In this document: positions 1 to 64,000 of the stretch, piece after piece
Numbering within the stretch: position 1 is the first letter of the stretch
How the letters are laid out: each line of letters begins with the position of its first letter
Source: Dyella jiangningensis
Lineage (GTDB): Bacteria > Pseudomonadota > Gammaproteobacteria > Xanthomonadales > Rhodanobacteraceae
DNA length: 64,000 bases
Direction: 5' to 3'
Assembly (NCBI RefSeq): GCF_003264855.1
Contig: NZ_NFZS01000001.1
Span: forward strand, 2,294,001-2,358,000
Program-made: the position numbers and the translations under genes
The notes under the pieces: generated by a model
Seen by the model: only the letters and a program-made list of their open reading frames with translations
Databases searched by the model: none
What the model was told of the DNA's origin: nothing

Positions 1-2034
1 GATATGCACCGGCTCGTTGGCCTTCTTCGCGCCGAAATAGGCACCCGCCGGGTTCATGTAGTAGTCGTACAGATGCCAGTGCAGGGATGGCCACGCGTTG
101 TTGAGCATCCAGTAGATGACGCCGGTCGCCGGCTTGGCGGCATCCATGCGTGCGTTGAAGGCTTCGAACTGCGCGCGGACGTTGTCGTAGTTGTCGAGCT
201 GGGCCTTGGCGACGTAGTCGGCGAGGCTGGTGGGTGCACCGTAGCGATGCGCCAGCGCGTCGTCGAATGGGGTCAGCACGGCGAACGTGGACCAGTCGGC
301 GGACGCGTGAAACTGCCGCGCCTGCGGATACTTCCAGAGCGCTTCCTGCTCCTGCGGTGACAGCATGCGCGTCAGGTCTTCCATGCGCGGAATATCCGCG
401 CCCGCGCTGACCTCGGAGTCGAAGCCGAAGGCTCCGCCCAGCTTGTCTGCATACCAATAGGATGGCGGTATCCAGTCGTACGGCCCGGCCATCTTCATGC
501 CCGAAGGGCCAGCCTCGGCCGTCGCCTGGGGCACGGCGGCGGAGATGACGGGCAGCTGCCAATCCTCTTCGCGCAGCGTATCGGCGTACATCCTGGCAAT
601 GGCTGGCGGCGGCGCGTTGTCGCTACCGATGAAGAAGCCGATGACCGAAGGATGGTTGCGGAGCAGGCGCGCTTCGCTGGCCATGGAGTCTTTCGCCACC
701 TTCATGTCGGCATCGGTCCAGGGCGCGCCACCGGTCTTGGCGGCCGACTCCCATTTGTCGCAACACTCCCAGCCGGCCAGAATCAGGATGCCATGACGGT
801 CGGCCAGATCGTAGAAGCGCTGGTTCTCCAGCTTGCCTTCGCTGCGAATGGTATTGAGGCCAAGGTTGGCGATATAGCTGAATTCGGCTTCCATGCGGGC
901 AGGGTCGTCGCGCAGGAACATGTCCGGAGCCCAGCCACCGCCGCGGATCAAGAGCGGTCTGCCGTTGATGAAGAACTGGCGATACCCTTGCTTGGTCAGC
1001 TTCGAGCTGGCACTGCGTATGCCAAACGTCGCCTCCGTCTTGTCGGAGGTGGCGCCATCCACGGCTGCGGTCAGTTCAAGCGGATACAAGGGGTGATCGC
1101 CCATGCCGATGGGCCACCAGATGTTCGGATGATCGAGGGCGAGCCCCGGCGTCGTGCTGGGCGAGAACGACACTACCTGGGTTTGCCCGGGCGCCAGATG
1201 CACGGTCTGTTGCACGGCGACGCCGGCCACGGTACCGCTGATGGTCGCATCATGGGCGGCCGTATCGAGATTCTTTGCCGTCACTTTCACCGTCAACGCC
1301 GCACGCGAGAGATCCGGCAGCGACAACGTCGACAGCACGTGCGGAAAGCTCAGCTGGACCGGTCCGGTCTGCACGATGTCCACGCCGCGCCACGGACCCA
1401 TGTTGTTGTCCGGCGGGGTGGGGTTCCAGTCCACCCAGCCCATCGACAGGCTCATCCGCGGATCGCCGGGGTACACGCGCATGGCGAGCACGTTGGTGTC
1501 CGCGTGCAGCCAGCGCGTCACGTCGAACTCATGCACGGGATAGGCGCCGGCCAGGTCGGCATGGTCGGCGACCTGATGGCCGTTCACCCACACATCCGCG
1601 CTGGCGATCATGCCGTTGGTGCGCAACAGCGTGTGTCGTCCCGCCGGTGCCTTGGGCAGCGTGAACTCGGTGCGGTACCACCATGGGGTCACGAAAAGAT
1701 TCCCGCTCGCTTCCGGCACCTGTACCGCGCGCAGGTTGTCGCTGTAGAACACGTCATGCTTGAATGCATCGTTTTCGAGCAGCCCGGCCATCACCGTCGC
1801 GTGACCGCTCACCGGATACCACTCCTTGGTGGAATAGCCGGGCAACGAGATGTCCGCGCCGCCTTGCTGTGCCTTCGCGCTGTCCTGTATCTGCCAACGA
1901 TCGACGGGCGTGACCACGCCGGCGTCGGCAGCGAGCCGGATGGGCTCCCGGCTCGCCTGGGCGTGGGCGGCGGGTGCGATCGCGCACGCCAGCGCGCCCA
2001 TCATGCAAAGTGCCAGCCTGGTCGAAGTCTGCAT
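1..2034 (-). CDS. GH2 family exo-beta-D-glucosaminidase, 3' end beyond window
   Basis: The first 678 residues of a secreted glycoside hydrolase family 2 enzyme; the reading frame is still open at base 1. A signal peptide ends near AAHAQ. The GH2 jelly-roll and immunoglobulin-like domains precede a TIM barrel. The barrel carries FFIGSDNAPP (about residue 475), with Asp where most GH2 enzymes have an Asn-Glu acid/base, and FGFDSEVSAG (about residue 545), holding the nucleophile Glu. That Asp/Glu pair is typical of exo-beta-D-glucosaminidases (CsxA type) that release GlcN from chitosan oligomers. The related endo-beta-mannosidases (NixG-like) are the main alternative. The ATG at 2034 lies 4 bp after the permease stop, so the two genes are probably cotranscribed. 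The family is clear; the exact substrate is inferred. Confidence 0.88.
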   Translation of the reverse strand, partial: MQTSTRLALCMMGALACAIAPAAHAQASREPIRLAADAGVVTPVDRWQIQDSAKAQQGGADISLPGYSTKEWYPVSGHATVMAGLLENDAFKHDVFYSDNLRAVQVPEASGNLFVTPWWYRTEFTLPKAPAGRHTLLRTNGMIASADVWVNGHQVADHADLAGAYPVHEFDVTRWLHADTNVLAMRVYPGDPRMSLSMGWVDWNPTPPDNNMGPWRGVDIVQTGPVQLSFPHVLSTLSLPDLSRAALTVKVTAKNLDTAAHDATISGTVAGVAVQQTVHLAPGQTQVVSFSPSTTPGLALDHPNIWWPIGMGDHPLYPLELTAAVDGATSDKTEATFGIRSASSKLTKQGYRQFFINGRPLLIRGGGWAPDMFLRDDPARMEAEFSYIANLGLNTIRSEGKLENQRFYDLADRHGILILAGWECCDKWESAAKTGGAPWTDADMKVAKDSMASEARLLRNHPSVIGFFIGSDNAPPPAIARMYADTLREEDWQLPVISAAVPQATAEAGPSGMKMAGPYDWIPPSYWYADKLGGAFGFDSEVSAGADIPRMEDLTRMLSPQEQEALWKYPQARQFHASADWSTFAVLTPFDDALAHRYGAPTSLADYVAKAQLDNYDNVRAQFEAFNARMDAAKPATGVIYWMLNNAWPSLHWHLYDYYMNPAGAYFGAKKANEPVHI

Positions 2035-2038
2035 GGCG

Positions 2039-3427
2039 TTACTGTTTCCCGAGATAGGTTTCGTGCACTTCAACGGGTGCGAACGGCCAGGACCGGTTGA
2101 CCCTGGCCCAGATCGCGAAGACCACGAGGCCGGCGACGATCCACACGCCCGACAGGACCAGCGACAAGGTGGAAGCGGATATGTACACATAGGCCCAGCC
2201 CAGCAGCGCGATCACGCAGGGCACCGGGTAGAGCCACTGCCTGTAGGGACGCGCGAGCTTCGGTTGCCGCTTGCGCAGCACGACCAATGCCGCGATCTGC
2301 GCGATGGACTGCACGATGATGGTCGCGGCCAGCAGCATGTTGATGACCTCGGTGAGGTCGAGGAAGGTGCCGATCGCCGTCACCACGCCCATCGTGAGCA
2401 ACGCCACGTGAGGGAAACCGTGCCGCGCATGCAGATGGCCGAACACCGAGAGGAACACCTTGTCCTGCGCCGCCTGGAACGGCACGCGCGAGCCGCCCAG
2501 CAGGCCGGTGAACACCGAGGCAAATGCCGTGACGATGATGAGGACGGTCATGACGGCGGCGGCAACGTGGCCCCAGCTGCGCTCCACCACCAGCGATGCC
2601 ACGGACTTGGACTGGGCGATGTCCTGCCACGGCGCCACGCCGAGCACGCTGATGTTGAGCAGGAGATAGACGAACATCATCGCGATGACCGAGATGATGA
2701 TGGATCCCGGCATGGTCCGGCCCGGATCGCGCAGCTCGTCGCCGATGTAGGCGGTGGTGTTGTAGCCGAGATAGTCGTAGATGCCGATGATCAGCCCTGC
2801 GCCGAGCCCCACGAAGAAGTGGCTGCCGAACATGTCGGGTGGATAGGTGAAGGCGAACCTCGGGTTGAAATGCGAGAAGCCCGCCGCGGCTACGCCGATC
2901 ACCGACACCAGCATGACGATCCACAGCGCAATCGTGATCGCCCGCACCGATTCAATGCGCCGGTACAGCATCCAGGTGACGAGCGCGGTCGCGGCCACGC
3001 TCACCAGGTGCACCGGCCACCATCCCAGGTTGGGGAAGAAGAAGCCCAGGTATTCCGCCATGCCGATGATGCCCGTGGACATCAGCAGCGGAATCGCCAG
3101 CAGCATCGTCCAGATGAACAGGAACGGCATCAGCTTGCCGGTGCGGTACTGGAACGCTTCGCGCAGGTAGACGTAGGTGCCGCCGGAACCCGGCATGGCT
3201 GCACCGAGTTCGGCCCAGACCAGGCCGTCGGCCATCGCCAGGATGGCGCCTGCGATCCAGCCGATGACGGCCTGCGGCCCGCCCATGGCGGCGACCATGA
3301 TGGGGATGGTAATGAACGGCCCGACGCCGCACATCTGCGTCATGTTGATCGCGGTGCCCGCGAACAAGCCAATCGAACGGTGAAAGGCGTTGTCGCGAAC
3401 AGGCGGCTGCGCGCTGGAATCCTTCAT
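2039..3427 (-). CDS. APC superfamily permease
   Basis: A 462-residue inner-membrane transporter with about 12 hydrophobic segments. It starts with the APC signature region (SIGLFAGTAINMTQMCGVGPFI), and the Gly-rich TM1 break is visible. APC members usually import amino acids, polyamines or related amines by proton symport or exchange. It lies between a TonB receptor gene upstream and the GH2 gene 4 bp downstream. It may therefore carry a product of this locus, for example an amino sugar or amino acid released from glycan or glycoprotein, but the sequence does not fix the substrate. The ATG start at 3427 fits the cytoplasmic N-terminus (MKDSSAQPPVRDNAFHRS). Confidence 0.85.
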   Translation of the reverse strand: MKDSSAQPPVRDNAFHRSIGLFAGTAINMTQMCGVGPFITIPIMVAAMGGPQAVIGWIAGAILAMADGLVWAELGAAMPGSGGTYVYLREAFQYRTGKLMPFLFIWTMLLAIPLLMSTGIIGMAEYLGFFFPNLGWWPVHLVSVAATALVTWMLYRRIESVRAITIALWIVMLVSVIGVAAAGFSHFNPRFAFTYPPDMFGSHFFVGLGAGLIIGIYDYLGYNTTAYIGDELRDPGRTMPGSIIISVIAMMFVYLLLNISVLGVAPWQDIAQSKSVASLVVERSWGHVAAAVMTVLIIVTAFASVFTGLLGGSRVPFQAAQDKVFLSVFGHLHARHGFPHVALLTMGVVTAIGTFLDLTEVINMLLAATIIVQSIAQIAALVVLRKRQPKLARPYRQWLYPVPCVIALLGWAYVYISASTLSLVLSGVWIVAGLVVFAIWARVNRSWPFAPVEVHETYLGKQ

Positions 3428-3581
3428 GCGGGCCTTGTCGTGGTTGGCGAGTGAAGTGTCGATGTCGGTGCCCCAGTGGCGATGGTGGTGCTACGAAGCA
3501 TTCAGCGTGCCCGTCGGCGACATCGCTCCCGGGTGGGAAGAAGTCGCCGGCAGGCACGCGCCGAAGAGGGCATGGCCTTCG

Positions 3582-6500
3582 TTACCACTGGCCGCGTACG
3601 CCCAACATGAACATGCGCTCGGAGAACGTCGAGTGCCCCGGCTGATCTGGCCACACCAGGTAGTAGCGCTGGTACTCGTTGGTGAGGTTGGTGCCGTCCA
3701 GGAACACCTCGGCGTACTTGCTGAACTTGTACGAGATCGACGCATCGAGGTACTTCTGCGGCGCCTCGTACATCTCCATGCCGGTGATGCCGCCCACGCT
3801 GTCCATCACCGCGCGCCGCGAGCGGTAGTTGTACGCGACGCGGGCCTGGAAGTGATCGTCCTGGTACCACAGGATGAGGTTGCCGGACTTGGTGGAGTTG
3901 TCCTGGAAAGGGATCTCCTTGCCGGCGAGGTCCTTCTCGCCCGAGTTGCTCGGCGCATAGGTGGCGTTGATCTCCATGCCCGTCTTGGACAGGAAGCCCG
4001 GCAGGAAGGTGAAACCCTGGCGGTAGTCGAACTCCGCGCCGTGAATGCTGTTGCCGGTGCCCTGCACGGGCTGGGTGATCACGATGCAATGGTTGCGGAC
4101 GACGCCGTCCTCGTCCGGCAGGTCGCAGTTGGTCACGCTGCCGTTCTTGATGAAGCTGTCCACGTTGATGCGGAACAGGGCCAGGCTGAGCATGCTGGTG
4201 GGATTGATGTAGTACTCCAGTGATGCGCCGTAGTTGGTGGAGCGCCAGGGGTTGAGGTCCGGGTTGCCGGTCGACGTGCCATTGGAGACGCGGAAGATCG
4301 GGCCTTGCGGCGTTTCGGCCAGCGAGTAGTTCAGCTGCAGGCCGCCGCCCCAGGTGCTGAGGTCCAGCGGCATCATGTTCTTGGAGTAGGCGAGGCGGAA
4401 CTTCAGGCTGTCGGTGATATCCAGCGAGAAATTGAAGGAGGGCAGCACATCCTGGTAGCTGCGCTTGGTGAGGGCCGTGCCGGCGTCGATCGGTTCGTCG
4501 CCGTACGAGCCGGGGGCTCCCGTCAGGTGCTGGGTCACGTCAAGATGGGTGCGAATCAGGCGCACACCGAGGTTGCCGCTGTATGGCATGTCCCACAGGG
4601 TGCCGTTGAAGTCGCCCTGCAGGTAGCCGGTGAGCTCCTTCAGTCGTACGGCCCAGGTCGTTCCAGGCTCGGCCACCTTCACGGTATCGGGGTAGAGCGA
4701 TTTCCAGTACGACACGGGATCTTTCAGGGCCGATGGATCGATCGCCCAGAAGTTGATGCCCGAGCCCAGCAGGTTGGTGTATTGCTTGAAGTTGTTGGCC
4801 AGTGGCGCCGCGGTGTTGGGCATCGATACCGCGGACAGCGGGCCCGCGCGGAAGTAGCCCACGTCGTTACCCGCCGTGCAGTCGCCACTGTTGAGCACCA
4901 CGTCGGCGCCGACATAGCGCACCAGGCAACCGTTGGGATCGCTCGCACCCATGCCCGCATAAACCGGCGTTTCCAGCGTCCAGCCATTGTTGTCGGCGCT
5001 GCGGATGCTGTTGCGCAGGCCGAACTCGAGCTTGAAGCCATCCTGGAAATCGTACTTGCCGTCGAAGCGCAACGCGTTCAACGCCACCTTGCGGTCGTAA
5101 TCGCCGGAAGACTCCAGTGTCTTCATCGTCCAGTCGCTGGGGTTGGCGAAATTCGCCGCCAGCGAGGAAGGCACGCTGACGGTGATATAGCGGCCATTGA
5201 AGTTGGCGACGATAGGCACCGTGTTCTGCGGAATGCCGTTGGCATTGAATACGCGGTTGCCGCCCAGTTGTGCCGGATAGACCATGGTGCCCGGCGGCAC
5301 CGAGTTCGGATCGACGCCATCCATCAGCACGTTGGGCCATAACGCGCCATCGGAATCGGAGATGTTGATGTCGGTTTCCTGGTACGACTGGGAGGCCGTA
5401 TCGTGGATGCCGCGCACGCTGGCCGTGAATGGCCCGCCGTTGTCGTAATCCAGCTGGAGATTGAAGTTCTTCGCGATGGAATCCTTCTGGATCATCGACG
5501 AGTACGACTCCACGTCGCCCGGCCACTTCTGGTAAACCTGCGTGGTGTAGATCTGCGAACCCTCCCAGCCTGGTTCGGGGGTGCCGTAGGAGCCCAGGGC
5601 CGGGCTGCCGGTGTTGCGCGACTGCAGCGGCACATACGTTGCGCCCTGCCAGTTGGTGGAGTTGAACTGGATGCCGAAGTTGCGGTTGTACTCGTGCTGC
5701 TGCGAGTAGAAGAAGTCGCTGGTCGCGGTGAAGCCGCTGCCAAGATCCATCTGGAACGACGCGTTGGCCGACTTGCGCTTGCGCTGGGTGATGATGTCGT
5801 TGAGGCCGATGTCCTGGCTGCCCATGAAGACGCCATTGGACTTGCCATCACCGTTGACGTCCACGCTGCCGTCCGCGTTCTGCACGATCTTCGACGGAAT
5901 GGGGGCGCCATTCCACGGCGTCAGGAAGCCGTTGTAGCCGCCTGCGCTGGCCGCGTTCTCGCCATTGAACACGACGCCGTACTGGTCGAGGCCTTCGGTG
6001 GCGTTCATGCGGCGGGTGTCGGAGTAGTCCGCGGAAACCAGCAGGCCCCAATGGCCGTTGTCATTGTAGGAAATCAGGCCGTTGGCTTCGGGTCCCGTAT
6101 GCTCGGTGGTGCTGCCGCGTTCGCCATTGGCGGAGTAGCTGTAGGTGAACCCGCTGGGCAGATCCCACGGTCGATACGTGTGCAGGTCGATGGCGCCGCT
6201 GATGCCGCCGTCCGTGGTGCTGGCGGTGGTCGACTTGATCACGTCCACGCCATGGAACAGCGTCGACGGCAGCATGGTGAAGTCCGGCTGCTGCGAATCG
6301 ATCTGGTCGGCGGTGATGAACACTTCGCCGTTCAGCATGGTGCCGACCTGGGGCAGGCCGCGCACATCCACCGAGGTGCCGACACCGGCGTCGCGATTGA
6401 TCTGCACGCCGGTAACGCGCTGCAGGGAGTCGGTAATGGTGGTATCGGGCAGGGCGCCGATGTTCTCCGCGGTGATGCTGTCCTGGATGTTGGGCGCCTC

Positions 6501-6788
6501 ACGCTTGAGGTCGATGGCACGCATCTGCGACGCGCGCACGCCCGATACGTTCACCGTCGCCAATGTCGCCGCGCTCTTCTCGGCATCGCTTTCCTTCTTG
6601 TCGGTCTTCTTGGCGTCGGGAGATGGCGTTGCCGGCGCGGGCGTGGTCTGTGGCGTGGTGGCCTGCGGCGCCGGGCCGTCGGGCTGCATGTCGGCGAAGG
6701 TCGAGGCCGAGGCCGATGCCGATACGGCAGCGAACAGCGACACGGTGATGGCAAAAGACAAAGGATGCTTGCGAAGTACGGTGGACAT
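3582..6788 (-). CDS. TonB-dependent receptor (Xanthomonas/Caulobacter type)
   Basis: A 1,068-residue outer-membrane receptor. The start at 6788 gives a proper signal peptide (MSTVLRKHPLSFAITVSLFA), whereas the frame stays open upstream without signal-like sequence. After a Pro/Thr-rich linker (residues 40-70) comes the plug, with VNVSGVRASQMRAIDLKR, NIGALPDTTITDSLQRVTGVQ and DVRGLPQ, which is the pattern of the large TIGR01782-type receptors. The C-terminus MFMLGVRGQW ends in an aromatic residue as needed for barrel assembly. Known members import glycan fragments across the outer membrane with TonB/ExbBD energy. The neighbours GH2, GH20 and glucokinase suggest an amino-sugar oligosaccharide ligand, which is inference. 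Confidence 0.92.
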   Translation of the reverse strand: MSTVLRKHPLSFAITVSLFAAVSASASASTFADMQPDGPAPQATTPQTTPAPATPSPDAKKTDKKESDAEKSAATLATVNVSGVRASQMRAIDLKREAPNIQDSITAENIGALPDTTITDSLQRVTGVQINRDAGVGTSVDVRGLPQVGTMLNGEVFITADQIDSQQPDFTMLPSTLFHGVDVIKSTTASTTDGGISGAIDLHTYRPWDLPSGFTYSYSANGERGSTTEHTGPEANGLISYNDNGHWGLLVSADYSDTRRMNATEGLDQYGVVFNGENAASAGGYNGFLTPWNGAPIPSKIVQNADGSVDVNGDGKSNGVFMGSQDIGLNDIITQRKRKSANASFQMDLGSGFTATSDFFYSQQHEYNRNFGIQFNSTNWQGATYVPLQSRNTGSPALGSYGTPEPGWEGSQIYTTQVYQKWPGDVESYSSMIQKDSIAKNFNLQLDYDNGGPFTASVRGIHDTASQSYQETDINISDSDGALWPNVLMDGVDPNSVPPGTMVYPAQLGGNRVFNANGIPQNTVPIVANFNGRYITVSVPSSLAANFANPSDWTMKTLESSGDYDRKVALNALRFDGKYDFQDGFKLEFGLRNSIRSADNNGWTLETPVYAGMGASDPNGCLVRYVGADVVLNSGDCTAGNDVGYFRAGPLSAVSMPNTAAPLANNFKQYTNLLGSGINFWAIDPSALKDPVSYWKSLYPDTVKVAEPGTTWAVRLKELTGYLQGDFNGTLWDMPYSGNLGVRLIRTHLDVTQHLTGAPGSYGDEPIDAGTALTKRSYQDVLPSFNFSLDITDSLKFRLAYSKNMMPLDLSTWGGGLQLNYSLAETPQGPIFRVSNGTSTGNPDLNPWRSTNYGASLEYYINPTSMLSLALFRINVDSFIKNGSVTNCDLPDEDGVVRNHCIVITQPVQGTGNSIHGAEFDYRQGFTFLPGFLSKTGMEINATYAPSNSGEKDLAGKEIPFQDNSTKSGNLILWYQDDHFQARVAYNYRSRRAVMDSVGGITGMEMYEAPQKYLDASISYKFSKYAEVFLDGTNLTNEYQRYYLVWPDQPGHSTFSERMFMLGVRGQW

Positions 6789-6948
6789 GGGCTTTGACCT
6801 CGTTGGTGTTGCCTGTCGAACCTCAACTGCTCCGTGGGTAATCCGAAATGCGTACCGCGCGACGGTGCCGTCGGCACGCCACCGTGATGCGATGTGTCTG
6901 CCTCCCCAGTCCGGACGTCGTGCGCCCGGGCTGCTCCTGCCACTACTT
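6789..6948 (-). promoter_or_regulatory. Upstream region of the TonB receptor gene
   Basis: About 160 bp between the receptor start and the hairpin after GH20. It must hold the receptor promoter. A small inverted repeat (GTGCC, 3 bp, GGCAC at 6865-6877) overlaps GACGG-TG-CCGTC (6861-6872). No copy of the 16-bp palindrome found upstream of glk occurs here. The core promoter could not be placed with confidence. Confidence 0.35.
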
Positions 6949-6968
6949 CGCGGAGCGCCTGCTCCGCG
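6949..6968 (-). terminator. Hairpin after GH20
   Basis: Perfect 8-bp stem CGCGGAGC/GCTCCGCG with a 4-nt loop, starting 5 nt after the GH20 TAG on the minus strand. There is no U-run, so it is a probable but weak intrinsic terminator. It separates the glk-GH20 unit from the receptor gene. Confidence 0.45.
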
Positions 6969-6973
6969 ACCCG

Positions 6974-9310
6974 CTATTTCGATAACGTCACGCGTGCCAA
7001 TGCCCACTGGCCATCGCGTGGATCGCCAGTGGCGAAAATGCAAAGGTCACGCACGTCGCTCCCCGGCGGCATGGCGACCTTGGCATCAAGACGGTGCTGT
7101 CCCTGGGCGTGTGTCACGCCATCCAGCGGCAGGCGCGCGAGCAGCGGACCCGTGCACGAATCGCCATGGATCTCGAACTCGCCGGCTGCGCCTGCCTTGT
7201 TGCGGACCACGGCGTCCCTGGCTTCGTCGCCAAAGCGCCACGCGATGCGTTCGACCAGCAGCGAGACATGCGTGACGCCGCCCACCGGCGCCTGAGGCCA
7301 TGACCAGCACGCATTGCCGATGTCCACGCTGTAGGTCGGCCGTGGTCCCTTCGCCGGCTTGCTGCCATCGAGGCGCGAGCCGGGCTGGTGGGAGCAGGTT
7401 TCAAGCGCGCTGCCGTCACGAGCCTGCAAGGCGGTTTCGTCCACCACCTGCGTACGTGGCGCGGCAAGCTCGAAACCGTCCGATGCGAAGGTGGCGGCGC
7501 GCAGGGTCACGGGGCCCGTCAGCGTGAGGGCTTGCGTGTACCGCGTGGACTGGTTGGTGGGATCGGATCCATCCGTCGTGTAGCGAATCGTTCCGAAATG
7601 CGACTGGTTGAACAGCTCGACGCGGAGTGTGCCGCGAGATGCCGCGGATACCTGGAAGGAGGGCGCGAACGCGCTGTCGGCATAGTCGATGCCGAGCGCG
7701 CGGTAACGTGCCAGCTCGGCCGGCATGCGCTGAAGGAAGCCGTTCCAGTCGTGCGCCTCGGCGGGCGACCAGCCAAGCTCTGCCAGCGCCGCGATGCGTG
7801 GGAACACCGCATGCTGGTCATGCGCGAAGCTGCGCATCTGCTCGGCCCAGAGTCCGGCCTGCACGCCGATGATGTGCCTGGCTTCGTCCGCGCTCGCGCC
7901 CTGCGGGACGACGGCCGTGTCATAGGCCTGCTGCAACGTCACCGCCGGAGGCGGGCCTGCCCACTCGTCGGGCAGGTCGGACTGGATGTGATCGAAGTAC
8001 AGCGATTCCTGTGGCGTCATGATCACGTCGTGGCCCTGCTTGAGGGCGGCGAGCGCCACGCGCTCGTTGTGGTCGCCATGCCACGACATCACCACCTGCG
8101 ACTGCGGCAGCGTCACGCCGGCCGCCAGCTCGTCGTCCCAGCCCACCGGTATGCGCCCATGCTTGAGCAGATGCTCCGCTACCTGCTGCATGAACCAGGC
8201 TTGCAGCTCATCCATGTTCGCCAGGCCGAGCCGCTGCATCCGCGCACGCGTTTCGGCCGATGCGTTCCATTGCTGCTTGTCGGCTTCGTCGCCGCCGATG
8301 GAGATGTAGCGCGAGGGAAACAGCTGCATCATCTCGTCGAGCACGTCATCGACGAACTGCAGGGTCTTTTCATCGGGCTTGAGCAGCCAGGGGCTGACAC
8401 CCCAGTCGGTCCACACGGGCGGACGCGCGCCGGTGACGCCAAGCGATGGATAGGCGGCGATGGCCGCCTGGGAATGTCCGGGCAGGTCGAACTCCGGCAC
8501 GACGTCCACGTAGCGCTCGGCGGCATAACGCACGACGTCGCGCGCCTGCGCTTCGGTGTAGTAGCCGCAATAGGGTTGTTCAGTCGAGCCGGTGAGTTCG
8601 GCGTCGAGGCCGACTGCCTTGCGGCATGCGCCGATCGTCGTCAGTGCAGGGTACTTGGGAATCTCGAGGCGCCAGCCCTGATCTTCGGTCAGATGCCACA
8701 GCAGCACGTTCAACTTGTTGAGCGACATCCAGTCGATCAGCTTCTTGATGTCGGCCACGCTCTGGAAATGCCGCCCGGAATCGAGCAGCAGGGCACGCCA
8801 TGCGAACCGTGGATGATCGTCGATGACGCCGTACGCTACGTCGACGGGTTTGCCTCGCGCCCATCCGGGCGGCGTGAGCAGCTGCCACAGGGTGACGCTG
8901 CCGTAGAACGCGCCGCGCGGCGTTCGCGCCGTCACCCGGATGCCTTCGTCATCCACGGTGATGCGGTAGCCGGATGCGTCCGCGATATCGGCACCCGCGT
9001 CCATCTCGAACGTAATCGTCGGGTGCGCCGCATCCGTCGTCGTCGTCCGCAAGTGCAGCGCATGGGTGTCGGCCAGCCGCTGCACCAGTCGCTCGGCGAT
9101 GCGTTGCACCTCCGGCTGATCCGGGCCGTGCACGCGAACGATGGCGCCATCCGCGACCTGGACCACACCCGATCCGGCCGCTTTGGCCATGGCCGGCTGT
9201 GGCAGCAGAGACCATGCAGGCGTGACGGGCGACGCCATGGCCGCGCCGCACACCACCAGCCAGGCGACGGCGGCACAGCGGAGCAGGCGGGCTGTCGCGA
9301 CGCGGCTCAT
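6974..9310 (-). CDS. GH20 beta-N-acetylhexosaminidase
   Basis: A 778-residue exported enzyme that removes terminal beta-GlcNAc or GalNAc from oligosaccharides, probably in the periplasm. The N-terminal signal segment (ATARLLRCAAVAWLVVCGAAMA) is followed by a GH20b domain and then the TIM barrel with HLTEDQGWRLEIPKYP, VVPEFDLPGHSQAA and SIGGDEADKQQW. The last holds the conserved Asp-Glu pair for substrate-assisted catalysis. A C-terminal chitobiase-type domain (FGTIRYTTDGSDPTNQSTRY, about residue 590) and a further beta-rich region follow. The ATG at 9310 overlaps the glk stop by 4 bp (ATGA), so the pair is translationally coupled. Signal peptide and overlap both support this start. Confidence 0.93.
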   Translation of the reverse strand: MSRVATARLLRCAAVAWLVVCGAAMASPVTPAWSLLPQPAMAKAAGSGVVQVADGAIVRVHGPDQPEVQRIAERLVQRLADTHALHLRTTTTDAAHPTITFEMDAGADIADASGYRITVDDEGIRVTARTPRGAFYGSVTLWQLLTPPGWARGKPVDVAYGVIDDHPRFAWRALLLDSGRHFQSVADIKKLIDWMSLNKLNVLLWHLTEDQGWRLEIPKYPALTTIGACRKAVGLDAELTGSTEQPYCGYYTEAQARDVVRYAAERYVDVVPEFDLPGHSQAAIAAYPSLGVTGARPPVWTDWGVSPWLLKPDEKTLQFVDDVLDEMMQLFPSRYISIGGDEADKQQWNASAETRARMQRLGLANMDELQAWFMQQVAEHLLKHGRIPVGWDDELAAGVTLPQSQVVMSWHGDHNERVALAALKQGHDVIMTPQESLYFDHIQSDLPDEWAGPPPAVTLQQAYDTAVVPQGASADEARHIIGVQAGLWAEQMRSFAHDQHAVFPRIAALAELGWSPAEAHDWNGFLQRMPAELARYRALGIDYADSAFAPSFQVSAASRGTLRVELFNQSHFGTIRYTTDGSDPTNQSTRYTQALTLTGPVTLRAATFASDGFELAAPRTQVVDETALQARDGSALETCSHQPGSRLDGSKPAKGPRPTYSVDIGNACWSWPQAPVGGVTHVSLLVERIAWRFGDEARDAVVRNKAGAAGEFEIHGDSCTGPLLARLPLDGVTHAQGQHRLDAKVAMPPGSDVRDLCIFATGDPRDGQWALARVTLSK

Positions 9311-10359
9311 GCGCTGACGCCTCCTTCCGCGGCTTGGCGCAGCGATGCCTGCATGCGATGCCTCAGGTACCACTGCGCCGCGCCATGCACGCCGTGCTGG
9401 CCGTGTTCCGTCACCCACACCGGCACCTGCGCCAGCAGCGTGCGCGCGCTTCGTCCATGCAGGAACCGTACGGCGAAGGCGCTGCGCTTGAGCAGATCGA
9501 ACAGTGATGACAGGAAGCCGCCGGCGAGATAGACGCCGCCGCTCGCCATGAATGCCATCGCGAGGTTGCCGGTAAAGCTGCCCAGTGCCGCGCAGAACAT
9601 CTCCACGGCTTCCACGGCGAGGGCATCCGTGCACGCGACGGCGGCCGCGGTGACTGCCTCGGGCGTTGCCAGTTTCGGCGTTTCGCCCTGCAGCGCGCAC
9701 AGCGTGGCATAGATGGTCAGGAGGCCTGGCCCTGACACGAGGTGTTCGAACGGCACGTATCCGCCATCGGGTGCCAGATGCGCGAGCACTTCGCGTTCGC
9801 GCACCGAGTTCGGCGCGAAATCCATCTGGCCCGCTTCCGTCGCGAGCACGACGCCGCCGGCCGCACCGGGGATGTGGACGGCGGCGCCCAGGCCCGTGCC
9901 CGGCCCGATCACCAGGGTGGGTCCGCCGAGCTGCGCGTCCGGCCCGCACAAGTGGCGCCCGCCATCAGCGAGCGGACCATCGAGGGCATAGGCCAGTGCT
10001 TCGAAATCGTTGAGCACCGCGACGTCATCCAGGCCAAGTGCGTGACGCAATGGGGTCAACTGGATGGGCCAGGGCAGGTTGTCGTTGGCGACCTCGTCGC
10101 CGACGATCTGACCCGCGCAGGCCAGCACGCAGTGCTTCACCGGAGCCCGCACTTCGGCGTCGATGAAGGCTTTTAGAAGCGTCGAAAGCGACGGAAACGC
10201 CGCGCATGCGAACACACGGTAGGCCAGCGTCTCGATGCCGCGTGGCGCGTCATGCGAGACGCGCATCCATGCGACACGACCGTGCGTGCCGCCGATGTCG
10301 GCCGCCAGAAACGGCACGGCTGCTATCCCCGCCAGTCGATCCGGAAAGTCCGTGGCCAC
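9307..10359 (-). CDS. glk: Glucokinase (Glk family)
   Basis: A 350-residue cytoplasmic sugar kinase of the PF02685 glucokinase family. The N-terminal phosphate-binding motif is FLAADIGGTHGRVAW (residues 17-31); LVIGPGTGLGAAVHIPG and TEAGQMDFAPNSVRE match the family's glycine-rich and sugar-binding motifs. It would phosphorylate glucose, or possibly glucosamine, with ATP at C6. It is the first gene of a two-gene unit with GH20, overlapping it by 4 bp. A perfect 16-bp palindrome lies 47 bp upstream of the ATG, suggesting control by a LacI-type repressor that is not encoded in this window. GlcN as a substrate is inference from the neighbours. Confidence 0.9.
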   Translation of the reverse strand: MATDFPDRLAGIAAVPFLAADIGGTHGRVAWMRVSHDAPRGIETLAYRVFACAAFPSLSTLLKAFIDAEVRAPVKHCVLACAGQIVGDEVANDNLPWPIQLTPLRHALGLDDVAVLNDFEALAYALDGPLADGGRHLCGPDAQLGGPTLVIGPGTGLGAAVHIPGAAGGVVLATEAGQMDFAPNSVREREVLAHLAPDGGYVPFEHLVSGPGLLTIYATLCALQGETPKLATPEAVTAAAVACTDALAVEAVEMFCAALGSFTGNLAMAFMASGGVYLAGGFLSSLFDLLKRSAFAVRFLHGRSARTLLAQVPVWVTEHGQHGVHGAAQWYLRHRMQASLRQAAEGGVSA

Positions 10360-10405
10360 GTCCCGAGCGCCCCCGCATTGGAACTGTCATCAGGTTGGAG
10401 CCTTG

Positions 10406-10421
10406 TTGACACCGGTGTCAA
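10406..10421. promoter_or_regulatory. LacI-type operator candidate upstream of glk
   Basis: TTGACACCGGTGTCAA is a perfect 16-bp palindrome with a CG centre, as is usual for LacI-family operators. It lies 47 bp upstream of the glk ATG, where a repressor would cover the promoter. No lacI-type gene is in the window. Confidence 0.65.
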
Positions 10422-10750
10422 GCGGTGGCGCAACATGGGTGGGGATGGGCCTGGCAGGGGATGCCGGGCAGGGGTGTGTGGGAGGGATCGGTCGTCAAGG
10501 AAGCACTGTCGGCATCCATGCGCTGCGGTGCCCGGCGTATCGCGGACGCCCATCGGACAGGTCATGGCGGCGGCACGAAGCGCCGAACACGCGGAACGCG
10601 AGGCGCCGCATGGCTGAGTCTGCCAACGAATACCTGGCACTCCTTGCCGGCGTCATCGGTTGGGCGCCGTGCTCGCGAATGGACGTCCAGGCGTCCGCCA
10701 ACCGGCAGGCCAAAGGGAGCCGACGGGTCGTGCGTGTACCCGCACGAGGT

Positions 10751-10789
10751 TGGCGCCTCCTTCCCGCATGAGCGAGGACGGAGGCGCCA
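10751..10789 (-). terminator. Hairpin after GH76 gene
   Basis: A 10-bp perfect stem (TGGCGCCTCC/GGAGGCGCCA) with a 19-nt loop, 6 nt beyond the GH76 stop on the minus strand. There is no U-run, so its strength as a terminator is uncertain. Confidence 0.5.
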
Positions 10790-10795
10790 CGGGGT

Positions 10796-12709
10796 TTACT
10801 CGACGATGTTCGCCGTGACGTGGTACACGCGCCCACCCCAGCCATCATCGGGGAAGGCATCCGACACTTTCACGTAGACCGGCTTGGCGCCGTTCGATGC
10901 GGCGCCGAGGTACGGCGTCAGGTCGATGGTGCGATCGGCCTTGTTCGAGCCATCAGTGATGCGACGGGTCTCCTGCAGCACGGTCGTCCAGTGCGCGTTG
11001 TCGCTGCTGACCTGCACCACGAACTCGGCGTCGATGGTCAGCGTGACCTGCGCTGACGTCGTATCGGCCGGCAGGGGGAACCGATAGGTGAAGTGCGCAT
11101 TGCCGTCGGCAAAGCGGTTCTGCACGCCGTTGCTCTGCGATCCATCGGGATCGAACAGCCACGGAACCTCATCCACCGTACCCGTATCGAAATCGATCTT
11201 GTGCGCGACCAGCACGTCGGCCTGGGTGTTGAAGTAAAGCCCGGCCGCGGCGACGTTCGCGGTGACCATGTGATGGCCATCCGTGGCGGAGCTGGGCACC
11301 GTGACGGTCAACGGGGCCGTACTGCTGACCGGCATGGCATTGCCATGCGGCTGCAGGCGCAGCATGGTGGCGCGCGGCGTGACGTTCCAGCCGGCCGGAA
11401 CATCGATGGAAGCGAGCGCCTGCAGCGGGAAGAAGCCGGTCGCCGATGCGCCGAGGTCGATGGCGATCGTCGTGATGCCCGATGCGGCCGGCATGATCAC
11501 CGGTTGTGCCGGGGACATCGTCGCCGCCAGCGACTCCTGCGGCGTCACGATCGGCACGTTGCCGACGAGGGCACTGAGTGCGCTGGCCTGCGTGCGCCAG
11601 TCGAACACGTTGGGATGGTCGTTGCCGGTGGCGCCGGACCAGCGCGTGCCGAGCCGGCCGGCGGCGTCGCGGTCGTTGTTCCAGATGCCTTCGGCCTGCT
11701 GGGCGAGGAACGCCGCATAGCGCGGATTGTGGGTGGTGTCGACCAGGTCGGTCCAGTAGCGCATGAAAATGCCCTTGAACTGCTTGGCATTGTCGTCGCA
11801 GGTCTGGGTGATCACGTCGCAGGCTTCGCTGAGGACGCCGTTGGTCACCAGCGCGTTGGGCCCGATGGCCGCATCCGCCAGTTGCCGCACGCTCGCCAGG
11901 ATGCCGGGATCGCGCGTGGCGCGCCACAGCTCGAGTCCTGCGCCGATGGCCAGGCCCTGGTTGTAGCTCCACACGTTCTGCCCGTTGTTGGTGCAGGCAT
12001 TGGTGAGGCCATCGTTCACCAGGCCATTGGCATTGATCATGCCGCTGTTCTGGAACCACGACCATGCCGTGCGTGAACGGCTCAGCCATACCGTGTCGCC
12101 CGGGATGCGGTTATGCAGTTCGGCGGTGAGGCGAATCCACAGGCCGTTGGTGACCGCGTTCTTGTAGGTGCGCTCGGCGTTCCACCACACGCCACCACTG
12201 CACGTGCTGGTGTCCCAGAATCCGTCGACGTAGTTGGCGATGGTCACGGCCATGTCCAGGTACTTCGGGTTCCTGGTCAGGTCATAGGCCTGCACCCAGG
12301 TCAGGCCCCACCATTCGGAATCGTCGATCGCCCGGCTGGTGAAGTTGCCCAGCAGCGGGTCGCCCGACAATACGCCTCCGGGAAACGCCCCTTTGTCTTT
12401 TTCGAAGGTGTTGTCCAGCTCGCCGAGATAGCGGCGGTCGCCGGTGCGCCGCATGTAGTCGCCGATGGTCTGCAGTGCGACCGCCGAATTCCACCAGCTG
12501 GAGGGAAACCATGCCTTGTTGGGATCGTAGGACCCCATCAGCACGTCCGCCGCGACCCTGGCGCGGGCGACGGCGGTCGAGCCGTCTGCTCGCGGACTGT
12601 CGGGAGAGGCGAGGTCGGCTGCCGCCGCAGGGAAGGCGGCAGCCACGACCATCAGGCTGGCCGCGGCGAGCAATGTCCGGACTCGTATATGCAAGGCTTC
12701 GAGATTCAT
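10796..12709 (-). CDS. GH76 family alpha-1,6-mannanase-like secreted protein
   Basis: A 637-residue exported protein. The start at 12709 gives a signal peptide (RVRTLLAAASLMVVAAAFPAAAA). Residues 40-400 match the alpha/alpha-barrel of GH76, with W-rich motifs (KAWFPSSWWNSAVALQTIGD) and the catalytic Asp pair in SRAIDDSEWWGLTW. GH76 enzymes cut alpha-1,6-mannan, the backbone of fungal cell-wall mannoprotein. An NPCBM-associated/NEW3-like segment follows (PAGWNVTPRATMLRLQPHG, about 450-530), then a C-terminal beta-sandwich that may bind carbohydrate. It has its own promoter region with two palindromes upstream. Family assignment is fairly firm; substrate is inferred. Confidence 0.82.
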   Translation of the reverse strand: MNLEALHIRVRTLLAAASLMVVAAAFPAAAADLASPDSPRADGSTAVARARVAADVLMGSYDPNKAWFPSSWWNSAVALQTIGDYMRRTGDRRYLGELDNTFEKDKGAFPGGVLSGDPLLGNFTSRAIDDSEWWGLTWVQAYDLTRNPKYLDMAVTIANYVDGFWDTSTCSGGVWWNAERTYKNAVTNGLWIRLTAELHNRIPGDTVWLSRSRTAWSWFQNSGMINANGLVNDGLTNACTNNGQNVWSYNQGLAIGAGLELWRATRDPGILASVRQLADAAIGPNALVTNGVLSEACDVITQTCDDNAKQFKGIFMRYWTDLVDTTHNPRYAAFLAQQAEGIWNNDRDAAGRLGTRWSGATGNDHPNVFDWRTQASALSALVGNVPIVTPQESLAATMSPAQPVIMPAASGITTIAIDLGASATGFFPLQALASIDVPAGWNVTPRATMLRLQPHGNAMPVSSTAPLTVTVPSSATDGHHMVTANVAAAGLYFNTQADVLVAHKIDFDTGTVDEVPWLFDPDGSQSNGVQNRFADGNAHFTYRFPLPADTTSAQVTLTIDAEFVVQVSSDNAHWTTVLQETRRITDGSNKADRTIDLTPYLGAASNGAKPVYVKVSDAFPDDGWGGRVYHVTANIVE

Positions 12710-12818
12710 GATCGGAAGCGCTCCTTTCGGATACCCACGAGGGGATGGGGCGGCATTGCCCCTCAGTCCACGGCCGGAGCGTGGGCGGTGATCCGGCCTG
12801 GAAGCGTGCACGCATGGG

Positions 12819-12832
12819 GCCGTCTAGACGGC
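12819..12832. promoter_or_regulatory. 14-bp palindrome upstream of GH76 gene
   Basis: GCCGTCTAGACGGC, a perfect palindrome 110 bp upstream of the GH76 ATG. It could be an operator or a leader hairpin. Confidence 0.35.
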
Positions 12833-12910
12833 TATCCCAAAAGCGCAGTGAAACCCTTCATCGCCGGCCATCCACCATGGGCGGCCGACGACTTCCCCTG
12901 TTTCAACGGC

Positions 12911-12928
12911 ATTTAGATCGATCTAAAT
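12911..12928. promoter_or_regulatory. 18-bp palindrome upstream of GH76 gene
   Basis: ATTTAGATCGATCTAAAT is a perfect 18-bp palindrome in a locally AT-rich stretch about 200 bp upstream of the GH76 ATG. Shape and position fit a repressor or activator site. It differs from the glk palindrome, which suggests separate control. Confidence 0.5.
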
Positions 12929-13286
12929 TAGATACCTAAAAAAAGGCCATCACGTCATGGACCCGGCGTTCGGATACTTGGCGATCATGCCTCCGCGCAA
13001 CTCTAACCCTCTTCGGTGCTGCAATGCTTGCTGCATTGCAAAAGTCCACCACTCGCTACTCATGGGCGAGTCTTGAGGGGAACGAATGCTTCAGTTCGCT
13101 GTGCGACAGGATGCTCATGGATGATTTGCGTGGACGCGGAAGCCGCCATCGCGACGCCCATGCCGGTGTCCTGCCGCGACTTTCGATGCATGACCGCTGG
13201 CGCATCGCGTGCACGAGAGAACTCCGCTCCGTGGAACGGCATCGTACCGATGCCATTTCGCCAGAGCTGCCTGCTCATCGATGCGT

Positions 13287-14894
13287 CTACTCCAGCGGCA
13301 GTCCCGCATCGCGCAGGCGTTGGCGCAGGCCATCCAGCTTGTCGCCGTACCGTGCGCTGCGTGCCGTGTCACGGCGCAGCGGCTGGCGCACCTGCGCGGC
13401 GCTCGGTGCGCTCAATACGGTGCGCGCCGTCTTGTGGAAGGCGAGGCAGGCGGGGTCGAACGGCAGGTCGCAGAAGTCCAGCAGTCGCCGGATGACGGGC
13501 TCGGGCTCATCCACCAGCGATTCGTAGGGAAGATCGAGCACGCGGTCGGGATATCGCTGCAGCCAGAAGCGGGTAAGGCGCGTGAAGTCGATGCAGTAGT
13601 CGGCCATCTCGTCGAGATCGCAGGTGAAGCCGGTCTGCTCGGTGAAGCATTGGCGATAGCACGCCAGGCAGGTCTCGACCGGATCCCGGCGAACGATGAC
13701 CACGCGCGCGGCCGGTAGCATCGTCAGTGCCGCTCCCACGAGGTACCAGGTCACCAGGCTCTTGTCGGTGAAGCGCGGTTTGACCTTGCGCCACAAAGCG
13801 GTGCGCACGAGATACTCGCGGCCCAGCCGTTGCCAGTCACCGGCGCTGGCGTCGGGCGCCCACAACGGGAAGGCCGAATGGCGGCGGCGCGTTTCCGCGT
13901 CGATCACCTCCGGCATGTCCTTGATCTCGTTCGCGCCCTCGACGTCCGGATGCGACGCGAGGATCTGCTCGACCAGCGTCGAGCCGGAACGCGGGATGCT
14001 GACGATGAAGATGACTTCGCGGCCCAGCCCGGGATCCAGCGGCGCCGGCATGTCGTTGGCGAAGATGCGCTGGATCGCGTCCACGCGCCGGCGTTCTCCC
14101 GCGGCGTCCCACGTCACCCGTTCGCGGCGCGAGGCATTGGCGCGCCGGAACGTCTCGAATGCTTCGCGATAGTCGCCCTGATCTTCTTGCGCTTTCGCCA
14201 GGGTAAAGCCGAGCAGTTCGCGATGACGCGCCGGCAAGCCTTCACGAGCCAGCGCGCGCTGGAGGCTGGCCGCGTCCGTTGCGTCGAAACGCACGGTGTT
14301 GAGATTCGACAGGCCGAACCATCCTTCGGCGTTGACCGGATCCCTTCGCAACACCTCGCGAAAACCCGCCACGGCGTGATCGATCTCGCCGAGGCTAGCC
14401 TGCGCCTTGGACAACGACAGTCGGGCCGGCACGTGCGCCGGATCGAGTTCGAGTGCGCGGTGCAGGGCGGCAACCGCCTCGGCGGTGCGTGTCACCCTGG
14501 CCAGTGCTTCACCGAAGTTGAACCAGGCCGGGGCCGATTGCGGCTGCAGTTCGCACGCCTGCCGCATATGCGCCAGGGCCTGGTCGATGCTGCCGCGCTC
14601 GAACAATGCGATGCCGAGGCAGACATGCAGGTCGGAATCGTGGGGCCACACCGGCAGCACGCGCTGGAAACAGTCGATGGCCTGCGTGTGATTGCCGCGG
14701 CGCTGGGACACCATGCCCAGCATGCGGGTGGCAGTGGGCTCGTTCGGCACGAGGGCGAGCACGCCGATCAGGGATCGCTCCGCCGCATCGAAGGCATGGC
14801 GCGACCATGCTTCGCGCGCCTGCGCCAGCATGCGCTCGGCCTGCGCGGAAAGCGGTTGCCGCGGCATGTCGTGCGCTGACCGAGGTTCTGTCAT
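13287..14894 (-). CDS. TPR-repeat sulfotransferase
   Basis: A 535-residue protein. Residues 20-230 form about six tetratricopeptide helices (for example PTATRMLGMVSQRRGNHTQA and DLHVCLGIALFERGSIDQAL). Residues 290-520 form a sulfotransferase domain with the PAPS-binding loop FIVSIPRSGSTLVEQI and a second 3'-phosphate motif near VVIVRRDPVETCLACYRQ. Such proteins transfer sulfate from PAPS to an unknown acceptor; the TPR part may bind it. No signal peptide is seen. In Xanthomonadales such genes often sit beside TonB receptors, as here, but a good terminator between the two indicates a separate transcript. Acceptor unknown. Confidence 0.87.
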   Translation of the reverse strand: MTEPRSAHDMPRQPLSAQAERMLAQAREAWSRHAFDAAERSLIGVLALVPNEPTATRMLGMVSQRRGNHTQAIDCFQRVLPVWPHDSDLHVCLGIALFERGSIDQALAHMRQACELQPQSAPAWFNFGEALARVTRTAEAVAALHRALELDPAHVPARLSLSKAQASLGEIDHAVAGFREVLRRDPVNAEGWFGLSNLNTVRFDATDAASLQRALAREGLPARHRELLGFTLAKAQEDQGDYREAFETFRRANASRRERVTWDAAGERRRVDAIQRIFANDMPAPLDPGLGREVIFIVSIPRSGSTLVEQILASHPDVEGANEIKDMPEVIDAETRRRHSAFPLWAPDASAGDWQRLGREYLVRTALWRKVKPRFTDKSLVTWYLVGAALTMLPAARVVIVRRDPVETCLACYRQCFTEQTGFTCDLDEMADYCIDFTRLTRFWLQRYPDRVLDLPYESLVDEPEPVIRRLLDFCDLPFDPACLAFHKTARTVLSAPSAAQVRQPLRRDTARSARYGDKLDGLRQRLRDAGLPLE

Positions 14895-14948
14895 GTCGTC
14901 ACCGGCAAGAATCGATTCAGCAGACTATACAAGTCGCGCAAGCGCCGC

Positions 14949-14974
14949 AAAAAAACGCCGGGCAGGGCCCGGCG
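14949..14974 (-). terminator. Rho-independent terminator of the TonB receptor gene
   Basis: 8-bp stem CGCCGGGC/GCCCGGCG with a 3-nt loop, followed on the minus strand by seven T. It lies 25 nt after the receptor stop: a strong intrinsic terminator. Confidence 0.85.
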
Positions 14975-14998
14975 CGGGGAAGGGAGGTCTGCGGGTCG

Positions 14999-17900
14999 TC
15001 AAAAATCGTAGGCCACCGAGAACCTGACATAGCGTGGCGAGAGCGTGTCCTGCACCCGGCCGAAGTCGGGATTGGGGCTGGAGGTGGTGCCGAAGAAGTC
15101 GTTGTAGAAAACCGGCGTCTGCTGATCGAGCAGGTTGAACACCGCGAGGTTGAAATCGAGCTTGTGATCGGCCCAGCCCGGTTTGTAATCCACGTTGAGG
15201 CCCACCTGATGCGTCCACGGCAGGCGTCCCAGCGAACCCGGCGGAACCGGTTCGCCGCCGCACCAGTAATACGTGTGCGAGCCATGCAGCGCCAGCTGGT
15301 TCGGGCCGTAGCCACCGCGGCAAAGCACCGGCGTGCCGGAGGCAATGTAGAGGTTGGCGCCCAGCGTCCAGTCCGGAGCGACCTGATAGGCGCCGTAGAT
15401 CTTGAACTGGTGCCTGCGATCGTTGGGCAGCACGCCGGAGGAGTACTCCATGCGCTCGGGGAAGTCCCAGCCGGTGGTGAGCGATTCGTACGAGCCGCCC
15501 TGCTGCGAATACGTGCTGACCGGGCCTTCGTCGTTACCCCAGGTGCGGGAGAACATGTAGTCGAACTTGGCGAACCACTTGCCGTCCCACGCGTGTTCCA
15601 GCGAGAGGTCGAGCGAGTAGTAGCGGCGCGTCGGTCCCTTCGGGAAGCCCTGGTCCTTGGCGCTGAGCGTCACCGGCACGAGCGCGCCGGTGGGCGACTG
15701 CATCCACAGGTTGCTGGTCTCGCCCGGGTTGATCAGCACCAGGCTCTGCGCCCACTGGCTGCAGGTGTCGGGCGTCATGTAGGCATAGCCTTGGGCACGC
15801 CCGGCCGCGCATTCGATCTGGATGTCGTCGAAGTCGTCGATGATTCGGTTCATGCGCTGGTACGTGCCGGTCGCGCCGAACACCCACGGCGTCCCCAGCA
15901 TCTCGAACTGCTGCTGCAGGCCCAGCACGTAGTTGTCCGAGTACTCGGCCTTGATGTTGCGCGAGGCGGACACGCGCGGATCCTTGGCCTGGCCGTATTC
16001 GCTGTCGATCGATACGCCCGTCGACGGATTCTGCGGCAGCGGCGTGAAGCCGGTCGGCGCGCCGGTGGCGGGATCGATGCCGGTGTAGGTGCCATACACA
16101 CCGGCGTTCGTCACCGGCGCGGCGATGGACAGCGCCACCTGTTCCGGCAGCGCGAGGTAATAGCGGCCCGCATTGCCGAACACCTTCAGCGAGGAGTCGC
16201 CGTGCACGTCCCAGCTGAAGCCCAGGCGCGGCGCCCACTGCGGCTTGGTCAGGCGGATGTACGGCACGCCCGAGGCGTCGTAGTTGGTGAACTGGTCGTT
16301 GCGAATGCCCAGGTTCAATAGCAGGTTGGGCGTCACCTGCCAGTTGTCCATGATGTACTGCGCACGTTGCGCGACGCGCACGGACGCCACGCTGATGTCG
16401 GTGTGCTGCTGCACGTAATAGCAGCGAACGGTGCCCGTGGAATCCGGATGGCACTGGGTCGATGGCGCCACGTAGGGCGGAACGTTCGGGTCCACGCCGA
16501 ACACCGGCGAGCCGGGGTCGCTCTGCCCGTAGATCCACTGGTATCCCGGGCCCGGATTCACCGAGCCGTCGTTGATGTCCCTGGAGTTGATGTTGTCGAT
16601 GCCGACCTGGAAATCGTGGTCGCCCAGTTTGTAGTCGAGGTCAAGCCGGTAGTTGGTTACCGACTCCTTGTGGTTGGGGTCGGTGATCGTCGAGTTGATC
16701 TGCGAGTTGGAGATGCCGCCAGGCGGCACGAACGCCGGATCCTGCACCGAACTGCTGGCGATGTGCGGCAGCAACGGGTCAAAGCCCTCGTAGCCCGGCT
16801 GGCTCGTGTAGTACGAGCCGTGCATCTTGCCGACCATGGCGTTCAGGGTCAGGTTGTCGGTGAGGTACGAGGTGTAATTGGCCACCCAGACCTTGAAGGT
16901 GGTCCGCTTGATCTGGTCGAGGCTGTTGAAGTCGCCCGGCTTCAGGGTGTCGTAGTCGAAGTCGTAGATGGTGCCGGCGGTCTTGTGCGAGTTCTGCACG
17001 TAGCTCGCGCTCAGCACGTTGCTGTCGTTGATGTTCCAGTTGAACTTCGTATAGAACTTCGGATCGTGCACCTTCCACGTTTCGGTCGTGGCGGTGCTGC
17101 TGAACTCCGACGTGGTGCGGTAGTGGGAGTCGTCCTGCTCCAGGCCGATGTAGAAGAACAGCTTGTCCTTGATCAGCGGGCCGCTGATGTAGGCGTCGTA
17201 GATCGTCTCGCTGCTGTCGTTGTTGTTGCGATAGACGGCGAGATCGCCAGGCCGGTTGCCCTGGCTGCTCACCAGCTTGTTGGCGTAGTAGTAGTTGTCG
17301 GGATCGTTGCGCAGGCTGCCCGGCTGCCACAGGGCGCGGGCGCCGAAATGCCACTCGTTGTCGCCGCTCTTGCCGATCTGGTTGATCACGCCGCCGATGG
17401 AGCGTCCATAGCGCGCGTCGTAACCGCTGATGAAGGTCTGCTGCTGCTCGATCGCGCCATAGGGCAGGGAGATGCCGCCCTGGTTGTTGAGCAGCTCGGT
17501 GGTGTTCATGCCATCGAGGTAGTACGCGTTCTCGGCCGTCGATGCGCCGCCGAACACCAGGTTCGGCGTGCCCAGCGGGCCGGTGCCGATTTCGGGCGAA
17601 CCCAGGTTGACGCCCGGCGCCAGCAGGGCGATGTCCTCGGCGGTGCGCTGCAACGGCAGCTGCTGCAACTGCTTTGCCGTGATGGTGGTCACCTGGTTGG
17701 TGGTGCTTACGTCGATCGGCGGAAGCGCATTGCCCGTGACGCTGATGGTGCCGAGCGTACGCGCTCCCGTGGTCGCGCCCGGGGCGGCGAAATCGACGGC
17801 CACCGCGCCGGCGGCCGCCGGGCTTACGCCGCTGCGCGAATCCACGACCTGGCCGTTCTGCAGCAGCGACACGGTGTACGTGCCCACCGGCAGCGTCACC

Positions 17901-18130
17901 GAATATTTGCCGGATGTGCCCACGTCGATGGTGCGGTTGAAGCCCGAGCCGCCGGTGATCTGGACGGACTCGCCGGCCACCGCGGGCACCGTGCCGTAGA
18001 TGGTGCCGCTGGTCGCCTGTGCCCATGCGCCGCCGGCGACGCCGAAGAGGATCGAGCCAATGGCAAACGGTAGTGCCTTGTTCTTGAGTACATGCTGGGG
18101 ACGCAACGTACGCAAAGATTTGCCCTTCAT
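14999..18130 (-). CDS. TonB-dependent receptor with carboxypeptidase-regulatory-like N-terminus (Oar type)
   Basis: A 1,043-residue outer-membrane receptor. Signal peptide KNKALPFAIGSILFGVAGGAWAQ; residues 30-110 form a small beta-sandwich (IYGTVPAVAGESVQITGG, YSVTLPVGTYTVSLLQNGQ) like the carboxypeptidase regulatory domain of Oar-like proteins; then a plug (ITAKQLQQLPLQRTAEDIAL, YYLDGMNTTELLNNQGG) and a long beta-barrel ending RYVRFSVAYDF. Oar-like receptors are linked to peptide or protein uptake. A GTG at 18142 is an alternative start. Its promoter module (18410-18478) matches that of dgcN without gaps, which suggests control by the same LysR protein and a ligand related to D-glutamate or glutamyl polymers. 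The ligand is inference. Confidence 0.9.
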   Translation of the reverse strand: MKGKSLRTLRPQHVLKNKALPFAIGSILFGVAGGAWAQATSGTIYGTVPAVAGESVQITGGSGFNRTIDVGTSGKYSVTLPVGTYTVSLLQNGQVVDSRSGVSPAAAGAVAVDFAAPGATTGARTLGTISVTGNALPPIDVSTTNQVTTITAKQLQQLPLQRTAEDIALLAPGVNLGSPEIGTGPLGTPNLVFGGASTAENAYYLDGMNTTELLNNQGGISLPYGAIEQQQTFISGYDARYGRSIGGVINQIGKSGDNEWHFGARALWQPGSLRNDPDNYYYANKLVSSQGNRPGDLAVYRNNNDSSETIYDAYISGPLIKDKLFFYIGLEQDDSHYRTTSEFSSTATTETWKVHDPKFYTKFNWNINDSNVLSASYVQNSHKTAGTIYDFDYDTLKPGDFNSLDQIKRTTFKVWVANYTSYLTDNLTLNAMVGKMHGSYYTSQPGYEGFDPLLPHIASSSVQDPAFVPPGGISNSQINSTITDPNHKESVTNYRLDLDYKLGDHDFQVGIDNINSRDINDGSVNPGPGYQWIYGQSDPGSPVFGVDPNVPPYVAPSTQCHPDSTGTVRCYYVQQHTDISVASVRVAQRAQYIMDNWQVTPNLLLNLGIRNDQFTNYDASGVPYIRLTKPQWAPRLGFSWDVHGDSSLKVFGNAGRYYLALPEQVALSIAAPVTNAGVYGTYTGIDPATGAPTGFTPLPQNPSTGVSIDSEYGQAKDPRVSASRNIKAEYSDNYVLGLQQQFEMLGTPWVFGATGTYQRMNRIIDDFDDIQIECAAGRAQGYAYMTPDTCSQWAQSLVLINPGETSNLWMQSPTGALVPVTLSAKDQGFPKGPTRRYYSLDLSLEHAWDGKWFAKFDYMFSRTWGNDEGPVSTYSQQGGSYESLTTGWDFPERMEYSSGVLPNDRRHQFKIYGAYQVAPDWTLGANLYIASGTPVLCRGGYGPNQLALHGSHTYYWCGGEPVPPGSLGRLPWTHQVGLNVDYKPGWADHKLDFNLAVFNLLDQQTPVFYNDFFGTTSSPNPDFGRVQDTLSPRYVRFSVAYDF

Positions 18131-18651
18131 GACGATGTGCACTCCACTCTGTTGATACGCCCGTACTGCGTCTTCAAGCCGAGGAGCGTGCGTCCGTCTT
18201 CACGACTGCAACAGGACGCGGGTGGCTTCGCGGCAACGAAAGTCATGCGAGCCACGCGGCTCGGCAGACGAAACCCAGGCATGACCGGGCAAACAGGCGG
18301 CAACAGCGCGGCACGACATCACGACATGGATCGGCCCGCGGACAGATCCTGCGTTGTGTTGGCATGCGCTGCGAGCGGCTCTCCCCAACCAGCCCACTAG
18401 TGCGTGAAGGAGCGTAGTCTCCGGCAGGCGCGAGCCGCCAATGAAAAAACATCGGCTCACCATAACTGGGGGTTATGGAGATCGCGGCGTTCGTGGTTGG
18501 ACGACGGCGCGACGTCCTGGGCCGCGTGTTTCCACGGGGAGGCCGCATCGGCGCGGGCATGCCTGAGACGTGTTGCAGCGTCCAAAGGGCGCGGATCAGT
18601 CGACGCGCGGACAGCGAATCATGCGTGCACCTGCAGTACGTCGACCTTGAA
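18131..18651. other. Intergenic region between gltS and the TonB receptor gene
   Basis: About 520 bp with no convincing gene. It holds the 69-bp promoter module at 18410-18478 and, below it, an untranslated leader of roughly 270 nt for the receptor mRNA. No riboswitch class was recognised in the leader. No clear terminator follows gltS. Confidence 0.6.
18410..18478 (-). promoter_or_regulatory. LysR-type operator plus promoter of the TonB receptor gene
   Basis: Read on the minus strand: a perfect inverted repeat CCATAAC-N5-GTTATGG (containing T-N11-A), 12 bp, TTTTCATTGGC, 20 bp, then TACGCTC as the likely -10. The same blocks at the same spacings occur upstream of dgcN (21089-21157). The conserved half-site, middle box and -10 over 69 bp without a gap indicate a common activator, probably the LysR protein at 21277. 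Confidence 0.75.
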
Positions 18652-19851
18652 CTACTTCCAGACGTTGACGAACACCGTGATGATCACGGCGTTGGTGAAG
18701 TCGATGAGGAAGGCGCCCACCACCGGCGCCACCAGGAACGCACGCGGTGCAGGACCGAAGCGCTCGGTCAACGAGCTCATGCAAGCCATCGCATTGGCCG
18801 TGGTGCCGAGCATGAAGCCGGTAAAACCGCTGGCCATCACGGCGGCATCGTAGTCGCGACCCATCAGCTGCAGCAGCGGCCAGCAACACAGGGCCACCAC
18901 AAGGACGGTTTGCAGCGCCAGGTTCACCAGCAGCGGCGCGGCCATGCCCGAGAGATCCCACAGGTGCAGGTCCATCAGTGCCATGACGAGGAACAGCGAG
19001 AGGCTGATGTTGCCGATCAGCTCCATGCTGCCTGCCGACAGGCCGAACCAGCCGAGGCGGTCGTCGATGTTGCGGATGACCGCGCCCGCCAGCATCGCGC
19101 CGATATAGGCGGGAAGGGTGAGGCCCAGCATGCCCAGCCCCGCGCTGATCCATGCGCCGATGCCCATGGCGATCAGCATGAATACGAGGCTCTTGAGTCC
19201 TGCATAGGCCGGGTCCACGAAACGGCGCTTCGGCGGCACTGTGATCGCGGGCAATTCGTCCTCGGCAGGCGCGGCATTGGCGGGATAAAGCTTGAGCCGC
19301 TCGATCAGCAGCGCCGCCAGCGGCGCGCCCAGGATGGAGCCGCAGACGATGCCGGCCATCGCATTGGCCAGCGCTACGCTCTTGGCGCCTTGCACGCCGG
19401 CACTGGCGAACAGCGGCGCAAACGCCAGCCCGGTCGCGGGGCCTCCGGCCAGCGTGGCCGAGCCGGTCACCACACCGAACAGCGGCGGCAGTCCGAACGC
19501 CTTGGCCATGCCGACGCCAAGCAGGTTCTGGATCACCGCCAGCGCGCTGGCCAGCCCAAGGAACAACAGGATCTGCCGTCCGCCGATCTTCAGCAGCGTG
19601 GTGCTCGCGTTGAAGCCGATGCCGGTGAAAAAGGCGATCATCAACGGCTGCTCGAAGCCGGTGTCGAAGCGTATCGGCGTGATGCTCCAGTGGCGGCATG
19701 CGAGCATCGCCAGCGCCACCAGCAAGCCGCCGATCACCGGCGCCGGGATGCTGAAGCGCGCCAGCAACGGCACGCGCCGGCGGATGCCATAGCCGACGAG
19801 CAGCAGCAGGCCGCCGCAGGCCAGGGTCTGTATCGAATCGAGTGTCAGCAC
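18652..19851 (-). CDS. gltS: Sodium/glutamate symporter GltS
   Basis: A 399-residue inner-membrane protein with about ten hydrophobic segments in two inverted halves. Family motifs include the glycine-rich re-entrant regions GVVTGSATLAGGPATGLAFA (about 125-145) and FTGFMLGTTANAMACM near the C-terminus. GltS takes up L- and D-glutamate with Na+. The start is GTG at 19851, giving LTLDSIQTLACG; no better ATG is nearby. It follows dgcN by 35 bp and is probably its operon partner, which fits import of the substrate that DgcN acetylates. Length matches the family. Confidence 0.9.
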   Translation of the reverse strand: MLTLDSIQTLACGGLLLLVGYGIRRRVPLLARFSIPAPVIGGLLVALAMLACRHWSITPIRFDTGFEQPLMIAFFTGIGFNASTTLLKIGGRQILLFLGLASALAVIQNLLGVGMAKAFGLPPLFGVVTGSATLAGGPATGLAFAPLFASAGVQGAKSVALANAMAGIVCGSILGAPLAALLIERLKLYPANAAPAEDELPAITVPPKRRFVDPAYAGLKSLVFMLIAMGIGAWISAGLGMLGLTLPAYIGAMLAGAVIRNIDDRLGWFGLSAGSMELIGNISLSLFLVMALMDLHLWDLSGMAAPLLVNLALQTVLVVALCCWPLLQLMGRDYDAAVMASGFTGFMLGTTANAMACMSSLTERFGPAPRAFLVAPVVGAFLIDFTNAVIITVFVNVWK

Positions 19852-19886
19852 GCGCGTTACCCAGGTCGACAGCGAGGGTGAGTATG

Positions 19887-20924
19887 TCAGTTCCCGAAGC
19901 TGGCGATGAGGTGGTCGGTGATGGCTTCCACGCCCATGGACACCGGATCCTGGCAGGGCAGGCCGAACAGGGCGCCGATGCGTTCGCAGGCGGCCTGCGC
20001 TTCGTCCGCGGGCAGGTTGGACGTATTGAGCGCGATGCCCACCGGTTTCACCGCGGGGTTGGTGAGCCGGGCCGCAGCGAGGTTGGCCTCCATGCAGGCC
20101 ATGAGATCCGGAATGGGGTAATCGGCCAGTCCGCGCATGTGGCGTCGCGTCGGTTCATGGCAGAGCACCAGCGCATCGGGCTGCGAGCCATGCAGCAGGC
20201 CCAGCGAAACGCCGGCGAACGAAGGATGGAACAGCGAGCCCTGGCCTTCGATCAGGTCCCAGCCGTGGTCGCCGCGGGCCGGCGAAATCGCTTCCGCTGC
20301 GCCGGAGATGAAATCCGCCACCACCGCATCGATCGGAATGCCTGCGCCCGCGACGAGGATGCCGGTCTGCCCGGTCGCGCGGAAGTCCGCCGGGCACCCG
20401 CGTTGACGCAACGAGCGTTCCAGCGCGAGCGCGGTATACATCTTGCCCACCGAGCAGTCCGTGCCCACCGTCAGCAGCCGCCGGCCCGCGCGCGGCTTAC
20501 CCGTGCCCACCGGCAGGCCCGGCTGCGGCGCGCGCGCATCGAACAACGCGCGGCCATTGGCGCGCGCGGCAGCCACGATCTCCGCCTGGTCGTTCAGCCG
20601 GTGATGCAGGCCCGATACCACGTTGAGTCCCGCCTCCAGCGCAGCGATGGTGTCGGCCACCATCTCCGGACTCATCACGCCGCCGGCATTGGCCACACCG
20701 ATCACCATCGTATCGGCGCCGTTGTCCCGGCTCTGCGCCAGGCCGACATCCGGCAGGCCCAGGGTTACCGCGCAGTCGTCGCGGCGGTGCTGGCCAAGGC
20801 ACCATTGTGGCCGCCAATACGCGAGCCCGCGCGCCGTCTTGATCGACAGGTCATCGGGGGCGCTGCCCAGGTACAGCAGGTATGGCGGTCCCCACGGGGC
20901 GACTTCTACGCCTTGAGCGGACAT
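19887..20924 (-). CDS. dgcN: D-glutamate N-acetyltransferase DgcN (DUF1611 family)
   Basis: A 345-residue cytoplasmic protein of the DUF1611 family. Recognisable blocks are YLGSAPDDLSIKTARGLAYW, IGVANAGGVMSPEMV, and a P-loop-like LLTVGTDCSVGKMYTALALE (about residue 150), then GILVAGAGIPIDAVVADFIS and IEGQGSLFHPSFAGVSLGLL. DgcN acetylates D-glutamate to N-acetyl-D-glutamate, which the partner DgcA then racemises. The start at 20924 has an excellent Shine-Dalgarno (AGGAGG, 8 nt upstream). It is the first gene of a dgcN-gltS unit with a divergent LysR gene. No dgcA is present in the window, so the pathway is incomplete here. Confidence 0.85.
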   Translation of the reverse strand: MSAQGVEVAPWGPPYLLYLGSAPDDLSIKTARGLAYWRPQWCLGQHRRDDCAVTLGLPDVGLAQSRDNGADTMVIGVANAGGVMSPEMVADTIAALEAGLNVVSGLHHRLNDQAEIVAAARANGRALFDARAPQPGLPVGTGKPRAGRRLLTVGTDCSVGKMYTALALERSLRQRGCPADFRATGQTGILVAGAGIPIDAVVADFISGAAEAISPARGDHGWDLIEGQGSLFHPSFAGVSLGLLHGSQPDALVLCHEPTRRHMRGLADYPIPDLMACMEANLAAARLTNPAVKPVGIALNTSNLPADEAQAACERIGALFGLPCQDPVSMGVEAITDHLIASFGN

Positions 20925-21276
20925 CGGCGGCTCCTCCTTGCGGGCAGATCGTTCCGTTCGTGGAAAGCCCATGCGCGACGGTCGCGTAGACGCTCCCTGC
21001 ATGGGGCGGCACAGGTCGGCTTGTTGCGACGGCTGCAGCGGGCCTGCGGCACGCGGCCATCGCGCGTCGGCGCATCCGTGCCGGGGGCGAGCATAGTCAA
21101 AGGCCCGAGCGCGCAGCCAATGAAAAGATGGGCACGAGGCATAACCGGCGGTTGTGGGTGCCGTGCGTCGCGGACTACGCCATGCCTTCTGGCACCGCCG
21201 GATTTGTCCGTCACTGGGTAATGTGCTGCACTGAAAGCGGGGCGGTCGCCGCAGTGGACCAGGTGGGGAGCGGGCT
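20925..21276. other. Divergent control region dgcN / lysR
   Basis: About 350 bp between divergent genes. It holds the 69-bp module (21089-21157) directed toward dgcN, leaving a dgcN leader of about 160 nt and about 120 bp on the lysR side. Such spacing is usual for a LysR gene and its divergent target. Confidence 0.7.
21089..21157 (-). promoter_or_regulatory. LysR-type operator plus promoter of dgcN-gltS
   Basis: Minus strand: CCACAAC-N5-GTTATGC (nearly perfect inverted repeat; the T-N11-A core has one change), 12 bp, TTTTCATTGGC, 20 bp, TATGCTC. Every block and spacing equals the module at 18410-18478. The -10-like TATGCT would start transcripts near 21083. Confidence 0.75.
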
Positions 21277-22179
21277 ATGCGTCTGCGTTACATCGAGCTG
21301 TTCCATGCTGTCCTTAGCACGGGCAGCCTCACCGGCGCAGCCAGCCTGTTGAACGTCTCGCAACCTGCCGCCAGCAAGGCGCTGCAGCAGGCCGAGAGCC
21401 ACCTGGGCTTCCCGTTGTTCAGCCGCGTGCGTGGCCGCCTGCAGCCAACGCCGCAGGCGCTGCTGATGCGTCACCAGATCGACAAGCTCATGCGCGATCT
21501 GTACGACCTGCGACGCCTGGCCGTGAACATCACCCGTCCGGAAAGCCATCCGCTGCGCGTTACCTGCACACCCGCGCTCGCGCAGGTGCTGGTGCCAGAC
21601 GTCATCGCGCGGCTGGGCGAGATCTACCCGGAAACCATCGTCGAGCTGTTCACGCAGCACTCGGCGGTGATGTGCGAATCGCTGATGCTGCGCGAAGCGG
21701 ACATCGGCCTCACCCTGCAGGACATCAATCACCACGGCCTCGTGCAGCAGCCGCTGTGCCGCGGCAACATCAAGGTGGTCGCACCGCCCGGCTGGTGGCC
21801 GGCGCGCGAACTCGACCGCCCCTTGCCGATCAAGGCGCTGGCAGGCCAGCCGATGATCGGCATCACCGTGCAGGATGCGCTGGGCGCGATGCTGCAGAAC
21901 CATCTCACCAAGGTCGACCCCGCACCCGTGACGCGTGTCTGGGTGCAGACCTACCAGCTGGCATGCTCGCTGGTCGCACGGGGCGGTGGCCTGGCCCTCG
22001 TGGATCCGTTCACCGCGCAATGCAGCCGGGAGCCCGTGCAGAAGCGCCCCCTGAAACTGGAAATGGACGTCGTCCTGTACGTCGTGTATCGCCCCGACAG
22101 CCCCCTCAGCGGCGTGCAGACACGCTTCCTGGAATACGTGGCGGAGATGGCGCAGAAGATGTTGGCGAATACGGCATGA
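21277..22179 (+). CDS. LysR-family regulator, candidate DgcR
   Basis: A 300-residue regulator. N-terminal winged helix-turn-helix: LRYIELFHAVLSTGSLTGAA followed by LLNVSQPAASKALQQAESHL and PLFSRVRGRLQPTPQA (residues 3-60). The effector-binding domain runs from about 90 to 295. Shine-Dalgarno GGGGAG precedes the ATG. It is divergent from dgcN-gltS, and a LysR box lies between them. A D-glutamate-sensing LysR regulator (DgcR) is known beside dgcN in other bacteria, so this is the likely activator of dgcN-gltS and, through the duplicated module, of the TonB receptor at 14999-18130. Function by context; the family is certain. Confidence 0.85.
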   Translation: MRLRYIELFHAVLSTGSLTGAASLLNVSQPAASKALQQAESHLGFPLFSRVRGRLQPTPQALLMRHQIDKLMRDLYDLRRLAVNITRPESHPLRVTCTPALAQVLVPDVIARLGEIYPETIVELFTQHSAVMCESLMLREADIGLTLQDINHHGLVQQPLCRGNIKVVAPPGWWPARELDRPLPIKALAGQPMIGITVQDALGAMLQNHLTKVDPAPVTRVWVQTYQLACSLVARGGGLALVDPFTAQCSREPVQKRPLKLEMDVVLYVVYRPDSPLSGVQTRFLEYVAEMAQKMLANTA

Positions 22180-22206
22180 GGCGGCTCGCCGACCGCTGAC
22201 CCGACA

Positions 22207-23397
22207 TCAGCGTCCGGCGAATACGACCGCCGGTGACAGCTTCAACACGGGGCGCACGCTCAGCAGCGCCGCGACCAGGCTCACCACGGTCACCATGGCC
22301 ATGCCGAAGATGGGCGTGAACCACATCATGCGGAACGGATAGTCCAGCGTGCCCAAAAACCTGCCCGCGACGCTGCACAGCCCGAGGCCCAGCCCGGTAC
22401 CCAGCAAGGCGCACACGCCTGCCTGCGCGAACAGCATGTGCACCAGTTGCCTGGAGGTGGCGCCCATGGCGCCCAGCACGGCGTACTGCCGCAGGTTTTC
22501 GCTGGTGAAGATGTAGAGCATCACGCCGGTGACGCCGAAGCCCACGATCATCGCCAGGCAAAGCATGGTGGCGACATCGCCCACGTCTTCCGAGTTGAGC
22601 AGAAACCAGTACACGGTATCGCTCTTGAACTCGGCGGCGGTACGCGCACGCAAGCCCGTGCGTGCCTCGATGCGACGTGCCAGCACGCGCGGGTCCGTGC
22701 CGGGCGCCGCGCTGGCGAGCACGAAGGTCAGGCGATGGCGTTCCGCCGGAAGAAAGCGGCTGGCGTTGGCTATCGTGGTGTAGAGCAGGGGGCGTGCCGG
22801 GTAACGCGGAAGCGCCTGCACGTTGTCCACCACCAGCGCCCGCCGGTCGTTGATCTGCAACGTATCGCCGGCGCGCAGTTCGCGTATGGGCACGTCGAGG
22901 TGCACGCGGCCGTAGGGCCACTGGTCCCGGGCGCGAGAGGGCGTATTGAGTTTGTCGTCGGTGCCGCCGGCACTGACCAGCACTCCATCGGGCGTCCGGA
23001 GCAGGGCCGTGGCGAACCGCGTCGTCGCCGGCACGCCGGCGAGCGAGGCATCGTCCAGGCCGATGAGTTGATAGGACTGGAAGCTGCCGTTGGGAAAATG
23101 GATGTCCACGTTGCCCAGCGTCATCGGCACGGCGCCACGGACGCCTTCCACGCTGCGCACGCGATAAAGCGCGGCATCGGGCAGGTTGGCGGTCTGCTCC
23201 ACCGAGGCCACCGACGGGTCCATGACCCATACGTCCGCGTAAGGATGCTCCGAGATCAGCGCGAAACCCCACGTCATGAAGCCGCTGAAGCAGCACAGCG
23301 CGAACGTCACCAGGAACGACGTGAACGTGATGCCGAAGATCAGGCCGGCGTACTTTGCACGGTCACCCAGCAACATGCGGATCGCGAGGCGGAACAT
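22207..23397 (-). CDS. ABC transporter permease (FtsX/MacB type)
   Basis: A 396-residue membrane protein with the FtsX-type layout: one N-terminal membrane segment (YAGLIFGITFTSFLVTFALC), a large extracytoplasmic domain (residues 45-265), then three C-terminal segments including VATMLCLAMIVGFGVTGVML. MacB/DevC-type permeases power export of lipoproteins, peptides or drugs with a separate ATPase, an adaptor and an outer-membrane channel. Here the only neighbour of that kind is a broken channel gene, overlapping by ATGA at 23397. The ATPase and adaptor genes are missing, so the permease may be an orphan left by the rearrangement at 23.9 kb. Confidence 0.8.
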   Translation of the reverse strand: MFRLAIRMLLGDRAKYAGLIFGITFTSFLVTFALCCFSGFMTWGFALISEHPYADVWVMDPSVASVEQTANLPDAALYRVRSVEGVRGAVPMTLGNVDIHFPNGSFQSYQLIGLDDASLAGVPATTRFATALLRTPDGVLVSAGGTDDKLNTPSRARDQWPYGRVHLDVPIRELRAGDTLQINDRRALVVDNVQALPRYPARPLLYTTIANASRFLPAERHRLTFVLASAAPGTDPRVLARRIEARTGLRARTAAEFKSDTVYWFLLNSEDVGDVATMLCLAMIVGFGVTGVMLYIFTSENLRQYAVLGAMGATSRQLVHMLFAQAGVCALLGTGLGLGLCSVAGRFLGTLDYPFRMMWFTPIFGMAMVTVVSLVAALLSVRPVLKLSPAVVFAGR

Positions 23398-23910
23398 CAG
23401 CGCATCTCTCCGTTCCAGCCGCCGCCGAGTGCCTTGTACAGGGCGATGCGATCAAGGCGCTGCTTCGCCATGCTCTGGTCCACCGCGCTTTCGGCCTGCA
23501 GTGCGCGCTGTTGCTGGTCCAGTATGGCGCGGAAATCCGTCATGCCGCCCTTGTACAACGCGCGGGCGTGGTCCAGTGCGCGCAACTGGGCGGCATGGGA
23601 GGCGGCGAGCATGGCCTGGCGCTTGTGTTCCTCCTCATTGGCGGCCAGCGCGTCCTCGACCTCCTGCGTGGCGGTGAGAATGGACTGCCGATAGGCGATC
23701 AAGGCCTGCTGCGCCTGTTCGTCACGCACGCGGATCATGGATTTGATCTGTCCATGCCGGAACACCGGCCAGCTGAAAGCGGGGCCGACGGACCACAGCG
23801 CGCTCTGCCGGTTGAAGAAGTCGCTCGCGGTGAAGCTCGCCAATCCCAACGATGCATCGAGCGAGAACTGCGGATAGAGCTCGGCCGTCGCCACGCCGAT
23901 GCGGCCGACG
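23397..23910 (-). pseudogene. C-terminal part of an RND/ABC outer-membrane efflux channel gene
   Basis: About 170 residues match the second half of a NodT/OprM-type outer-membrane factor: RIGVATAELYPQFSLDAS, GPAFSWPVFRHGQIKSMIR, QEVEDALAANEEEHKR, LYKGGMTDFRAILDQQQRAL. A complete protein has about 470 residues. Homology stops near 23903-23910, where the sequence turns into a kinase gene on the other strand. The frame continues upstream with unrelated residues, so no intact N-terminal lipoprotein signal exists. It overlaps the permease start by 4 bp, showing that both once belonged to one operon. Considered non-functional. Confidence 0.8.
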
Positions 23911-23915
23911 CGGCG

Positions 23916-24233
23916 GCCATCCGCTATGCGCCAAGGGGAGGGCGGGTGGATATACGCGTCGAGCGTGATGGAGATGAACTGCGTGTCGACGTCCAGGACA
24001 ATGGCCCGGGCATGACGCCGGACGAACTGGCCAGGGCATGCGAACCGTTCTTCCGGGGTCAGGCCTCGGGAGCAACCGGCAGTGGGCTTGGCCTGGCCAT
24101 CGTGTCCGATGCGGCGCGCACCATGAAGGCTAGTTTCACGCTGACGTGCCAAGGAGCGGGGTTGCTCGCCACGCTTCGACTACCCATGGCGCGGGCGCAT
24201 CCCGTCGATACGGCGGCAGCTCGACGCCCGTAG
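23916..24233 (+). pseudogene. C-terminal ATPase fragment of a histidine kinase gene
   Basis: About 105 residues of a histidine kinase ATP-binding domain: AIRYAPRGGRVDIRVE (end of the N box), DVQDNGPGMTPDELARACEP (G1/F boxes) and GSGLGLAIVSDAARTM (G2). The sensor, dimerisation and phospho-acceptor parts are missing; homology begins abruptly at 23916, within about 13 bp of the end of the efflux-channel homology on the opposite strand. No start codon or Shine-Dalgarno suits a stand-alone protein. A rearrangement remnant. Confidence 0.82.
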
Positions 24234-24254
24234 CCGGTTGCGCGCGTCCTGCAG

Positions 24255-24785
24255 TCAGGCGGTAACGTAGGTCAGTCGAATCACGTTCTTGTCGACCTCG
24301 TCGCTGGCGACAAGGCGCAGCGGCGGTCGCGGTCCCGCGAAGAAGGGCTTGCCGTGGCCGAGCACGACGGGGTGGAGGTAGAGCCGATATTCGTCGATGA
24401 GCCCGAGGTCACCCAGGCTTTGCGCCAGCCCTGGTCCAGCGACGTCGATGTCGCCTGCGAGATCGGCCTTCAGTTTCCGCATCGCCGCTTCGACGCCATC
24501 GGCGACCAGCGTGGCGTTCGGGCCAACGGAGCTCAGCGAGTGCGACACGACCCACTTCGGTTTGCTTCGCCAGGCCATCGCATACTCGCGCTCGTCCGCA
24601 TCCCATTCATGCGTGTCGTCATCCCAGTAACGCATGACCTCGTACATGCGCCGGCCGTACACCATGCCCGCCGCTTCGCGCACCTGTTCGATGAAGTGGC
24701 GAAAGAGCGCGCGCCCGGGTGCGAACGCCTGGTGGTCGATGTAGCCATCCAGGGACATGTTCAATCCGAAAACGAACTTCGCCAT
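24255..24785 (-). CDS. Dihydrofolate reductase-family protein (RibD C-terminal type)
   Basis: A 176-residue cytoplasmic protein like the RibD C-terminal/DHFR family (MAKFVFGLNMSLDGYIDHQA, YGRRMYEVMRYWDD, DIDVAGPGLAQSLGDLGLID, YLHPVVLGHGKPFF). Members bind NADPH but most, such as YyaP/YwjB, have no known substrate. The ATG at 24785 has Shine-Dalgarno GGAGG. It is divergent from the DUF4386 gene with about 145 bp between them. No link to folate genes is seen. Confidence 0.85.
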   Translation of the reverse strand: MAKFVFGLNMSLDGYIDHQAFAPGRALFRHFIEQVREAAGMVYGRRMYEVMRYWDDDTHEWDADEREYAMAWRSKPKWVVSHSLSSVGPNATLVADGVEAAMRKLKADLAGDIDVAGPGLAQSLGDLGLIDEYRLYLHPVVLGHGKPFFAGPRPPLRLVASDEVDKNVIRLTYVTA

Positions 24786-24931
24786 GGAAAGACCTCCATT
24801 CCGGTGGCTGGAAGATAGCTCGGGTGGCTGCCGGCCAGGCGTGAAGGCCCGGCGAAAGGCTTGCAGGCCGTACTTTCCCTTTGGTTCGGAAGCGGGCACG
24901 CTCGGCTGGTGCCCATCAAGGAAGTCGTGCC

Positions 24932-25684
24932 ATGACAACGATAGAGACCTCGCCACAGCTTTATGCACGATCGGCCGGCCTGCTGTACCTGCTCATCATC
25001 GTGTTCGGCGGCTTCGCCGAGGGATTCGTGATGAACAGCCTCGTGGTTGCAGGTGACGCCGCTGCTACGGCGCACAACATCCTGGCTTCGCCGGGGCTGT
25101 GGAACCTGAGCGTCGCAGGCAATCTGCTGGTGCCGGTGCTTGCGGTGGCGCAGACCTGGATCTTCTATCTGTTGCTGAGGCCGGTGAACAGGCAGCTCGT
25201 GTTGCTTTCCGTGTTCCTCATGCTGGTGTCGCTGTCTGTCGAGGCTGTCAGCAAATTGTTCCTGCTGGCGGTGATGCCCATCCTCACGGGCGGCCATCAT
25301 CCCGGCGCGTTCGAGCCACTGCAGGCGCCGGCGCTTGCCCATCTCTCGCTGGTCCTGCATGACATCGCGTTCAATATCGCCCTGATCTTCTTCGGGCTGG
25401 GTTGCCTGGTGGACGGCTATCTGATCATCAAGTCCCGCTACCTGCCCAAGCTGATTGGTTTGCTGATGCAGCTCGCGGGCCTGAGCTACCTGATCGCCTG
25501 TTTCGCCGCACTGCTTGCCCCGACCTTCGCCGATTCGATAACGCCAGCCATCCTCCTTCCCGCGCTGATCGGCGAAACATCCTTTTGCCTGTGGTTGCTC
25601 ATCAAGGGCGTCCATGTCGCGAAGTGGAAGGAGCGCATCGGCACGGAACATGCGAACGAAACGTGTGCTCCGATACGGGCATGA
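24932..25684 (+). CDS. DUF4386 family membrane protein
   Basis: A 250-residue inner-membrane protein with six hydrophobic segments (for example AGLLYLLIIVFGGFAEGFVM, LVLLSVFLMLVSLSVEAVSK, IAFNIALIFFGLGCLVDGYL). The pattern RSAGLLYLLIIVFGGFAEGF, an ends-conserved YLPKLIGLLMQLAGLSYL and length match DUF4386. Function unknown. The ATG at 24932 is preceded by AAGGAAG. It stands alone between a divergent DHFR-like gene and an ArsR-type regulator unit. Confidence 0.8.
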   Translation: MTTIETSPQLYARSAGLLYLLIIVFGGFAEGFVMNSLVVAGDAAATAHNILASPGLWNLSVAGNLLVPVLAVAQTWIFYLLLRPVNRQLVLLSVFLMLVSLSVEAVSKLFLLAVMPILTGGHHPGAFEPLQAPALAHLSLVLHDIAFNIALIFFGLGCLVDGYLIIKSRYLPKLIGLLMQLAGLSYLIACFAALLAPTFADSITPAILLPALIGETSFCLWLLIKGVHVAKWKERIGTEHANETCAPIRA

Positions 25685-25743
25685 GCGACGGAAAAAGCAG
25701 GGCCCGGCAAATCTGACGGCCTCCCCTGGGTTGGCGCCGTCTA

Positions 25744-25796
25744 ATTTAGCCAATCATCGAAATTTTACTTGCCTCTAATTAGATGATCGGCTAAAT
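25744..25796. promoter_or_regulatory. Inverted-repeat operator of the ArsR-type regulator
   Basis: Two 15-bp arms, ATTTAGCCAATCATC (25744-25758) and GATGATCGGCTAAAT (25782-25796), are inverted with one mismatch and 23 bp apart. They end 7 bp before the regulator ATG in an AT-rich stretch. This fits autorepression by the encoded ArsR/SdpR-like protein. Confidence 0.7.
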
Positions 25797-25803
25797 AGTA
25801 GCG

Positions 25804-26136
25804 ATGAACGCCGTATTCAAAGCGCTGGCCGACCCCACCCGTCGCAAGGTGCTTGAGCTGTTGCGCCAGGGCGCGATGACGGCGGGGGAGTTGTCGGATC
25901 ATTTTCCGGTATCGCGACCGACCATGTCGGCGCATTTTGCGGTGCTGCGCGAGGCGGACCTGATCGAGGCCAGCAAGGTCGGCACCAGCATCATCTATCA
26001 GCTGAAGCTTTCGGTGCTGGAAGACGCCTTGCTCACCTTCACGCAGTTGTTCGGCATCGGGGAGGGCGGTCGCGCGACTGCTCGGCCCGCCCGCAAGGCA
26101 CGACCCAAGGGAACCCGCAAAGGAATCCGCACATGA
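25804..26136 (+). CDS. ArsR-family autorepressor (SdpR type)
   Basis: A 110-residue winged-helix protein: FKALADPTRRKVLELLRQGA, MTAGELSDHFPVSRPTMSAH (recognition helix), LREADLIEASKVGTSIIYQL (wing). No metal-binding Cys motif is present, which favours the SdpR branch over metal sensors. The basic C-terminal tail (ATARPARKARPKGTRKG) is unusual. The stop overlaps the next ATG by 4 bp (ATGA), so it forms an operon with a small membrane protein, as sdpR does with the immunity/sensor gene sdpI. A large inverted repeat covers its promoter. Confidence 0.85.
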   Translation: MNAVFKALADPTRRKVLELLRQGAMTAGELSDHFPVSRPTMSAHFAVLREADLIEASKVGTSIIYQLKLSVLEDALLTFTQLFGIGEGGRATARPARKARPKGTRKGIRT

Positions 26137-26573
26137 GCGAGAACATCCATCTTCTTCGCGCGAAGAGGGAGATCCTCTTCGGCCTCAAGCTCGCGGCCGC
26201 CATGCTCGCCGGCGCGTCGCTGCTCGCACTGGCGCACAGGCTGGGCTGGATCGACCAGGAACAGGTCGTGCGCGGGCATAACGTCGTCATCGGGCTCGCC
26301 CTCGCAGTCTTTTGCAATGCGATGCCGAAGCGGCTGCATGGATCGCCGCGAAGCGTTCAGCACGCCACGCTGGCGCAGTCCATCGGGCGCGTTGGCGGTT
26401 GGTCGATGACCCTGGCGTTTCTCGTGTGGTCGCTGCTGTGGGCGTTCGCTCCACGGGGACTTGCCAGTACGGGTTCGGTGAGTGCCGTAGGTGCCGGGCT
26501 GGTGCTCATGATCGGCTATACGACATGGAAGTGCGTCGCCTGCCACCGATCGAGGAGCCACGGCGGTCTTTAG
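26133..26573 (+). CDS. Small membrane protein coupled to the ArsR/SdpR-type repressor
   Basis: A 146-residue inner-membrane protein with about four hydrophobic segments (GLKLAAAMLAGASLLALAH, VVIGLALAVFCNAMPKRL, WSMTLAFLVWSLLWAFAP, VGAGLVLMIGYTTWKC). It overlaps the repressor gene by 4 bp. In the sdpRI system the membrane partner binds a toxin and sequesters the repressor. Whether this protein does the same is inferred only from position and size. A CVAC motif lies near the C-terminus. Confidence 0.72.
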   Translation: MSENIHLLRAKREILFGLKLAAAMLAGASLLALAHRLGWIDQEQVVRGHNVVIGLALAVFCNAMPKRLHGSPRSVQHATLAQSIGRVGGWSMTLAFLVWSLLWAFAPRGLASTGSVSAVGAGLVLMIGYTTWKCVACHRSRSHGGL

Positions 26574-26964
26574 GGTGGTGGGCCGCATGCGCGTTGCGAG
26601 GTGAAGCCGTCCACCGATCCCGGCCGGAGTGACCGAGGCGATGAGCTCGGCGTCGGGAATATCCACTTTCGCGCGAGGCCAACAGGCTCAGCGTGCCGCC
26701 CTGAAAGACGGCGTGCCATCCACGCGTCGATCAGCGCGCGACGAGGCATGACGTCCGTCGATCACAACCGCTCACGACCAAGCTCACGCACACGGCTATT
26801 CGCTGGTGGCCGTCATGAACGTCGCGCATCGGTAGCGTCGCCATCGCGGACGAGGTGCATGGTTCAGATATTTCGACCGGCGCGACCCTGCCTGGCTTTG
26901 TGGATGGCAGCGAATCCGGTAGAGCCTGGAACGCAATACCCCGTGCAGCAGGCAAGGTCACCTG
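26574..26964. other. Intergenic region before the MarR-GNAT gene
   Basis: About 390 bp with no convincing gene and no recognised RNA or terminator. The promoter and operators of the next gene begin at 26965. Confidence 0.55.
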
Positions 26965-27007
26965 TTTACATATTTGCTTAAGGCAACTATAAGATTGCCT
27001 CAGGCAA
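26965..27007 (+). promoter_or_regulatory. Promoter with twin MarR-type operators
   Basis: A good sigma-70 promoter: -35 TTTACA (26965-26970), 17-bp spacer, -10 TATAAG (26988-26993). Two copies of TTGCYTNAGGCAA overlap it: TTGCTTAAGGCAA (26974-26986) inside the spacer and TTGCCTCAGGCAA (26995-27007, a perfect palindrome) over the likely start of transcription. The copies are 21 bp apart, two helical turns, as for cooperative dimer binding. Autorepression by the MarR-GNAT protein is the natural reading. Confidence 0.8.
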
Positions 27008-27027
27008 ATGAAGAGCAGGGCGTGCCC

Positions 27028-27945
27028 ATGACTCCACTGCAAGAAAAGGCGGAAAAAGTCCGCCAATTCAATCGCTTCTATACCCGTCGCATCGGCGTCC
27101 TGCACGAACACCTGCTGGAAAGCGAGTATTCGCTGACCGAGGTGCGCATGCTCTACGAGCTTGCAAGCCATCCCACGCTTACCAGCGCAGATCTTTGCCG
27201 GATGCTTGGCCTCAACGCGGGCTATGTCAGCCGGGTGATCGGCGGTTTCGAGAAGAAAGGCCTGCTGGCGAAAAGCCGGTCGAACGAGGATGCCCGCGCG
27301 ACCCGGCTGAAGCTCACGGACCACGGCCGCCGGACGTTCCAGCCGCTCAATGACGCCTCGCGCGAAGAAGTCATGGCCATGCTTCGTCAGTTGTCCGAAC
27401 CGCAACAGGAACAACTCGTCCACGCCATGGGGCAGATCCACGGGCTGCTGGGCGACCAGGCAACGCCCAGTTACGTGCTGCGTGATCCGCGGCCCGGCGA
27501 CATGGGCTGGATTGTCCATCGCCAGGGCCTGCTGTATTTCCAGGAGTACGGTTGGGACGCCGAATTCGAGGCCCTCGTCGCCGACATCGTCGCGAAATAC
27601 GTCCAGCAGTTCGATCCACGCTCCGATCGATGCTGGATCGCCGAAAAGGACGGCCAGGTCGTGGGCTCGGTCTTCGTCGTCCGCCAGGACGAGACCACGG
27701 CAAAGTTGCGCCTTCTCTATGTAGACGCCAACGCGCGCGGCCTCGGCATCGGCCGCCGCCTCGTCGACGAATGCCTGCGCTTCGCCCGCCAGGCGGGCTA
27801 CAAAAAGATGATGCTCTGGACCAACAGCGTGCTGGTCGATGCACGTCGGATCTATGAGAAGGCCGGATTCCAACTCATCGAAGAAGAGGCTCACCACAGC
27901 TTTGGCAAAGACCTGGTCGGACAGACCTGGTCGATCGACTTGTAA
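27028..27945 (+). CDS. MarR-GNAT fusion: regulator and acetyltransferase
   Basis: A 305-residue protein with two domains. Residues 1-145 are a MarR winged helix (EYSLTEVRMLYELASHPTLT, LNAGYVSRVIGGFEKKGLLA, RSNEDARATRLKLTDHGRRT). Residues 148-305 are a GNAT acetyltransferase with the acetyl-CoA loop ARGLGIGRRLVDECLRFARQ and IYEKAGFQLIEEE. This fused family is common in proteobacteria; acetylated substrates are mostly unknown small molecules or peptides. Two operator copies lie in its own promoter, which indicates self-control. It stands alone. Confidence 0.88.
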   Translation: MTPLQEKAEKVRQFNRFYTRRIGVLHEHLLESEYSLTEVRMLYELASHPTLTSADLCRMLGLNAGYVSRVIGGFEKKGLLAKSRSNEDARATRLKLTDHGRRTFQPLNDASREEVMAMLRQLSEPQQEQLVHAMGQIHGLLGDQATPSYVLRDPRPGDMGWIVHRQGLLYFQEYGWDAEFEALVADIVAKYVQQFDPRSDRCWIAEKDGQVVGSVFVVRQDETTAKLRLLYVDANARGLGIGRRLVDECLRFARQAGYKKMMLWTNSVLVDARRIYEKAGFQLIEEEAHHSFGKDLVGQTWSIDL

Positions 27946-28077
27946 GGTGGGCTGCACGTGCCATGCTGATTTTGGCGGCGCCATCGTTGCGGGTTGACCC
28001 TATACGAGCGAGGCGAACCCGTGCCATTCCCTGGGCGCCCGGGTCCGTTCCACCCGACGCGCTTTCAACCTTGGCCG

Positions 28078-28986
28078 CTATTTGAATTCGTCCTCGATGC
28101 GTGCCCAGGCGTCTTTGCCCACGATGTCATCGAAAGTGGCGTGGTCTACGGCTTCCTGCTGCGGCATGGGGCGCCCGGCATGCAGATCCGCCAATGCACG
28201 TTCGATCGCACGCGTCATGCGGAAAAGCACCGTCGTCGGATAAAGGATCATCGAAAAGCCGTAGCTGCCGATTTCCTGCGGAGACAACCAAGGCAGCTTG
28301 CCGCCGCCCTCCATCATGGTGGTGGCCAGCGGCGTGCCGGCAAGCGCCTTGCCGACCTTTTCCAGCTCCGCCGCGCTTTCCAGGCCTTCGATATACAAGT
28401 CGTGCGCCCCGGCGTCCCGATAGAGTTCACCGCGGCGAATGGCTTCATCGAGCCCGATAGCGCTGCGGGCATCGGTGCGAATCAGGATGAACGTGCTCGA
28501 CACCCGGCAAGCCGCCACGGCGGCTTTGACCTTACCGATCATTTCTTCGGCCGGGATGACTTCTTTCTTCCCTTCCTGGCCGCAACTCTTGGGTGATACC
28601 TGGTCTTCTATGAAGATGGCCGACGCGCCCATCGCTTCGTAGCCGCGCACCGTCCGGGTGACGTTCTTGACGTCGCCGTAGCCGTTGTCGCCATCCACCA
28701 GCACCGGCAGCGAGGAGGCGCCTATGGTTTGCCGGATCACGGCCGACTTCTCGCCGAAGTGCGTCAGGTCGATGTCCGGAAAACCGTAATGGCTTCCATC
28801 AAGCGCGAAGCCGCCTACCTGATAGGCCTTGAATCCAGCTCGCTCCACCAGGCGCGCGGTGAGCGCATCGTGTGCGGCTGGCAGAACGAGGGGTTCTGTT
28901 GACGCCAGCAGTTCGCGCCACGTCGTGTCTTTCCCCTTTTCGCGTCCTATTTGCTGTTGATCCATGCCGGCCACTCTGATCGCCAT
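28078..28986 (-). CDS. Isocitrate lyase/PEP mutase family enzyme
   Basis: A 302-residue cytoplasmic TIM-barrel protein of the ICL/phosphoenolpyruvate mutase superfamily. It has the metal-binding segment LVDGDNGYGDVKNVTRTVRG and the following IFIEDQVSPKSCGQEG. In methylisocitrate and isocitrate lyases the loop reads K(K/R)CGH; here it is PKSCGQ, keeping the Cys but losing the His. That argues against a standard lyase and fits the broad oxaloacetate decarboxylase / carboxyphosphonate mutase-like group. Substrate unknown. A start at 28965 (MDQQQIG) is possible; 28986 has GGTGGAG upstream. Confidence 0.8.
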   Translation of the reverse strand: MAIRVAGMDQQQIGREKGKDTTWRELLASTEPLVLPAAHDALTARLVERAGFKAYQVGGFALDGSHYGFPDIDLTHFGEKSAVIRQTIGASSLPVLVDGDNGYGDVKNVTRTVRGYEAMGASAIFIEDQVSPKSCGQEGKKEVIPAEEMIGKVKAAVAACRVSSTFILIRTDARSAIGLDEAIRRGELYRDAGAHDLYIEGLESAAELEKVGKALAGTPLATTMMEGGGKLPWLSPQEIGSYGFSMILYPTTVLFRMTRAIERALADLHAGRPMPQQEAVDHATFDDIVGKDAWARIEDEFK

Positions 28987-29349
28987 CGAACTCCACCGTT
29001 GGCCAGGCCATGCGATGGGCGCTTCGCAATGTGCCGATCATCAGGTGACAGGCCTGTGGATGGGTACGCCTTGACCGTGGTCTGGGCGGTGGGTGCGAGG
29101 GCAAAGCGCCATGCATCGTTGAATAGAGCGTGCTGTTCGGCTCGCTTCGCCGCCCGCAGTGGCAGCGCGATCCTCGAGCGAGGAGAAATTCCGTTATTTA
29201 CGTGTCGCGCAAAAGGGTGGACATAATGAGGCGGCGACAGGACATCGCCGCCTCTGTTTCGGTCGCCGCGAATCGCCTCTTCGCGACCCCGCATGGCACC
29301 GCGCTGGTGGCCGCGGCAATCGGTGAACGGCTGGCTTTCGGAGCCTCGC
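28987..29349. other. Intergenic region between ICL-like and NmrA-like genes
   Basis: About 360 bp without a convincing gene. It holds a strong hairpin at 29228-29254 and presumably the promoter of the ICL-like gene at its left end. Confidence 0.5.
29228..29254 (-). terminator. Hairpin downstream of the NmrA-like gene
   Basis: Perfect 9-bp stem GAGGCGGCG/CGCCGCCTC with a 9-nt loop, about 95 nt past the NmrA-like stop on the minus strand. No U-run. Possible terminator. Confidence 0.35.
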
Positions 29350-30219
29350 TCAGGAAGCGGCCGTGATTTTCTGCACGAAGCCGCGATAAGAGCGCAGCGG
29401 CCGGCCCAGCAGTCCGGTGAGTCGTTCGATGTCGCCAGCTTCGGGAATCATGCCGTCGGCGACATAGCGCTCGACCATCAGGCGCATTTCGTAGGCCATC
29501 CATGTCGGCATGAAGCTGGCGAGGTTCTGCTCGAAAGCTGTCGGGTCATCGCCGCCGTACACCACGGGGCGCTGCAGCGCGTCCGACCAGATCGCTGCCA
29601 CTTCCGTACCCGTCAGTGCATCCGGACCGACGAGGTTGATGGTTTCGACGGGCAAGGTATCGGCGGCCTGGTCGCGGCGGATCAATTCAATGGCAGCGAC
29701 TTCGCCGATGTCGCGGGTGTCGACCAGGGCGGCGCCTTTGCTGCCGATCGGCACCGGGTAGACGCCGTGGTTGACCACCACGTCCTTGATCATGTGCTCG
29801 TTGTCGATGAAGTAGGTCGGCCGCAGGATCGTGGCGCTGAAACCCATCTGTTGCAGCATGCGCTCGGCACCGAACTTCACCGCGAAGTGCGGCACATTGA
29901 CGAAGCGGTCGGCGTGGATCACCGAGAGATAGACCACGCGCTTCACCCCCGCCTCGCGGGCGACGTTGAGCGTGAGGATCGCCTGGGTGAATTCGTCGCC
30001 GGTGACGGCGTTGAGCAGGAACAGCGTGCGGACGCCATCGAAGGCGGCCCGCAGCGCGTCGATATCGAGCAGGTCGCCCCGGGCCACATCGACGCCGGCG
30101 GGGAAGGAGGCTTTCGAAGGGTCGCGGGTAAGCACGCGCACGGCGGCGCCGCGCTTGACGAGCTGGTCGACGACATGGCGGCCGACGCGGCCGGTGGCAC
30201 CAGTAACGAGGATGGTCAT
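29350..30219 (-). CDS. NmrA-like NAD(P)-binding protein
   Basis: A 289-residue atypical short-chain dehydrogenase. The N-terminal nucleotide-binding motif ILVTGATGRVGRHVVDQL has the GXXGXXG pattern of NmrA/azoreductase-like proteins. ILRPTYFIDNEHMIKDVV and VDTRDIGEVAAIEL match the family. Members act as NAD(P) redox sensors or quinone/azo reductases; the catalytic Tyr-X3-Lys of classical SDRs is not evident. A LysR gene is divergent with about 100 bp between, so that regulator probably controls it, a common pairing. Confidence 0.87.
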   Translation of the reverse strand: MTILVTGATGRVGRHVVDQLVKRGAAVRVLTRDPSKASFPAGVDVARGDLLDIDALRAAFDGVRTLFLLNAVTGDEFTQAILTLNVAREAGVKRVVYLSVIHADRFVNVPHFAVKFGAERMLQQMGFSATILRPTYFIDNEHMIKDVVVNHGVYPVPIGSKGAALVDTRDIGEVAAIELIRRDQAADTLPVETINLVGPDALTGTEVAAIWSDALQRPVVYGGDDPTAFEQNLASFMPTWMAYEMRLMVERYVADGMIPEAGDIERLTGLLGRPLRSYRGFVQKITAAS

Positions 30220-30322
30220 GGCAATGACTCCGGGTGGGTTGAGAACACACCCGGCATGTTATTGATCCAAATTCGCTGGCATAGCCGCTAAAGTTGGACG
30301 CTCCGTCTCATGAGTGGAACAC

Positions 30323-31246
30323 ATGGACCTGCTCGCACTGGCCGACTTCAACTTGGTTGCCCGCCACGGCGGGTTCGGCAGGGCCGCCCGCGAGGCTGGC
30401 CGACCCAAGGCCACGCTGTCCCGGCGCGTGGCCGAGCTGGAGACCAGCCTCGACCTTCGCCTGTTCGAACGAGGAGCGCGATCCCTCAAGCTCACGGAGG
30501 AGGGGCGGGCCCTCTACGAACGCACCGGTCTCTTGCTGACCGAGTTGGAGGAAACGGCTACCGCCATCGCTTCCGGCGGCCGCGTCGCCCGTGGCCGATT
30601 GCGCATCAGCGCGCCGCTGCTGTTCTCGCAGACCGCCATGGGCAAGCTCGCGGCCGGATTCGCGAGGCGCTATCCGCAGGTACGGCTGGAGATCACCGCG
30701 GAAGACCGCGCCGTGGACATGATCGAGGAAGCCTATGACCTGGTCATTCGCGTCAATCCGGAACCCGATGCCACCCTCATCGGGCGCATTTTTCTTCGTG
30801 ATCGCCTGGTGGTGGTGGCGAGCCCTGAGCTGGCGCAGCCGAAGAACGATGCACCCATGCCCGCAGTGACCCGCGGATCCATGAAGCAATCCGAGGCCTG
30901 GTCGGTGACGACCCCTTCGGGGGCATCGACGATGGCGGTCACGCCGGTGCTCAGCCTTTCGTCGCTGGTCATGGTTCGCGATGCGGTGCGCATGGGTGTC
31001 GGGGCTGCGCGTCTTCCCCTGTCGCTGGTCAGTCCCGATCTGGCCACGGGCACGCTGGTGCTATGGGCGGACGTGCAGGGTCCCGAGATCGAACTTTGGG
31101 CGCTTTATCCCACGCGCCGACTGCTCAGCGCTCGTGTGTCGGCCTTTCTGGACTATCTCCGCGAGGCCTTCCCGAAGGGCACGCCGGACGAACTCGCTGC
31201 CTACGTTGGCGGCTCGTTGGATGTGAAAAAACATACCGACACATGA
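30323..31246 (+). CDS. LysR-family regulator divergent from the NmrA-like gene
   Basis: A 307-residue LysR-type regulator: MDLLALADFNLVARHGGFGR, AGRPKATLSRRVAELETSL (recognition helix; RPKATLSR replaces the common QPALS), LRLFERGARSLKLTEEGRAL, and a C-terminal effector domain from about 90. ATG at 30323 is taken; a GTG lies 9 bp upstream. In the divergent spacer TCCAA and TTGGA form a weak inverted repeat around 30269-30296. Probable regulator of the NmrA-like gene in response to a redox or quinone-type signal. Confidence 0.85.
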   Translation: MDLLALADFNLVARHGGFGRAAREAGRPKATLSRRVAELETSLDLRLFERGARSLKLTEEGRALYERTGLLLTELEETATAIASGGRVARGRLRISAPLLFSQTAMGKLAAGFARRYPQVRLEITAEDRAVDMIEEAYDLVIRVNPEPDATLIGRIFLRDRLVVVASPELAQPKNDAPMPAVTRGSMKQSEAWSVTTPSGASTMAVTPVLSLSSLVMVRDAVRMGVGAARLPLSLVSPDLATGTLVLWADVQGPEIELWALYPTRRLLSARVSAFLDYLREAFPKGTPDELAAYVGGSLDVKKHTDT

Positions 31247-31314
31247 TCGGCCTTGAGTGGGTCAGGGAAGGGCGCGATGCATGCGGTCCTTGTATGGCCC
31301 GGAGCCGGGCCGCT

Positions 31315-31746
31315 CTAGAGATCCAGCGCGTGGTCTATGTGCTTGAGTCGCATCGTCGTCTGGAACGCGGTGCATCGGACCATCCTCGCGATGCGCGCCG
31401 TATTTGGCGATGTCATGTCCTGCTCGACCACTGTTTCGGCCAGACGAGACATGGCCTTCAGGTTGACCATGGCGCGCCTGAGTCCGCGGGCGCAATCATC
31501 TGCCGGACAAGGGCCGGCAGCAAGGAACTGCCCTAGCCGGACGGCCGCCATGCTGGCCCTGCCGGACATGGCGGCGGCCAAGGGCTTCGGCCATTCGCCG
31601 TCGTTCACGGCATCGTTGGCGAACTCCCAAAGAGCCCGGCTGATCGAGAGTGCATACGCAATCGGATGAGTGAGTTCGGACTGCATGGCCTTTCCGCAGG
31701 CGTTCGCCGCAAAGCGGACGTCGCGTCGCAACTGGCGAGACGACAT
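31315..31746 (-). CDS. Hypothetical protein, 143 residues
   Basis: Not recognised. An open frame of 143 residues with a plausible amino-acid mix, predicted to be mostly alpha-helical (SELTHPIAYALSISRALWEF, CARGLRRAMVNLKAMSRLAE), with no signal peptide or membrane segment. The opposite strand is also open for 110 residues, so the gene call is uncertain. The start at 31746 has no strong Shine-Dalgarno. It is convergent with the LysR gene and followed upstream by about 220 bp of non-coding sequence. Confidence 0.45.
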   Translation of the reverse strand: MSSRQLRRDVRFAANACGKAMQSELTHPIAYALSISRALWEFANDAVNDGEWPKPLAAAMSGRASMAAVRLGQFLAAGPCPADDCARGLRRAMVNLKAMSRLAETVVEQDMTSPNTARIARMVRCTAFQTTMRLKHIDHALDL

Positions 31747-31965
31747 GTCACCGAGGCATCGTTTCGGAACGCATAAGCACCACGGATGCTCCTGCCGCCA
31801 TGTCCGCGTTCGGATCTTCGCGAACGCACTGCGCGTGACCGGATCGGACGGTGCGTAAGCTGGAAGTGGATTTCGCTGCGCCAGTCATCGCCATAAGGCG
31901 CGCGACAGTCCGGGGCGATCCATCGTTCCCGCCCCGGACTCGGCCGTGTTAACGGCACGGCTATC

Positions 31966-32754
31966 TCAATTCGCTGCAGCCGCCTTTTCGATCAGCCGCG
32001 CCACGGCGTCCGGATGCGACACCATCACGACATGCGATGCGCCCTTGACCACCACGACATCCTTGGCTGCCGCGCGCTTGGCCATGAAAGCCATGGCCTG
32101 CGGCGGGATGTTCTTGTCCGCGTCGCCATAGATCCACCACGACGGGATGGTTTTCCACGCCGCCGCGCCAGCCTTTTCATCGAGCGCCCTCTGCAGCAGC
32201 GGGCGTTGCGTGGCAGCCATCAACGTGGCTTCGGCGGTCGGCACATCCGCGGCGAACTGCGCGTGGAATTTATCCTGCTGGATATACAGATCCTTGCCGC
32301 CATCGGCGAGGTCGGCCGCGGGTGCGAGCGCCTGGCCGAGCGTGCTGCCAGGGAATTTGCCCGTCAGCTCGCCCAGCGTCTCGCCCGTCTCGGGCGCGAA
32401 CGCACTGACGTAGACCAGTGCCTTGACGTTGGAGCGTCCGTTGGCGGCCTCGGTGATCACGTTGCCACCGTACGAATGGCCGACGAGCACCACGGGCGTT
32501 TTGAGATCGGACACCAGGCTGCCGATGTACGCGCCATCGCTCTTCGCGCCACGCAACGGATTGGCCGCGGCGATCACGAAATAGCCGTCCTTCTTAAGCA
32601 CGTTCACAACACCATTCCAGCTCGATGCGTCGGCGAAGGCACCATGCACCAGCACGATGACCGGTTTCTGCATCGGCTTCGACATCTGCGCGGACGCATT
32701 CATGGCCAGCGTGGTGGCGATGCCCATGACGAGCGCGGCGACTATCTTTCTCAT
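31966..32754 (-). CDS. Exported alpha/beta hydrolase
   Basis: A 262-residue alpha/beta-fold hydrolase with a signal peptide (KIVAALVMGIATTLAMNASAQ), so periplasmic. Oxyanion region VLVHGAFADASSWNGVV, nucleophile elbow VVLVGHSYGGNVI (Ser), acid region YGDADKNIPPQAM, and His in KGASHVVMVSHPDAV. This pattern matches the large group of salicylate-esterase/methylketone-synthase-like hydrolases in proteobacteria. Substrate unknown. The ATG at 32754 has AGGAG upstream. It is the last gene of a run of minus-strand oxidoreductase and hydrolase genes. Confidence 0.85.
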   Translation of the reverse strand: MRKIVAALVMGIATTLAMNASAQMSKPMQKPVIVLVHGAFADASSWNGVVNVLKKDGYFVIAAANPLRGAKSDGAYIGSLVSDLKTPVVLVGHSYGGNVITEAANGRSNVKALVYVSAFAPETGETLGELTGKFPGSTLGQALAPAADLADGGKDLYIQQDKFHAQFAADVPTAEATLMAATQRPLLQRALDEKAGAAAWKTIPSWWIYGDADKNIPPQAMAFMAKRAAAKDVVVVKGASHVVMVSHPDAVARLIEKAAAAN

Positions 32755-32841
32755 GTTGATCTCCTGAGGTGGTGGCCGGGCAGGGAGGCCGGCCGGAATG
32801 AACGCGAAGCCTTGCATCGCGCCACGCTTGAGTACGCGCAG

Positions 32842-33672
32842 CTAGGCGGGAAAATCGGTGGAAATGCTCAGTTCACGCCATCGCTCGAGTTCGGCGAGCC
32901 GAGCCTGGTCTGCGCCGGCAATCGCAGCCACGGCATCACTGCCCAGCGCCAGCCGCAGCGGCGGTTGCGCCACGGCTGCCACCTTGAGGATGGCTTGTGC
33001 CGCGCGCACGGGGTCGCCGGGTTGTCGTCCGTTGTAGTCGCGCTGCATGCGCGCTGCTGCACCGACGACAGCGTCGTATTCGGAGCGCCCTTCCTTCAGC
33101 ACGGTCGATGCGCCGGCGAAATCGGTGCGAAAGCCGCCCGGCTCGATCACCGTCACCTTCACCCCGACCAGCGCCATTTCGCGCGCGAGCACCTCCGAAA
33201 AGCCTTCGACAGCCCACTTAGCCGCGGAATAGGGCGCCCGCCCCGGCGCGCCGATGCGGCCACCCACCGAGGAAAACTGGATGATGTGGCCGCTGCGCTG
33301 TTCGCGCATGAGGGGTATGGCTGCCTTGGTCACAATGATCGTGCCGAACAGGTTGGTGTCGACCTGCCGGCGAAATTCCTCGATCGATGTGTCTTCTATC
33401 GCGTTGATATTGCCGTAGCCGGCATTGTTCACCAGCACGTCGAGGCCACCGAAGGCATCCATCGCCACCTGGACGGCTGCTTTGGCGGCGGCTTCGTCGA
33501 CCACGTCCAACGCCACTGCCCGTACGGCGTCACCGTAGCGCTGCACGATCTCATCCAGTTGCCGAGGATCACGTGCGGTTGCCACGAGGCGATGTCCTGC
33601 CTGCAATACAGCCTCTGCCAGGGTGCGCCCGAGACCGCGCGAACATCCGGTAATCAACCATCGTTGAGACAT
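32842..33672 (-). CDS. Short-chain dehydrogenase/reductase
   Basis: A 276-residue classical SDR: cofactor motif WLITGCSRGLGRTLAEAVL, structural NNAGYGNINAIE, catalytic Ser in IIQFSSVGGRIG and Tyr-X3-Lys in APYSAAKWAVEGFSE. ARG after beta-2 (ATARDPRQL) favours NADP(H). Substrate unknown. It is on the same strand as the P460 gene 30 bp upstream, probably in one transcript. Confidence 0.9.
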   Translation of the reverse strand: MSQRWLITGCSRGLGRTLAEAVLQAGHRLVATARDPRQLDEIVQRYGDAVRAVALDVVDEAAAKAAVQVAMDAFGGLDVLVNNAGYGNINAIEDTSIEEFRRQVDTNLFGTIIVTKAAIPLMREQRSGHIIQFSSVGGRIGAPGRAPYSAAKWAVEGFSEVLAREMALVGVKVTVIEPGGFRTDFAGASTVLKEGRSEYDAVVGAAARMQRDYNGRQPGDPVRAAQAILKVAAVAQPPLRLALGSDAVAAIAGADQARLAELERWRELSISTDFPA

Positions 33673-33702
33673 GAGGTGCTCCTGTGCGCGTGGCGACGCG
33701 AG

Positions 33703-34212
33703 CTATGGCGCGAAGCGGGTGAACACGAAATCGTGACCATTCACCTTGGCCTGATGGCACGCGAAACAGGTGCGGTGCTGCGCCTCGTCCGCCGGCTTGC
33801 CATCGATGAAGCGGCCAAAGCCCCAGCCGCCCGTCGCCGCGTATCGCCTGGAATCCTTGACCATCACCTGTACCGTGGTCGCTGCACCCGGGATCGTTGC
33901 CGGCGCAAACTCCGGCGAAGGTTTTTGTTTCCACGCCAGCTTCACCAGCACGCTGCCGTCCGGAAACGGCAACGTCTGGTTTCGATAGGCCTTGATCGCG
34001 GTCGCATTGCCAACCACCACGCGCAGCTCATCGAGCGGCGCCGCTTCCATCGCGGGAGCGATCACTTCCCAGTGGCGATAACCTTCCGGCAAGGAGACGC
34101 CATAGATCGGCGATACCAGGCCCTTGTCGTGTGACTCCGCAGCGAATGCCACGGCGGCCAGCGCAAGGGAGCCGGCAGCCGCAGCAAGCAGTGAAGCGTG
34201 CATGGCGCTCAT
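33703..34212 (-). CDS. Cytochrome P460 family protein
   Basis: A 169-residue periplasmic c-type haem protein. It has a signal peptide (HASLLAAAAGSLALAAVAFA), the P460-type beta fold with YRHWEVIAPAMEAAPLDELR, FPDGSVLVKLAWKQKPS and VMVKDSRRYAATGGWGFGRF, and a C-terminal haem site TCFACHQAKV (standard C-X2-C-H). P460 proteins oxidise hydroxylamine or, in the c'-beta branch, bind NO. A second P460 gene lies 1.2 kb upstream. The start at 34212 has AGGGA upstream; 34227 is possible. Confidence 0.87.
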   Translation of the reverse strand: MSAMHASLLAAAAGSLALAAVAFAAESHDKGLVSPIYGVSLPEGYRHWEVIAPAMEAAPLDELRVVVGNATAIKAYRNQTLPFPDGSVLVKLAWKQKPSPEFAPATIPGAATTVQVMVKDSRRYAATGGWGFGRFIDGKPADEAQHRTCFACHQAKVNGHDFVFTRFAP

Positions 34213-34231
34213 GGAGGTGTCCCTCATCCGG

Positions 34232-35257
34232 TCAAAGGTGGTCGGCGTCGATCACGGCCTGCGTAAACGCCTGTGGCGCTTCCTGCGGCAGGTTGTGGCC
34301 GATGCCTCCTTCGATCAGGCGAAACTGGTACTTGCCCGTGAACTGCTTGGCGTACGCTTCCGGTGCCGGATGCGGTGCGCCGTTGGCATCGCCTTCCATG
34401 GTGATGGTGGGCACCGAGATCTTCGGGAGTTGCGCCAGGCGAGTTTCGAGTGGGGCGTACCTGGTTTCGCCCTTGGCCAGATCCAGGCGCCAGCGATAGT
34501 TGTGGATGGTGATCGCAACGTGGTCCGGGTTGTCGAACGCCGCGGCGCTGCGCTCAAAGGTGGCGTCGTCGAAGTTCCACTTGGGTGACGCCAGCTGCCA
34601 GATCAGCTTGGCGAAGTCGCGGCGGTTCTTTGCGTAACCTTCCTGGCCGCGATCGGTGGCGAAGTAGAACTGATACCACCACTGATATTCGGCCTTGGGC
34701 GGCAACGGCGCCTTGCCGGCGGCCTGCGTTCCGATCAAGTAGCCGCTGACGCTGACCAGTGCTTTCACGCGCTCCGGCCAAAGTGCCGCGACGATGTCCG
34801 CGGAGCGGGCGCCCCAGTCGAAACCGCCAAACACGGCGCGCTTGATGCGAAGCGCATCCATGAAGTCGATGACGTCCTGCGCGAGCGCGGCAGGCTCGCC
34901 ATTGCGCACCGTATCGGCGGACAGAAAATGCGTATCGCCATAACCGCGCGCGTAGGGCACCAGCACCCGATACCCCTTGGCTGCCAGCGCAGGCGCCACC
35001 TGGTCATAGCTGTGAATGTCATAGGGCCAGCCATGCAGCAGGATGACCACGGGGCCGTCCGCCGGCCCCATTTCCGCATAGGCGACATCGAGCACGCCGG
35101 CGTGGACATGCTTGAGCGGGCCCCAGGCATCAGCTTTGGCCACCGGCGTGCTAGGTGCTGACTGCGCATGGCCCGGCAGGCCAATCTGGGTGACCAGCGC
35201 GGCGGCAAGCGCGATGCGCAGCAAGCCGCGACCCGAGAAGTTCGTTTTCACGTGCAT
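34232..35257 (-). CDS. Exported epoxide-hydrolase-like alpha/beta hydrolase
   Basis: A 341-residue exported hydrolase (signal peptide RIALAAALVTQIGLPGHAQ). It has the HGWP oxyanion motif (VVILLHGWPYDIHSY), the segment RVLVPYARGYGDT, and an Asp nucleophile in VFGGFDWGARSA, as in epoxide hydrolases and haloalkane dehalogenases, rather than Ser. The general base His is in EGGIGHNLPQEAP. It sits between two P460 genes on the same strand, 19 bp upstream of the first. Substrate unknown. Confidence 0.86.
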   Translation of the reverse strand: MHVKTNFSGRGLLRIALAAALVTQIGLPGHAQSAPSTPVAKADAWGPLKHVHAGVLDVAYAEMGPADGPVVILLHGWPYDIHSYDQVAPALAAKGYRVLVPYARGYGDTHFLSADTVRNGEPAALAQDVIDFMDALRIKRAVFGGFDWGARSADIVAALWPERVKALVSVSGYLIGTQAAGKAPLPPKAEYQWWYQFYFATDRGQEGYAKNRRDFAKLIWQLASPKWNFDDATFERSAAAFDNPDHVAITIHNYRWRLDLAKGETRYAPLETRLAQLPKISVPTITMEGDANGAPHPAPEAYAKQFTGKYQFRLIEGGIGHNLPQEAPQAFTQAVIDADHL

Positions 35258-35398
35258 GTGGGCGCTCCGATGAGGAAGTGATTCATGAGGGCAAGGTCGG
35301 GAAAGGCATGGCTGATGGCTGCCGGTGCCGCGAGGTCACATGGTTCGCCTCGAAGTACGGGGCGCAACACGGCGCCACACGATCCGCGACCCGTGCGA

Positions 35399-35959
35399 TT
35401 ACCTTTTGGCGAACTCGGTGAACACGTAGTCACGACCTTTCACGAGGGTGTGGCAGGCGTATCCGCATTTCGCATCGTTGTCCTGCGGCGGATTGCTCGC
35501 CTTGGTGCCAGGCGCGAACGTGCCCGTTGCCACGTCGTGGTCGAATACGGCGTAACCCCAGCCGCCGCTGTCCGCGAACCGCTTGCTGTCCTTCACCATG
35601 AAGTCGACGTCGTGTTGCGTCGCCGGTACGGTCGCCGCCGGGAAGGTTTCCAGCTTCTTGGTGTTCCAGTGGACCTTGGCCATCTTCGAGCCGTCGGGGA
35701 ACGGCTTGCCATTGCCGGGTATGCCGGACTTGAAGGCGTCGATCATGGTGGGATTGGCCATGACCACCGCGAGCAGCCCGCCGTCTTCACTGACGGAAAC
35801 CACCTGCCAGCCCTCGTATCCCCTGAACTCGGAGAATGCGAGGCCTCCCGGCACCTTCAAGGCGTATTTGTCCTGGGTGGCTACGGCGAGGGCGGTGCCA
35901 ACCAGCGTACCGGCCATCAAAAGCGATCCCGCAATCAACAGTTTCATCTTGCGCTTCAT
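35399..35959 (-). CDS. Cytochrome P460 family protein with CX3CH haem motif
   Basis: A 186-residue periplasmic protein with signal peptide (MKLLIAGSLLMAGTLVGTALA) and P460-like blocks EFRGYEGWQVVSVSEDGG, FPDGSKMAKVHWNTKKLETF and MVKDSKRFADSGGWGYAVFD. The haem site reads KCGYACHTLV, that is C-X3-C-H, one residue longer than the C-X2-C-H of its neighbour at 33703. Nucleotides 35455-35475 confirm the extra codon. The protein may attach haem in a non-standard way or need a different lyase. It is followed downstream by an epoxide-hydrolase-like gene. Confidence 0.85.
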   Translation of the reverse strand: MKRKMKLLIAGSLLMAGTLVGTALAVATQDKYALKVPGGLAFSEFRGYEGWQVVSVSEDGGLLAVVMANPTMIDAFKSGIPGNGKPFPDGSKMAKVHWNTKKLETFPAATVPATQHDVDFMVKDSKRFADSGGWGYAVFDHDVATGTFAPGTKASNPPQDNDAKCGYACHTLVKGRDYVFTEFAKR

Positions 35960-36029
35960 GGCTGATCCTGCCTTGTTGAAGTGGATGAGGTGTCAGGCGT
36001 TGCCTGCCGCATCGCGTGCGGCCTGGCGT

Positions 36030-36416
36030 TCAGTGCTTTCGTTCCGGTGGCTCGTTCGGGTCATTGATCACGACGCTTCGGCGTCCGAACAGTCGGGCGT
36101 CGACCGAGTAGCCACCCGGCCCCAGCAGTGCAAGCGCCAGGGCGACGGGAATCGATATCCCCGCGCAGTTCCACGCCGCGCCGCCCGTGCTGATCAGCGC
36201 ATAGATCCCCATCAGCGCGCACAGTGTCGCGAGCACCGGCGTGGCGAAGCCGATGATCATCAGCAAGCAAAGGATTTCCTGTAGCCACGCCATCGCCGGA
36301 AACTCCGCCCGCATCCCCTGGGTCGCCAGGCATAGCGAAAGTGCTGCGGTGAGGCGCAGGCAAACGAGGCCGACACCGGGCAGGCCGACGGGAAACATGG
36401 AGAATATGCGCTGCAT
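36030..36416 (-). CDS. DoxX family membrane protein
   Basis: A 128-residue inner-membrane protein with four hydrophobic segments (LPGVGLVCLRLTAALSLCLA, LQEILCLLMIIGFATPVLAT, ATLCALMGIYALISTGGAAW, SIPVALALALLGPGGYSVDA). The RLTAALSL start and the terminal GPGGYSVDARLFGRR are typical of DoxX proteins (thiosulfate:quinone oxidoreductase subunit-like or SodA-associated redox proteins). It lies first in the run of minus-strand redox genes and is divergent from the sensor kinase gene. Confidence 0.8.
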   Translation of the reverse strand: MQRIFSMFPVGLPGVGLVCLRLTAALSLCLATQGMRAEFPAMAWLQEILCLLMIIGFATPVLATLCALMGIYALISTGGAAWNCAGISIPVALALALLGPGGYSVDARLFGRRSVVINDPNEPPERKH

Positions 36417-36543
36417 GACAACAGCCTAGGCGGCTTCTCTCGAAGCATCTTCCCCACTTGGAGGAAAGCCGAGATCACCCTTTCGGGTCATGGCGTGAGG
36501 CCGCAACGCAGGCAGATAGTCCGCAAGGACTTGCAATCGTGAC

Positions 36544-36558
36544 ATCTTCGGCGAAGAT
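36544..36558. promoter_or_regulatory. Palindrome just before the sensor kinase ATG
   Basis: ATCTTCG-G-CGAAGAT, a 7-bp perfect inverted repeat with a one-base centre, ends 7 bp before the ATG at 36566. It could be an operator in the divergent doxX/kinase region or an RNA hairpin covering the ribosome site. No clear Shine-Dalgarno is visible. Confidence 0.35.
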
Positions 36559-36565
36559 CGCCGCC

Positions 36566-39500
36566 ATGTTTGCCTATTCAGTGAAAAAAGGTGTGGCGCA
36601 CCGATTTGAAAGAAGGCTCGGCTGGCGCCGCCACGTCTCTCGCTGGCTTGGGCGCGGGGTCGTGCTGTTTCTGGCGTTGATGCCTGGGGCCAGCGAGCTC
36701 GCTCGCGCCGTCGACGCCAGTCGCCTGCTGTCGCAATACGGACACACGGCGTGGCGGCTGCAGGATGGGCAGCTTCCCGCACCTGCCTTTCCCATGGCCC
36801 AGACGGCCGACGGGTACGTGTGGATCGGTACCCAGGCGGGCGTCGTTCGATACGACGGCGCGCGTTTCGTGCCGCTCGATACCCTGACAAAGAGCCGTCT
36901 GGTCAATCCCTTTGTCATTGCGCTGCTCGGCGCCAGGGATGGCAGCTTGTGGATCGGCACGCCGGGCGGCCTGAGCCGATGGAAAGACGGCAAGCTGACG
37001 GATTACGCGGGAATCGAAGGCACCGTGTCTGCGTTGGCCGAAGACGAGCGCGGGAAGATCTGGTTGCTGGCGGCAAACCAGCACCTCAAGCCGCTGTGTG
37101 AGGTTTCGGGGAATGGCGTGTCGTGCCATGGCAAGGAGGACGGCCTGGACGTCACGGATGCGTGTTGCGACCGGATGGTCACCGACGGCCGCGGCACGTT
37201 CTGGATGGGCTCGGACATATCGCTGGTGCGATGGCGCGAACACACGCCATCCAAGTCGTTTCCCATCGATGCAAAGATCAAGGCGGGCACGCCCGGGATG
37301 CTCGTCCTCGCGCGCGAGCCCGGCAACGAGATATGGGCGGGGCTGCCCATCACCGGCTCGGGTCTTGGCCTCCAGCGCCTGGAGGGCGATCAATGGCGTT
37401 CCTTCCGCGTGCCGGATATGGAAGGAAGTTCCATCGCTGTCCAGGCCCTGTTCCGCGATCGCGAGGGCGCGCTATGGATAGGAACCATCGATCACGGCAT
37501 CTACCGTATCGTGTCGGGCCGAGTGGAACACTTTGGCAGTAAAGACGGCCTTACCAGCGACGGTATCTATTCCTTCTTCGAAGACGGGGAAGGGAACATG
37601 TGGGTGACGACGTCGGCGGGTATCGACCAATTCCGCGACTTCAAGGCGTGGAGCTACACCACCCGGGAGGGCTTGGCCGTCGATGAAGTGGACGCCGTGC
37701 TCGCCGACAGGGAAGGGAGGGTCTGGGCGGGCACCGCCAACAGCCTGGATGTCCTCGATCATGGCCAGTTCCATTCGCTCCGCGCCGGCAAGGAACTGCC
37801 AGGCACTCAGGTCACGTCGCTGTTCGAAGACAAGGCAGGGCGCCTTTGGGTGGGCCTTGACGAGAGCCTCTGGATCTATGCGGACGGCAAGTTTTCAGCT
37901 GTTCTCGACCGGGGCGACAAACCCCTGCGCGGGATGGTATTTGCGCTGGCGCAAGATGCGCGCGGCGCCCTATGGGCGACGCTGCGTGGTCATCCGTCCC
38001 GGCTCGTGCGGATTGTGGGCGACAAGGTCGTCGATGAATTCGCCACCCCAAAGTATCTGTCAGTGCGATCCCTGGCGTCGGACCGCGCCGGCGCCGTATG
38101 GCTTGGGCTTCAGAACGGCGACCTGGCTCGACCGAACGGAGAGCGGATATCGACGCAGTTGAATACGCCAATCATCGACCTCGCCATCACGGGAGACGGC
38201 CTTGTGCTTGGGGCGACGAGCAAGGGTCTGGTTGCCTTCAAGAACGGGGCGCCTCGCGTCCTTTCCGTCAAGGACGGACTTCCGTGTGACTCGGTGAATG
38301 GCGTGATCGATGATGAGGACGGCGCGCTGTGGCTCTTTACCGGTTGCGGACTGGTCAAGCTCGCGCTTGCGGATGTCGAGAACGCGGTTCGCGATCCGGC
38401 GCACGGGGTCGAGGCCGGCGTTCTGGATATGTTGGACGGCGTGCGCCCCGGCCGCGCGCCGTTCCAGAAAAAGATCGCGCGTGCCCCGGACGGCACGTTG
38501 TGGTTCGCCAATGGCGTCGATCTTCAGGCATTGGATCCGCGCAAGGGCCTGGCCGGCGGCCGCGCGCTGCCTGTCCACATCGAAAGCTTGACGGCGGACC
38601 GCAAGGCCTATGGGCTCACTGGCGAGCTCGCCTTGCCGGCATTGACCCGAGACATCCAACTTGACTACACGGCGATCGGCCTTGCCGTCCCTCAACACGT
38701 TCGCTTCCGCTACCGTCTCGATGGCCATGATGAGGACTGGGTGGATGCGGGGCAGCGTCGCCAGGCCTTCTACACGGACCTGCCGCCTGGTGCATATGGC
38801 TTTCACGTCGCCGCGGACAGTGGCGACAACACGTGGAAAGAAACGGCGACATTGAATTTCACCGTACGCCCCGCGTTCTATCAGACCAACGGGTTCATGT
38901 TCCTTGTCGTCGCCGCAGCCGCATTGGTGCTGTGGCTGCTTTTCGCGTTGCGCGTGACCCACGTCAAGGCTCAACTGCGCACCATCTTCGAGGAAAGGCA
39001 CGCCGAACGTGAGCGCATTGCGCGCGAACTGCACGACACGCTCTTGCAGGCCGTGCAGGGCTTGATGCTTCGCTTTCAGTTCGCCATGGAGCGTATACCG
39101 CCCTCGGAACCCGCTCGTGAACTCATGGAAAAAGCCCTGGACCACGCGGACGAAGTCATTATCGAAGGCCGGGATCGCGTGGCGAATTTGCGAGCGATGG
39201 AGCAGGGAACCCATCTGGAGAGTGCGCTTCGCCAGATGGGGGAGGCGATGGCTCACGACGGGCGCGTTGTCTTCAGGCTCACGGTGGAGGGCCTGCCACG
39301 ACCGCTCCATCCCGCCGTCGGCGATGAAGTACTGCAGATTGCACGCGAGTCCATGGCGAATGCGTTTCGCCATGCGCAACCCGGCCGTATCGACGTCAGC
39401 GTCGCTTACGAGCGAAAGCGGCTGACGCTCAGCGTCGTTGACGATGGCGCCGGCTTCGACGTGGATGCGGTCGCCAAAGAAGAGTCGGCGGGACACTGGG

Positions 39501-39715
39501 GTTTGAAAGGCATGCACGAACGCGCCGCAAGCCTGCGAGCGCGATTGACGCTCTCGAGCCGACCAGGCGCCGGCACGGCCGTTGAGTTGTCGGTGCCGGC
39601 TTCCATCGCATTTCGTCGCCCCAAAAGCGGATGGCGCCGTTTCATGGCAGTTCTCCGTATGATGTTCGCCAGCCGCGGCTCGAAGGTAAGGGCGTGGGAT
39701 CATGAAGATGCATGA
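36566..39715 (+). CDS. Propeller-type sensor histidine kinase (reg_prop, Y_Y_Y, HisKA_3)
   Basis: A 1,049-residue membrane sensor. After an N-terminal membrane anchor (WLGRGVVLFLALMPGASELA) come about 14 ligand-sensing propeller repeats (for example DGYVWIGTQAGVVRYDGARF, DGSLWIGTPGGLSRWKDGKL), then a Y_Y_Y domain (about 700-780), a membrane segment (FLVVAAAALVLWLLFALRV), HisKA_3 with the phospho-accepting His in ERIARELHDTLLQAVQG, and a HATPase ending WGLKGMHERAASLRARL. There is no receiver domain. It overlaps the response regulator gene by 14 bp. The signal is unknown. A TTG start at 36458 would extend it, but without signal-like sequence. Confidence 0.9.
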   Translation: MFAYSVKKGVAHRFERRLGWRRHVSRWLGRGVVLFLALMPGASELARAVDASRLLSQYGHTAWRLQDGQLPAPAFPMAQTADGYVWIGTQAGVVRYDGARFVPLDTLTKSRLVNPFVIALLGARDGSLWIGTPGGLSRWKDGKLTDYAGIEGTVSALAEDERGKIWLLAANQHLKPLCEVSGNGVSCHGKEDGLDVTDACCDRMVTDGRGTFWMGSDISLVRWREHTPSKSFPIDAKIKAGTPGMLVLAREPGNEIWAGLPITGSGLGLQRLEGDQWRSFRVPDMEGSSIAVQALFRDREGALWIGTIDHGIYRIVSGRVEHFGSKDGLTSDGIYSFFEDGEGNMWVTTSAGIDQFRDFKAWSYTTREGLAVDEVDAVLADREGRVWAGTANSLDVLDHGQFHSLRAGKELPGTQVTSLFEDKAGRLWVGLDESLWIYADGKFSAVLDRGDKPLRGMVFALAQDARGALWATLRGHPSRLVRIVGDKVVDEFATPKYLSVRSLASDRAGAVWLGLQNGDLARPNGERISTQLNTPIIDLAITGDGLVLGATSKGLVAFKNGAPRVLSVKDGLPCDSVNGVIDDEDGALWLFTGCGLVKLALADVENAVRDPAHGVEAGVLDMLDGVRPGRAPFQKKIARAPDGTLWFANGVDLQALDPRKGLAGGRALPVHIESLTADRKAYGLTGELALPALTRDIQLDYTAIGLAVPQHVRFRYRLDGHDEDWVDAGQRRQAFYTDLPPGAYGFHVAADSGDNTWKETATLNFTVRPAFYQTNGFMFLVVAAAALVLWLLFALRVTHVKAQLRTIFEERHAERERIARELHDTLLQAVQGLMLRFQFAMERIPPSEPARELMEKALDHADEVIIEGRDRVANLRAMEQGTHLESALRQMGEAMAHDGRVVFRLTVEGLPRPLHPAVGDEVLQIARESMANAFRHAQPGRIDVSVAYERKRLTLSVVDDGAGFDVDAVAKEESAGHWGLKGMHERAASLRARLTLSSRPGAGTAVELSVPASIAFRRPKSGWRRFMAVLRMMFASRGSKVRAWDHEDA

Positions 39716-40358
39716 GACGCCGATGGCAGCCAGCGAACCCGAGATCATTACCGTGCTTGTCGTCGACGATCACCCATTGCTGCGGGATGGTGTCGCATAC
39801 GCGCTTTCCGGCGAGCCCGACATGCGCATCGTGGCGAATGCCACAGACGGCCGGTCGGCCATTGAAGCTTTCCGCGAGCATCGGCCCGATGTGACTTTGA
39901 TGGATCTGCAGCTGCCCGACATGAGCGGTGTCGACGCGATGTGCGCCATACGGGCGGAGTTTCCGGAAGCCCGCGTTCTGGTTCTGACGACGTACCGAGG
40001 CGACGCCCAGGTCACCAACGCGATGCGAAGGGGCGCCAGCGGTTTCCTGCTCAAGGCATCGCTCCGGAAAGAACTGCGCGATGCGATCCGCGCCGTGTAT
40101 GCCGGACGCCGCGTACTTTCGCCCGAAGCGGCATCCGACGTGGCGGCACATATCGGTGGCGACATGCTTTCCCAGCGCGAGCTGGAAGTCCTGCGCGCAG
40201 TTGCCCTGGGTTACGGCAACAAGAGAATCGCCACCGAACTCAACGTCAGCGCCGACACCGTCAAAGCCCACCTGAAAAGCATCTTCTCGAAGCTGGACGC
40301 CAACGACCGCACTCACGCCGTAGTGACGGCAGTGAAGCGCGGCATTATCGAGATCTGA
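39702..40358 (+). CDS. LuxR/NarL-type response regulator
   Basis: A 218-residue regulator: receiver domain VLVVDDHPLLRDGVAYALSG with phospho-Asp in DVTLMDLQLPDMSG and Lys in GFLLKASLRKELRD; LuxR-type helix-turn-helix LSQRELEVLRAVALGYGNKR, IATELNVSADTVKAHLKSIF. It overlaps the kinase gene, its likely partner. Target genes cannot be told from sequence; the divergent doxX-P460-hydrolase run is the nearest candidate. The stop is 13 bp before the dif site. Confidence 0.92.
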   Translation: MKMHETPMAASEPEIITVLVVDDHPLLRDGVAYALSGEPDMRIVANATDGRSAIEAFREHRPDVTLMDLQLPDMSGVDAMCAIRAEFPEARVLVLTTYRGDAQVTNAMRRGASGFLLKASLRKELRDAIRAVYAGRRVLSPEAASDVAAHIGGDMLSQRELEVLRAVALGYGNKRIATELNVSADTVKAHLKSIFSKLDANDRTHAVVTAVKRGIIEI

Positions 40359-40371
40359 TGGGTGTTTCATA

Positions 40372-40399
40372 ATTTTACATAATATACATTATGCGAAAT
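40372..40399. other. dif: dif site / left prophage junction
   Basis: 28 bp made of ATTTTACATAA, TATACA, TTATGCGAAAT. Read on the other strand this is the canonical gammaproteobacterial dif: XerC arm ATTTCGCATAA, centre, XerD arm TTATGTAAAAT. Both arms are good, so this copy should still serve chromosome dimer resolution. It marks the replication terminus and the left end of the prophage. Confidence 0.9.
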
Positions 40400-40445
40400 T
40401 CTGGATGGTCCTGCGCCGACGCATCCGCCTTGGCACAGCCCTAGC

Positions 40446-40958
40446 ATGGCTGCTTTCTTTGACGCATGGAAAGCGCCAGTGCCACGCAGCCGCTCTCGCC
40501 TAAATTGGCTCTACGACAACGACTTACAGCAGTTCACCACACCTTCGGGGCGCGTGGTGACGCTGCGCGAAATTGCGCAACTTCTACAGGATCACGTCAG
40601 CTGCCACTTCGATTTCAGCGGCCCTTGGTCCGGCTGGCGAATGCGTGGCCACGTCCTCATCGCACCTGGTGGTACGTACCGCGGCTCCAACATCACCGCA
40701 TCGAACGCGCTTGGCTATCGCCGCTGGTTGGCGAGTTTTGAGGGTCAGCAGGCCCAACTACCTCTGGACACTCCCCAGCATACGCCGCGCCCGACGAGTC
40801 CCGCCGATACAGCCTCCCATGGATGCACTCCACCTGTGGAAATTCCCGTGACGCCACAAACGGCGCCCGAGCCATCGCCGGAGACGGCATACGCTCCACG
40901 ACGGCGCGCGGAGGTGATTGTGCTGGCTGATCGCCGGCGTGAGCGTGCTCAAGGATGA
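40446..40958 (+). CDS. Prophage hypothetical protein, 170 residues
   Basis: Not firmly recognised. The N-terminal 90 residues look folded and are Trp-rich (LNWLYDNDLQQFTTPSGRVV, FDFSGPWSGWRMRGHVLIAP), resembling small phage proteins of the DUF3653 kind; the remainder is Pro/Thr-rich low complexity. It begins 46 bp inside the dif site, on the strand opposite to the structural genes. In the circular phage genome it would lie directly downstream of the repressor gene at 46965. The C-terminal part overlaps a minus-strand gene (40693-41031), and one of the two may not be real. Confidence 0.5.
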   Translation: MAAFFDAWKAPVPRSRSRLNWLYDNDLQQFTTPSGRVVTLREIAQLLQDHVSCHFDFSGPWSGWRMRGHVLIAPGGTYRGSNITASNALGYRRWLASFEGQQAQLPLDTPQHTPRPTSPADTASHGCTPPVEIPVTPQTAPEPSPETAYAPRRRAEVIVLADRRRERAQG

Positions 40959-41031
40959 TCCGGTAAAGCGGGATCGACGCCGCAAACAACAGCGCGGCGA
41001 GCACGTAGTACCCAGCATCTTGCCTAGTCAT
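40693..41031 (-). CDS. Prophage small membrane-anchored protein, 112 residues
   Basis: An N-terminal membrane segment (AGYYVLAALLFAASIPLYRI) is followed by a soluble part with two Cys in VECIHGRLYRRD and GECPEV. That pattern is common in small proteins near Zot genes of Xanthomonas filamentous phages. It is the last gene of the phage minus-strand block. It overlaps the C-terminal half of the opposite-strand gene at 40446-40958. Confidence 0.5.
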   Translation of the reverse strand: MTRQDAGYYVLAALLFAASIPLYRIILEHAHAGDQPAQSPPRAVVERMPSPAMARAPFVASREFPQVECIHGRLYRRDSSGAAYAGECPEVVGPADPQNSPTSGDSQARSMR

Positions 41032-41138
41032 GGCTTCCTCCCTGTGGGTGGAAGCCTACCAAAAACAGGTTTGGCGGGAAGGGGTTTCCTCGATCGGTGA
41101 TCATTCGCAAGCCTTGCGCAGCAACGGTTTCAGCCGGG
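41032..41138. other. Prophage intergenic region, possible replication origin
   Basis: About 107 bp non-coding between two phage genes, next to a perfect hairpin at 41161-41179. Filamentous phages keep the rolling-circle origin and packaging hairpin in an intergenic region after gene I, so this is the best candidate. No nick-site motif was recognised. Confidence 0.3.
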
Positions 41139-41324
41139 TCATTCGCCCGAAAGCGTATCCGTAGGGGTTACACCCCTACACCCCTCAGGCCGCCCCCTTT
41201 GAGAACGTGCCGCGAATGACTTCCACGCATGCGTGATAGCTACAACACCAGCTATAGCGCCACACACTGCGGCCACAGCCTCAGGGATCAAGCCTAGATC
41301 AGCAAGCAACGCAACAATCGGCAT
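41139..41324 (-). CDS. Prophage small membrane protein, 61 residues
   Basis: A single long hydrophobic stretch (LIPEAVAAVCGAIAGVVAIT) and a basic tail. Its ATG overlaps the Zot stop (TGATG), so it would be translated by coupling. The 3' part contains a perfect 8-bp hairpin (41161-41179), which may be a DNA or RNA signal. Function unknown. Confidence 0.5.
   Translation of the reverse strand: MPIVALLADLGLIPEAVAAVCGAIAGVVAITHAWKSFAARSQRGRPEGCRGVTPTDTLSGE
41161..41179. repeat. Perfect hairpin in prophage
   Basis: GTAGGGGT-TAC-ACCCCTAC, an 8-bp stem with a 3-nt loop. On single-stranded phage DNA it would fold stably; a packaging or origin signal is possible. Confidence 0.45.
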
Positions 41325-42487
41325 CAGTTCATCCCCGTGGCAATTTGATGTTGAGGCGGGCTGTAGGCCTGCGGAATGGTGTCTTTCGGCCAGTAGCCGC
41401 CTCCAGCACCATCCGCCGCCACCACGGCCGCGCCCTGCTCTTTCCCCTTGCTCGGCTCGCGCTCACGCTCGTTCGGCCTTACGGCACGCTCCAGTGGCTT
41501 ACGGAAGGGGTTGTACACGCCATCGCGAGCAATGGCACGACACACGCCGGCGTTGACCTCGTATTTCGTACCTTGCTCCGTGTGGCACGTGCAGCGGCCA
41601 TCATCCACTGCGATGCAGAACAGATCGGGAACGCCCTGCACCTGGAGTTGATCATAGGCCGGCGCGGTCCATGGTTGCCCAGGCACGCGCGGCTTCAGCC
41701 ACGCCACAAAATCGCGACGGCGAAGCCCGTCGTCAGCGTCTTTCACCTCACCCGATGGCGCGGCCGTATCGCCATGCACAACGTTGCTCGCCGACGCAGG
41801 CGCACCGTCAGGATGGCCCATGGTCGCGAAGGAATGCTTCGCGTACCACGCGGCGCCACCAATCAACGGCAACAGCACAAACGGCGCGAAGAAATACCAC
41901 GGCAGCTTCTTTTTGACCGTATGCATGGTCGCGCTGGTGTAAAGCCCGAACACGTCTTTCGGATAGCGCCACGACGGAGCCGTCAGCGGACTGGTGTCCT
42001 TTGCGCAGTTCGATTCGTAGCGATCCCATGTCTTCAAAATCGCGACGTTGAACCCGAACTTGCGCCGCACGTGAATGTGCGGATCCAGCAGACCCTTGAC
42101 AAAACTATCTAGCTGGTCGTGCTTCTGACACACCAGCAGAATGTCATAGCCATGGTGGCGATGCCTCGCCAACGCATCCACGTGCGGCGGCACCTTCGAC
42201 CCATTCGCCCGCGCGGGCATGTAGTCGTAGCACTCATCCAGCAGGATCACCGAGCCATGCGGCAACAGCTGCCACTTCGGCATCACGCGACCCTGATCGT
42301 CCCTATCCGCTGTATCGAACTCGCGGAAGTCATGCGGAAGCGGCTTAAAACCGGTCTTTTCGTAATCCAACCCCTTGAAGCCGGATGCATAGACCTCGCG
42401 ACCTTCCTTGACGTACTGAAGGCCGCGCCAGATCGCGTAGAGGCTCTTGCCGTGCCCAGGCTGGCCGGTAACCAGCGTGATCGCCAT
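41324..42487 (-). CDS. zot: Zot/pI family phage assembly protein
   Basis: A 387-residue inner-membrane ATPase that drives phage extrusion. Walker A VTGQPGHGKSLYAI, Walker B HGSVILLDECYDY, a membrane segment (LPWYFFAPFVLLPLIGGAAW, about 205-225), and a periplasmic C-terminal part with a Cys cluster (FCIAVDDGRCTCHTEQGTKY). These are the features of Zot-domain proteins of filamentous phages. The ATG overlaps the DUF2523 stop (TAATG). Key ATPase residues are intact. Confidence 0.93.
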   Translation of the reverse strand: MAITLVTGQPGHGKSLYAIWRGLQYVKEGREVYASGFKGLDYEKTGFKPLPHDFREFDTADRDDQGRVMPKWQLLPHGSVILLDECYDYMPARANGSKVPPHVDALARHRHHGYDILLVCQKHDQLDSFVKGLLDPHIHVRRKFGFNVAILKTWDRYESNCAKDTSPLTAPSWRYPKDVFGLYTSATMHTVKKKLPWYFFAPFVLLPLIGGAAWYAKHSFATMGHPDGAPASASNVVHGDTAAPSGEVKDADDGLRRRDFVAWLKPRVPGQPWTAPAYDQLQVQGVPDLFCIAVDDGRCTCHTEQGTKYEVNAGVCRAIARDGVYNPFRKPLERAVRPNEREREPSKGKEQGAAVVAADGAGGGYWPKDTIPQAYSPPQHQIATGMN

Positions 42488-42798
42488 TACGTGCCCACCT
42501 TGCCGACCATCAGGTTAGACGCAAGCTTGGTCGCCACGGCCGAGATGATGAGGCACATGAACACGTCGAATTTCGTGTAGGTGATGAGGTTGTATACCTC
42601 CGTGCTCAGCCCCGACGCGTACTGCAACAACAGGCCTTTCACTTCGGGCATCACGTACTTGTAGGTAACGAACGCCAGCCCAAGCGTGCCGAAAATCTTG
42701 CCGATGATGCCGCCCGATTTAAGCAGCATCGTGCTAATGAAAATGCCGGTCAGCATTTTCAAGTGCGTCCACAGCCATGCCTTCAAGCCATCGAACAT
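42487..42798 (-). CDS. DUF2523 family phage membrane protein (pVI-like)
   Basis: A 103-residue hydrophobic protein (MFDGLKAWLWTHLKMLTGIF, IIGKIFGTLGLAFVTYKYVM, FDVFMCLIISAVATKLASNL) of the DUF2523 family, which sits between gIII and gI in Xanthomonas-type filamentous phages and is taken as the pVI-like end protein of the virion. Starts 1 nt after the pIII-like stop and overlaps the Zot ATG. Confidence 0.85.
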   Translation of the reverse strand: MFDGLKAWLWTHLKMLTGIFISTMLLKSGGIIGKIFGTLGLAFVTYKYVMPEVKGLLLQYASGLSTEVYNLITYTKFDVFMCLIISAVATKLASNLMVGKVGT

Positions 42799-42799
42799 G

Positions 42800-44047
42800 T
42801 TACTTAACTCCGAGGATAACCAGCGCCCGCCACACGCCAAGCAGCACCATCACGAAGCTCAGCTTGTTCAAGAAATCGCACCACCAATCCGACTGCAAGT
42901 CGTAGTGACCGAACATGCCGAGATCGACATTCGGTAGCTTCGGGCACTGACCGCCACCGCCGAAGCCCGAGAAATCGAGCTTATCGGTAACGGTGATTTC
43001 CTTGTTGATCGACGCGTCCGGCTGATTCGGAATCGAATCCAGACCCGGGACCGTGGTGTTGCTGTCATCCGTCACCTGCCCCGCTTCCGCGCAGCGCACC
43101 AACCACGTTTGCCGCGCGATCATGCCAAGCGCAGGGCTGCCCTCCACCATCGGCGGCGTATTGCAATCGCCACCGCCACCGGCCGACGTGCCATCACCTG
43201 GAGGCGTTGGCGCTGTACTACTCGACGCGGGAGCGCCCGTATCGCCAGTGCCGGCACCATTCTTAGCGCCCGACCCAGAGCCGTTGTAATTGTTGACCGT
43301 AACGTTACTGATCGGCCCGCTGCCCGACTGGTTTGAATACTTATCTGACGCCGCGATTTGCGATGCGGGGTCGGAGATCGGTGGATTTGGCGGCGTCGGC
43401 GCCGGCGAGCCAGCGCAAAGAGTCGTGCCGGAAGACGATGAACACGCGCCCGAACTGGTCGAGTTAGGCGCCGGCACACATACCTGCCCTGATGTAGTCC
43501 CCGCGCAATATTGATTGCTCGCAGGGTCATAGCACGAGCCGCCGCTACACACCTTCGGTGCGGTAGGTGGAGGATCAGGAACCGGTGCTGGTGACCCTGT
43601 GTAATCGCCAGTCGGCGTCCAAGTAGCGGAACCTGTGCAGTACTGCTTGCCGCTCCAAACGCCGCACACCTTCACCGCTGAGTCATCATCGGTCTTCAGC
43701 GAATACTTGCAGCCTGCATTAACAACGGTCGTGTTTACACCGTCGAAAGCCTGATGCAGCGGAGGGCGAGCCTTGCAATCAGCACTCGGGTTAAAGCAAT
43801 ACGAAAGGACCTGCGTTGAATCGACGCCCTGCGGCGTCACAACTGTCCAGTAATGGACAGTGGAAGACATCGTGCGGTCCTGACACGTCCAGCCCGGCCC
43901 TTGGTTAAAAGATTTATTAATCAGGCACTGCTGATAAGCCTGATTCGACGTGTCATAAATTGCGCCACACGTGTTCGCCGCAAAAGACGGCAGAGCGAGA
44001 AAAAGCGCAAAAAGCGCAAACGTCAGTCGCCCGAAAAGGTGAGCCAC
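42800..44047 (-). CDS. pIII-like adsorption protein
   Basis: A 415-residue secreted minor coat protein. Signal peptide (LFGRLTFALFALFLALPSFAA), Cys-rich N-terminal part (residues 25-220), Gly/Ser/Pro/Thr-rich linkers (about 140-310), and a C-terminal membrane anchor (KLSFVMVLLGVWRALVILGV). This layout is that of the pIII/TspB-like adsorption proteins that bind the host pilus. It starts with GTG and overlaps the preceding 26-residue gene by 25 nt. Confidence 0.87.
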   Translation of the reverse strand: MAHLFGRLTFALFALFLALPSFAANTCGAIYDTSNQAYQQCLINKSFNQGPGWTCQDRTMSSTVHYWTVVTPQGVDSTQVLSYCFNPSADCKARPPLHQAFDGVNTTVVNAGCKYSLKTDDDSAVKVCGVWSGKQYCTGSATWTPTGDYTGSPAPVPDPPPTAPKVCSGGSCYDPASNQYCAGTTSGQVCVPAPNSTSSGACSSSSGTTLCAGSPAPTPPNPPISDPASQIAASDKYSNQSGSGPISNVTVNNYNGSGSGAKNGAGTGDTGAPASSSTAPTPPGDGTSAGGGGDCNTPPMVEGSPALGMIARQTWLVRCAEAGQVTDDSNTTVPGLDSIPNQPDASINKEITVTDKLDFSGFGGGGQCPKLPNVDLGMFGHYDLQSDWWCDFLNKLSFVMVLLGVWRALVILGVK

Positions 44048-44103
44048 ACCGCCCCCAAGAACGCAATCAGCACGAAGTAGCCTGCGTAGTCAGCAATCGT
44101 CAT
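44023..44103 (-). CDS. Prophage minor coat candidate, 26 residues (pVII/pIX-like)
   Basis: A tiny gene: MTIADYAGYFVLIAFLGAVW then LTFSGD. One membrane segment and no signal peptide, like pVII and pIX, which cap the virion. The ATG has GGGAG 6 nt upstream. It lies between the pVIII gene and the pIII-like gene and overlaps the latter. Confidence 0.6.
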   Translation of the reverse strand: MTIADYAGYFVLIAFLGAVWLTFSGD

Positions 44104-44111
44104 CACCGGCT

Positions 44112-44144
44112 CCCAAGAAGAAGGCGGCGAGTTACCCCGCCGCC
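44112..44144 (-). terminator. Terminator after the pVIII gene
   Basis: Perfect 7-bp stem GGCGGCG/CGCCGCC with an 8-nt loop, then TTCTTCTT on the minus strand, about 20 nt after the pVIII stop. Filamentous phages keep a terminator here to give high coat-protein mRNA levels. Confidence 0.8.
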
Positions 44145-44165
44145 GTGTCACGCCGTTACCCTGGA

Positions 44166-44375
44166 TTAGTGCATGGCCTTCTTGATCAGCTGCCATGCCA
44201 CGATCAGCACGAGCGCACCAGCAACCGCACCCACCACCGCGATGATCTGCGGGTTGACGCCCGAGATCGCGGTAACCACTGCCGTGCTCATGTCGTCAGC
44301 GGCGAATGCCGGCGCGGCAATGAAGCCGCCCGACAGCACGGAAACAACGGCCAGACCCTTGGACTTCAGATTCAT
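44166..44375 (-). CDS. pVIII major coat protein
   Basis: A 69-residue precursor: signal peptide cleaved after GGFIAAPAFA, then an acidic N-terminus (ADDMSTAVV), a membrane helix (IIAVVGAVAGALVLIVAWQL) and a basic C-terminus (IKKAMH) that binds DNA. This is the standard plan of pVIII. ATG overlaps the stop of the preceding gene; a terminator follows. Confidence 0.92.
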   Translation of the reverse strand: MNLKSKGLAVVSVLSGGFIAAPAFAADDMSTAVVTAISGVNPQIIAVVGAVAGALVLIVAWQLIKKAMH

Positions 44376-44572
44376 GCTCTACCTCTCATTGCGTTTCGAA
44401 TAAGCCGCCCGCAGTAACCCAAGGCCCACGCCGTCGCAATTGCTGCGGCAATGGCTGCGCCTTGAGTAGCGGAGAGGGGCGGCATCCCCCCGGGTACTTG
44501 AACCCAATGCGGGTCCGAGCACTGCCCTGTCGTCTGATCGATCGCTTCGTCAGGGCAGTACAGGTAAGACAT
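44372..44572 (-). CDS. Prophage small membrane protein, 66 residues
   Basis: A short polar N-terminus with Cys (MSYLYCPDEAIDQTTGQCSD) and a membrane segment (TQGAAIAAAIATAWALGYCG) with a basic end. It overlaps the pVIII ATG by 4 bp. Its position and size suggest a minor virion protein (pVII/pIX class). Confidence 0.7.
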   Translation of the reverse strand: MSYLYCPDEAIDQTTGQCSDPHWVQVPGGMPPLSATQGAAIAAAIATAWALGYCGRLIRNAMRGRA

Positions 44573-44581
44573 GACAGCCCC

Positions 44582-44860
44582 TTACTTCGGCTGCGCAGCC
44601 GGCGCAGGCGCCGACTTCTTGAGCGGGACCAGCTTCACGCGACCGAGCGCGAGCTTGCCGTTCATCGTGCCGAACGACTTGGGATCGAGCGTGGCCGGAC
44701 CAGCAGGCAGCGGCTCATCACTGGAAAACTGGAACGACTGCGGCAGACCGTCGATCTCGACCGTTGCCCACTGGTTGAAGTAGTGGCGCACCACACCGTC
44801 GCGCTCAAACTTCGCCGCTTCCGGCTCACGCGGAAGCACATTGAAAGTCAAACCGTTCAT
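44582..44860 (-). CDS. Phage ssDNA-binding protein (gV-like)
   Basis: A 92-residue beta-rich protein (MNGLTFNVLPREPEAAKFER, FNQWATVEIDGLPQSFQFSS, KLALGRVKLVPLKKSA) between the replication gene and coat genes, where gV-type ssDNA-binding proteins lie. It would coat viral plus strands and repress translation. The ATG overlaps the Rep stop by 4 bp. Confidence 0.75.
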   Translation of the reverse strand: MNGLTFNVLPREPEAAKFERDGVVRHYFNQWATVEIDGLPQSFQFSSDEPLPAGPATLDPKSFGTMNGKLALGRVKLVPLKKSAPAPAAQPK

Positions 44861-45906
44861 TGAATCGTCTCCGTTAGAGGCGGTATGTACCGCCATGCAA
44901 ATACACGCCCACTTGGCGTAATCGTTACCTTCCACTCGGAAGCCAAAAACTCGCCGGTCACGCGGTTGAGGTAACCGCCCGCGACCTTGCGAATATCCGC
45001 AGCCCCGCCCATGGCATCGCGAGCGAAGATCGGCGCACGCCACCAGCGAATGACACGCTTGCCCTCTTCCGTCGCACCGCACACGCCATACAGGCGCGCG
45101 CCCTTCGGAACATGCTTCGCCTGCTCCGCCGTGAACTTGCTCGCGTACTTCGCCATGTAGGCGACCGGGCGATTGATATGGACCTTGCTGCTCAACACGT
45201 GCGCAAAGCCGTGCGGCCACCAGCCGGCCTTATGCGGGTTGGGGAAGTAGTCACGTGCCCTCACCCAGATCATGCAGTGATAATGCGGACGACCGCGCTT
45301 CGTGAGTTCCATCACCCACACCATGCGCATGCGCGTGCCTTGGCAGCTGCGCTTGAACCAGTCGCGCACGCCGCGCCGGAAGTCACCCACATGCCCAGGC
45401 TTCCACGCGCCATCTTCGGCATAGGTCAGCGTCACGAACAGGCGACGCCAGCGCACGCCCTGCTCATCCACGTGCGCGGCCGAGTCCAGAATGTGCGCCG
45501 AGTTGCGCACCGCCTTCTGAAGCTTTCGCACACGGGAGGAATAGACGTCTATTTCCAAGACTTCGCGGGGCCTTGCTCCCTTTGTTTTATATGGGTCAAG
45601 TTCCGTAAAGCCGTCCGCGCCCTGCGCGCCGCGCTGACGCGCGTCGCGCCGGTCGCCGCCGTCTTCAACAGCCACGCCTTCAAAAAACTTAGTGCGCGCC
45701 ATCTCTTTGAATGGCGCATCCATCGCGTCCTGTTGAGCCGCGCGCTCGCGCACTGCGTCAGCGGTGAAGCCACGGAACGCGTGCATGGCTGGATTCGCCC
45801 ATGCACGTGTGCGCCGTGACATGGCAGGCGGCGCCAGATCGAGAGAGCTACCGCCCTGCCCGTCGCGCATTGTGTAGAGGCACGGGGCTGCGCCGTCAGC
45901 AATCAT
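44857..45906 (-). CDS. Rolling-circle replication initiator (pII-like, HUH)
   Basis: A 349-residue HUH endonuclease. Motifs: WRRLFVTLTYAEDGAWKPGH (motif 1), RGRPHYHCMIWVRARDYF (HUH, His-Tyr-His), and VAYMAKYASKFTAEQAK with the catalytic Tyr and Lys (motif 3). It nicks the plus-strand origin to start phage replication. The start at 45906 overlaps the previous stop by 11 nt; a longer frame reaches 45972. Confidence 0.88.
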   Translation of the reverse strand: MIADGAAPCLYTMRDGQGGSSLDLAPPAMSRRTRAWANPAMHAFRGFTADAVRERAAQQDAMDAPFKEMARTKFFEGVAVEDGGDRRDARQRGAQGADGFTELDPYKTKGARPREVLEIDVYSSRVRKLQKAVRNSAHILDSAAHVDEQGVRWRRLFVTLTYAEDGAWKPGHVGDFRRGVRDWFKRSCQGTRMRMVWVMELTKRGRPHYHCMIWVRARDYFPNPHKAGWWPHGFAHVLSSKVHINRPVAYMAKYASKFTAEQAKHVPKGARLYGVCGATEEGKRVIRWWRAPIFARDAMGGAADIRKVAGGYLNRVTGEFLASEWKVTITPSGRVFAWRYIPPLTETIQ

Positions 45907-46093
45907 AGGCAACCCCAAAGGCATCACCGAGCAACTCGGTGTCGAGTTCAATGCCATCCTCAAGCGCGGCATCGAGCAGCATCACTGCACACGCAGAGTA
46001 GGCGCCCGCGAGATGATCCCGCCCCATCAATGCGTAACTGTCAGCGCGCGACTTCATCGCGGCAATGTGCTCGCTCACGTCCCTGTCAGCCAT
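45896..46093 (-). CDS. Prophage small acidic protein, 65 residues
   Basis: MADRDVSEHIAAMKSRADSY ... a small, acidic, helical protein without signal or membrane segment. It overlaps the Rep start by 11 nt and the preceding gene by 8 nt. Function unknown; the tight overlaps support it as a gene. Confidence 0.6.
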   Translation of the reverse strand: MADRDVSEHIAAMKSRADSYALMGRDHLAGAYSACAVMLLDAALEDGIELDTELLGDAFGVAYDC

Positions 46094-46331
46094 GATCGCG
46101 CTCCACGCGCAGACGCAACTGGTGTTCCCAGCGGCGCAGATAATCGATAAGCCGTTCTTTGCGCTGAAGCGCAGCAACGCCGAGAGACAGACCGGAAACG
46201 ACACCTTCGGCGTAGATAACCGAGGCATCGCGCGTCACACATTCGCCCTGGCTCATGCGCCCGACGTGCATGCAGAGACGACGGTCGAATGCCGTCGCGG
46301 ATTCCGAGATGGAGCGCACCGGGCCGCTCAT
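46086..46331 (-). CDS. Prophage hypothetical protein, 81 residues
   Basis: Not recognised. A soluble, basic protein (MSGPVRSISESATAFDRRLC ... LIDYLRRWEHQLRLRVERDH). It overlaps both neighbours (ATGA upstream, 8 nt downstream) in a chain of coupled phage genes. Confidence 0.6.
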   Translation of the reverse strand: MSGPVRSISESATAFDRRLCMHVGRMSQGECVTRDASVIYAEGVVSGLSLGVAALQRKERLIDYLRRWEHQLRLRVERDHG

Positions 46332-46417
46332 CGCCGGCTATCCCGCTGAGCAAGCAAAATGCCCACCAGCGCAGCGGCCACCACCAGCAGATAGACAGCC
46401 GCCAGTCCGCTGCCCAT
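46328..46417 (-). CDS. Prophage tiny membrane protein, 29 residues
   Basis: MGSGLAAVYLLVVAAALVGI followed by LLAQRDSRR: a single membrane helix with a basic tail. Start overlaps the previous stop (TGATG), end overlaps the next start (ATGA). Short, but fits the unbroken chain. Confidence 0.55.
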   Translation of the reverse strand: MGSGLAAVYLLVVAAALVGILLAQRDSRR

Positions 46418-46581
46418 CACTCGACTCCCGCGAAGTGGCAAACGACCTTGAAGCCCGCAGCGACGCCACCAATGAACGCGCCCAACAGAAAAGCGCAACC
46501 CAAGTAGGTCAACACTTCCTCGCCGATTCGCAGAGCAGCGCGACGCGCGCAGATGCCGTACCAGCGCGAAACGTTGCTCAT
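46417..46581 (-). CDS. Prophage small membrane protein, 54 residues
   Basis: MSNVSRWYGICARRAALRIG then a membrane segment (EVLTYLGCAFLLGAFIGGVA). Overlaps both neighbours (ATGA upstream). Function unknown. Confidence 0.6.
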   Translation of the reverse strand: MSNVSRWYGICARRAALRIGEEVLTYLGCAFLLGAFIGGVAAGFKVVCHFAGVE

Positions 46582-46772
46582 GCCATCACCTTGCGCGCAG
46601 CGCGACGAAAGCGACGCCAACGCGGCCAGCGCCAGAGAAACTCAAAGATCAAGGAAACCGTCGCGTCGGCAAAAAGCTTGCCCACCCAGACCGCCACAAC
46701 GGCGCCAAAGAAGAAGGCCTTCCAGCAGACGAGAACCACCTCGCCAAACTGCTCAGGTGTGATGACGTTCAC
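46578..46772 (-). CDS. Prophage small membrane protein, 64 residues
   Basis: A GTG-initiated gene (MNVITPEQFGEVVLVCWKAF) with hydrophobic segments (AFFFGAVVAVWVGKLFADAT, VSLIFEFLWRW) and a very basic C-terminus (RWRRFRRAARKVMA). Overlaps both neighbours. Function unknown. Confidence 0.6.
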   Translation of the reverse strand: MNVITPEQFGEVVLVCWKAFFFGAVVAVWVGKLFADATVSLIFEFLWRWPRWRRFRRAARKVMA

Positions 46773-46879
46773 AGCCAGCCCTCTGACCGCAGGGCGGCAT
46801 CACGATCAAGGAGGGGTTTCAAGCGGCACCACGTCCAGACGACGGGGGGAAGAACGCACAGCGCGAACAGAATGGTCAT
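46769..46879 (-). CDS. Prophage tiny protein, 36 residues, first gene of the block
   Basis: MTILFALCVLPPVVWTWCRL then KPLLDRDAALRSEGWL. One hydrophobic N-terminal helix. It overlaps the next GTG start by 4 nt (GTGA). It is the first gene after the operator region and so is expressed first. Confidence 0.5.
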   Translation of the reverse strand: MTILFALCVLPPVVWTWCRLKPLLDRDAALRSEGWL

Positions 46880-46897
46880 CAGAGGCCCCTTATCGAG

Positions 46898-46962
46898 TTC
46901 AAGACTCCTCAACTCAGGCCGCAGTAGAGTACCCTTGAACTGTCCAAGTCAAGGGTCTTGAA
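46898..46962. promoter_or_regulatory. Operator cluster between phage repressor and replication genes
   Basis: Several inverted copies of CTTGAA/TTCAAG: TTCAAGAC (46898-46905) with GTCTTGAA (46955-46962), and CCCTTGA (46932-46938) with TCAAGGG (46949-46955). They lie between the divergent repressor and the phage operon, like RstR operators in CTX phage. Confidence 0.6.
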
Positions 46963-46964
46963 CC

Positions 46965-47369
46965 GTGAACGCCTCAAATATTTTGCTTGACAAATACTGC
47001 AAAGCCTGCTCCATCGCTCAGGATAAGGATTTGGCTGTCAAGCTGCGCGTCACGAAGAGCGCGGTCAGCAACTGGCGCAATGGTCGCGCCCACCCCGACG
47101 CGAAGAGCGTTGCGCGCATGTGCGAGGCAACGGGCGAGCAGGTGGCCCACTGGCTGCCGTTAATCGAGGCCGAGCGCGCACGCACGCCAGAAGACAAGAA
47201 GGTGTGGCTTCGACTTGCGCAAATGGCTGCGGCGATCACGCTAGCGGTCGGCCTCTACCCGGCTCACGCCGAGACCATCACCGCGCGTGCGGACGTCTCA
47301 AATAGTGCGACGTCTATACATTATGCGCAATTACGCACCTCGGGTCAGATGCCGGCATACCACTCATAG
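46965..47369 (+). CDS. Phage repressor-like HTH protein (DUF3693 type)
   Basis: A 134-residue protein with an N-terminal helix-turn-helix (ILLDKYCKACSIAQDKDLAV, KLRVTKSAVSNWRNGRAHPD) and the following VARMCEATGEQVAHWLPLIE, as in DUF3693 proteins of Xanthomonadales filamentous phages; a hydrophobic stretch follows (AAAITLAVGLYPAHAETI). It starts with GTG. It is divergent from the phage genes and has operators upstream, so it is the likely lysogeny repressor. The gene crosses the right att site: its last codons (after about residue 118) come from the chromosome. Confidence 0.75.
   Translation: MNASNILLDKYCKACSIAQDKDLAVKLRVTKSAVSNWRNGRAHPDAKSVARMCEATGEQVAHWLPLIEAERARTPEDKKVWLRLAQMAAAITLAVGLYPAHAETITARADVSNSATSIHYAQLRTSGQMPAYHS
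47304..47331. other. Right prophage junction (attR)
   Basis: AGTGCGACGTC, TATACA, TTATGCGCAAT. The core equals that of the left dif and the XerC-side arm differs at one base. The XerD-side arm is degenerate, presumably the arm carried by the phage. Only the left site should bind both recombinases well. Confidence 0.85.
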
Positions 47370-48100
47370 CCCTGATCTTCCCAATAGCCGCCCTGGCCGT
47401 CGCCGATATCCTCGAACGAACTGACCAGCTCGATACGCGCGAGATACTTGGCCTGTTTGTAACCGAGCTGGCGTCCAATCCGTAAACGCAAAGGCGCGCC
47501 GTTCGGCACAGGCAGCGGCTTGTCGTTCAAGGCGAAGGCCAGCAAGGTCTGCGGATGCCTGGCCTCGGTGATGTCGATGCTCTCGTAGTAAGGCGTGTCT
47601 TCGTCCATCTCGTCAAAACAATGGAACATCACGTATCGGGCCTTCGGGTCGACGCCGACATGGTCCAGCACGGCCGATAGTGCCGTTCCCTGCCATTTCC
47701 CGATGGCGCTCCAGCCCTCCACGCAGTCGTGCCGGGTGATCTGTGTGCGCAGGTCGAGGCGCTTGAGGTCGTCCATCGAAAGCATCGCCGGTCGATTCAC
47801 CATTCCGCCCACCTGAAGCCTGTAGTCGCGAAAATCGTTGGCCATCAAGGCCCGATAGGCCGGCGTCGTGGGCATGGTGGTGCCATTGGGATGGAACGTC
47901 GGCGATATGTCGGCTTCGGTGTATTCCTTGGCCATGCTGCTCGATGGCGACAGCAAGGCTTGCACGCGGCGGTTCAAACCCTCGGCCTTGCCAAGCACAT
48001 CCGGTCCCCACATCGTCTGCGAAATGCGGTCGCATCCGGCAACCAGGATGCCCGCCGCACCCACGAGGGTCATGTGCAGGAACGATCGGCGATCAGTCAT
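47345..48100 (-). CDS. Tat-exported molybdopterin-dependent oxidoreductase (YedY/sulfite oxidase family)
   Basis: A 251-residue oxidoreductase. N-terminus TDRRSFLHMTLVGAAGILVA followed by GCD has a twin-arginine motif and a lipobox (LVAGC), so it is likely a Tat-exported lipoprotein. The Mo-coordinating Cys is in ITRHDCVEGWSAIGKWQG, and PNGAPLRLRIGRQLGYKQAK matches the sulfite-oxidase fold. MsrP reduces oxidised Met in periplasmic proteins, but this is shorter, and its partner is a different cytochrome. It overlaps that cytochrome gene by 8 nt. The stop is 14 bp from the prophage junction. Confidence 0.82.
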   Translation of the reverse strand: MTDRRSFLHMTLVGAAGILVAGCDRISQTMWGPDVLGKAEGLNRRVQALLSPSSSMAKEYTEADISPTFHPNGTTMPTTPAYRALMANDFRDYRLQVGGMVNRPAMLSMDDLKRLDLRTQITRHDCVEGWSAIGKWQGTALSAVLDHVGVDPKARYVMFHCFDEMDEDTPYYESIDITEARHPQTLLAFALNDKPLPVPNGAPLRLRIGRQLGYKQAKYLARIELVSSFEDIGDGQGGYWEDQGYEWYAGI

Positions 48101-49025
48101 GGGGGCGTTCCTCCGGCGGCACGGATTCATTGGGAAGGTCTTGGCCGGGAACGTCTTCATCGACGGGAGTGACATCGATGGCGTAGTAGCCGGTGATCAT
48201 GCCCCTCAGCTGGTTGAATACGCCCGTGATCAGCACTTCGAAAAGGTGGATCAGCACAAAGGCAACGAAGCCCCAGGCGATGATGAAATGGATGGCTCGT
48301 GCAGACTGCCGCCCACCGACGGCTTCGACCATGGGCGAAAGCACGGCATCCATGCGTGGCGACATGGCCAGGCCCATCAATACGATACCCACGCCGAACA
48401 CGAAGATGACGGTCAGGTAGGCGAGTCGCTGCAGGATGTTGTAGCGCAGCGCCTCCTCGCCATGCGGATGCTTGAAGCGCAGGTGATCGACAATGGAGCG
48501 CCCTATCCCGCGCCAGTCCGTGCCTGTGGGCCACAGGTCGCGCTGCAGGTGCCGGGTGGCAAGGGCGTAGCCGACATAGCAAAGCCCGTTCAGCACGAAC
48601 ACCCAGGCGAAGAAGAAATGCCAGCGGCGCCCCATCGCCAGCCATTGCGGACCAGGCACGGTCAGCCAGGATGGGAACCCGCGCACCTGGGGGACACCGT
48701 CCCTCCCCTTCGATACGCCCAGGACGCCAGTCGTGGTGAACTCGTGCCGACCGATGCGCGTTACGCCGACCAGGTTTCCCGCCGCGTCCTGTCGTGCACC
48801 GAGGGACAGGATTTCAGTGCCGTCGTCGGACCGATTGCCCCAATACAGGCTTGGGTGCGCGTTGAATATCTGCAGCCCGCTGAGGAACATCAGCGTCAGC
48901 GCGACCACGTTGATCCAGTGCATGATCCGAATCGGCAACGGATGCCGATAGATCACCTTGCGCGACGCCGTGACCGCCATGGGCATCGGCGGTGCCATAC
49001 CTGCATCAAGGTCTTCCGCGCTCAT
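48093..49025 (-). CDS. Cytochrome b (b561-type) partner of the molybdoenzyme
   Basis: A 310-residue inner-membrane cytochrome b with four main membrane segments and haem-ligand His in LPIRIMHWINVVALTLMFLS, GRRWHFFFAWVFVLNGLCYV and AIHFIIAWGFVAFVLIHLFE. A loop of about 80 residues follows the first segment. The size and loops differ from MsrQ/YedZ and resemble the b subunits of other molybdoenzymes; it would carry electrons between quinone and the molybdoprotein. ATG at 49025 has GGAG 7 nt upstream; 49031 is less likely. Confidence 0.85.
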   Translation of the reverse strand: MSAEDLDAGMAPPMPMAVTASRKVIYRHPLPIRIMHWINVVALTLMFLSGLQIFNAHPSLYWGNRSDDGTEILSLGARQDAAGNLVGVTRIGRHEFTTTGVLGVSKGRDGVPQVRGFPSWLTVPGPQWLAMGRRWHFFFAWVFVLNGLCYVGYALATRHLQRDLWPTGTDWRGIGRSIVDHLRFKHPHGEEALRYNILQRLAYLTVIFVFGVGIVLMGLAMSPRMDAVLSPMVEAVGGRQSARAIHFIIAWGFVAFVLIHLFEVLITGVFNQLRGMITGYYAIDVTPVDEDVPGQDLPNESVPPEERPHD

Positions 49026-49417
49026 GGCCATACTCCAGGGAAGCAGGCAAACCGGACGGTGCGCGGATTAGTTTACTCGCCCCGTGCGCTTGGCGAGCGC
49101 CGCGCCCTTCTTGCTTCGCACTACCCTCCCTACCTCCCCGAGCCACTCGTTGGTTGCCGCAAGAGGTTGCGCTCCAGGCTCGTAGAGGACGATCAACAAG
49201 CCTTCGGCGTCATTGATGCCGCTCCCATGCTGCACCGAAGACTAACGATAGGGGACGCGGTACATAGCGTCTCGCGGTTTTCCGCTCATTGCTCCCGGGG
49301 CCGATGACTCCAGCGCCAACACGTTGCGGCGCGTCGACAAACACAGGCCGAAAGGCACGTGCCGCTTGCGTCTATTGACGAGCCAAGGACATATTCAGAC
49401 GGCTTCTCAAGTTGGTA
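49026..49417. other. Intergenic region between BNR protein and cytochrome b genes
   Basis: About 390 bp without a convincing gene. It presumably contains the promoter of the cytochrome b-molybdoenzyme pair. No motif was recognised. Confidence 0.5.
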
Positions 49418-49443
49418 GGCCACGCGCCCGCAAGCGCGTGGCC
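49418..49443 (-). terminator. Hairpin after the first BNR protein gene
   Basis: Perfect 10-bp stem GGCCACGCGC/GCGCGTGGCC with a 6-nt loop, 10 nt past the stop on the minus strand. No U-run. Confidence 0.6.
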
Positions 49444-49453
49444 TTGGATGCAT

Positions 49454-52400
49454 TCACAAGGCGATCTGTTTTTGCCCGGCCGCCTTGAGCCGTGCGTTGA
49501 TCGCCGCCAGATCGGCATCCTTCAAATGCTTCCATGCGTCGAGCGTGGCGGTCAGTGTCTGCGTCAATGCAGCGTACGACGCCAGGGCATCCTTGCTGGG
49601 ATCGGCATCGGCGCCATCGACCGCCTGTTTGAGCTTGCCCAGGTTGATCGAGAGCGCACTCAGGCTATCGGTGCGCCGAGGTGGTGCGCCCATGCTGTTG
49701 CGCGGATCGGGATGCAGCTCGACGCCGGACAGGTCCTTGGTCTTGTCCAGCAGGCTCGCGATCTGGGTATGCAGCGTGTTGTCGGCGTGCGCCTGCCGTG
49801 CATCCAGCTCCTTGAGCAAGCGGGTGGCCTCGGCCGTAGCCGCCCCCGTTTGTTCGGCAGCCTCCTCGACCTTGCGTGCCAGCGCAAATTCGCGCTGCAA
49901 GGCGGCGTCGGAAACCTTCACGCGGGGATCGACAAGCAGCCGCAATGGCTGTCGATAGCGCTGGCCATCGACATTGAGCTCGACGGTATAGTTGCCGGGT
50001 GGCGCCCACACGCCCAGGCTTTCCTGCTCGGGGTCCGGCGTGGCGTCCGCCGGCTTCGGATAGTGCAGATCCCACACGAAGCGGTGCATGCCGGCGCTCG
50101 TGGAAAGGCGTATCGGTTCGGGCATCCATTCCGGCGCGGCCTTGAGCTTGCTCGCATCCGGCGGTGTCACCGCGTCGGCGCTGCTGAAGCTGCGCACTTT
50201 GTTGCCCTGTGCGTCGAACACGGTCAGCGTCACGCTGCCCTTGATACCTTTGGGTAGTGCGTAGTCGATGACGGCACCATCGGGCGGGTTCGCCGCCATC
50301 GGCTCGTCCTTGGGGAACGGCGTGCCGGTGAAGCCGGGCGGTCGCACGCGGATCGCGTCGGCCGGCTTGAACAAGGTGACCGCGCCGGCGTGCACGTCGT
50401 TGAGCTGCTGCAGCGCCGTGACATTGTCCATGATCCAGAAGCCGCGACCGTGCGTGGCGATGACCAGGTCGTTGCCATGCACGTCGATGTCGCGCACCGA
50501 AGTCATCGGCAGGTTTTGCTGTAGCGGCTGCCAATGCGCGCCATCGTCGAAGGACACATAGATGCCCTTTTCGGTACCGGCGTACAACTGGCCACGTTTT
50601 GCGGGATCCTCGCGCACGACGTTGACGAAGCTGCCAGCGGGAAGTCCGGCGTCGATGCGTGTCCAACTGCTGCCGCCGTCACCGGTGCGGTAGATGTACG
50701 GCGTATCGTCGTCCAATCGATGGCGATCAACGGCCAGATAGGCAACCTTGGCGTCGAAGTGGGACGGTTCGATGCCGCCGACCTTGGACCATGGCGTCAG
50801 CGCGTCGGGCGTCACCTGACGCCAATGTCCGCCGTCGTCGTCGCTACGCCAGACCAGTCCGTCGTCCGTGCCCACCCACAGCGTGTTGGCGCTGAGTGGC
50901 GAGGGTGCGATGGTGTAGATCACGCCACGGCGCGCATCGATGTGATTGTCGTCGGCCGCCGTGGCCGCATCGAGATTGGACGGTATGCCGGCGTCCTCGC
51001 GGGTCAAATCGGGGCTGATCGGCGTCCAGTGATCGCCACCATCGGCGGTGCGGAACAGTCGCTGGTTCGCGAAGTACAGCACCTTCGTATCACGCTTGGA
51101 GAACGTCAGCGGCAGCGTCCACGCGCCACGATAGTGCGCGGCCGGATAGGCCAGCGTGGGATCGACGTCACGCGTCTGCCCGCTATGCGTGTCGAGCTTG
51201 TCGACCGTGCCGCCGTAGACGATGTCCGGATCGTCGGGATCAGGGGCGATCATGCCGCTCTCGCCGCCGGGCGTGATCTCGTGGAACTGCGCCATGGTGA
51301 TCCCATCGCCGCCGCCGCGGCTGGGTAGCGCCACGGCGCCGGAATCCTGTTGCGCACCGTAAACCCAGTATGGGAAGCGGTTGTCCGTGCTGACGTGATA
51401 GATCTGCGCCGTCGGCTGGTTGAACCAGGTGCTCCAGGTCTTGCCGCCATTGAGCGTGATCACGGCGCCCTGATCGACGCCCAGGATCTGTCGCGACGGC
51501 TCGGTCGGGTCGATCCACATCTGGTGGAAATCGTCGCCGGTGGGATCGCCCTTCATGGCGATGAACTGCTTTCCACCGTCGTCGGAGCGCAACACGATCG
51601 TATTCATCACGTAGACGCGATCGGCGTCTTTCGGATCGACCGTCAGGCGCGAGAAGTACCAGCCTCGCTTCCAGATGCGCTCATCGTCGGAGAGGTGCTT
51701 CCAGTGTGCGCCGTCGTCATCGGATCGGTACAGTCCGCCCTCGCCCTCCGTCGCGTCGACCAGGGCATACACGCGATGGGGCTGGCTCGGCGCCAGTGCG
51801 ATGCCAATGCGACCCGGGTGCGCAGGAAAGCCGTTGCCCTGCAGCTGGCTCCAGTGATTGCCGCCGTCGTGCGATACATACAGCCCGCTTCCCGGTCCGT
51901 TCGACGGTGGATACACGCTCCATGGTGGGCGTCGCGTTTGCCACAGCGCCGCGTAGATCGTGTCGGGGTCGCCGGGCCTGAAGGCCAGGTCGATCGCGCC
52001 GGTGTCGGCATCCTTGAACAGCACCTTGTCCCAATGCTTGCCGCCGTCGGTCGTGCGGAATACGCCGCGCTCGGCATTGGGGCCGTAGGCGTGGCCAAGT
52101 GCGGCGGTGAACACCACCTTGGGGTTACGTGGATCCACCAGCACGCTGGCGATCTGCCGTGTGTCTTCCAGGCCAATATGGGTCCAGTGCTTGCCGGCAT
52201 CCGTCGACTTGTACATGCCATCGCCATGGGCGATGTCCGAGCGCATGTCGGCTTCGCCCGAGCCGACGTAGATCGTGTGCGGGTCGGATGGCGCCAAGGC
52301 CAACGCGCCAATCGATCCAACCTGCTGCCCGTCGAAGATCGGCTGCCACGTGCGTCCTGCGTCCTGGGTCGCCCATACGCCACCATTGACCGCGCCAAAA

Positions 52401-52576
52401 TAGAAGTGGCGGCTGTCCCCGGGAATGCCGGCGACCGTCAGCACACGGCCGCCGCGGAATGGCCCGATCAGGCGCCAGTGCAGATCCTGGTACAACGAAG
52501 GATCAACGGCCGCATGCGCGCTGAGCGCTGTGGAGATCCCAAGGGCAAGAAGCGCAAGCTGGCGACGCAAGAGCAT
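49454..52576 (-). CDS. Secreted sortilin/BNR beta-propeller protein, paralog 1
   Basis: A 1,040-residue exported protein. The start at 52576 (AAGGAA upstream) gives signal peptide LLRRQLALLALGISTALSAHA. Residues 25-690 hold many BNR/Asp-box repeats (ATQDAGRTWQPIFDG, KSTDAGKHWTHIG, RTTDGGKHWDKVL), which form VPS10/sortilin-like propellers. Residues 700-860 form beta-sandwich regions with PPGNYTVELNVDGQRYRQPL; the last 170 residues are helical, ending DLAAINARLKAAGQ. Such proteins are called glycosyl hydrolases in databases, but no catalytic pair was seen. It is more similar to paralog 3 at 59218 than to paralog 2. Confidence 0.85.
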   Translation of the reverse strand: MLLRRQLALLALGISTALSAHAAVDPSLYQDLHWRLIGPFRGGRVLTVAGIPGDSRHFYFGAVNGGVWATQDAGRTWQPIFDGQQVGSIGALALAPSDPHTIYVGSGEADMRSDIAHGDGMYKSTDAGKHWTHIGLEDTRQIASVLVDPRNPKVVFTAALGHAYGPNAERGVFRTTDGGKHWDKVLFKDADTGAIDLAFRPGDPDTIYAALWQTRRPPWSVYPPSNGPGSGLYVSHDGGNHWSQLQGNGFPAHPGRIGIALAPSQPHRVYALVDATEGEGGLYRSDDDGAHWKHLSDDERIWKRGWYFSRLTVDPKDADRVYVMNTIVLRSDDGGKQFIAMKGDPTGDDFHQMWIDPTEPSRQILGVDQGAVITLNGGKTWSTWFNQPTAQIYHVSTDNRFPYWVYGAQQDSGAVALPSRGGGDGITMAQFHEITPGGESGMIAPDPDDPDIVYGGTVDKLDTHSGQTRDVDPTLAYPAAHYRGAWTLPLTFSKRDTKVLYFANQRLFRTADGGDHWTPISPDLTREDAGIPSNLDAATAADDNHIDARRGVIYTIAPSPLSANTLWVGTDDGLVWRSDDDGGHWRQVTPDALTPWSKVGGIEPSHFDAKVAYLAVDRHRLDDDTPYIYRTGDGGSSWTRIDAGLPAGSFVNVVREDPAKRGQLYAGTEKGIYVSFDDGAHWQPLQQNLPMTSVRDIDVHGNDLVIATHGRGFWIMDNVTALQQLNDVHAGAVTLFKPADAIRVRPPGFTGTPFPKDEPMAANPPDGAVIDYALPKGIKGSVTLTVFDAQGNKVRSFSSADAVTPPDASKLKAAPEWMPEPIRLSTSAGMHRFVWDLHYPKPADATPDPEQESLGVWAPPGNYTVELNVDGQRYRQPLRLLVDPRVKVSDAALQREFALARKVEEAAEQTGAATAEATRLLKELDARQAHADNTLHTQIASLLDKTKDLSGVELHPDPRNSMGAPPRRTDSLSALSINLGKLKQAVDGADADPSKDALASYAALTQTLTATLDAWKHLKDADLAAINARLKAAGQKQIAL

Positions 52577-52647
52577 GGGCAATTCCTTGGTACAAAACGA
52601 GTCAAAGGGTTAAGGCGACGCTGACAACCGCTGGCCAGGTCGCAATG

Positions 52648-52674
52648 AATCAGGGCGCCGAGGGCGCCCCGATT
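52648..52674 (-). terminator. Terminator after the second BNR protein gene
   Basis: 12-bp stem AATCGGGGCGCC/GGCGCCCTGATT (one G-U pair) with a 3-nt loop, 35 nt past the stop at 52709 on the minus strand. It separates the two BNR genes into different transcripts. Confidence 0.7.
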
Positions 52675-52708
52675 CTTGCCGTCTTTCGACTTTCACGGTG
52701 AGCCGTCT

Positions 52709-55700
52709 TCAATCGCGCTCTTGCTCCAGGCCACGCATGGCCGCCTCGAGCGCCGCCTTGCCGCCGCCTGCTGCACCCTCCTCCTCCGGCGTCGTCTCCG
52801 GCACAGTGATTTCCTTGAGGTGCTTCGCGCTGAGCACGGCGTTGGTCTTGCGCAGGTCGTTGGCGGTGAAGTCGGCATAGGCCTTCTGCACATCACCGAG
52901 CTCGCGCTTGAGCGCGTCGAGCGAAGCCAGCTGGTAGTCCGACGGTCGGCCCTCGTACGACATGATCGCTCCGTACAGTTCGTCGGTGTGTTCGCGCAGG
53001 CGCAACTCACCCGTGATCGCCCCGCCTTCGGTGGTCGCCACGATCTTCTTGCGAATATCGTTTGCCTTGTCGCCGAGATCGGCGAGCTGTTTGCGGGTCG
53101 CATCCTCGGCGGGCAACGTGGCGGCTTCGGCCTCGGCGTCGTGGCGCACCGAGTTGATCCGAGCCACGACGTCGCTCATGTCACCAAACAGCTGCTTGAC
53201 CCGGTTGGCGGCGTCGAACTGTGCCTGGCGATCGGCCACGCTGAACTTGTTACGACGATCGAGGCCGACCTCGATCTTGCTCTCGAACACGTCCTTGCCC
53301 TTGGTCATGCGCACCGTATAGGTGCCCGGCGGCACGCGTGGTCCCTGGATCGAGTTGCCAGCGATCTGCGCAGCCGGCGGCACGCGTGGCGCCTTGGTCT
53401 GCATCGACCATTGGACCCGGTTGATGCCGCGACGCACACTGGCCGGAATGGTGTCGACCAGGTTGCCCTTGCTATCCAGCACGTCGATCTTGAGCTTGCC
53501 AAACAGATGACGATCGCGCTGGTAGTAGGTGATGACCGCGCCCTCCGGCGGATTCTGGCCGACGAAACCGGCGTCTCCGCCCGGCCAGCCGCCAAACGCA
53601 TCGATGCGTTGCTGGATCGGCCGCGAGGGCAAGAACGTCGCTTCGCTGCCGAGGATCTTGGGATCGAGCGCACGCAATGGCGTGATGTCATCGACGATCC
53701 AGATGCCACGGCCGTGGGTGGCCAGCACCAGGTCGCCATCGCGCGGCTGGATGGCGATATCGCGCACGGCCACGGCCGGGAAGTCCCCGCCCTTGAACTG
53801 CGCCCAGCTGGCGCCGCCATCGATCGAGATCCACAGGCCGAACTCGGTGCCGGCAAACAACAGGTTCGGCTTGAGCGGATCCTGCCGGATGACGTGTACA
53901 TAGCCTCGCAGGCCCTTGCTGTCCTGCCCTGTCACCAGGGGAGTCCACGATTGGCCGTAGTTGGTGGTCTTGTAGATATACGGGTTCATGTCGCCGAAGC
54001 TGTGGCGATCGAACGCTGCATAGGCGGTGCCGGCCTCATGCGGACTCGCCTCCACCCATGACACCCAGGTGTCGGCAGGCTGGCCCTTGATCCCGCTTAT
54101 CTTGGTCCAGCTCTTGCCGTCATCGCGGGTGAGCTGCAGATTGCCATCATCCGTGCCGACCCAGATCAGGCCGGCCTGCTTCGGCGATTCGCTGATCGAA
54201 TAGATCGTCGTATAGGTTTCCGCCGCGGAGTTGTCCACCGTGACGCCGCCGGACTTCTCCTGCTCCTGCTTTTTCGGATCGTTGGTGGTCAGATCCGGCG
54301 AGATGCGCTGCCAACTCTGTCCATGGTCGCGCGAGCGGAACAGGAACTGCGCGCCCATGTAGATCGTGCCCTTCTCGTTCGGGCTCAACGCGATCGGCGT
54401 ATTCCAGTTCCAGCGCAGCTTCTCGTGGTAGTTCGCCTTGGGCTGGATATCGCGCGCTTCATGGGTATGGCGGTTGACGCGCGTGATGCTGCCGCCTTGC
54501 GTCTCCATGTAGATGTAATCGGGATCGGCCGGATCGGCGAACATCCAGAAACCATCGCCACCGCAATAGTTCGTCCACTGCTGGTTGGTGATCCCACCGG
54601 GATAGGCGGAATCGCCTGCCCAGCAGGCGTTGTCTTGTATACCGCCATAGACACGGTAGGGATCGGCGTCATCCACGCTCACGTGGTAGAACTGCGATAC
54701 CGGCAGGTTGTTGCCTTTCCACCATTTGTTGCCGCCATCCGTCGAATACCACAGTCCGCCGTCGTCGCCGACGATGGCATGCTGGGTATTGCGCGGGTCG
54801 ATCCACAGCACATGCGAATCACCGTGGGCGCCGCCACCGACATTGGAGAAACTCTTGCCGCCGTCGAGGCTCTGGATCAGCCTGAGATCGGGCTTGAACA
54901 CGCGATCCGGATTGTTCGGATCGACGATCAGGCTGGCGAAGTAGAAGGGCCGCCATACCATCAGCTGGCTCTTGTCGCGCTGCTGCCAGGTCTTGCCGCC
55001 ATCGTCGGAGCGGTACAGCGCCGAATCCGTCGACTCGACCAGCGCGTAGACGATGGCTGGGTTCGAAGGCGCCACCGTCACCGCGATACGGCCAAACGGT
55101 TGCTTCGGGAAACCCTGGTTGGCCGTGGCGGTGACTTCGGTCCATGACTGGCCGCCATTGGCGGAGCGGAACAGGCCGCTGCCGGACGGTGCGGCCGGTG
55201 ATTCGCCGCCGGAACGGAAGGTCCAGCCCTTGCGGCGGAAGTCCCACAGGCCGGCAAAGATCACGCTCGGGTCCTTGGGATCCATCGAGATCGAGGCACA
55301 GCCCGTGGAAAGATTCTTGCCGGTCAGCACCAGCTTCCAGTGCTTGCCGCCATCGCTGGTCTTGTACAGGCCGCGATCGGACGAATCGCTCCATAACTTG
55401 CCCGGAGCACAGGCATAGACGGTATTGCTGTCCTTGGGGTCGATCAGGATCTTGGCGATACGTTCGGAGCCCTTCAGGCCCATGTTGGTCCACGTTTCGC
55501 CGCCATCGGTGGACTTGTAGATGCCGTCGCCGATCGATACGGAGTTGCGCGTCCACGACTCGCCGGTACCGACCCAGATCGTTTCGTGGTTGGACGGATC
55601 GATCGCGATATCACCGATCGACTGCACCGCCTGCTTGTCGAACACCGGCTTGTAGGTGGTGCCGCCGTCGCTGGATTTCCACACGCCACCGCTCGCCGCA

Positions 55701-55939
55701 CCGACGTAGACGGTCAGCTTGCCATCCTTCTCCGGCACGGCCGCGAGCGCGGAGATACGTCCGCTCATGGCGGCCGAGCCGATGTTGCGTGCGCCAAGGC
55801 CGGAGATCACGCCAGCGTCGAATTTGGCCGGCGTTTTCGCTGCGTCGGGTGCTGTCGCTTGCGCCGCCGCAGCGTACGAAAATGACGAGAGCAGGACGAT
55901 AGCGGGCAGCGCCGCGAGCTTGCACGGAAGATGTCTCAT
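52709..55939 (-). CDS. Secreted sortilin/BNR beta-propeller protein, paralog 2
   Basis: A 1,076-residue exported protein (signal peptide CKLAALPAIVLLSSFSYAAA). Same plan as its neighbours: Asp-box repeats (WKSSDGGTTYKPVFD, YKSTDGGETWTNMG, YKTSDGGKHWKLVL) to about residue 740, PPGTYTVRMTKGKDVFESKI, and a helical C-terminus with DLRKTNAVLSAKHLKEITVP. It is the most divergent of the three (SARNIGSAAMSGR-type start in place of GPFRGG). It overlaps the LolA-like gene by 4 bp and is cotranscribed with it. No catalytic residues recognised. Confidence 0.85.
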   Translation of the reverse strand: MRHLPCKLAALPAIVLLSSFSYAAAAQATAPDAAKTPAKFDAGVISGLGARNIGSAAMSGRISALAAVPEKDGKLTVYVGAASGGVWKSSDGGTTYKPVFDKQAVQSIGDIAIDPSNHETIWVGTGESWTRNSVSIGDGIYKSTDGGETWTNMGLKGSERIAKILIDPKDSNTVYACAPGKLWSDSSDRGLYKTSDGGKHWKLVLTGKNLSTGCASISMDPKDPSVIFAGLWDFRRKGWTFRSGGESPAAPSGSGLFRSANGGQSWTEVTATANQGFPKQPFGRIAVTVAPSNPAIVYALVESTDSALYRSDDGGKTWQQRDKSQLMVWRPFYFASLIVDPNNPDRVFKPDLRLIQSLDGGKSFSNVGGGAHGDSHVLWIDPRNTQHAIVGDDGGLWYSTDGGNKWWKGNNLPVSQFYHVSVDDADPYRVYGGIQDNACWAGDSAYPGGITNQQWTNYCGGDGFWMFADPADPDYIYMETQGGSITRVNRHTHEARDIQPKANYHEKLRWNWNTPIALSPNEKGTIYMGAQFLFRSRDHGQSWQRISPDLTTNDPKKQEQEKSGGVTVDNSAAETYTTIYSISESPKQAGLIWVGTDDGNLQLTRDDGKSWTKISGIKGQPADTWVSWVEASPHEAGTAYAAFDRHSFGDMNPYIYKTTNYGQSWTPLVTGQDSKGLRGYVHVIRQDPLKPNLLFAGTEFGLWISIDGGASWAQFKGGDFPAVAVRDIAIQPRDGDLVLATHGRGIWIVDDITPLRALDPKILGSEATFLPSRPIQQRIDAFGGWPGGDAGFVGQNPPEGAVITYYQRDRHLFGKLKIDVLDSKGNLVDTIPASVRRGINRVQWSMQTKAPRVPPAAQIAGNSIQGPRVPPGTYTVRMTKGKDVFESKIEVGLDRRNKFSVADRQAQFDAANRVKQLFGDMSDVVARINSVRHDAEAEAATLPAEDATRKQLADLGDKANDIRKKIVATTEGGAITGELRLREHTDELYGAIMSYEGRPSDYQLASLDALKRELGDVQKAYADFTANDLRKTNAVLSAKHLKEITVPETTPEEEGAAGGGKAALEAAMRGLEQERD

Positions 55940-56706
55940 GGCTTCGCTCCTGCGGCGGCGTGCGCGGCCCCGTTAGCGTGCGGAAAAGCGAAGAGGGTGT
56001 CGTCCATCGCCACGTTGGCTACGGCCTTCTCGATCGTGATCTGTTGCTTGGCGAACGGGCCGGCCTCCTTGGTCGAGGAGGAAATGGAGAACGGGAAATA
56101 CACCCCGTCGACCTGTTCATAGTCACCGTAGTCGGTCACGGTCTCGACGTGGGTGCCGCGCACGACCTGGTCGGCGATCGTGCGTATCTCGAGGTAGTGA
56201 TCCGGATCGAGATAGACGTATTCGATATCGCCGTTTTTCAGCGTGACCTTGAGTTTGTGCGCCTCGGTACCGTCGATGTCTTCGGTGCCGAGGTATTCGA
56301 GCCTGTTGCCCTGGGTTTGCCAGTCCACCAGCGGCCCGCCTATCGCCGCGTCGTCGGACAGGCTCTTGGCATCGTCACCGGATATCGCCTCGGGGTCCCG
56401 GCGCCCTTCGAAGGGGGAGATCTGCCAGGCGCTCTTGCCGTCCCAGGCCTGGATCTGCGTTAGGCCCTGGATGGTGGCCTCGGTGCGCACCGAATCGGGC
56501 GCCTTCTTGTACTGGGCGAGGGCCAGCTCGAACTGGCCACCGACGCGCAGCTTGCCGTCGAGCTTGATCGACTTGATGGCGTGGATCTTGTCGAGCCCGC
56601 CGCGGGCGTCGACGTTCTTGGCCACCAGCTCATCGGCGGTCAAGGCGTGCGCCGACGTGGCCATGAGCAACAGCCCGGCCACCAGGAACAACGATCGTGT
56701 AGGCAT
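55936..56706 (-). CDS. LolA-like periplasmic protein
   Basis: A 256-residue exported protein (signal peptide RSLFLVAGLLLMATSAHA) with the outer-membrane-lipoprotein-sorting fold: ADELVAKNVDARGGLDKIHA, IKSIKLDGKLRVGGQFELAL, AWDGKSAWQISPFEGRRDP, YVYLDPDHYLEIRTIADQV. LolA/LolB-like folds bind lipids or acylated proteins in the periplasm; this family is separate from LolA itself. The stop overlaps the next ATG (paralog 2) by 4 bp, so it is translated with it, and it may help deliver or anchor it. It is divergent from the FecA-like receptor gene. Confidence 0.82.
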   Translation of the reverse strand: MPTRSLFLVAGLLLMATSAHALTADELVAKNVDARGGLDKIHAIKSIKLDGKLRVGGQFELALAQYKKAPDSVRTEATIQGLTQIQAWDGKSAWQISPFEGRRDPEAISGDDAKSLSDDAAIGGPLVDWQTQGNRLEYLGTEDIDGTEAHKLKVTLKNGDIEYVYLDPDHYLEIRTIADQVVRGTHVETVTDYGDYEQVDGVYFPFSISSSTKEAGPFAKQQITIEKAVANVAMDDTLFAFPHANGAAHAAAGAKP

Positions 56707-56955
56707 GAAACCAACCCTCCCGCTGATGAAGCCTGCGCCAACTGCCCACACCCGATCGCAGCGCGACCGGCCAAGGAGACAGATGCAAGACTGGCGCCGA
56801 TCCCCTGGTGGCGCCGCTGACTCTGACACTACACAGGTCACAGTAGCCGCACGATGGGACAGAAGTCATGGAACTAAACGCTTGGCCTATGGCAGTGCGC
56901 TTGCCGATGCAAGATAAAGAGCGCTTTGCCTCGTCACCCTGGGTAGCCCTTGTCG

Positions 56956-59139
56956 ATGCCTCATCACACCGCCCGGCCGCTGGTCCTGGCCCTGTCCCTG
57001 GCTTCCATGACCGCACTGGCGCAACAGGCGCCCGATACGCCCGTCGAGCATGCCCAGGGCTCGCCGAAGCCGGCGACCAATCTTCCGGCCGTCGAAGTCA
57101 AAGCCCAGAGCTGGCGACAGACCCTCAAGGCCAAGCTCGAGCACATGCTGGCCGAAGTCGACGGCACCCTGATCACCGTGACCAAGAAGACCACGGTGAC
57201 GCACCTGGACCAGCAGCCCACGGTGATAGGCAATAACCTCGATCAGCTGCTGGCACGCAGTCCCGGCATCCAGGTATCCCAGCAGCCCACCCCGACCCAG
57301 TTCAACCTGAGCTATCGGGGCCTCGGCAATCCGCAAGAATCCGAATACGTGCTGGTGATGCAGGACGGCATTCCGTTGGAAAGCGACTGGATCGGCTTCC
57401 CTACCCTGTATGCCATGCCGCTTACCCAGGGCCTGGCCTCGGTGGAGCTGATCCGTGGCGGCTCCAGCCTGTTGTATGGGCCCGAACCCGCACCCGTGCT
57501 CAACCTGGTGTCGCGCCGCCCGGCTGCCGACGCGCCGTTGTCGTTCACGACCGAGCAAGTGGTGGGCAACCGCGGCTTGTACTCGACCTACAACGTGCTC
57601 GAAGGCAGCAGCGGGCGCTGGAGCTACCGCGTCGACGCCGGCTATGTCGGCAGCGACGGCACCCGTCCCAACGCGGACTCGCAGATGCGCCAGGCGGATC
57701 TCTACCTCGCCTACCGCCCGACTGCGCAGCAGCAGTGGTGGCTGGACCTGCACGTGATCGATGCGGCCTCCGGCGATGCCGGGCGGCTGAGCTATCCGCA
57801 ATGGCAGGCCAACCCGCGGGCGACGCCTACGCCATACAACCGGGACTGGGTCGATCGCGACCAACTGGTGCTGGGGCATAGTCGCGAGTTCGGCGATGGC
57901 TGGCTGTTCACCGGCAAGCTGTGGTTCGCCTATCAGGACCTCGCCAGTCGTGCGGCCAACGGCGCGCTGCCGCCTCAGCCGCCACCGTCCACCACCACGC
58001 TCCAGGACGAGCAATTCCGCAGCAGCGGCGTGGATCTGCGCCTGCGCAAGCGCTGGGGCCAGGGCAATGCCTTCACCGTCGGCACCACCTTGTTCGACGG
58101 CGACGATCCGTTCCGGCAGTGGACCAGCACGGACCTCTACGTCGACCGCGACGACCGCAGCGGCACGCCACGGCTGGTGCAGGCGCGCAGCTCGCATTAC
58201 GCCTCGGTGTTCGCCGAGAACGTGTTCCGTTTGCCGCACCGCTTCCATATCGTCCCCTCGGTGCGACTGGAGCACGAACGGGTAGCAGTGGAGGAAACCG
58301 TCAAGCCGCCCTTCCTCCGCCGTCCGCTGATCAACGAGGCGGATGCGCGCACGGTGCCGCTGTTCGGGCTGGGCATCGGCAACGATTTTGGCCACGGCAA
58401 CGAGACCTATTTCAACGTGTCGCAGGGCTGGCGGCCGCTGCGCTACTTCGACATGGCCTCGCCGTTCGCCAATATCGTGCCGGGGCATGCGCCTGACCCG
58501 TCCAAATCGCTGTCCTGGGAAGCCGGCGTACACGGCGTGCCCGTCACCGGCCTCTACTACGACGTGAGCGTGTTCTGGATCGACTTCAAGAACCGCATCG
58601 AGGCGCAGCACATCAACGCCACCGACGTGATCGAGGTGAATACCGGCGACACCCGCAGCCGCGGCTTGGAGGGGCAGCTCAACTACGACTTCTTCGCGCG
58701 TACCACGCTGGCTGATCGCGGTGAGCACCTGGAGGGCTTCCTCAATGCCAGCCTGTTGAATGCCCGTTTCACCGCCAGCGCCATCCCGGGACAGGTCGGC
58801 AAGATACCCGCCTACGCGCCGCGCTATCTGCTGAAGGCCGGCGTGACCTGGCGCGTCGAGGAGCGCGTCAAGCTCAGTCTGACGGCGGTGTCCTCGGCCG
58901 CGCAGTATTGGCAGGATTCCAATCAGCCGCTGGGCAGCGGCAACACTTATCTGCCGGCGCGAATTCCCGCCTATACCGTGCTGGATCTCGCGAGCGACTG
59001 GCAGCTCAATCGCACCGTCAAGCTGCTGGCGGGTGTCAGCAATCTCACCGATCGGCAGTATTACAGCCGGGTGTGGCAGACGGGACTGGAGCCGGCGGCA
59101 GGACGCACCTGGTATACCGGCGTGAAGCTCACCCTGTGA
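56956..59139 (+). CDS. TonB-dependent receptor (FecA-like)
   Basis: A 727-residue outer-membrane receptor. Signal peptide RPLVLALSLASMTALAQQ; ATG at 56956. The plug contains TVIGNNLDQLLARSPGIQVS, QFNLSYRGLGNPQESEYVLV, MQDGIPLESDWIGFPTLYAM and IRGGSSLLYGPEPAPVLNLV, the pattern of FecA and siderophore receptors; the barrel ends AGRTWYTGVKLTL. No N-terminal signalling domain is present. Ligand unknown, perhaps an iron chelate. It is followed by BNR paralog 3 (79 bp). Confidence 0.88.
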   Translation: MPHHTARPLVLALSLASMTALAQQAPDTPVEHAQGSPKPATNLPAVEVKAQSWRQTLKAKLEHMLAEVDGTLITVTKKTTVTHLDQQPTVIGNNLDQLLARSPGIQVSQQPTPTQFNLSYRGLGNPQESEYVLVMQDGIPLESDWIGFPTLYAMPLTQGLASVELIRGGSSLLYGPEPAPVLNLVSRRPAADAPLSFTTEQVVGNRGLYSTYNVLEGSSGRWSYRVDAGYVGSDGTRPNADSQMRQADLYLAYRPTAQQQWWLDLHVIDAASGDAGRLSYPQWQANPRATPTPYNRDWVDRDQLVLGHSREFGDGWLFTGKLWFAYQDLASRAANGALPPQPPPSTTTLQDEQFRSSGVDLRLRKRWGQGNAFTVGTTLFDGDDPFRQWTSTDLYVDRDDRSGTPRLVQARSSHYASVFAENVFRLPHRFHIVPSVRLEHERVAVEETVKPPFLRRPLINEADARTVPLFGLGIGNDFGHGNETYFNVSQGWRPLRYFDMASPFANIVPGHAPDPSKSLSWEAGVHGVPVTGLYYDVSVFWIDFKNRIEAQHINATDVIEVNTGDTRSRGLEGQLNYDFFARTTLADRGEHLEGFLNASLLNARFTASAIPGQVGKIPAYAPRYLLKAGVTWRVEERVKLSLTAVSSAAQYWQDSNQPLGSGNTYLPARIPAYTVLDLASDWQLNRTVKLLAGVSNLTDRQYYSRVWQTGLEPAAGRTWYTGVKLTL

Positions 59140-59217
59140 GGGGCGATGCGGCACGCCACCGCTCGCCCGCCCTACCCTTGCCAAACGATGTCGCCATTCC
59201 GCCGCGGGAGACGCCCC

Positions 59218-62200
59218 ATGTTGAAACGCCATGCGCTTTGCCCCGTCATCGTGATCGCCGGCCTTTTGCTGGCCGGCGCCAACCCAGTCCGGGCCGCCAA
59301 CGCCGCTGGAGGGCCGGGTTCGAGCGTGCTCGATTCGCTTGAATGGCGGCAGGTAGGACCGTTTCGAGGCGGCTGGGCGACCCAGGCGGTCGGTGTGTCA
59401 ACGCAGCTCAACACGTTTTACATGGGCACGGCCGGAGGCGGCGTGTGGAAGACCGGCGATGCCGGGCGCACCTGGCAATCGCTATTCGACGAACAACCGG
59501 CCTCACCCGTCGGCGCGCTGGCCGTAGCGCCGTCCGATCCAAACGTCATCTACGTGGGTACCGGCGAAGTGGCTGCCCGCTACGACGTCGGTGCAGGCAA
59601 CGGCGTGTATCGCTCGGTGGATGGCGGCAAACGCTGGCAGCACATGGGCCTGGATGAGACTCGCCACATCGGCGCCATCCTGGTCGATCCCCAGCATCCC
59701 GATACCGTGCTGGTAGGAGCCCTCGGCCACTACTACGGGCCGAACCAGGAACGCGGCGTGTTCCGCTCCACCGACGGGGGCAAGACCTGGAAACAGACAC
59801 TCTTCATCGATGCCGATACGGGCGTGGTCGATCTGGCCGCCGATCCCGATCATCCCAACATCATTTATGCCGCGGCCTGGCAAGTACGCAACTATCCGTG
59901 GCTGTCGTATTTCCAGCCCAACGCCGGGCCGGGCAGCGGGCTCTACCGCTCCAGCGACGGCGGTATCAGCTGGAAGCGCATCAGTGGACATGGCTGGCCC
60001 AGCGACACGCTCGCACGCATTGGCATCGCGACGGCGGGTCATGGTCGCGTCTATGCCGTGGTCAACGATGCGACGACGAAAAGCGAGAGCGGGCTGTTCC
60101 GATCGGATGACGACGGCGCGACGTGGCACGCGACCAGTCACGAAAGCTGGCTCGCCAACGACTACTTCAGCCGCATCACCGTCGATCCCGACAACCGCGA
60201 CCGCATCTACTCCGCCGGACAATCGATCCGCCGTTCCGATGACGGCGGTCAGCACTGGACGGTCTTCAAGGGCGCGCCCGGTGGCGACGATTACCACTAC
60301 GTGTGGATCGACCCGAAAAATACGCAGCGGATGATTACCGCCAGCGACCAGGGTGCGGTGATCAGCCTCAATGGCGGCAAGAGCTGGAGCAGCTGGTACA
60401 ACCAACCCACCGGCCAGTTCTACCACCTCAGCGCCGATCAGCAGTTTCCGTACTGGATTTATTCCGGCCAGCAGGACTCGGGCACCGTCGGCATCGCCAG
60501 TCGCAGCGACTATGGCTCGATCACCTACCGCGACTGGCGTCCGGTCGGCGGCGACGAGCGCGACTACGACCTGCCCTATCCGGGCGACCCCAACATCGTG
60601 TTCGGCTCCGGCCTCGGTGGGCGCGTATCGCGCTGGGATCGACGCACGGGCGCGGTGCAAAACGTCACGCCATGGCCGGTCAACAGCTATGGCGAGCGCC
60701 CGACCGACTTCAAATACCACTACACGTGGATCACCCCGATCGCGTTCTCGGCACAGGCTCCCTACGCCCTATACCTGGGTGCGCAGGTGCTGTTCCGCAG
60801 TACCGACCAGGGCCGGCACTGGGATGTGATCAGTCCCGAGTTGAATGCCAGGAAGAATGGCGCAACGCATTGCGACGGATCTCCCACCACGGCACAAGCG
60901 CGGGACTGCGGTTATGGCGTGATCTATAGCATCGCGCCGTCGCCTCGGAACAATGACGAAATCTGGATCGGTACCGACGACGGCCTCATCCAGCTCACCC
61001 GGGACGGCGGCAAGAGCTGGCACAACATCACTCCGAAAGGCCTGCCCGAGTGGGCCCAGGTCAGCTCACTGGATGTCTCGTCGCTGCAAGCGGGCACCGC
61101 CTATGCCGCCGTGGACAATCACCGCCAGGACGATTTCAATCCGCACGCCTGGCGCACGCGGGACTACGGCGCCAGCTGGACCGACATCGCCGCGGGACTA
61201 CCGGCAGGCAGCTTCGTCAGCGTCGTGCGCGCGGACCCCACGCGCGCCGGACTGCTCTATGCGGGCACCGATCGCGGCGCCTTTGTTTCGTTCGATAACG
61301 GCACGCACTGGCAATCGCTGCAACGCAACCTGCCGACCGCCTGGGTTCGCGACCTGCTCGTGCACGGCAATGATTTGATCGCCGCCACTCAAGGCCGCGC
61401 GATCTGGATTCTCGACGACGTGACGCCCTTGCGCCAGGCGACCGCCGACACCGAGCGCGCCGCGGCGCACCTCTATACACCGGCAACCGCACTGCGCGTG
61501 CGGGCAAACCAGAACAAGGACACGCCACTGCCGCCCGAAACACCGGTTGGCAAGAATCCACCTAGCGGCGCGGTGATCGACTACCGGCTCGCCGCCAACG
61601 CCAAGGGACCCGTCACACTCGACATCCTCGACCGCGACGGCAAACTCGTGCGCCAGTTCTCCAGCGCCGACAAGCCACCGACGCTCGACGCCGAACGGTA
61701 CTTCGCTGACGGCTGGGTGAAGCCGCAGCCCGCGCTGTCCGCGAAGGCCGGTGCCCATCGCTTTGTATGGGATCTGCGCTATCCGCGCCCGCAGGCGATC
61801 GAGTACGGCTACAGCATCGCCGCGACCTGGGATTCGGACACGCCGGTGACACCGGAAGGGCCGCTGGTCTTGCCGGGCAACTATCAAATGGTGCTTCACG
61901 TGGACGGCAAGTCGTATCGCGCGCCGCTGATCGTTGCCTTGGACCCCCGCGAACAGACCAGCCAGGACGAACTGGCCGCCGGGCTCACCTACTCACGCCA
62001 CATGGCGGTTGTGCTTCAACGCGTATGGCAAGGCTACGGCGAAGTGGAAGCCGTGCGCGATCAACTGGAGGCGCTGGATCACAAGCTCGGCAAGAGTGCC
62101 GCGAACAAAGCGCTGCTCGCCAGCGTGGATTCGCTGCAGTCGAAAACCACGCCACTGGTCGAGGGTGCGGGCGAGACATCCCTCAACCTGCACGCGATCA

Positions 62201-62451
62201 GCGATGCACTCGCCGCGATCGCGACCGACGTCGAAGGCGCCGACCACGCGCCGACCGACGGTCAACACGAGGCGCTCGCCCACTACCAGGCCAGCGTCGA
62301 TCAGGCACTCGCTCAATGGAATGCCATGCGCACCACCGATCTGGCGAAGCTCAACAAGCAACTGCACGAGGCGGGTCTCGCCGAAATCATCGTGCCCGGT
62401 GACGGCGCAGCCGGTTCCGGGCGCACGCTTCAGGATGTTCAGGCTGACTGA
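59218..62451 (+). CDS. Secreted sortilin/BNR beta-propeller protein, paralog 3
   Basis: A 1,077-residue exported protein (ATG at 59218 with GGGAG; signal peptide ALCPVIVIAGLLLAGANPVRA). It starts the mature part with WRQVGPFRGGWATQAVGV, close to WRLIGPFRGGRVLTVAGI of paralog 1; shared blocks include SLNGGKSWSSWYNQPTGQFY and YSGQQDSGTVGIAS. Propeller repeats run to about residue 750, then GNYQMVLHVDGKSYRAPLIV and the helical end DLAKLNKQLHEAGLAEIIVP. It lies 79 bp after the receptor gene and is probably cotranscribed with it. No catalytic residues recognised. Confidence 0.85.
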   Translation: MLKRHALCPVIVIAGLLLAGANPVRAANAAGGPGSSVLDSLEWRQVGPFRGGWATQAVGVSTQLNTFYMGTAGGGVWKTGDAGRTWQSLFDEQPASPVGALAVAPSDPNVIYVGTGEVAARYDVGAGNGVYRSVDGGKRWQHMGLDETRHIGAILVDPQHPDTVLVGALGHYYGPNQERGVFRSTDGGKTWKQTLFIDADTGVVDLAADPDHPNIIYAAAWQVRNYPWLSYFQPNAGPGSGLYRSSDGGISWKRISGHGWPSDTLARIGIATAGHGRVYAVVNDATTKSESGLFRSDDDGATWHATSHESWLANDYFSRITVDPDNRDRIYSAGQSIRRSDDGGQHWTVFKGAPGGDDYHYVWIDPKNTQRMITASDQGAVISLNGGKSWSSWYNQPTGQFYHLSADQQFPYWIYSGQQDSGTVGIASRSDYGSITYRDWRPVGGDERDYDLPYPGDPNIVFGSGLGGRVSRWDRRTGAVQNVTPWPVNSYGERPTDFKYHYTWITPIAFSAQAPYALYLGAQVLFRSTDQGRHWDVISPELNARKNGATHCDGSPTTAQARDCGYGVIYSIAPSPRNNDEIWIGTDDGLIQLTRDGGKSWHNITPKGLPEWAQVSSLDVSSLQAGTAYAAVDNHRQDDFNPHAWRTRDYGASWTDIAAGLPAGSFVSVVRADPTRAGLLYAGTDRGAFVSFDNGTHWQSLQRNLPTAWVRDLLVHGNDLIAATQGRAIWILDDVTPLRQATADTERAAAHLYTPATALRVRANQNKDTPLPPETPVGKNPPSGAVIDYRLAANAKGPVTLDILDRDGKLVRQFSSADKPPTLDAERYFADGWVKPQPALSAKAGAHRFVWDLRYPRPQAIEYGYSIAATWDSDTPVTPEGPLVLPGNYQMVLHVDGKSYRAPLIVALDPREQTSQDELAAGLTYSRHMAVVLQRVWQGYGEVEAVRDQLEALDHKLGKSAANKALLASVDSLQSKTTPLVEGAGETSLNLHAISDALAAIATDVEGADHAPTDGQHEALAHYQASVDQALAQWNAMRTTDLAKLNKQLHEAGLAEIIVPGDGAAGSGRTLQDVQAD

Positions 62452-62597
62452 AGTCAGGAACCATGCGACCTCAAGCGGCGGCCGATGATCTGTTCTTCGG
62501 AAAAGCGCTTCTTCCCGAATTGAAAGCAGCCATCACACCGACACGGCATTCAGGTCGCTAGGATGTTTCAATTCTTTCGCACGCTGGGAACATGCAA

Positions 62598-63818
62598 ATG
62601 ATGAAGCTGACTGGCGGGATCCTTCTTGCAGCACTGCTGGCAAGCGCTGCCCATGCGCAGACCAATGCAGGCGAACAGAAATCCGATCCCAACCTTCCCT
62701 TCACCATCACCAAGGTGGCGAGCTTCGATCTGCCTTGGCGCATCGCGTTCCTGCCCGATGGCCGCATGCTGGTGACCGAGAAGGTCGGGCGCGTCGACCT
62801 GGTTACGCCGCAGGGCGCCAAGACCGAGATCGAAGGTGTTCCGCCCAGCTATGTCAAAGGTCAGGACGGCATGCTGGGCGTCTTCCTCTCGCCTCATTAC
62901 GCCACCGACCACGCGGTGTATCTCACTTATGTCGCGCCGGGTGACTATGGCGGCGGCGTGGTGCTGGGCCGGGGTCGGCTCGTGCTGGATGGCAAGCAGC
63001 CCCGGCTGGACGACTTTCAGGTGTTGTGGCGCCAGATGCCCACGGGCATGGGCGGCCAGCCCGGCGGTCAGATCGCCTTCTCACCGGACGGCAAGTACCT
63101 CTTCCTCACGCTGGGCGACCGGCAGCGCTTCACCCCGGCGCAGGATCCCGACCAACCGGCAGGCAAGATCCTGCGGCTGACGCTGGATGGCAAACCCGCG
63201 CCGGGCAATCCATGGGCGGGCAAGGTCGGCGCTCGCACCATTTCGCTGATCGACCTGGCGGCCGATACCGAGAAAGCCAAGACGGCGCCGGTGGTCAGCA
63301 CCTATACGTTCCCGGGTCCCAACCTGACGCCGGCCGAAACCTGGACCACCGGCCACCGCACACCTTATGGCCTGGCCTTTGGTCCCGATGGTCGACTGTG
63401 GGAACTTGAGCATGGCCCGTCCGGCGGCGACGAGCTGAACCTGATCCAGCCCGGCAAGAATTACGGCTGGCCACTGGTCTCGTATGGCAAGAACTATAAC
63501 GGCGTACCCATTCCAAGCCCGGATACGCGGCCCGATCTCGCCAAGCCAGTGATCTATTGGACGCCGGTGATCGCGCCGGGCAACCTCATGTTCTACAAGG
63601 GCAACCTGTTCCCGCAGTGGAAGGGTAGCGCCTTGCTCAGCGGACTGGTCAGCCTGGGCATTGTTCGCGTCACGTTTGATGGCAAAGGTGGCGCCACTGA
63701 GATCCAGCGCTGGAGTGTCGGCAAACGCATCCGTGATATCGAAGAGGCACCGGATGGCTCACTCTGGATGCTGGAGGACGCCCAGCCCGGCGGCCTGTAT
63801 CACCTCATGCCGAAATGA
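62598..63818 (+). CDS. PQQ-type soluble sugar dehydrogenase (YliI/sGDH family)
   Basis: A 406-residue exported six-bladed propeller enzyme. Signal peptide KLTGGILLAALLASAAHAQ; family blocks SFDLPWRIAFLPDGRMLVTE, SYVKGQDGMLGVFLSPHY, TTGHRTPYGLAFGPDGRLWE, HGPSGGDELNLIQPGKNYGW and YWTPVIAPGNLMFY. These match aldose sugar dehydrogenases that use PQQ and Ca2+ in the periplasm. The GGDELN and NYGWP motifs around the cofactor pocket are intact. The ATG at 62598 has GGGAA upstream; 62592 is possible. It follows BNR paralog 3 by about 145 bp. Confidence 0.88.
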   Translation: MMKLTGGILLAALLASAAHAQTNAGEQKSDPNLPFTITKVASFDLPWRIAFLPDGRMLVTEKVGRVDLVTPQGAKTEIEGVPPSYVKGQDGMLGVFLSPHYATDHAVYLTYVAPGDYGGGVVLGRGRLVLDGKQPRLDDFQVLWRQMPTGMGGQPGGQIAFSPDGKYLFLTLGDRQRFTPAQDPDQPAGKILRLTLDGKPAPGNPWAGKVGARTISLIDLAADTEKAKTAPVVSTYTFPGPNLTPAETWTTGHRTPYGLAFGPDGRLWELEHGPSGGDELNLIQPGKNYGWPLVSYGKNYNGVPIPSPDTRPDLAKPVIYWTPVIAPGNLMFYKGNLFPQWKGSALLSGLVSLGIVRVTFDGKGGATEIQRWSVGKRIRDIEEAPDGSLWMLEDAQPGGLYHLMPK

Positions 63819-64000
63819 TTCGACGAACCGGCACCCACTTTGGGACACGGTCCGGCAAGAAGCCCAAGGACGCCTATACGGCCATAGGATGAACAGGGCG
63901 GCGAACGTGTCAAGGAAGCAGGAGGAGATGTGCGGCGACAGTCCTCCGGACCGCCTCCCTGCTCTCGGAGACGCTTTCTGGTCATCAACATGCTGATCAG

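Follow-up and report, generated by a model that had tools for sequence, protein, structure and literature searches.

A shared 69-bp promoter module probably links a TonB-dependent receptor to dgcN-gltS under one LysR-type regulator in Dyella jiangningensis

Two near-identical promoter modules lie on the minus strand of the window (the whole stretch of 64,000 nucleotides of Dyella jiangningensis DNA analysed here), one in front of a TonB-dependent receptor gene and the other in front of dgcN-gltS. We consider it quite probable, judging from the sequences and their relatives, that both are LysR-activated promoters of one D-glutamate scavenging regulon, read by the LysR-type protein encoded next to dgcN (21277-22179). 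D-glutamate is a mirror-image amino acid that occurs in the cell walls of bacteria.

Results

Genes of the locus

Working along the window, we see the following genes:

13287..14894, minus strand: TPR-sulfotransferase, behind the receptor gene (PF13469 and TPR families)
14999..18142, minus strand: TonB-dependent receptor, 1047 aa (PF25183, 92.8 bits; PF07715 Plug, 32.7 bits; both above cut-off)
18652..19851, minus strand: gltS, sodium/glutamate symporter (TIGR00210 equivalog, 331.1 bits; cut-off 310.75)
19887..20924, minus strand: dgcN, N-acetyltransferase DgcN (NF041892 equivalog, 513.5 bits; cut-off 480; PF07755 and PF17396)
21277..22179, plus strand: LysR-type regulator (PF00126 and PF03466), diverging from dgcN and presumed to control both modules

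The gltS gene follows 35 bp behind dgcN, the start of the latter being our choice within a longer open reading frame (19887-21002). The receptor has both its Plug and its beta-barrel domain (PF07715 and PF25183); ‘Oar-like’ is a label given to it by the first-pass annotation. The TPR-sulfotransferase gene, a possible operon partner of the receptor, adjoins it in relatives wherever sequence covered that stretch. No DgcA was found at the locus and none above cut-off in the genome, the two best DgcA-like proteins scoring 377 and 359 bits against a cut-off of 400; both are encoded away from the locus, the 377-bit protein next to an oligopeptide symporter gene. The genome also encodes two gamma-glutamyltransferases, both away from the locus and neither linked to a module.

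Anatomy of the two modules

The component parts of the modules are as follows:

21139..21157, minus strand: palindrome of the dgcN module, CCACAACCGCCGGTTATGC; probable LysR regulatory binding site, centred near -65
21116..21126, minus strand: TTTTCATTGGC of the dgcN module; overlaps a poor -35 (TTGGC) and is probably the activation site
21089..21095, minus strand: TATGCTC, putative -10 of the dgcN-gltS promoter
18460..18478, minus strand: palindrome of the receptor module, CCATAACCCCCAGTTATGG; strict T-N11-A
18437..18447, minus strand: TTTTCATTGGC of the receptor module, conserved in 13 receptor promoters
18410..18416, minus strand: TACGCTC, putative -10 of the receptor promoter

Read directly, both minus-strand stretches (18410-18478 and 21089-21157) match CCAYAAC-N5-GTTATG-N13-TTTTCATTGGC-N20-TAYGCTC over 69 bp each and with no gap, confirming the duplicated module described in the first-pass annotation. 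The T-N11-A repeat that it assigned to both copies is present in the receptor copy; the dgcN copy carries a C there instead, as do the dgcN copies of relatives in our 13-locus comparison (C-N11-A). T-N11-A being a loose consensus, this makes the dgcN copy weaker as a textbook site and leaves the likeness of the two copies unaffected.

The layout fits a LysR-type activated promoter: a palindrome near -65 in both copies (as measured from the putative -10), TTTTCATTGGY at about -43 to -33, and a weak -10. A consensus scan of 18100-21300 found no sigma-70 promoter. By geometry only, receptor transcription would start near 18404, giving a leader of about 260 nt; in some loci a hairpin was spotted by eye within the receptor leader.

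A 40-base pattern (MYAAC-N5-GTTRTG-N13-TTTTCATTGGC, up to three mismatches allowed) matches the window only at the two modules and is absent from 100 dinucleotide shuffles. Extending the search for the composite motif with fixed spacings to the whole genome (4,758,053 bases), as the first-pass annotation had proposed, returned the same two modules and nothing else, the reversed pattern giving no match. With a sequence-only profile, whose training set contained both window modules, these score 64.3 and 61.3 bits and the next-best place in the genome 13.2 bits; this whole-genome scan found no third module.

Conservation in related loci

The module precedes both the receptor and dgcN in all 13 distinct loci that hold both genes (the window and 12 others, L118 being a repeat of L030), five of which are rearranged. 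Lack of conservation of the motif in related genomes had been named in the first-pass annotation as one finding that would refute its proposal; the motif proved to be conserved, in these 13 of 13 loci and in 48 of 233 genomes of the family. Copies in relatives carry 0-2 mismatches in 31 positions, with the single exception of the dgcN copy of L037, which has five and a -10 displaced by one base. Mean conservation reaches 0.96 over TTTTCATTGGY in the 13 dgcN and in the 13 receptor promoters alike; for the palindrome it is 0.89 in the former (flanks 0.43-0.50) and 0.87 in the latter (flanks 0.44-0.59), and across both sets 0.89-0.93 for the -10 and 0.64-0.72 for the spacers.

In a wider set of 111 modules, palindrome and activation element are 13 bp apart in 110, a constancy not independent of selection since many loci were fetched via dgcN or with a fixed-spacing model; TTTTCATTGG is exact in 100, and TA[CT][GC]CT is absent behind the decamer in 25. 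The lower-scoring dgcN paralogs (L119-L127; DgcN 46–53% identical) have no module, even at up to 10 mismatches.

We considered whether the two copies arose by recent duplication of a single DNA stretch and rejected this, because in 13 loci from several genera the dgcN modules have C as their fourth base and the receptor modules T. This difference is not universal, two module-linked receptors (L176_9782 and L180_5890) having C.

Co-occurrence with the LysR-type regulator

Across the 233 genomes the module is present in 48, an ortholog of the LysR-type regulator in 46 and both in 45 (Fisher p 2.6e-43, with no correction for kinship); the module count excludes three weak genomes (G014, G112 and G162; E 0.005-0.008). 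Only one of the 185 genomes without the module has the ortholog (G191), and the three module genomes in which it went undetected (G065, G066 and G242) are assemblies of 220-530 contigs. All 43 genomes with a DgcN above cut-off carry the module. A plain, model-free pattern recovers the same 48 genomes plus two weak matches with two mismatches, its reversed control giving none.

Within the genus, nine of 20 genomes carry the module, each with exactly two copies, and receptor orthologs (77–100% identity) occur in exactly these nine, the next matches being at most 51% identical. In distant taxa the palindrome alone precedes dgcN at 25 of 65 loci versus 0.5% of control windows, and many such loci have a remote LysR nearby.

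Genes behind the module and the receptor tree

DgcN and the receptor family are the commonest first genes behind 106 distinct modules (34 and 25 respectively, each including the window's own), followed by a second receptor family (16), gamma-glutamyltransferase (12), an amidohydrolase cluster (3) and others (7); our rough codon-position caller called none behind the other nine, and the count takes in weak modules scoring below 40 (L039, L040, L042, L044 and L177; also L041). Longer stretches around the modules were taken for part of the matches. Two genomes (G178 and G028) show the order LysR, module, second-family receptor, module, gamma-glutamyltransferase, dgcN, gltS. In L031 and L036 a dgcA that reaches the DgcA cut-off lies behind dgcN, and in L031 gltS lies beyond it. 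In G061 the genes for an amidohydrolase, DapF and a protein resembling D-amino-acid transaminase (246 bits; cut-off 277) stand in a row behind one module. The gamma-glutamyltransferase of relatives has a signal peptide, as judged by eye.

In a tree against 16 paralogs from the genus (of 58 lower-scoring matches), 23 module-linked receptors form one clade with 100/100 support; these are 23 of 26 rows, the omitted ones being L129 (the window's own, cut) and the partial L143 and L162_18636. One non-module row, L211, sits on a branch of length 10 and is probably in the wrong reading frame.

Discussion

Conservation, the rearranged loci and the co-occurrence with the regulator together give strong support, at the level of sequence, to shared LysR control of the receptor and dgcN-gltS, as the first-pass annotation had suggested. 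Its layered D-glutamate system fits these data as an interpretation, one strengthened by relatives in which gamma-glutamyltransferase and dgcN-dgcA, too, follow a copy of this module. The layers vary: relatives add gamma-glutamyltransferase, and the racemase DgcA is missing from the window locus.

The scheme we infer covers LysR binding and activation, the inducer, the receptor ligand and the stereospecificity of GltS. As a tetramer, LysR would occupy the palindrome (near -65) together with TTTTCATTGGY (roughly -43 to -33, where it overlaps the poor -35), sense D-glutamate or a related compound, and switch on two transcripts, one of dgcN-gltS and one of the receptor gene, the latter probably including the TPR-sulfotransferase gene. 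The receptor, its ligand presumed to be D-glutamate-linked, would let material that contains D-glutamate in through the outer membrane; enzymes of the periplasm (in relatives, gamma-glutamyltransferase) would release D-glutamate; GltS, whose family name does not separate D- from L-glutamate, would import the D-isomer; and DgcN would N-acetylate it, ready for racemisation (by DgcA in relatives). The source of D-glutamate is probably gamma-D-glutamyl peptides; candidate gamma-D-glutamyl materials include peptidoglycan stem peptides (gamma-D-Glu-meso-DAP) and poly-gamma-D-glutamate.

Going a step further, we suggest tentatively, and with rather less than even confidence, that the module-linked receptors are dedicated outer-membrane importers of gamma-D-glutamyl material, placed under the DgcN-linked LysR through a near-invariant activation element at fixed spacing. 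The scheme as a whole, if right, would provide a testable substrate for an orphan class of TonB-dependent receptors, and would join uptake through the outer membrane, cleavage of gamma-glutamyl bonds, import through the inner membrane and N-acetylation of D-glutamate in one regulon; such a regulon suggests a way for these Gammaproteobacteria to feed on cell-wall debris.

The alternatives differ in how much of this they concede. It is unlikely, though far from outlandish, that the receptor's module is real and its cargo something other than D-glutamate that is useful amid cell-wall debris, such as a metal chelate or some peptide connected with the TPR-sulfotransferase; the gene for that protein is a constant neighbour of the receptor gene, and sequence does not reveal the ligand, but the finding of two receptor families behind a module that stands before gamma-glutamyltransferase and DgcN as well favours a ligand from the pathway. 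That LysR controls both promoters in a regulon for L-glutamate or for general gamma-glutamyl peptides (e.g. glutathione), with DgcN a minor branch, seems to us distinctly improbable. The names GltS and gamma-glutamyltransferase are not D-specific and the receptor ligand leaves room for such a regulon; against it stand the module in all 43 genomes with DgcN above cut-off, DgcN as the commonest first gene (34/106, a share biased by locus fetching), dgcA behind dgcN in L031 and L036, and the G061 run, whose transaminase-like member is below cut-off.

Most far-fetched would be that the module serves as a promoter element of a general kind, or as the site of some other regulator, with the LysR gene a coincidental neighbour. 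TTTTCATTGGY does vary unusually little for an LTTR activation site, and the ortholog went undetected in 3 of 48 module genomes; yet there are just two copies per genome in all nine module-bearing members of the genus, this LysR is accompanied by the module in 45 of its 46 genomes and the module is absent from 184 of the 187 others, and in distant taxa even the palindrome by itself lies ahead of dgcN far more often than in control windows.

Our preferred reading, a LysR-controlled D-glutamate regulon, has counterparts among known systems. In Pseudoalteromonas a regulator, DgcR, activates dgcN and dgcA. SusCD-type and CUT-type loci are nutrient-linked TonB-dependent receptor loci with a regulator and enzymes; as in these, receptor, periplasmic enzyme, inner transporter and regulator would here be jointly controlled, and the difference would lie in the substrate (D-glutamate or gamma-glutamyl material) and in the regulator, an LTTR. 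The DgcN-DgcA D-glutamate pathway was reportedly first described by Yu et al. (2023, ISME J). Compared with the DgcN-DgcA pathway as given in the available portions of PMC12363236 and PMC10845958, the window likewise has a DgcN above the NCBIfam equivalog cut-off, and L031 and L036 have dgcN followed by dgcA; unlike it, the window locus lacks dgcA, and the regulon would add TonB-dependent receptors, gltS and, in relatives, gamma-glutamyltransferase. The word TonB does not occur in the available portion of PMC12363236, and no earlier account was found within the literature searched, where many matches were unrelated by title.

As set out in the available portion of PMC5603801, LTTR promoters have a regulatory site near -65 and an activation site near -35, for which no conserved motif has in general been identified. 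The modules resemble such promoters in the palindrome at about -65, the divergent regulator gene, the second element over the -35 and the missing consensus core promoter, and differ from them in a near-invariant activation element (TTTTCATTGG, exact in 100/111). Because this site hardly varies, the promoter family would, if our reading is right, leave an LTTR activation site open to dissection.

Arrangement of the locus

Reading along the minus strand, the genes of the locus lie in the order dgcN, gltS, receptor and TPR-sulfotransferase, with the gene for the LysR-type regulator (LysR) divergent from them. The interval separating lysR from dgcN contains one module, and that separating gltS from the receptor gene contains the second.

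Features of the locus
21277..22179, plus: LysR-type regulator
21157-21089, minus: dgcN module; fits the composite motif with no gap
dgcN, minus: N-acetyltransferase DgcN (NF041892, 513.5 bits, cut-off 480)
gltS, minus: sodium/glutamate symporter (TIGR00210, 331.1 bits, cut-off 310.75)
18478-18410, minus: receptor module; fits the composite motif with no gap
14999..18142, minus: TonB-dependent receptor (PF25183 and Plug)
13287-14894, minus: TPR-sulfotransferase; last in order, behind the receptor

The ungapped duplication of a 69-bp module, proposed in the first-pass annotation, is borne out on the minus strand, and the two copies stand alone: a pattern running through TTTTCATTGGC, allowing up to three mismatches, finds just these two in the window, as against 0 in 100 shuffles, and just these two across the 4.76-Mb genome.

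The palindrome is centred 58 bp upstream of the final base of the putative -10 and, with the start placed 7 bp further on, would therefore lie at about -65; TTTTCATTGGY would span about -43 to -33, with a poor -35 (TTGGY) inside it. A consensus scan for a sigma-70 promoter over 18100-21300 found none. According to PMC5603801, the regulatory site of a LysR-type regulator (LTTR), with its T-N11-A, usually lies near -65 and the activation site near -35, the latter said to have no conserved motif identified so far. Set against this rule, the T-N11-A repeat that had been claimed for the module is strict in the receptor copy only; the dgcN copy departs from it.

Conservation and age of the module

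The motif recurs in related genomes: modules precede both dgcN and the receptor gene in 13/13 distinct loci having both (the window and 12 others, L118 repeating L030), including five in which the two genes are rearranged (L110, L111, L113 and L114, as well as L037 from the Steroidobacteraceae). Copies in relatives carry 0-2 mismatches at 31 consensus positions, except for the L037 dgcN copy, which has five and a -10 closer by one base. Mean conservation (13 sequences per promoter) is 0.87-0.89 in the palindrome, 0.96 in TTTTCATTGGY and 0.89-0.93 in the -10; outside these elements it is 0.64-0.72 in the spacers and 0.43-0.59 in the flanks. In 110 of 111 distinct modules (108 loci) a spacing of 13 separates the palindrome and TTTTCATTGG (3-29 allowed), a non-independent count, many of the loci having been retrieved through a fixed-spacing model; 100 modules have an exact decamer, and TA[CT][GC]CT follows 21 or 20 bases further in 86, with none found behind the decamer in the other 25.

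Among 65 more distant dgcN loci, many from sphingomonads, 25 have the palindrome alone (at most one mismatch) within 300 bp upstream of dgcN, versus 0.5% of random windows; the bases inspected behind it contain no exact decamer, which suggests that the operator predates the decamer.

In several relatives (L028, L029, L110-L116) the receptor leader just past the module (window 18320-18409, minus strand) could, judged by eye, fold into a short hairpin whose loop is G-rich and bears GGA (for instance GGGCATGGAGGATGTCC in L028).

Distribution across genomes

A sequence-only model, trained on 41 modules among which are both copies from the window and some from other loci examined here, matches 51/233 family genomes, or 48 after exclusion of three weak ones (G014, G112, G162; E 0.005-0.008). 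A plain pattern recovers these 48 and, at two mismatches, also G082 and G085; reversed, it matches none of the 233. DgcN occurs in 57, and all 43 genomes in which it scores over the cut-off have the module; in the remaining 14 every DgcN is lower-scoring or split, and the module is present in 3 and absent in 11. LysR orthologs (E up to 1e-60) occur in 46, of which 45 share the module; the exceptions are G065, G066 and G242 (module, no LysR ortholog detected) and G191 (LysR, no module). Fisher tests of these co-occurrences ignore kinship.

Within the genus, however, module and LysR are patchy (9/20 genomes), and receptor orthologs (77-100% identity) occupy the same nine, the other 11 yielding none (matches at most 51% identical). 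When 23 module-linked receptors are placed in a tree with 16 genus paralogs (one non-module row is unreliable), those linked to the module form one clade (100/100; 100% of 200 bootstrap trees). An even draw across the order places the module in 28/398 genomes, six of them outside the family; in the single locus retrieved from each of these six, the module stands before dgcN in three, gamma-glutamyltransferase in two and a second receptor family in one.

Genes behind the module

The first gene behind 106 distinct modules is DgcN (34) or the receptor family (25), both with the window's own. Another 16 modules lead into the second receptor family, whose members have about 830 aa, 12 into gamma-glutamyltransferase, 3 into an amidohydrolase cluster and 2 into M81 peptidase. 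These names come from a Pfam scan of one or two members per cluster, and the proportions are biased, part of the loci having been retrieved via dgcN. Five genes occur once each: an amidohydrolase, a receptor, a sodium:solute symporter, an amino acid permease and a truncated ORF; none was called for nine. The amidohydrolase of the cluster, whose top NCBIfam match is PRK09061 (219 bits, under the cut-off of 340), may be D-aminoacylase-like. Two genomes, G178 and G028, hold a single run of LysR, module, second-family receptor, module, gamma-glutamyltransferase, dgcN and gltS. The racemase gene dgcA lies between dgcN and gltS in L031 (424.7 bits, cut-off 400), and between dgcN and gamma-glutamyltransferase in L036 (439.6 bits).

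The highest copy number in the family scan is that of G061, with eight modules in about 51 kb (L161-L163, C15:426776-478007). This stretch encodes the amidohydrolase, amino acid permeases, an S12 hydrolase, gamma-glutamyltransferase, DapF (224 bits, cut-off 115) and a D-amino-acid-transaminase-like protein (246 bits, under the cut-off of 277). Other genes in it, for instance those for EPSP synthase, a GH20 enzyme and an FAD oxidase, are not obviously related to this theme. Several of its modules are close to D-amino-acid and peptide genes.

Taken by comparison, a common LTTR promoter for the receptor and dgcN-gltS, as the first-pass annotation had it, is well supported; the D-glutamate purpose given to this predicted regulon is likely, and the receptor's ligand, the stereospecificity of GltS and binding of LysR to the modules are what we infer. 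The components, an LTTR regulon and the DgcN pathway, are of known kinds; their combination in this way was not found in the literature searched.

Remaining candidate pathway genes and neighbouring loci

Away from the locus, the window genome encodes two gamma-glutamyltransferases, along with a pair of DgcA-like proteins that score 377 and 359 bits, under the cut-off of 400. A genome-wide profile search finds no third module, so that the predicted regulon here consists of two transcripts, neither of them carrying a gene for the racemase step. The better DgcA-like gene lies upstream of an oligopeptide symporter gene. Two like pairs of DgcA-like epimerase then symporter are seen in this genome, at C1:864549 (L181), where the symporter is of the oligopeptide:H+ family, and at C4:78659 (L182), where the ORF is similar by eye.

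TPR-sulfotransferase follows the receptor in module-linked loci wherever the stretch is covered, despite rearrangements (L028-L030, L037, L110-L118, L161-L180). In L110 (6551-9304) the interval between dgcN and TPR-sulfotransferase/receptor encodes 3-hydroxy-D-aspartate aldolase (BhcC, 742.5 bits, cut-off 690) as well as an S12-type protein, whose best matches, to AmpH, D-aminopeptidase and class C beta-lactamases, stay far under cut-off. In Hydrocarboniphaga effusa (L044), related palindromes, accompanied by ATTCATTGGA or TTTCATTGGA and scoring weakly as modules, stand at 6847 and 8696 before two similar genes beside dgcN; the one scanned encodes an M81/MlrC-type metallopeptidase.
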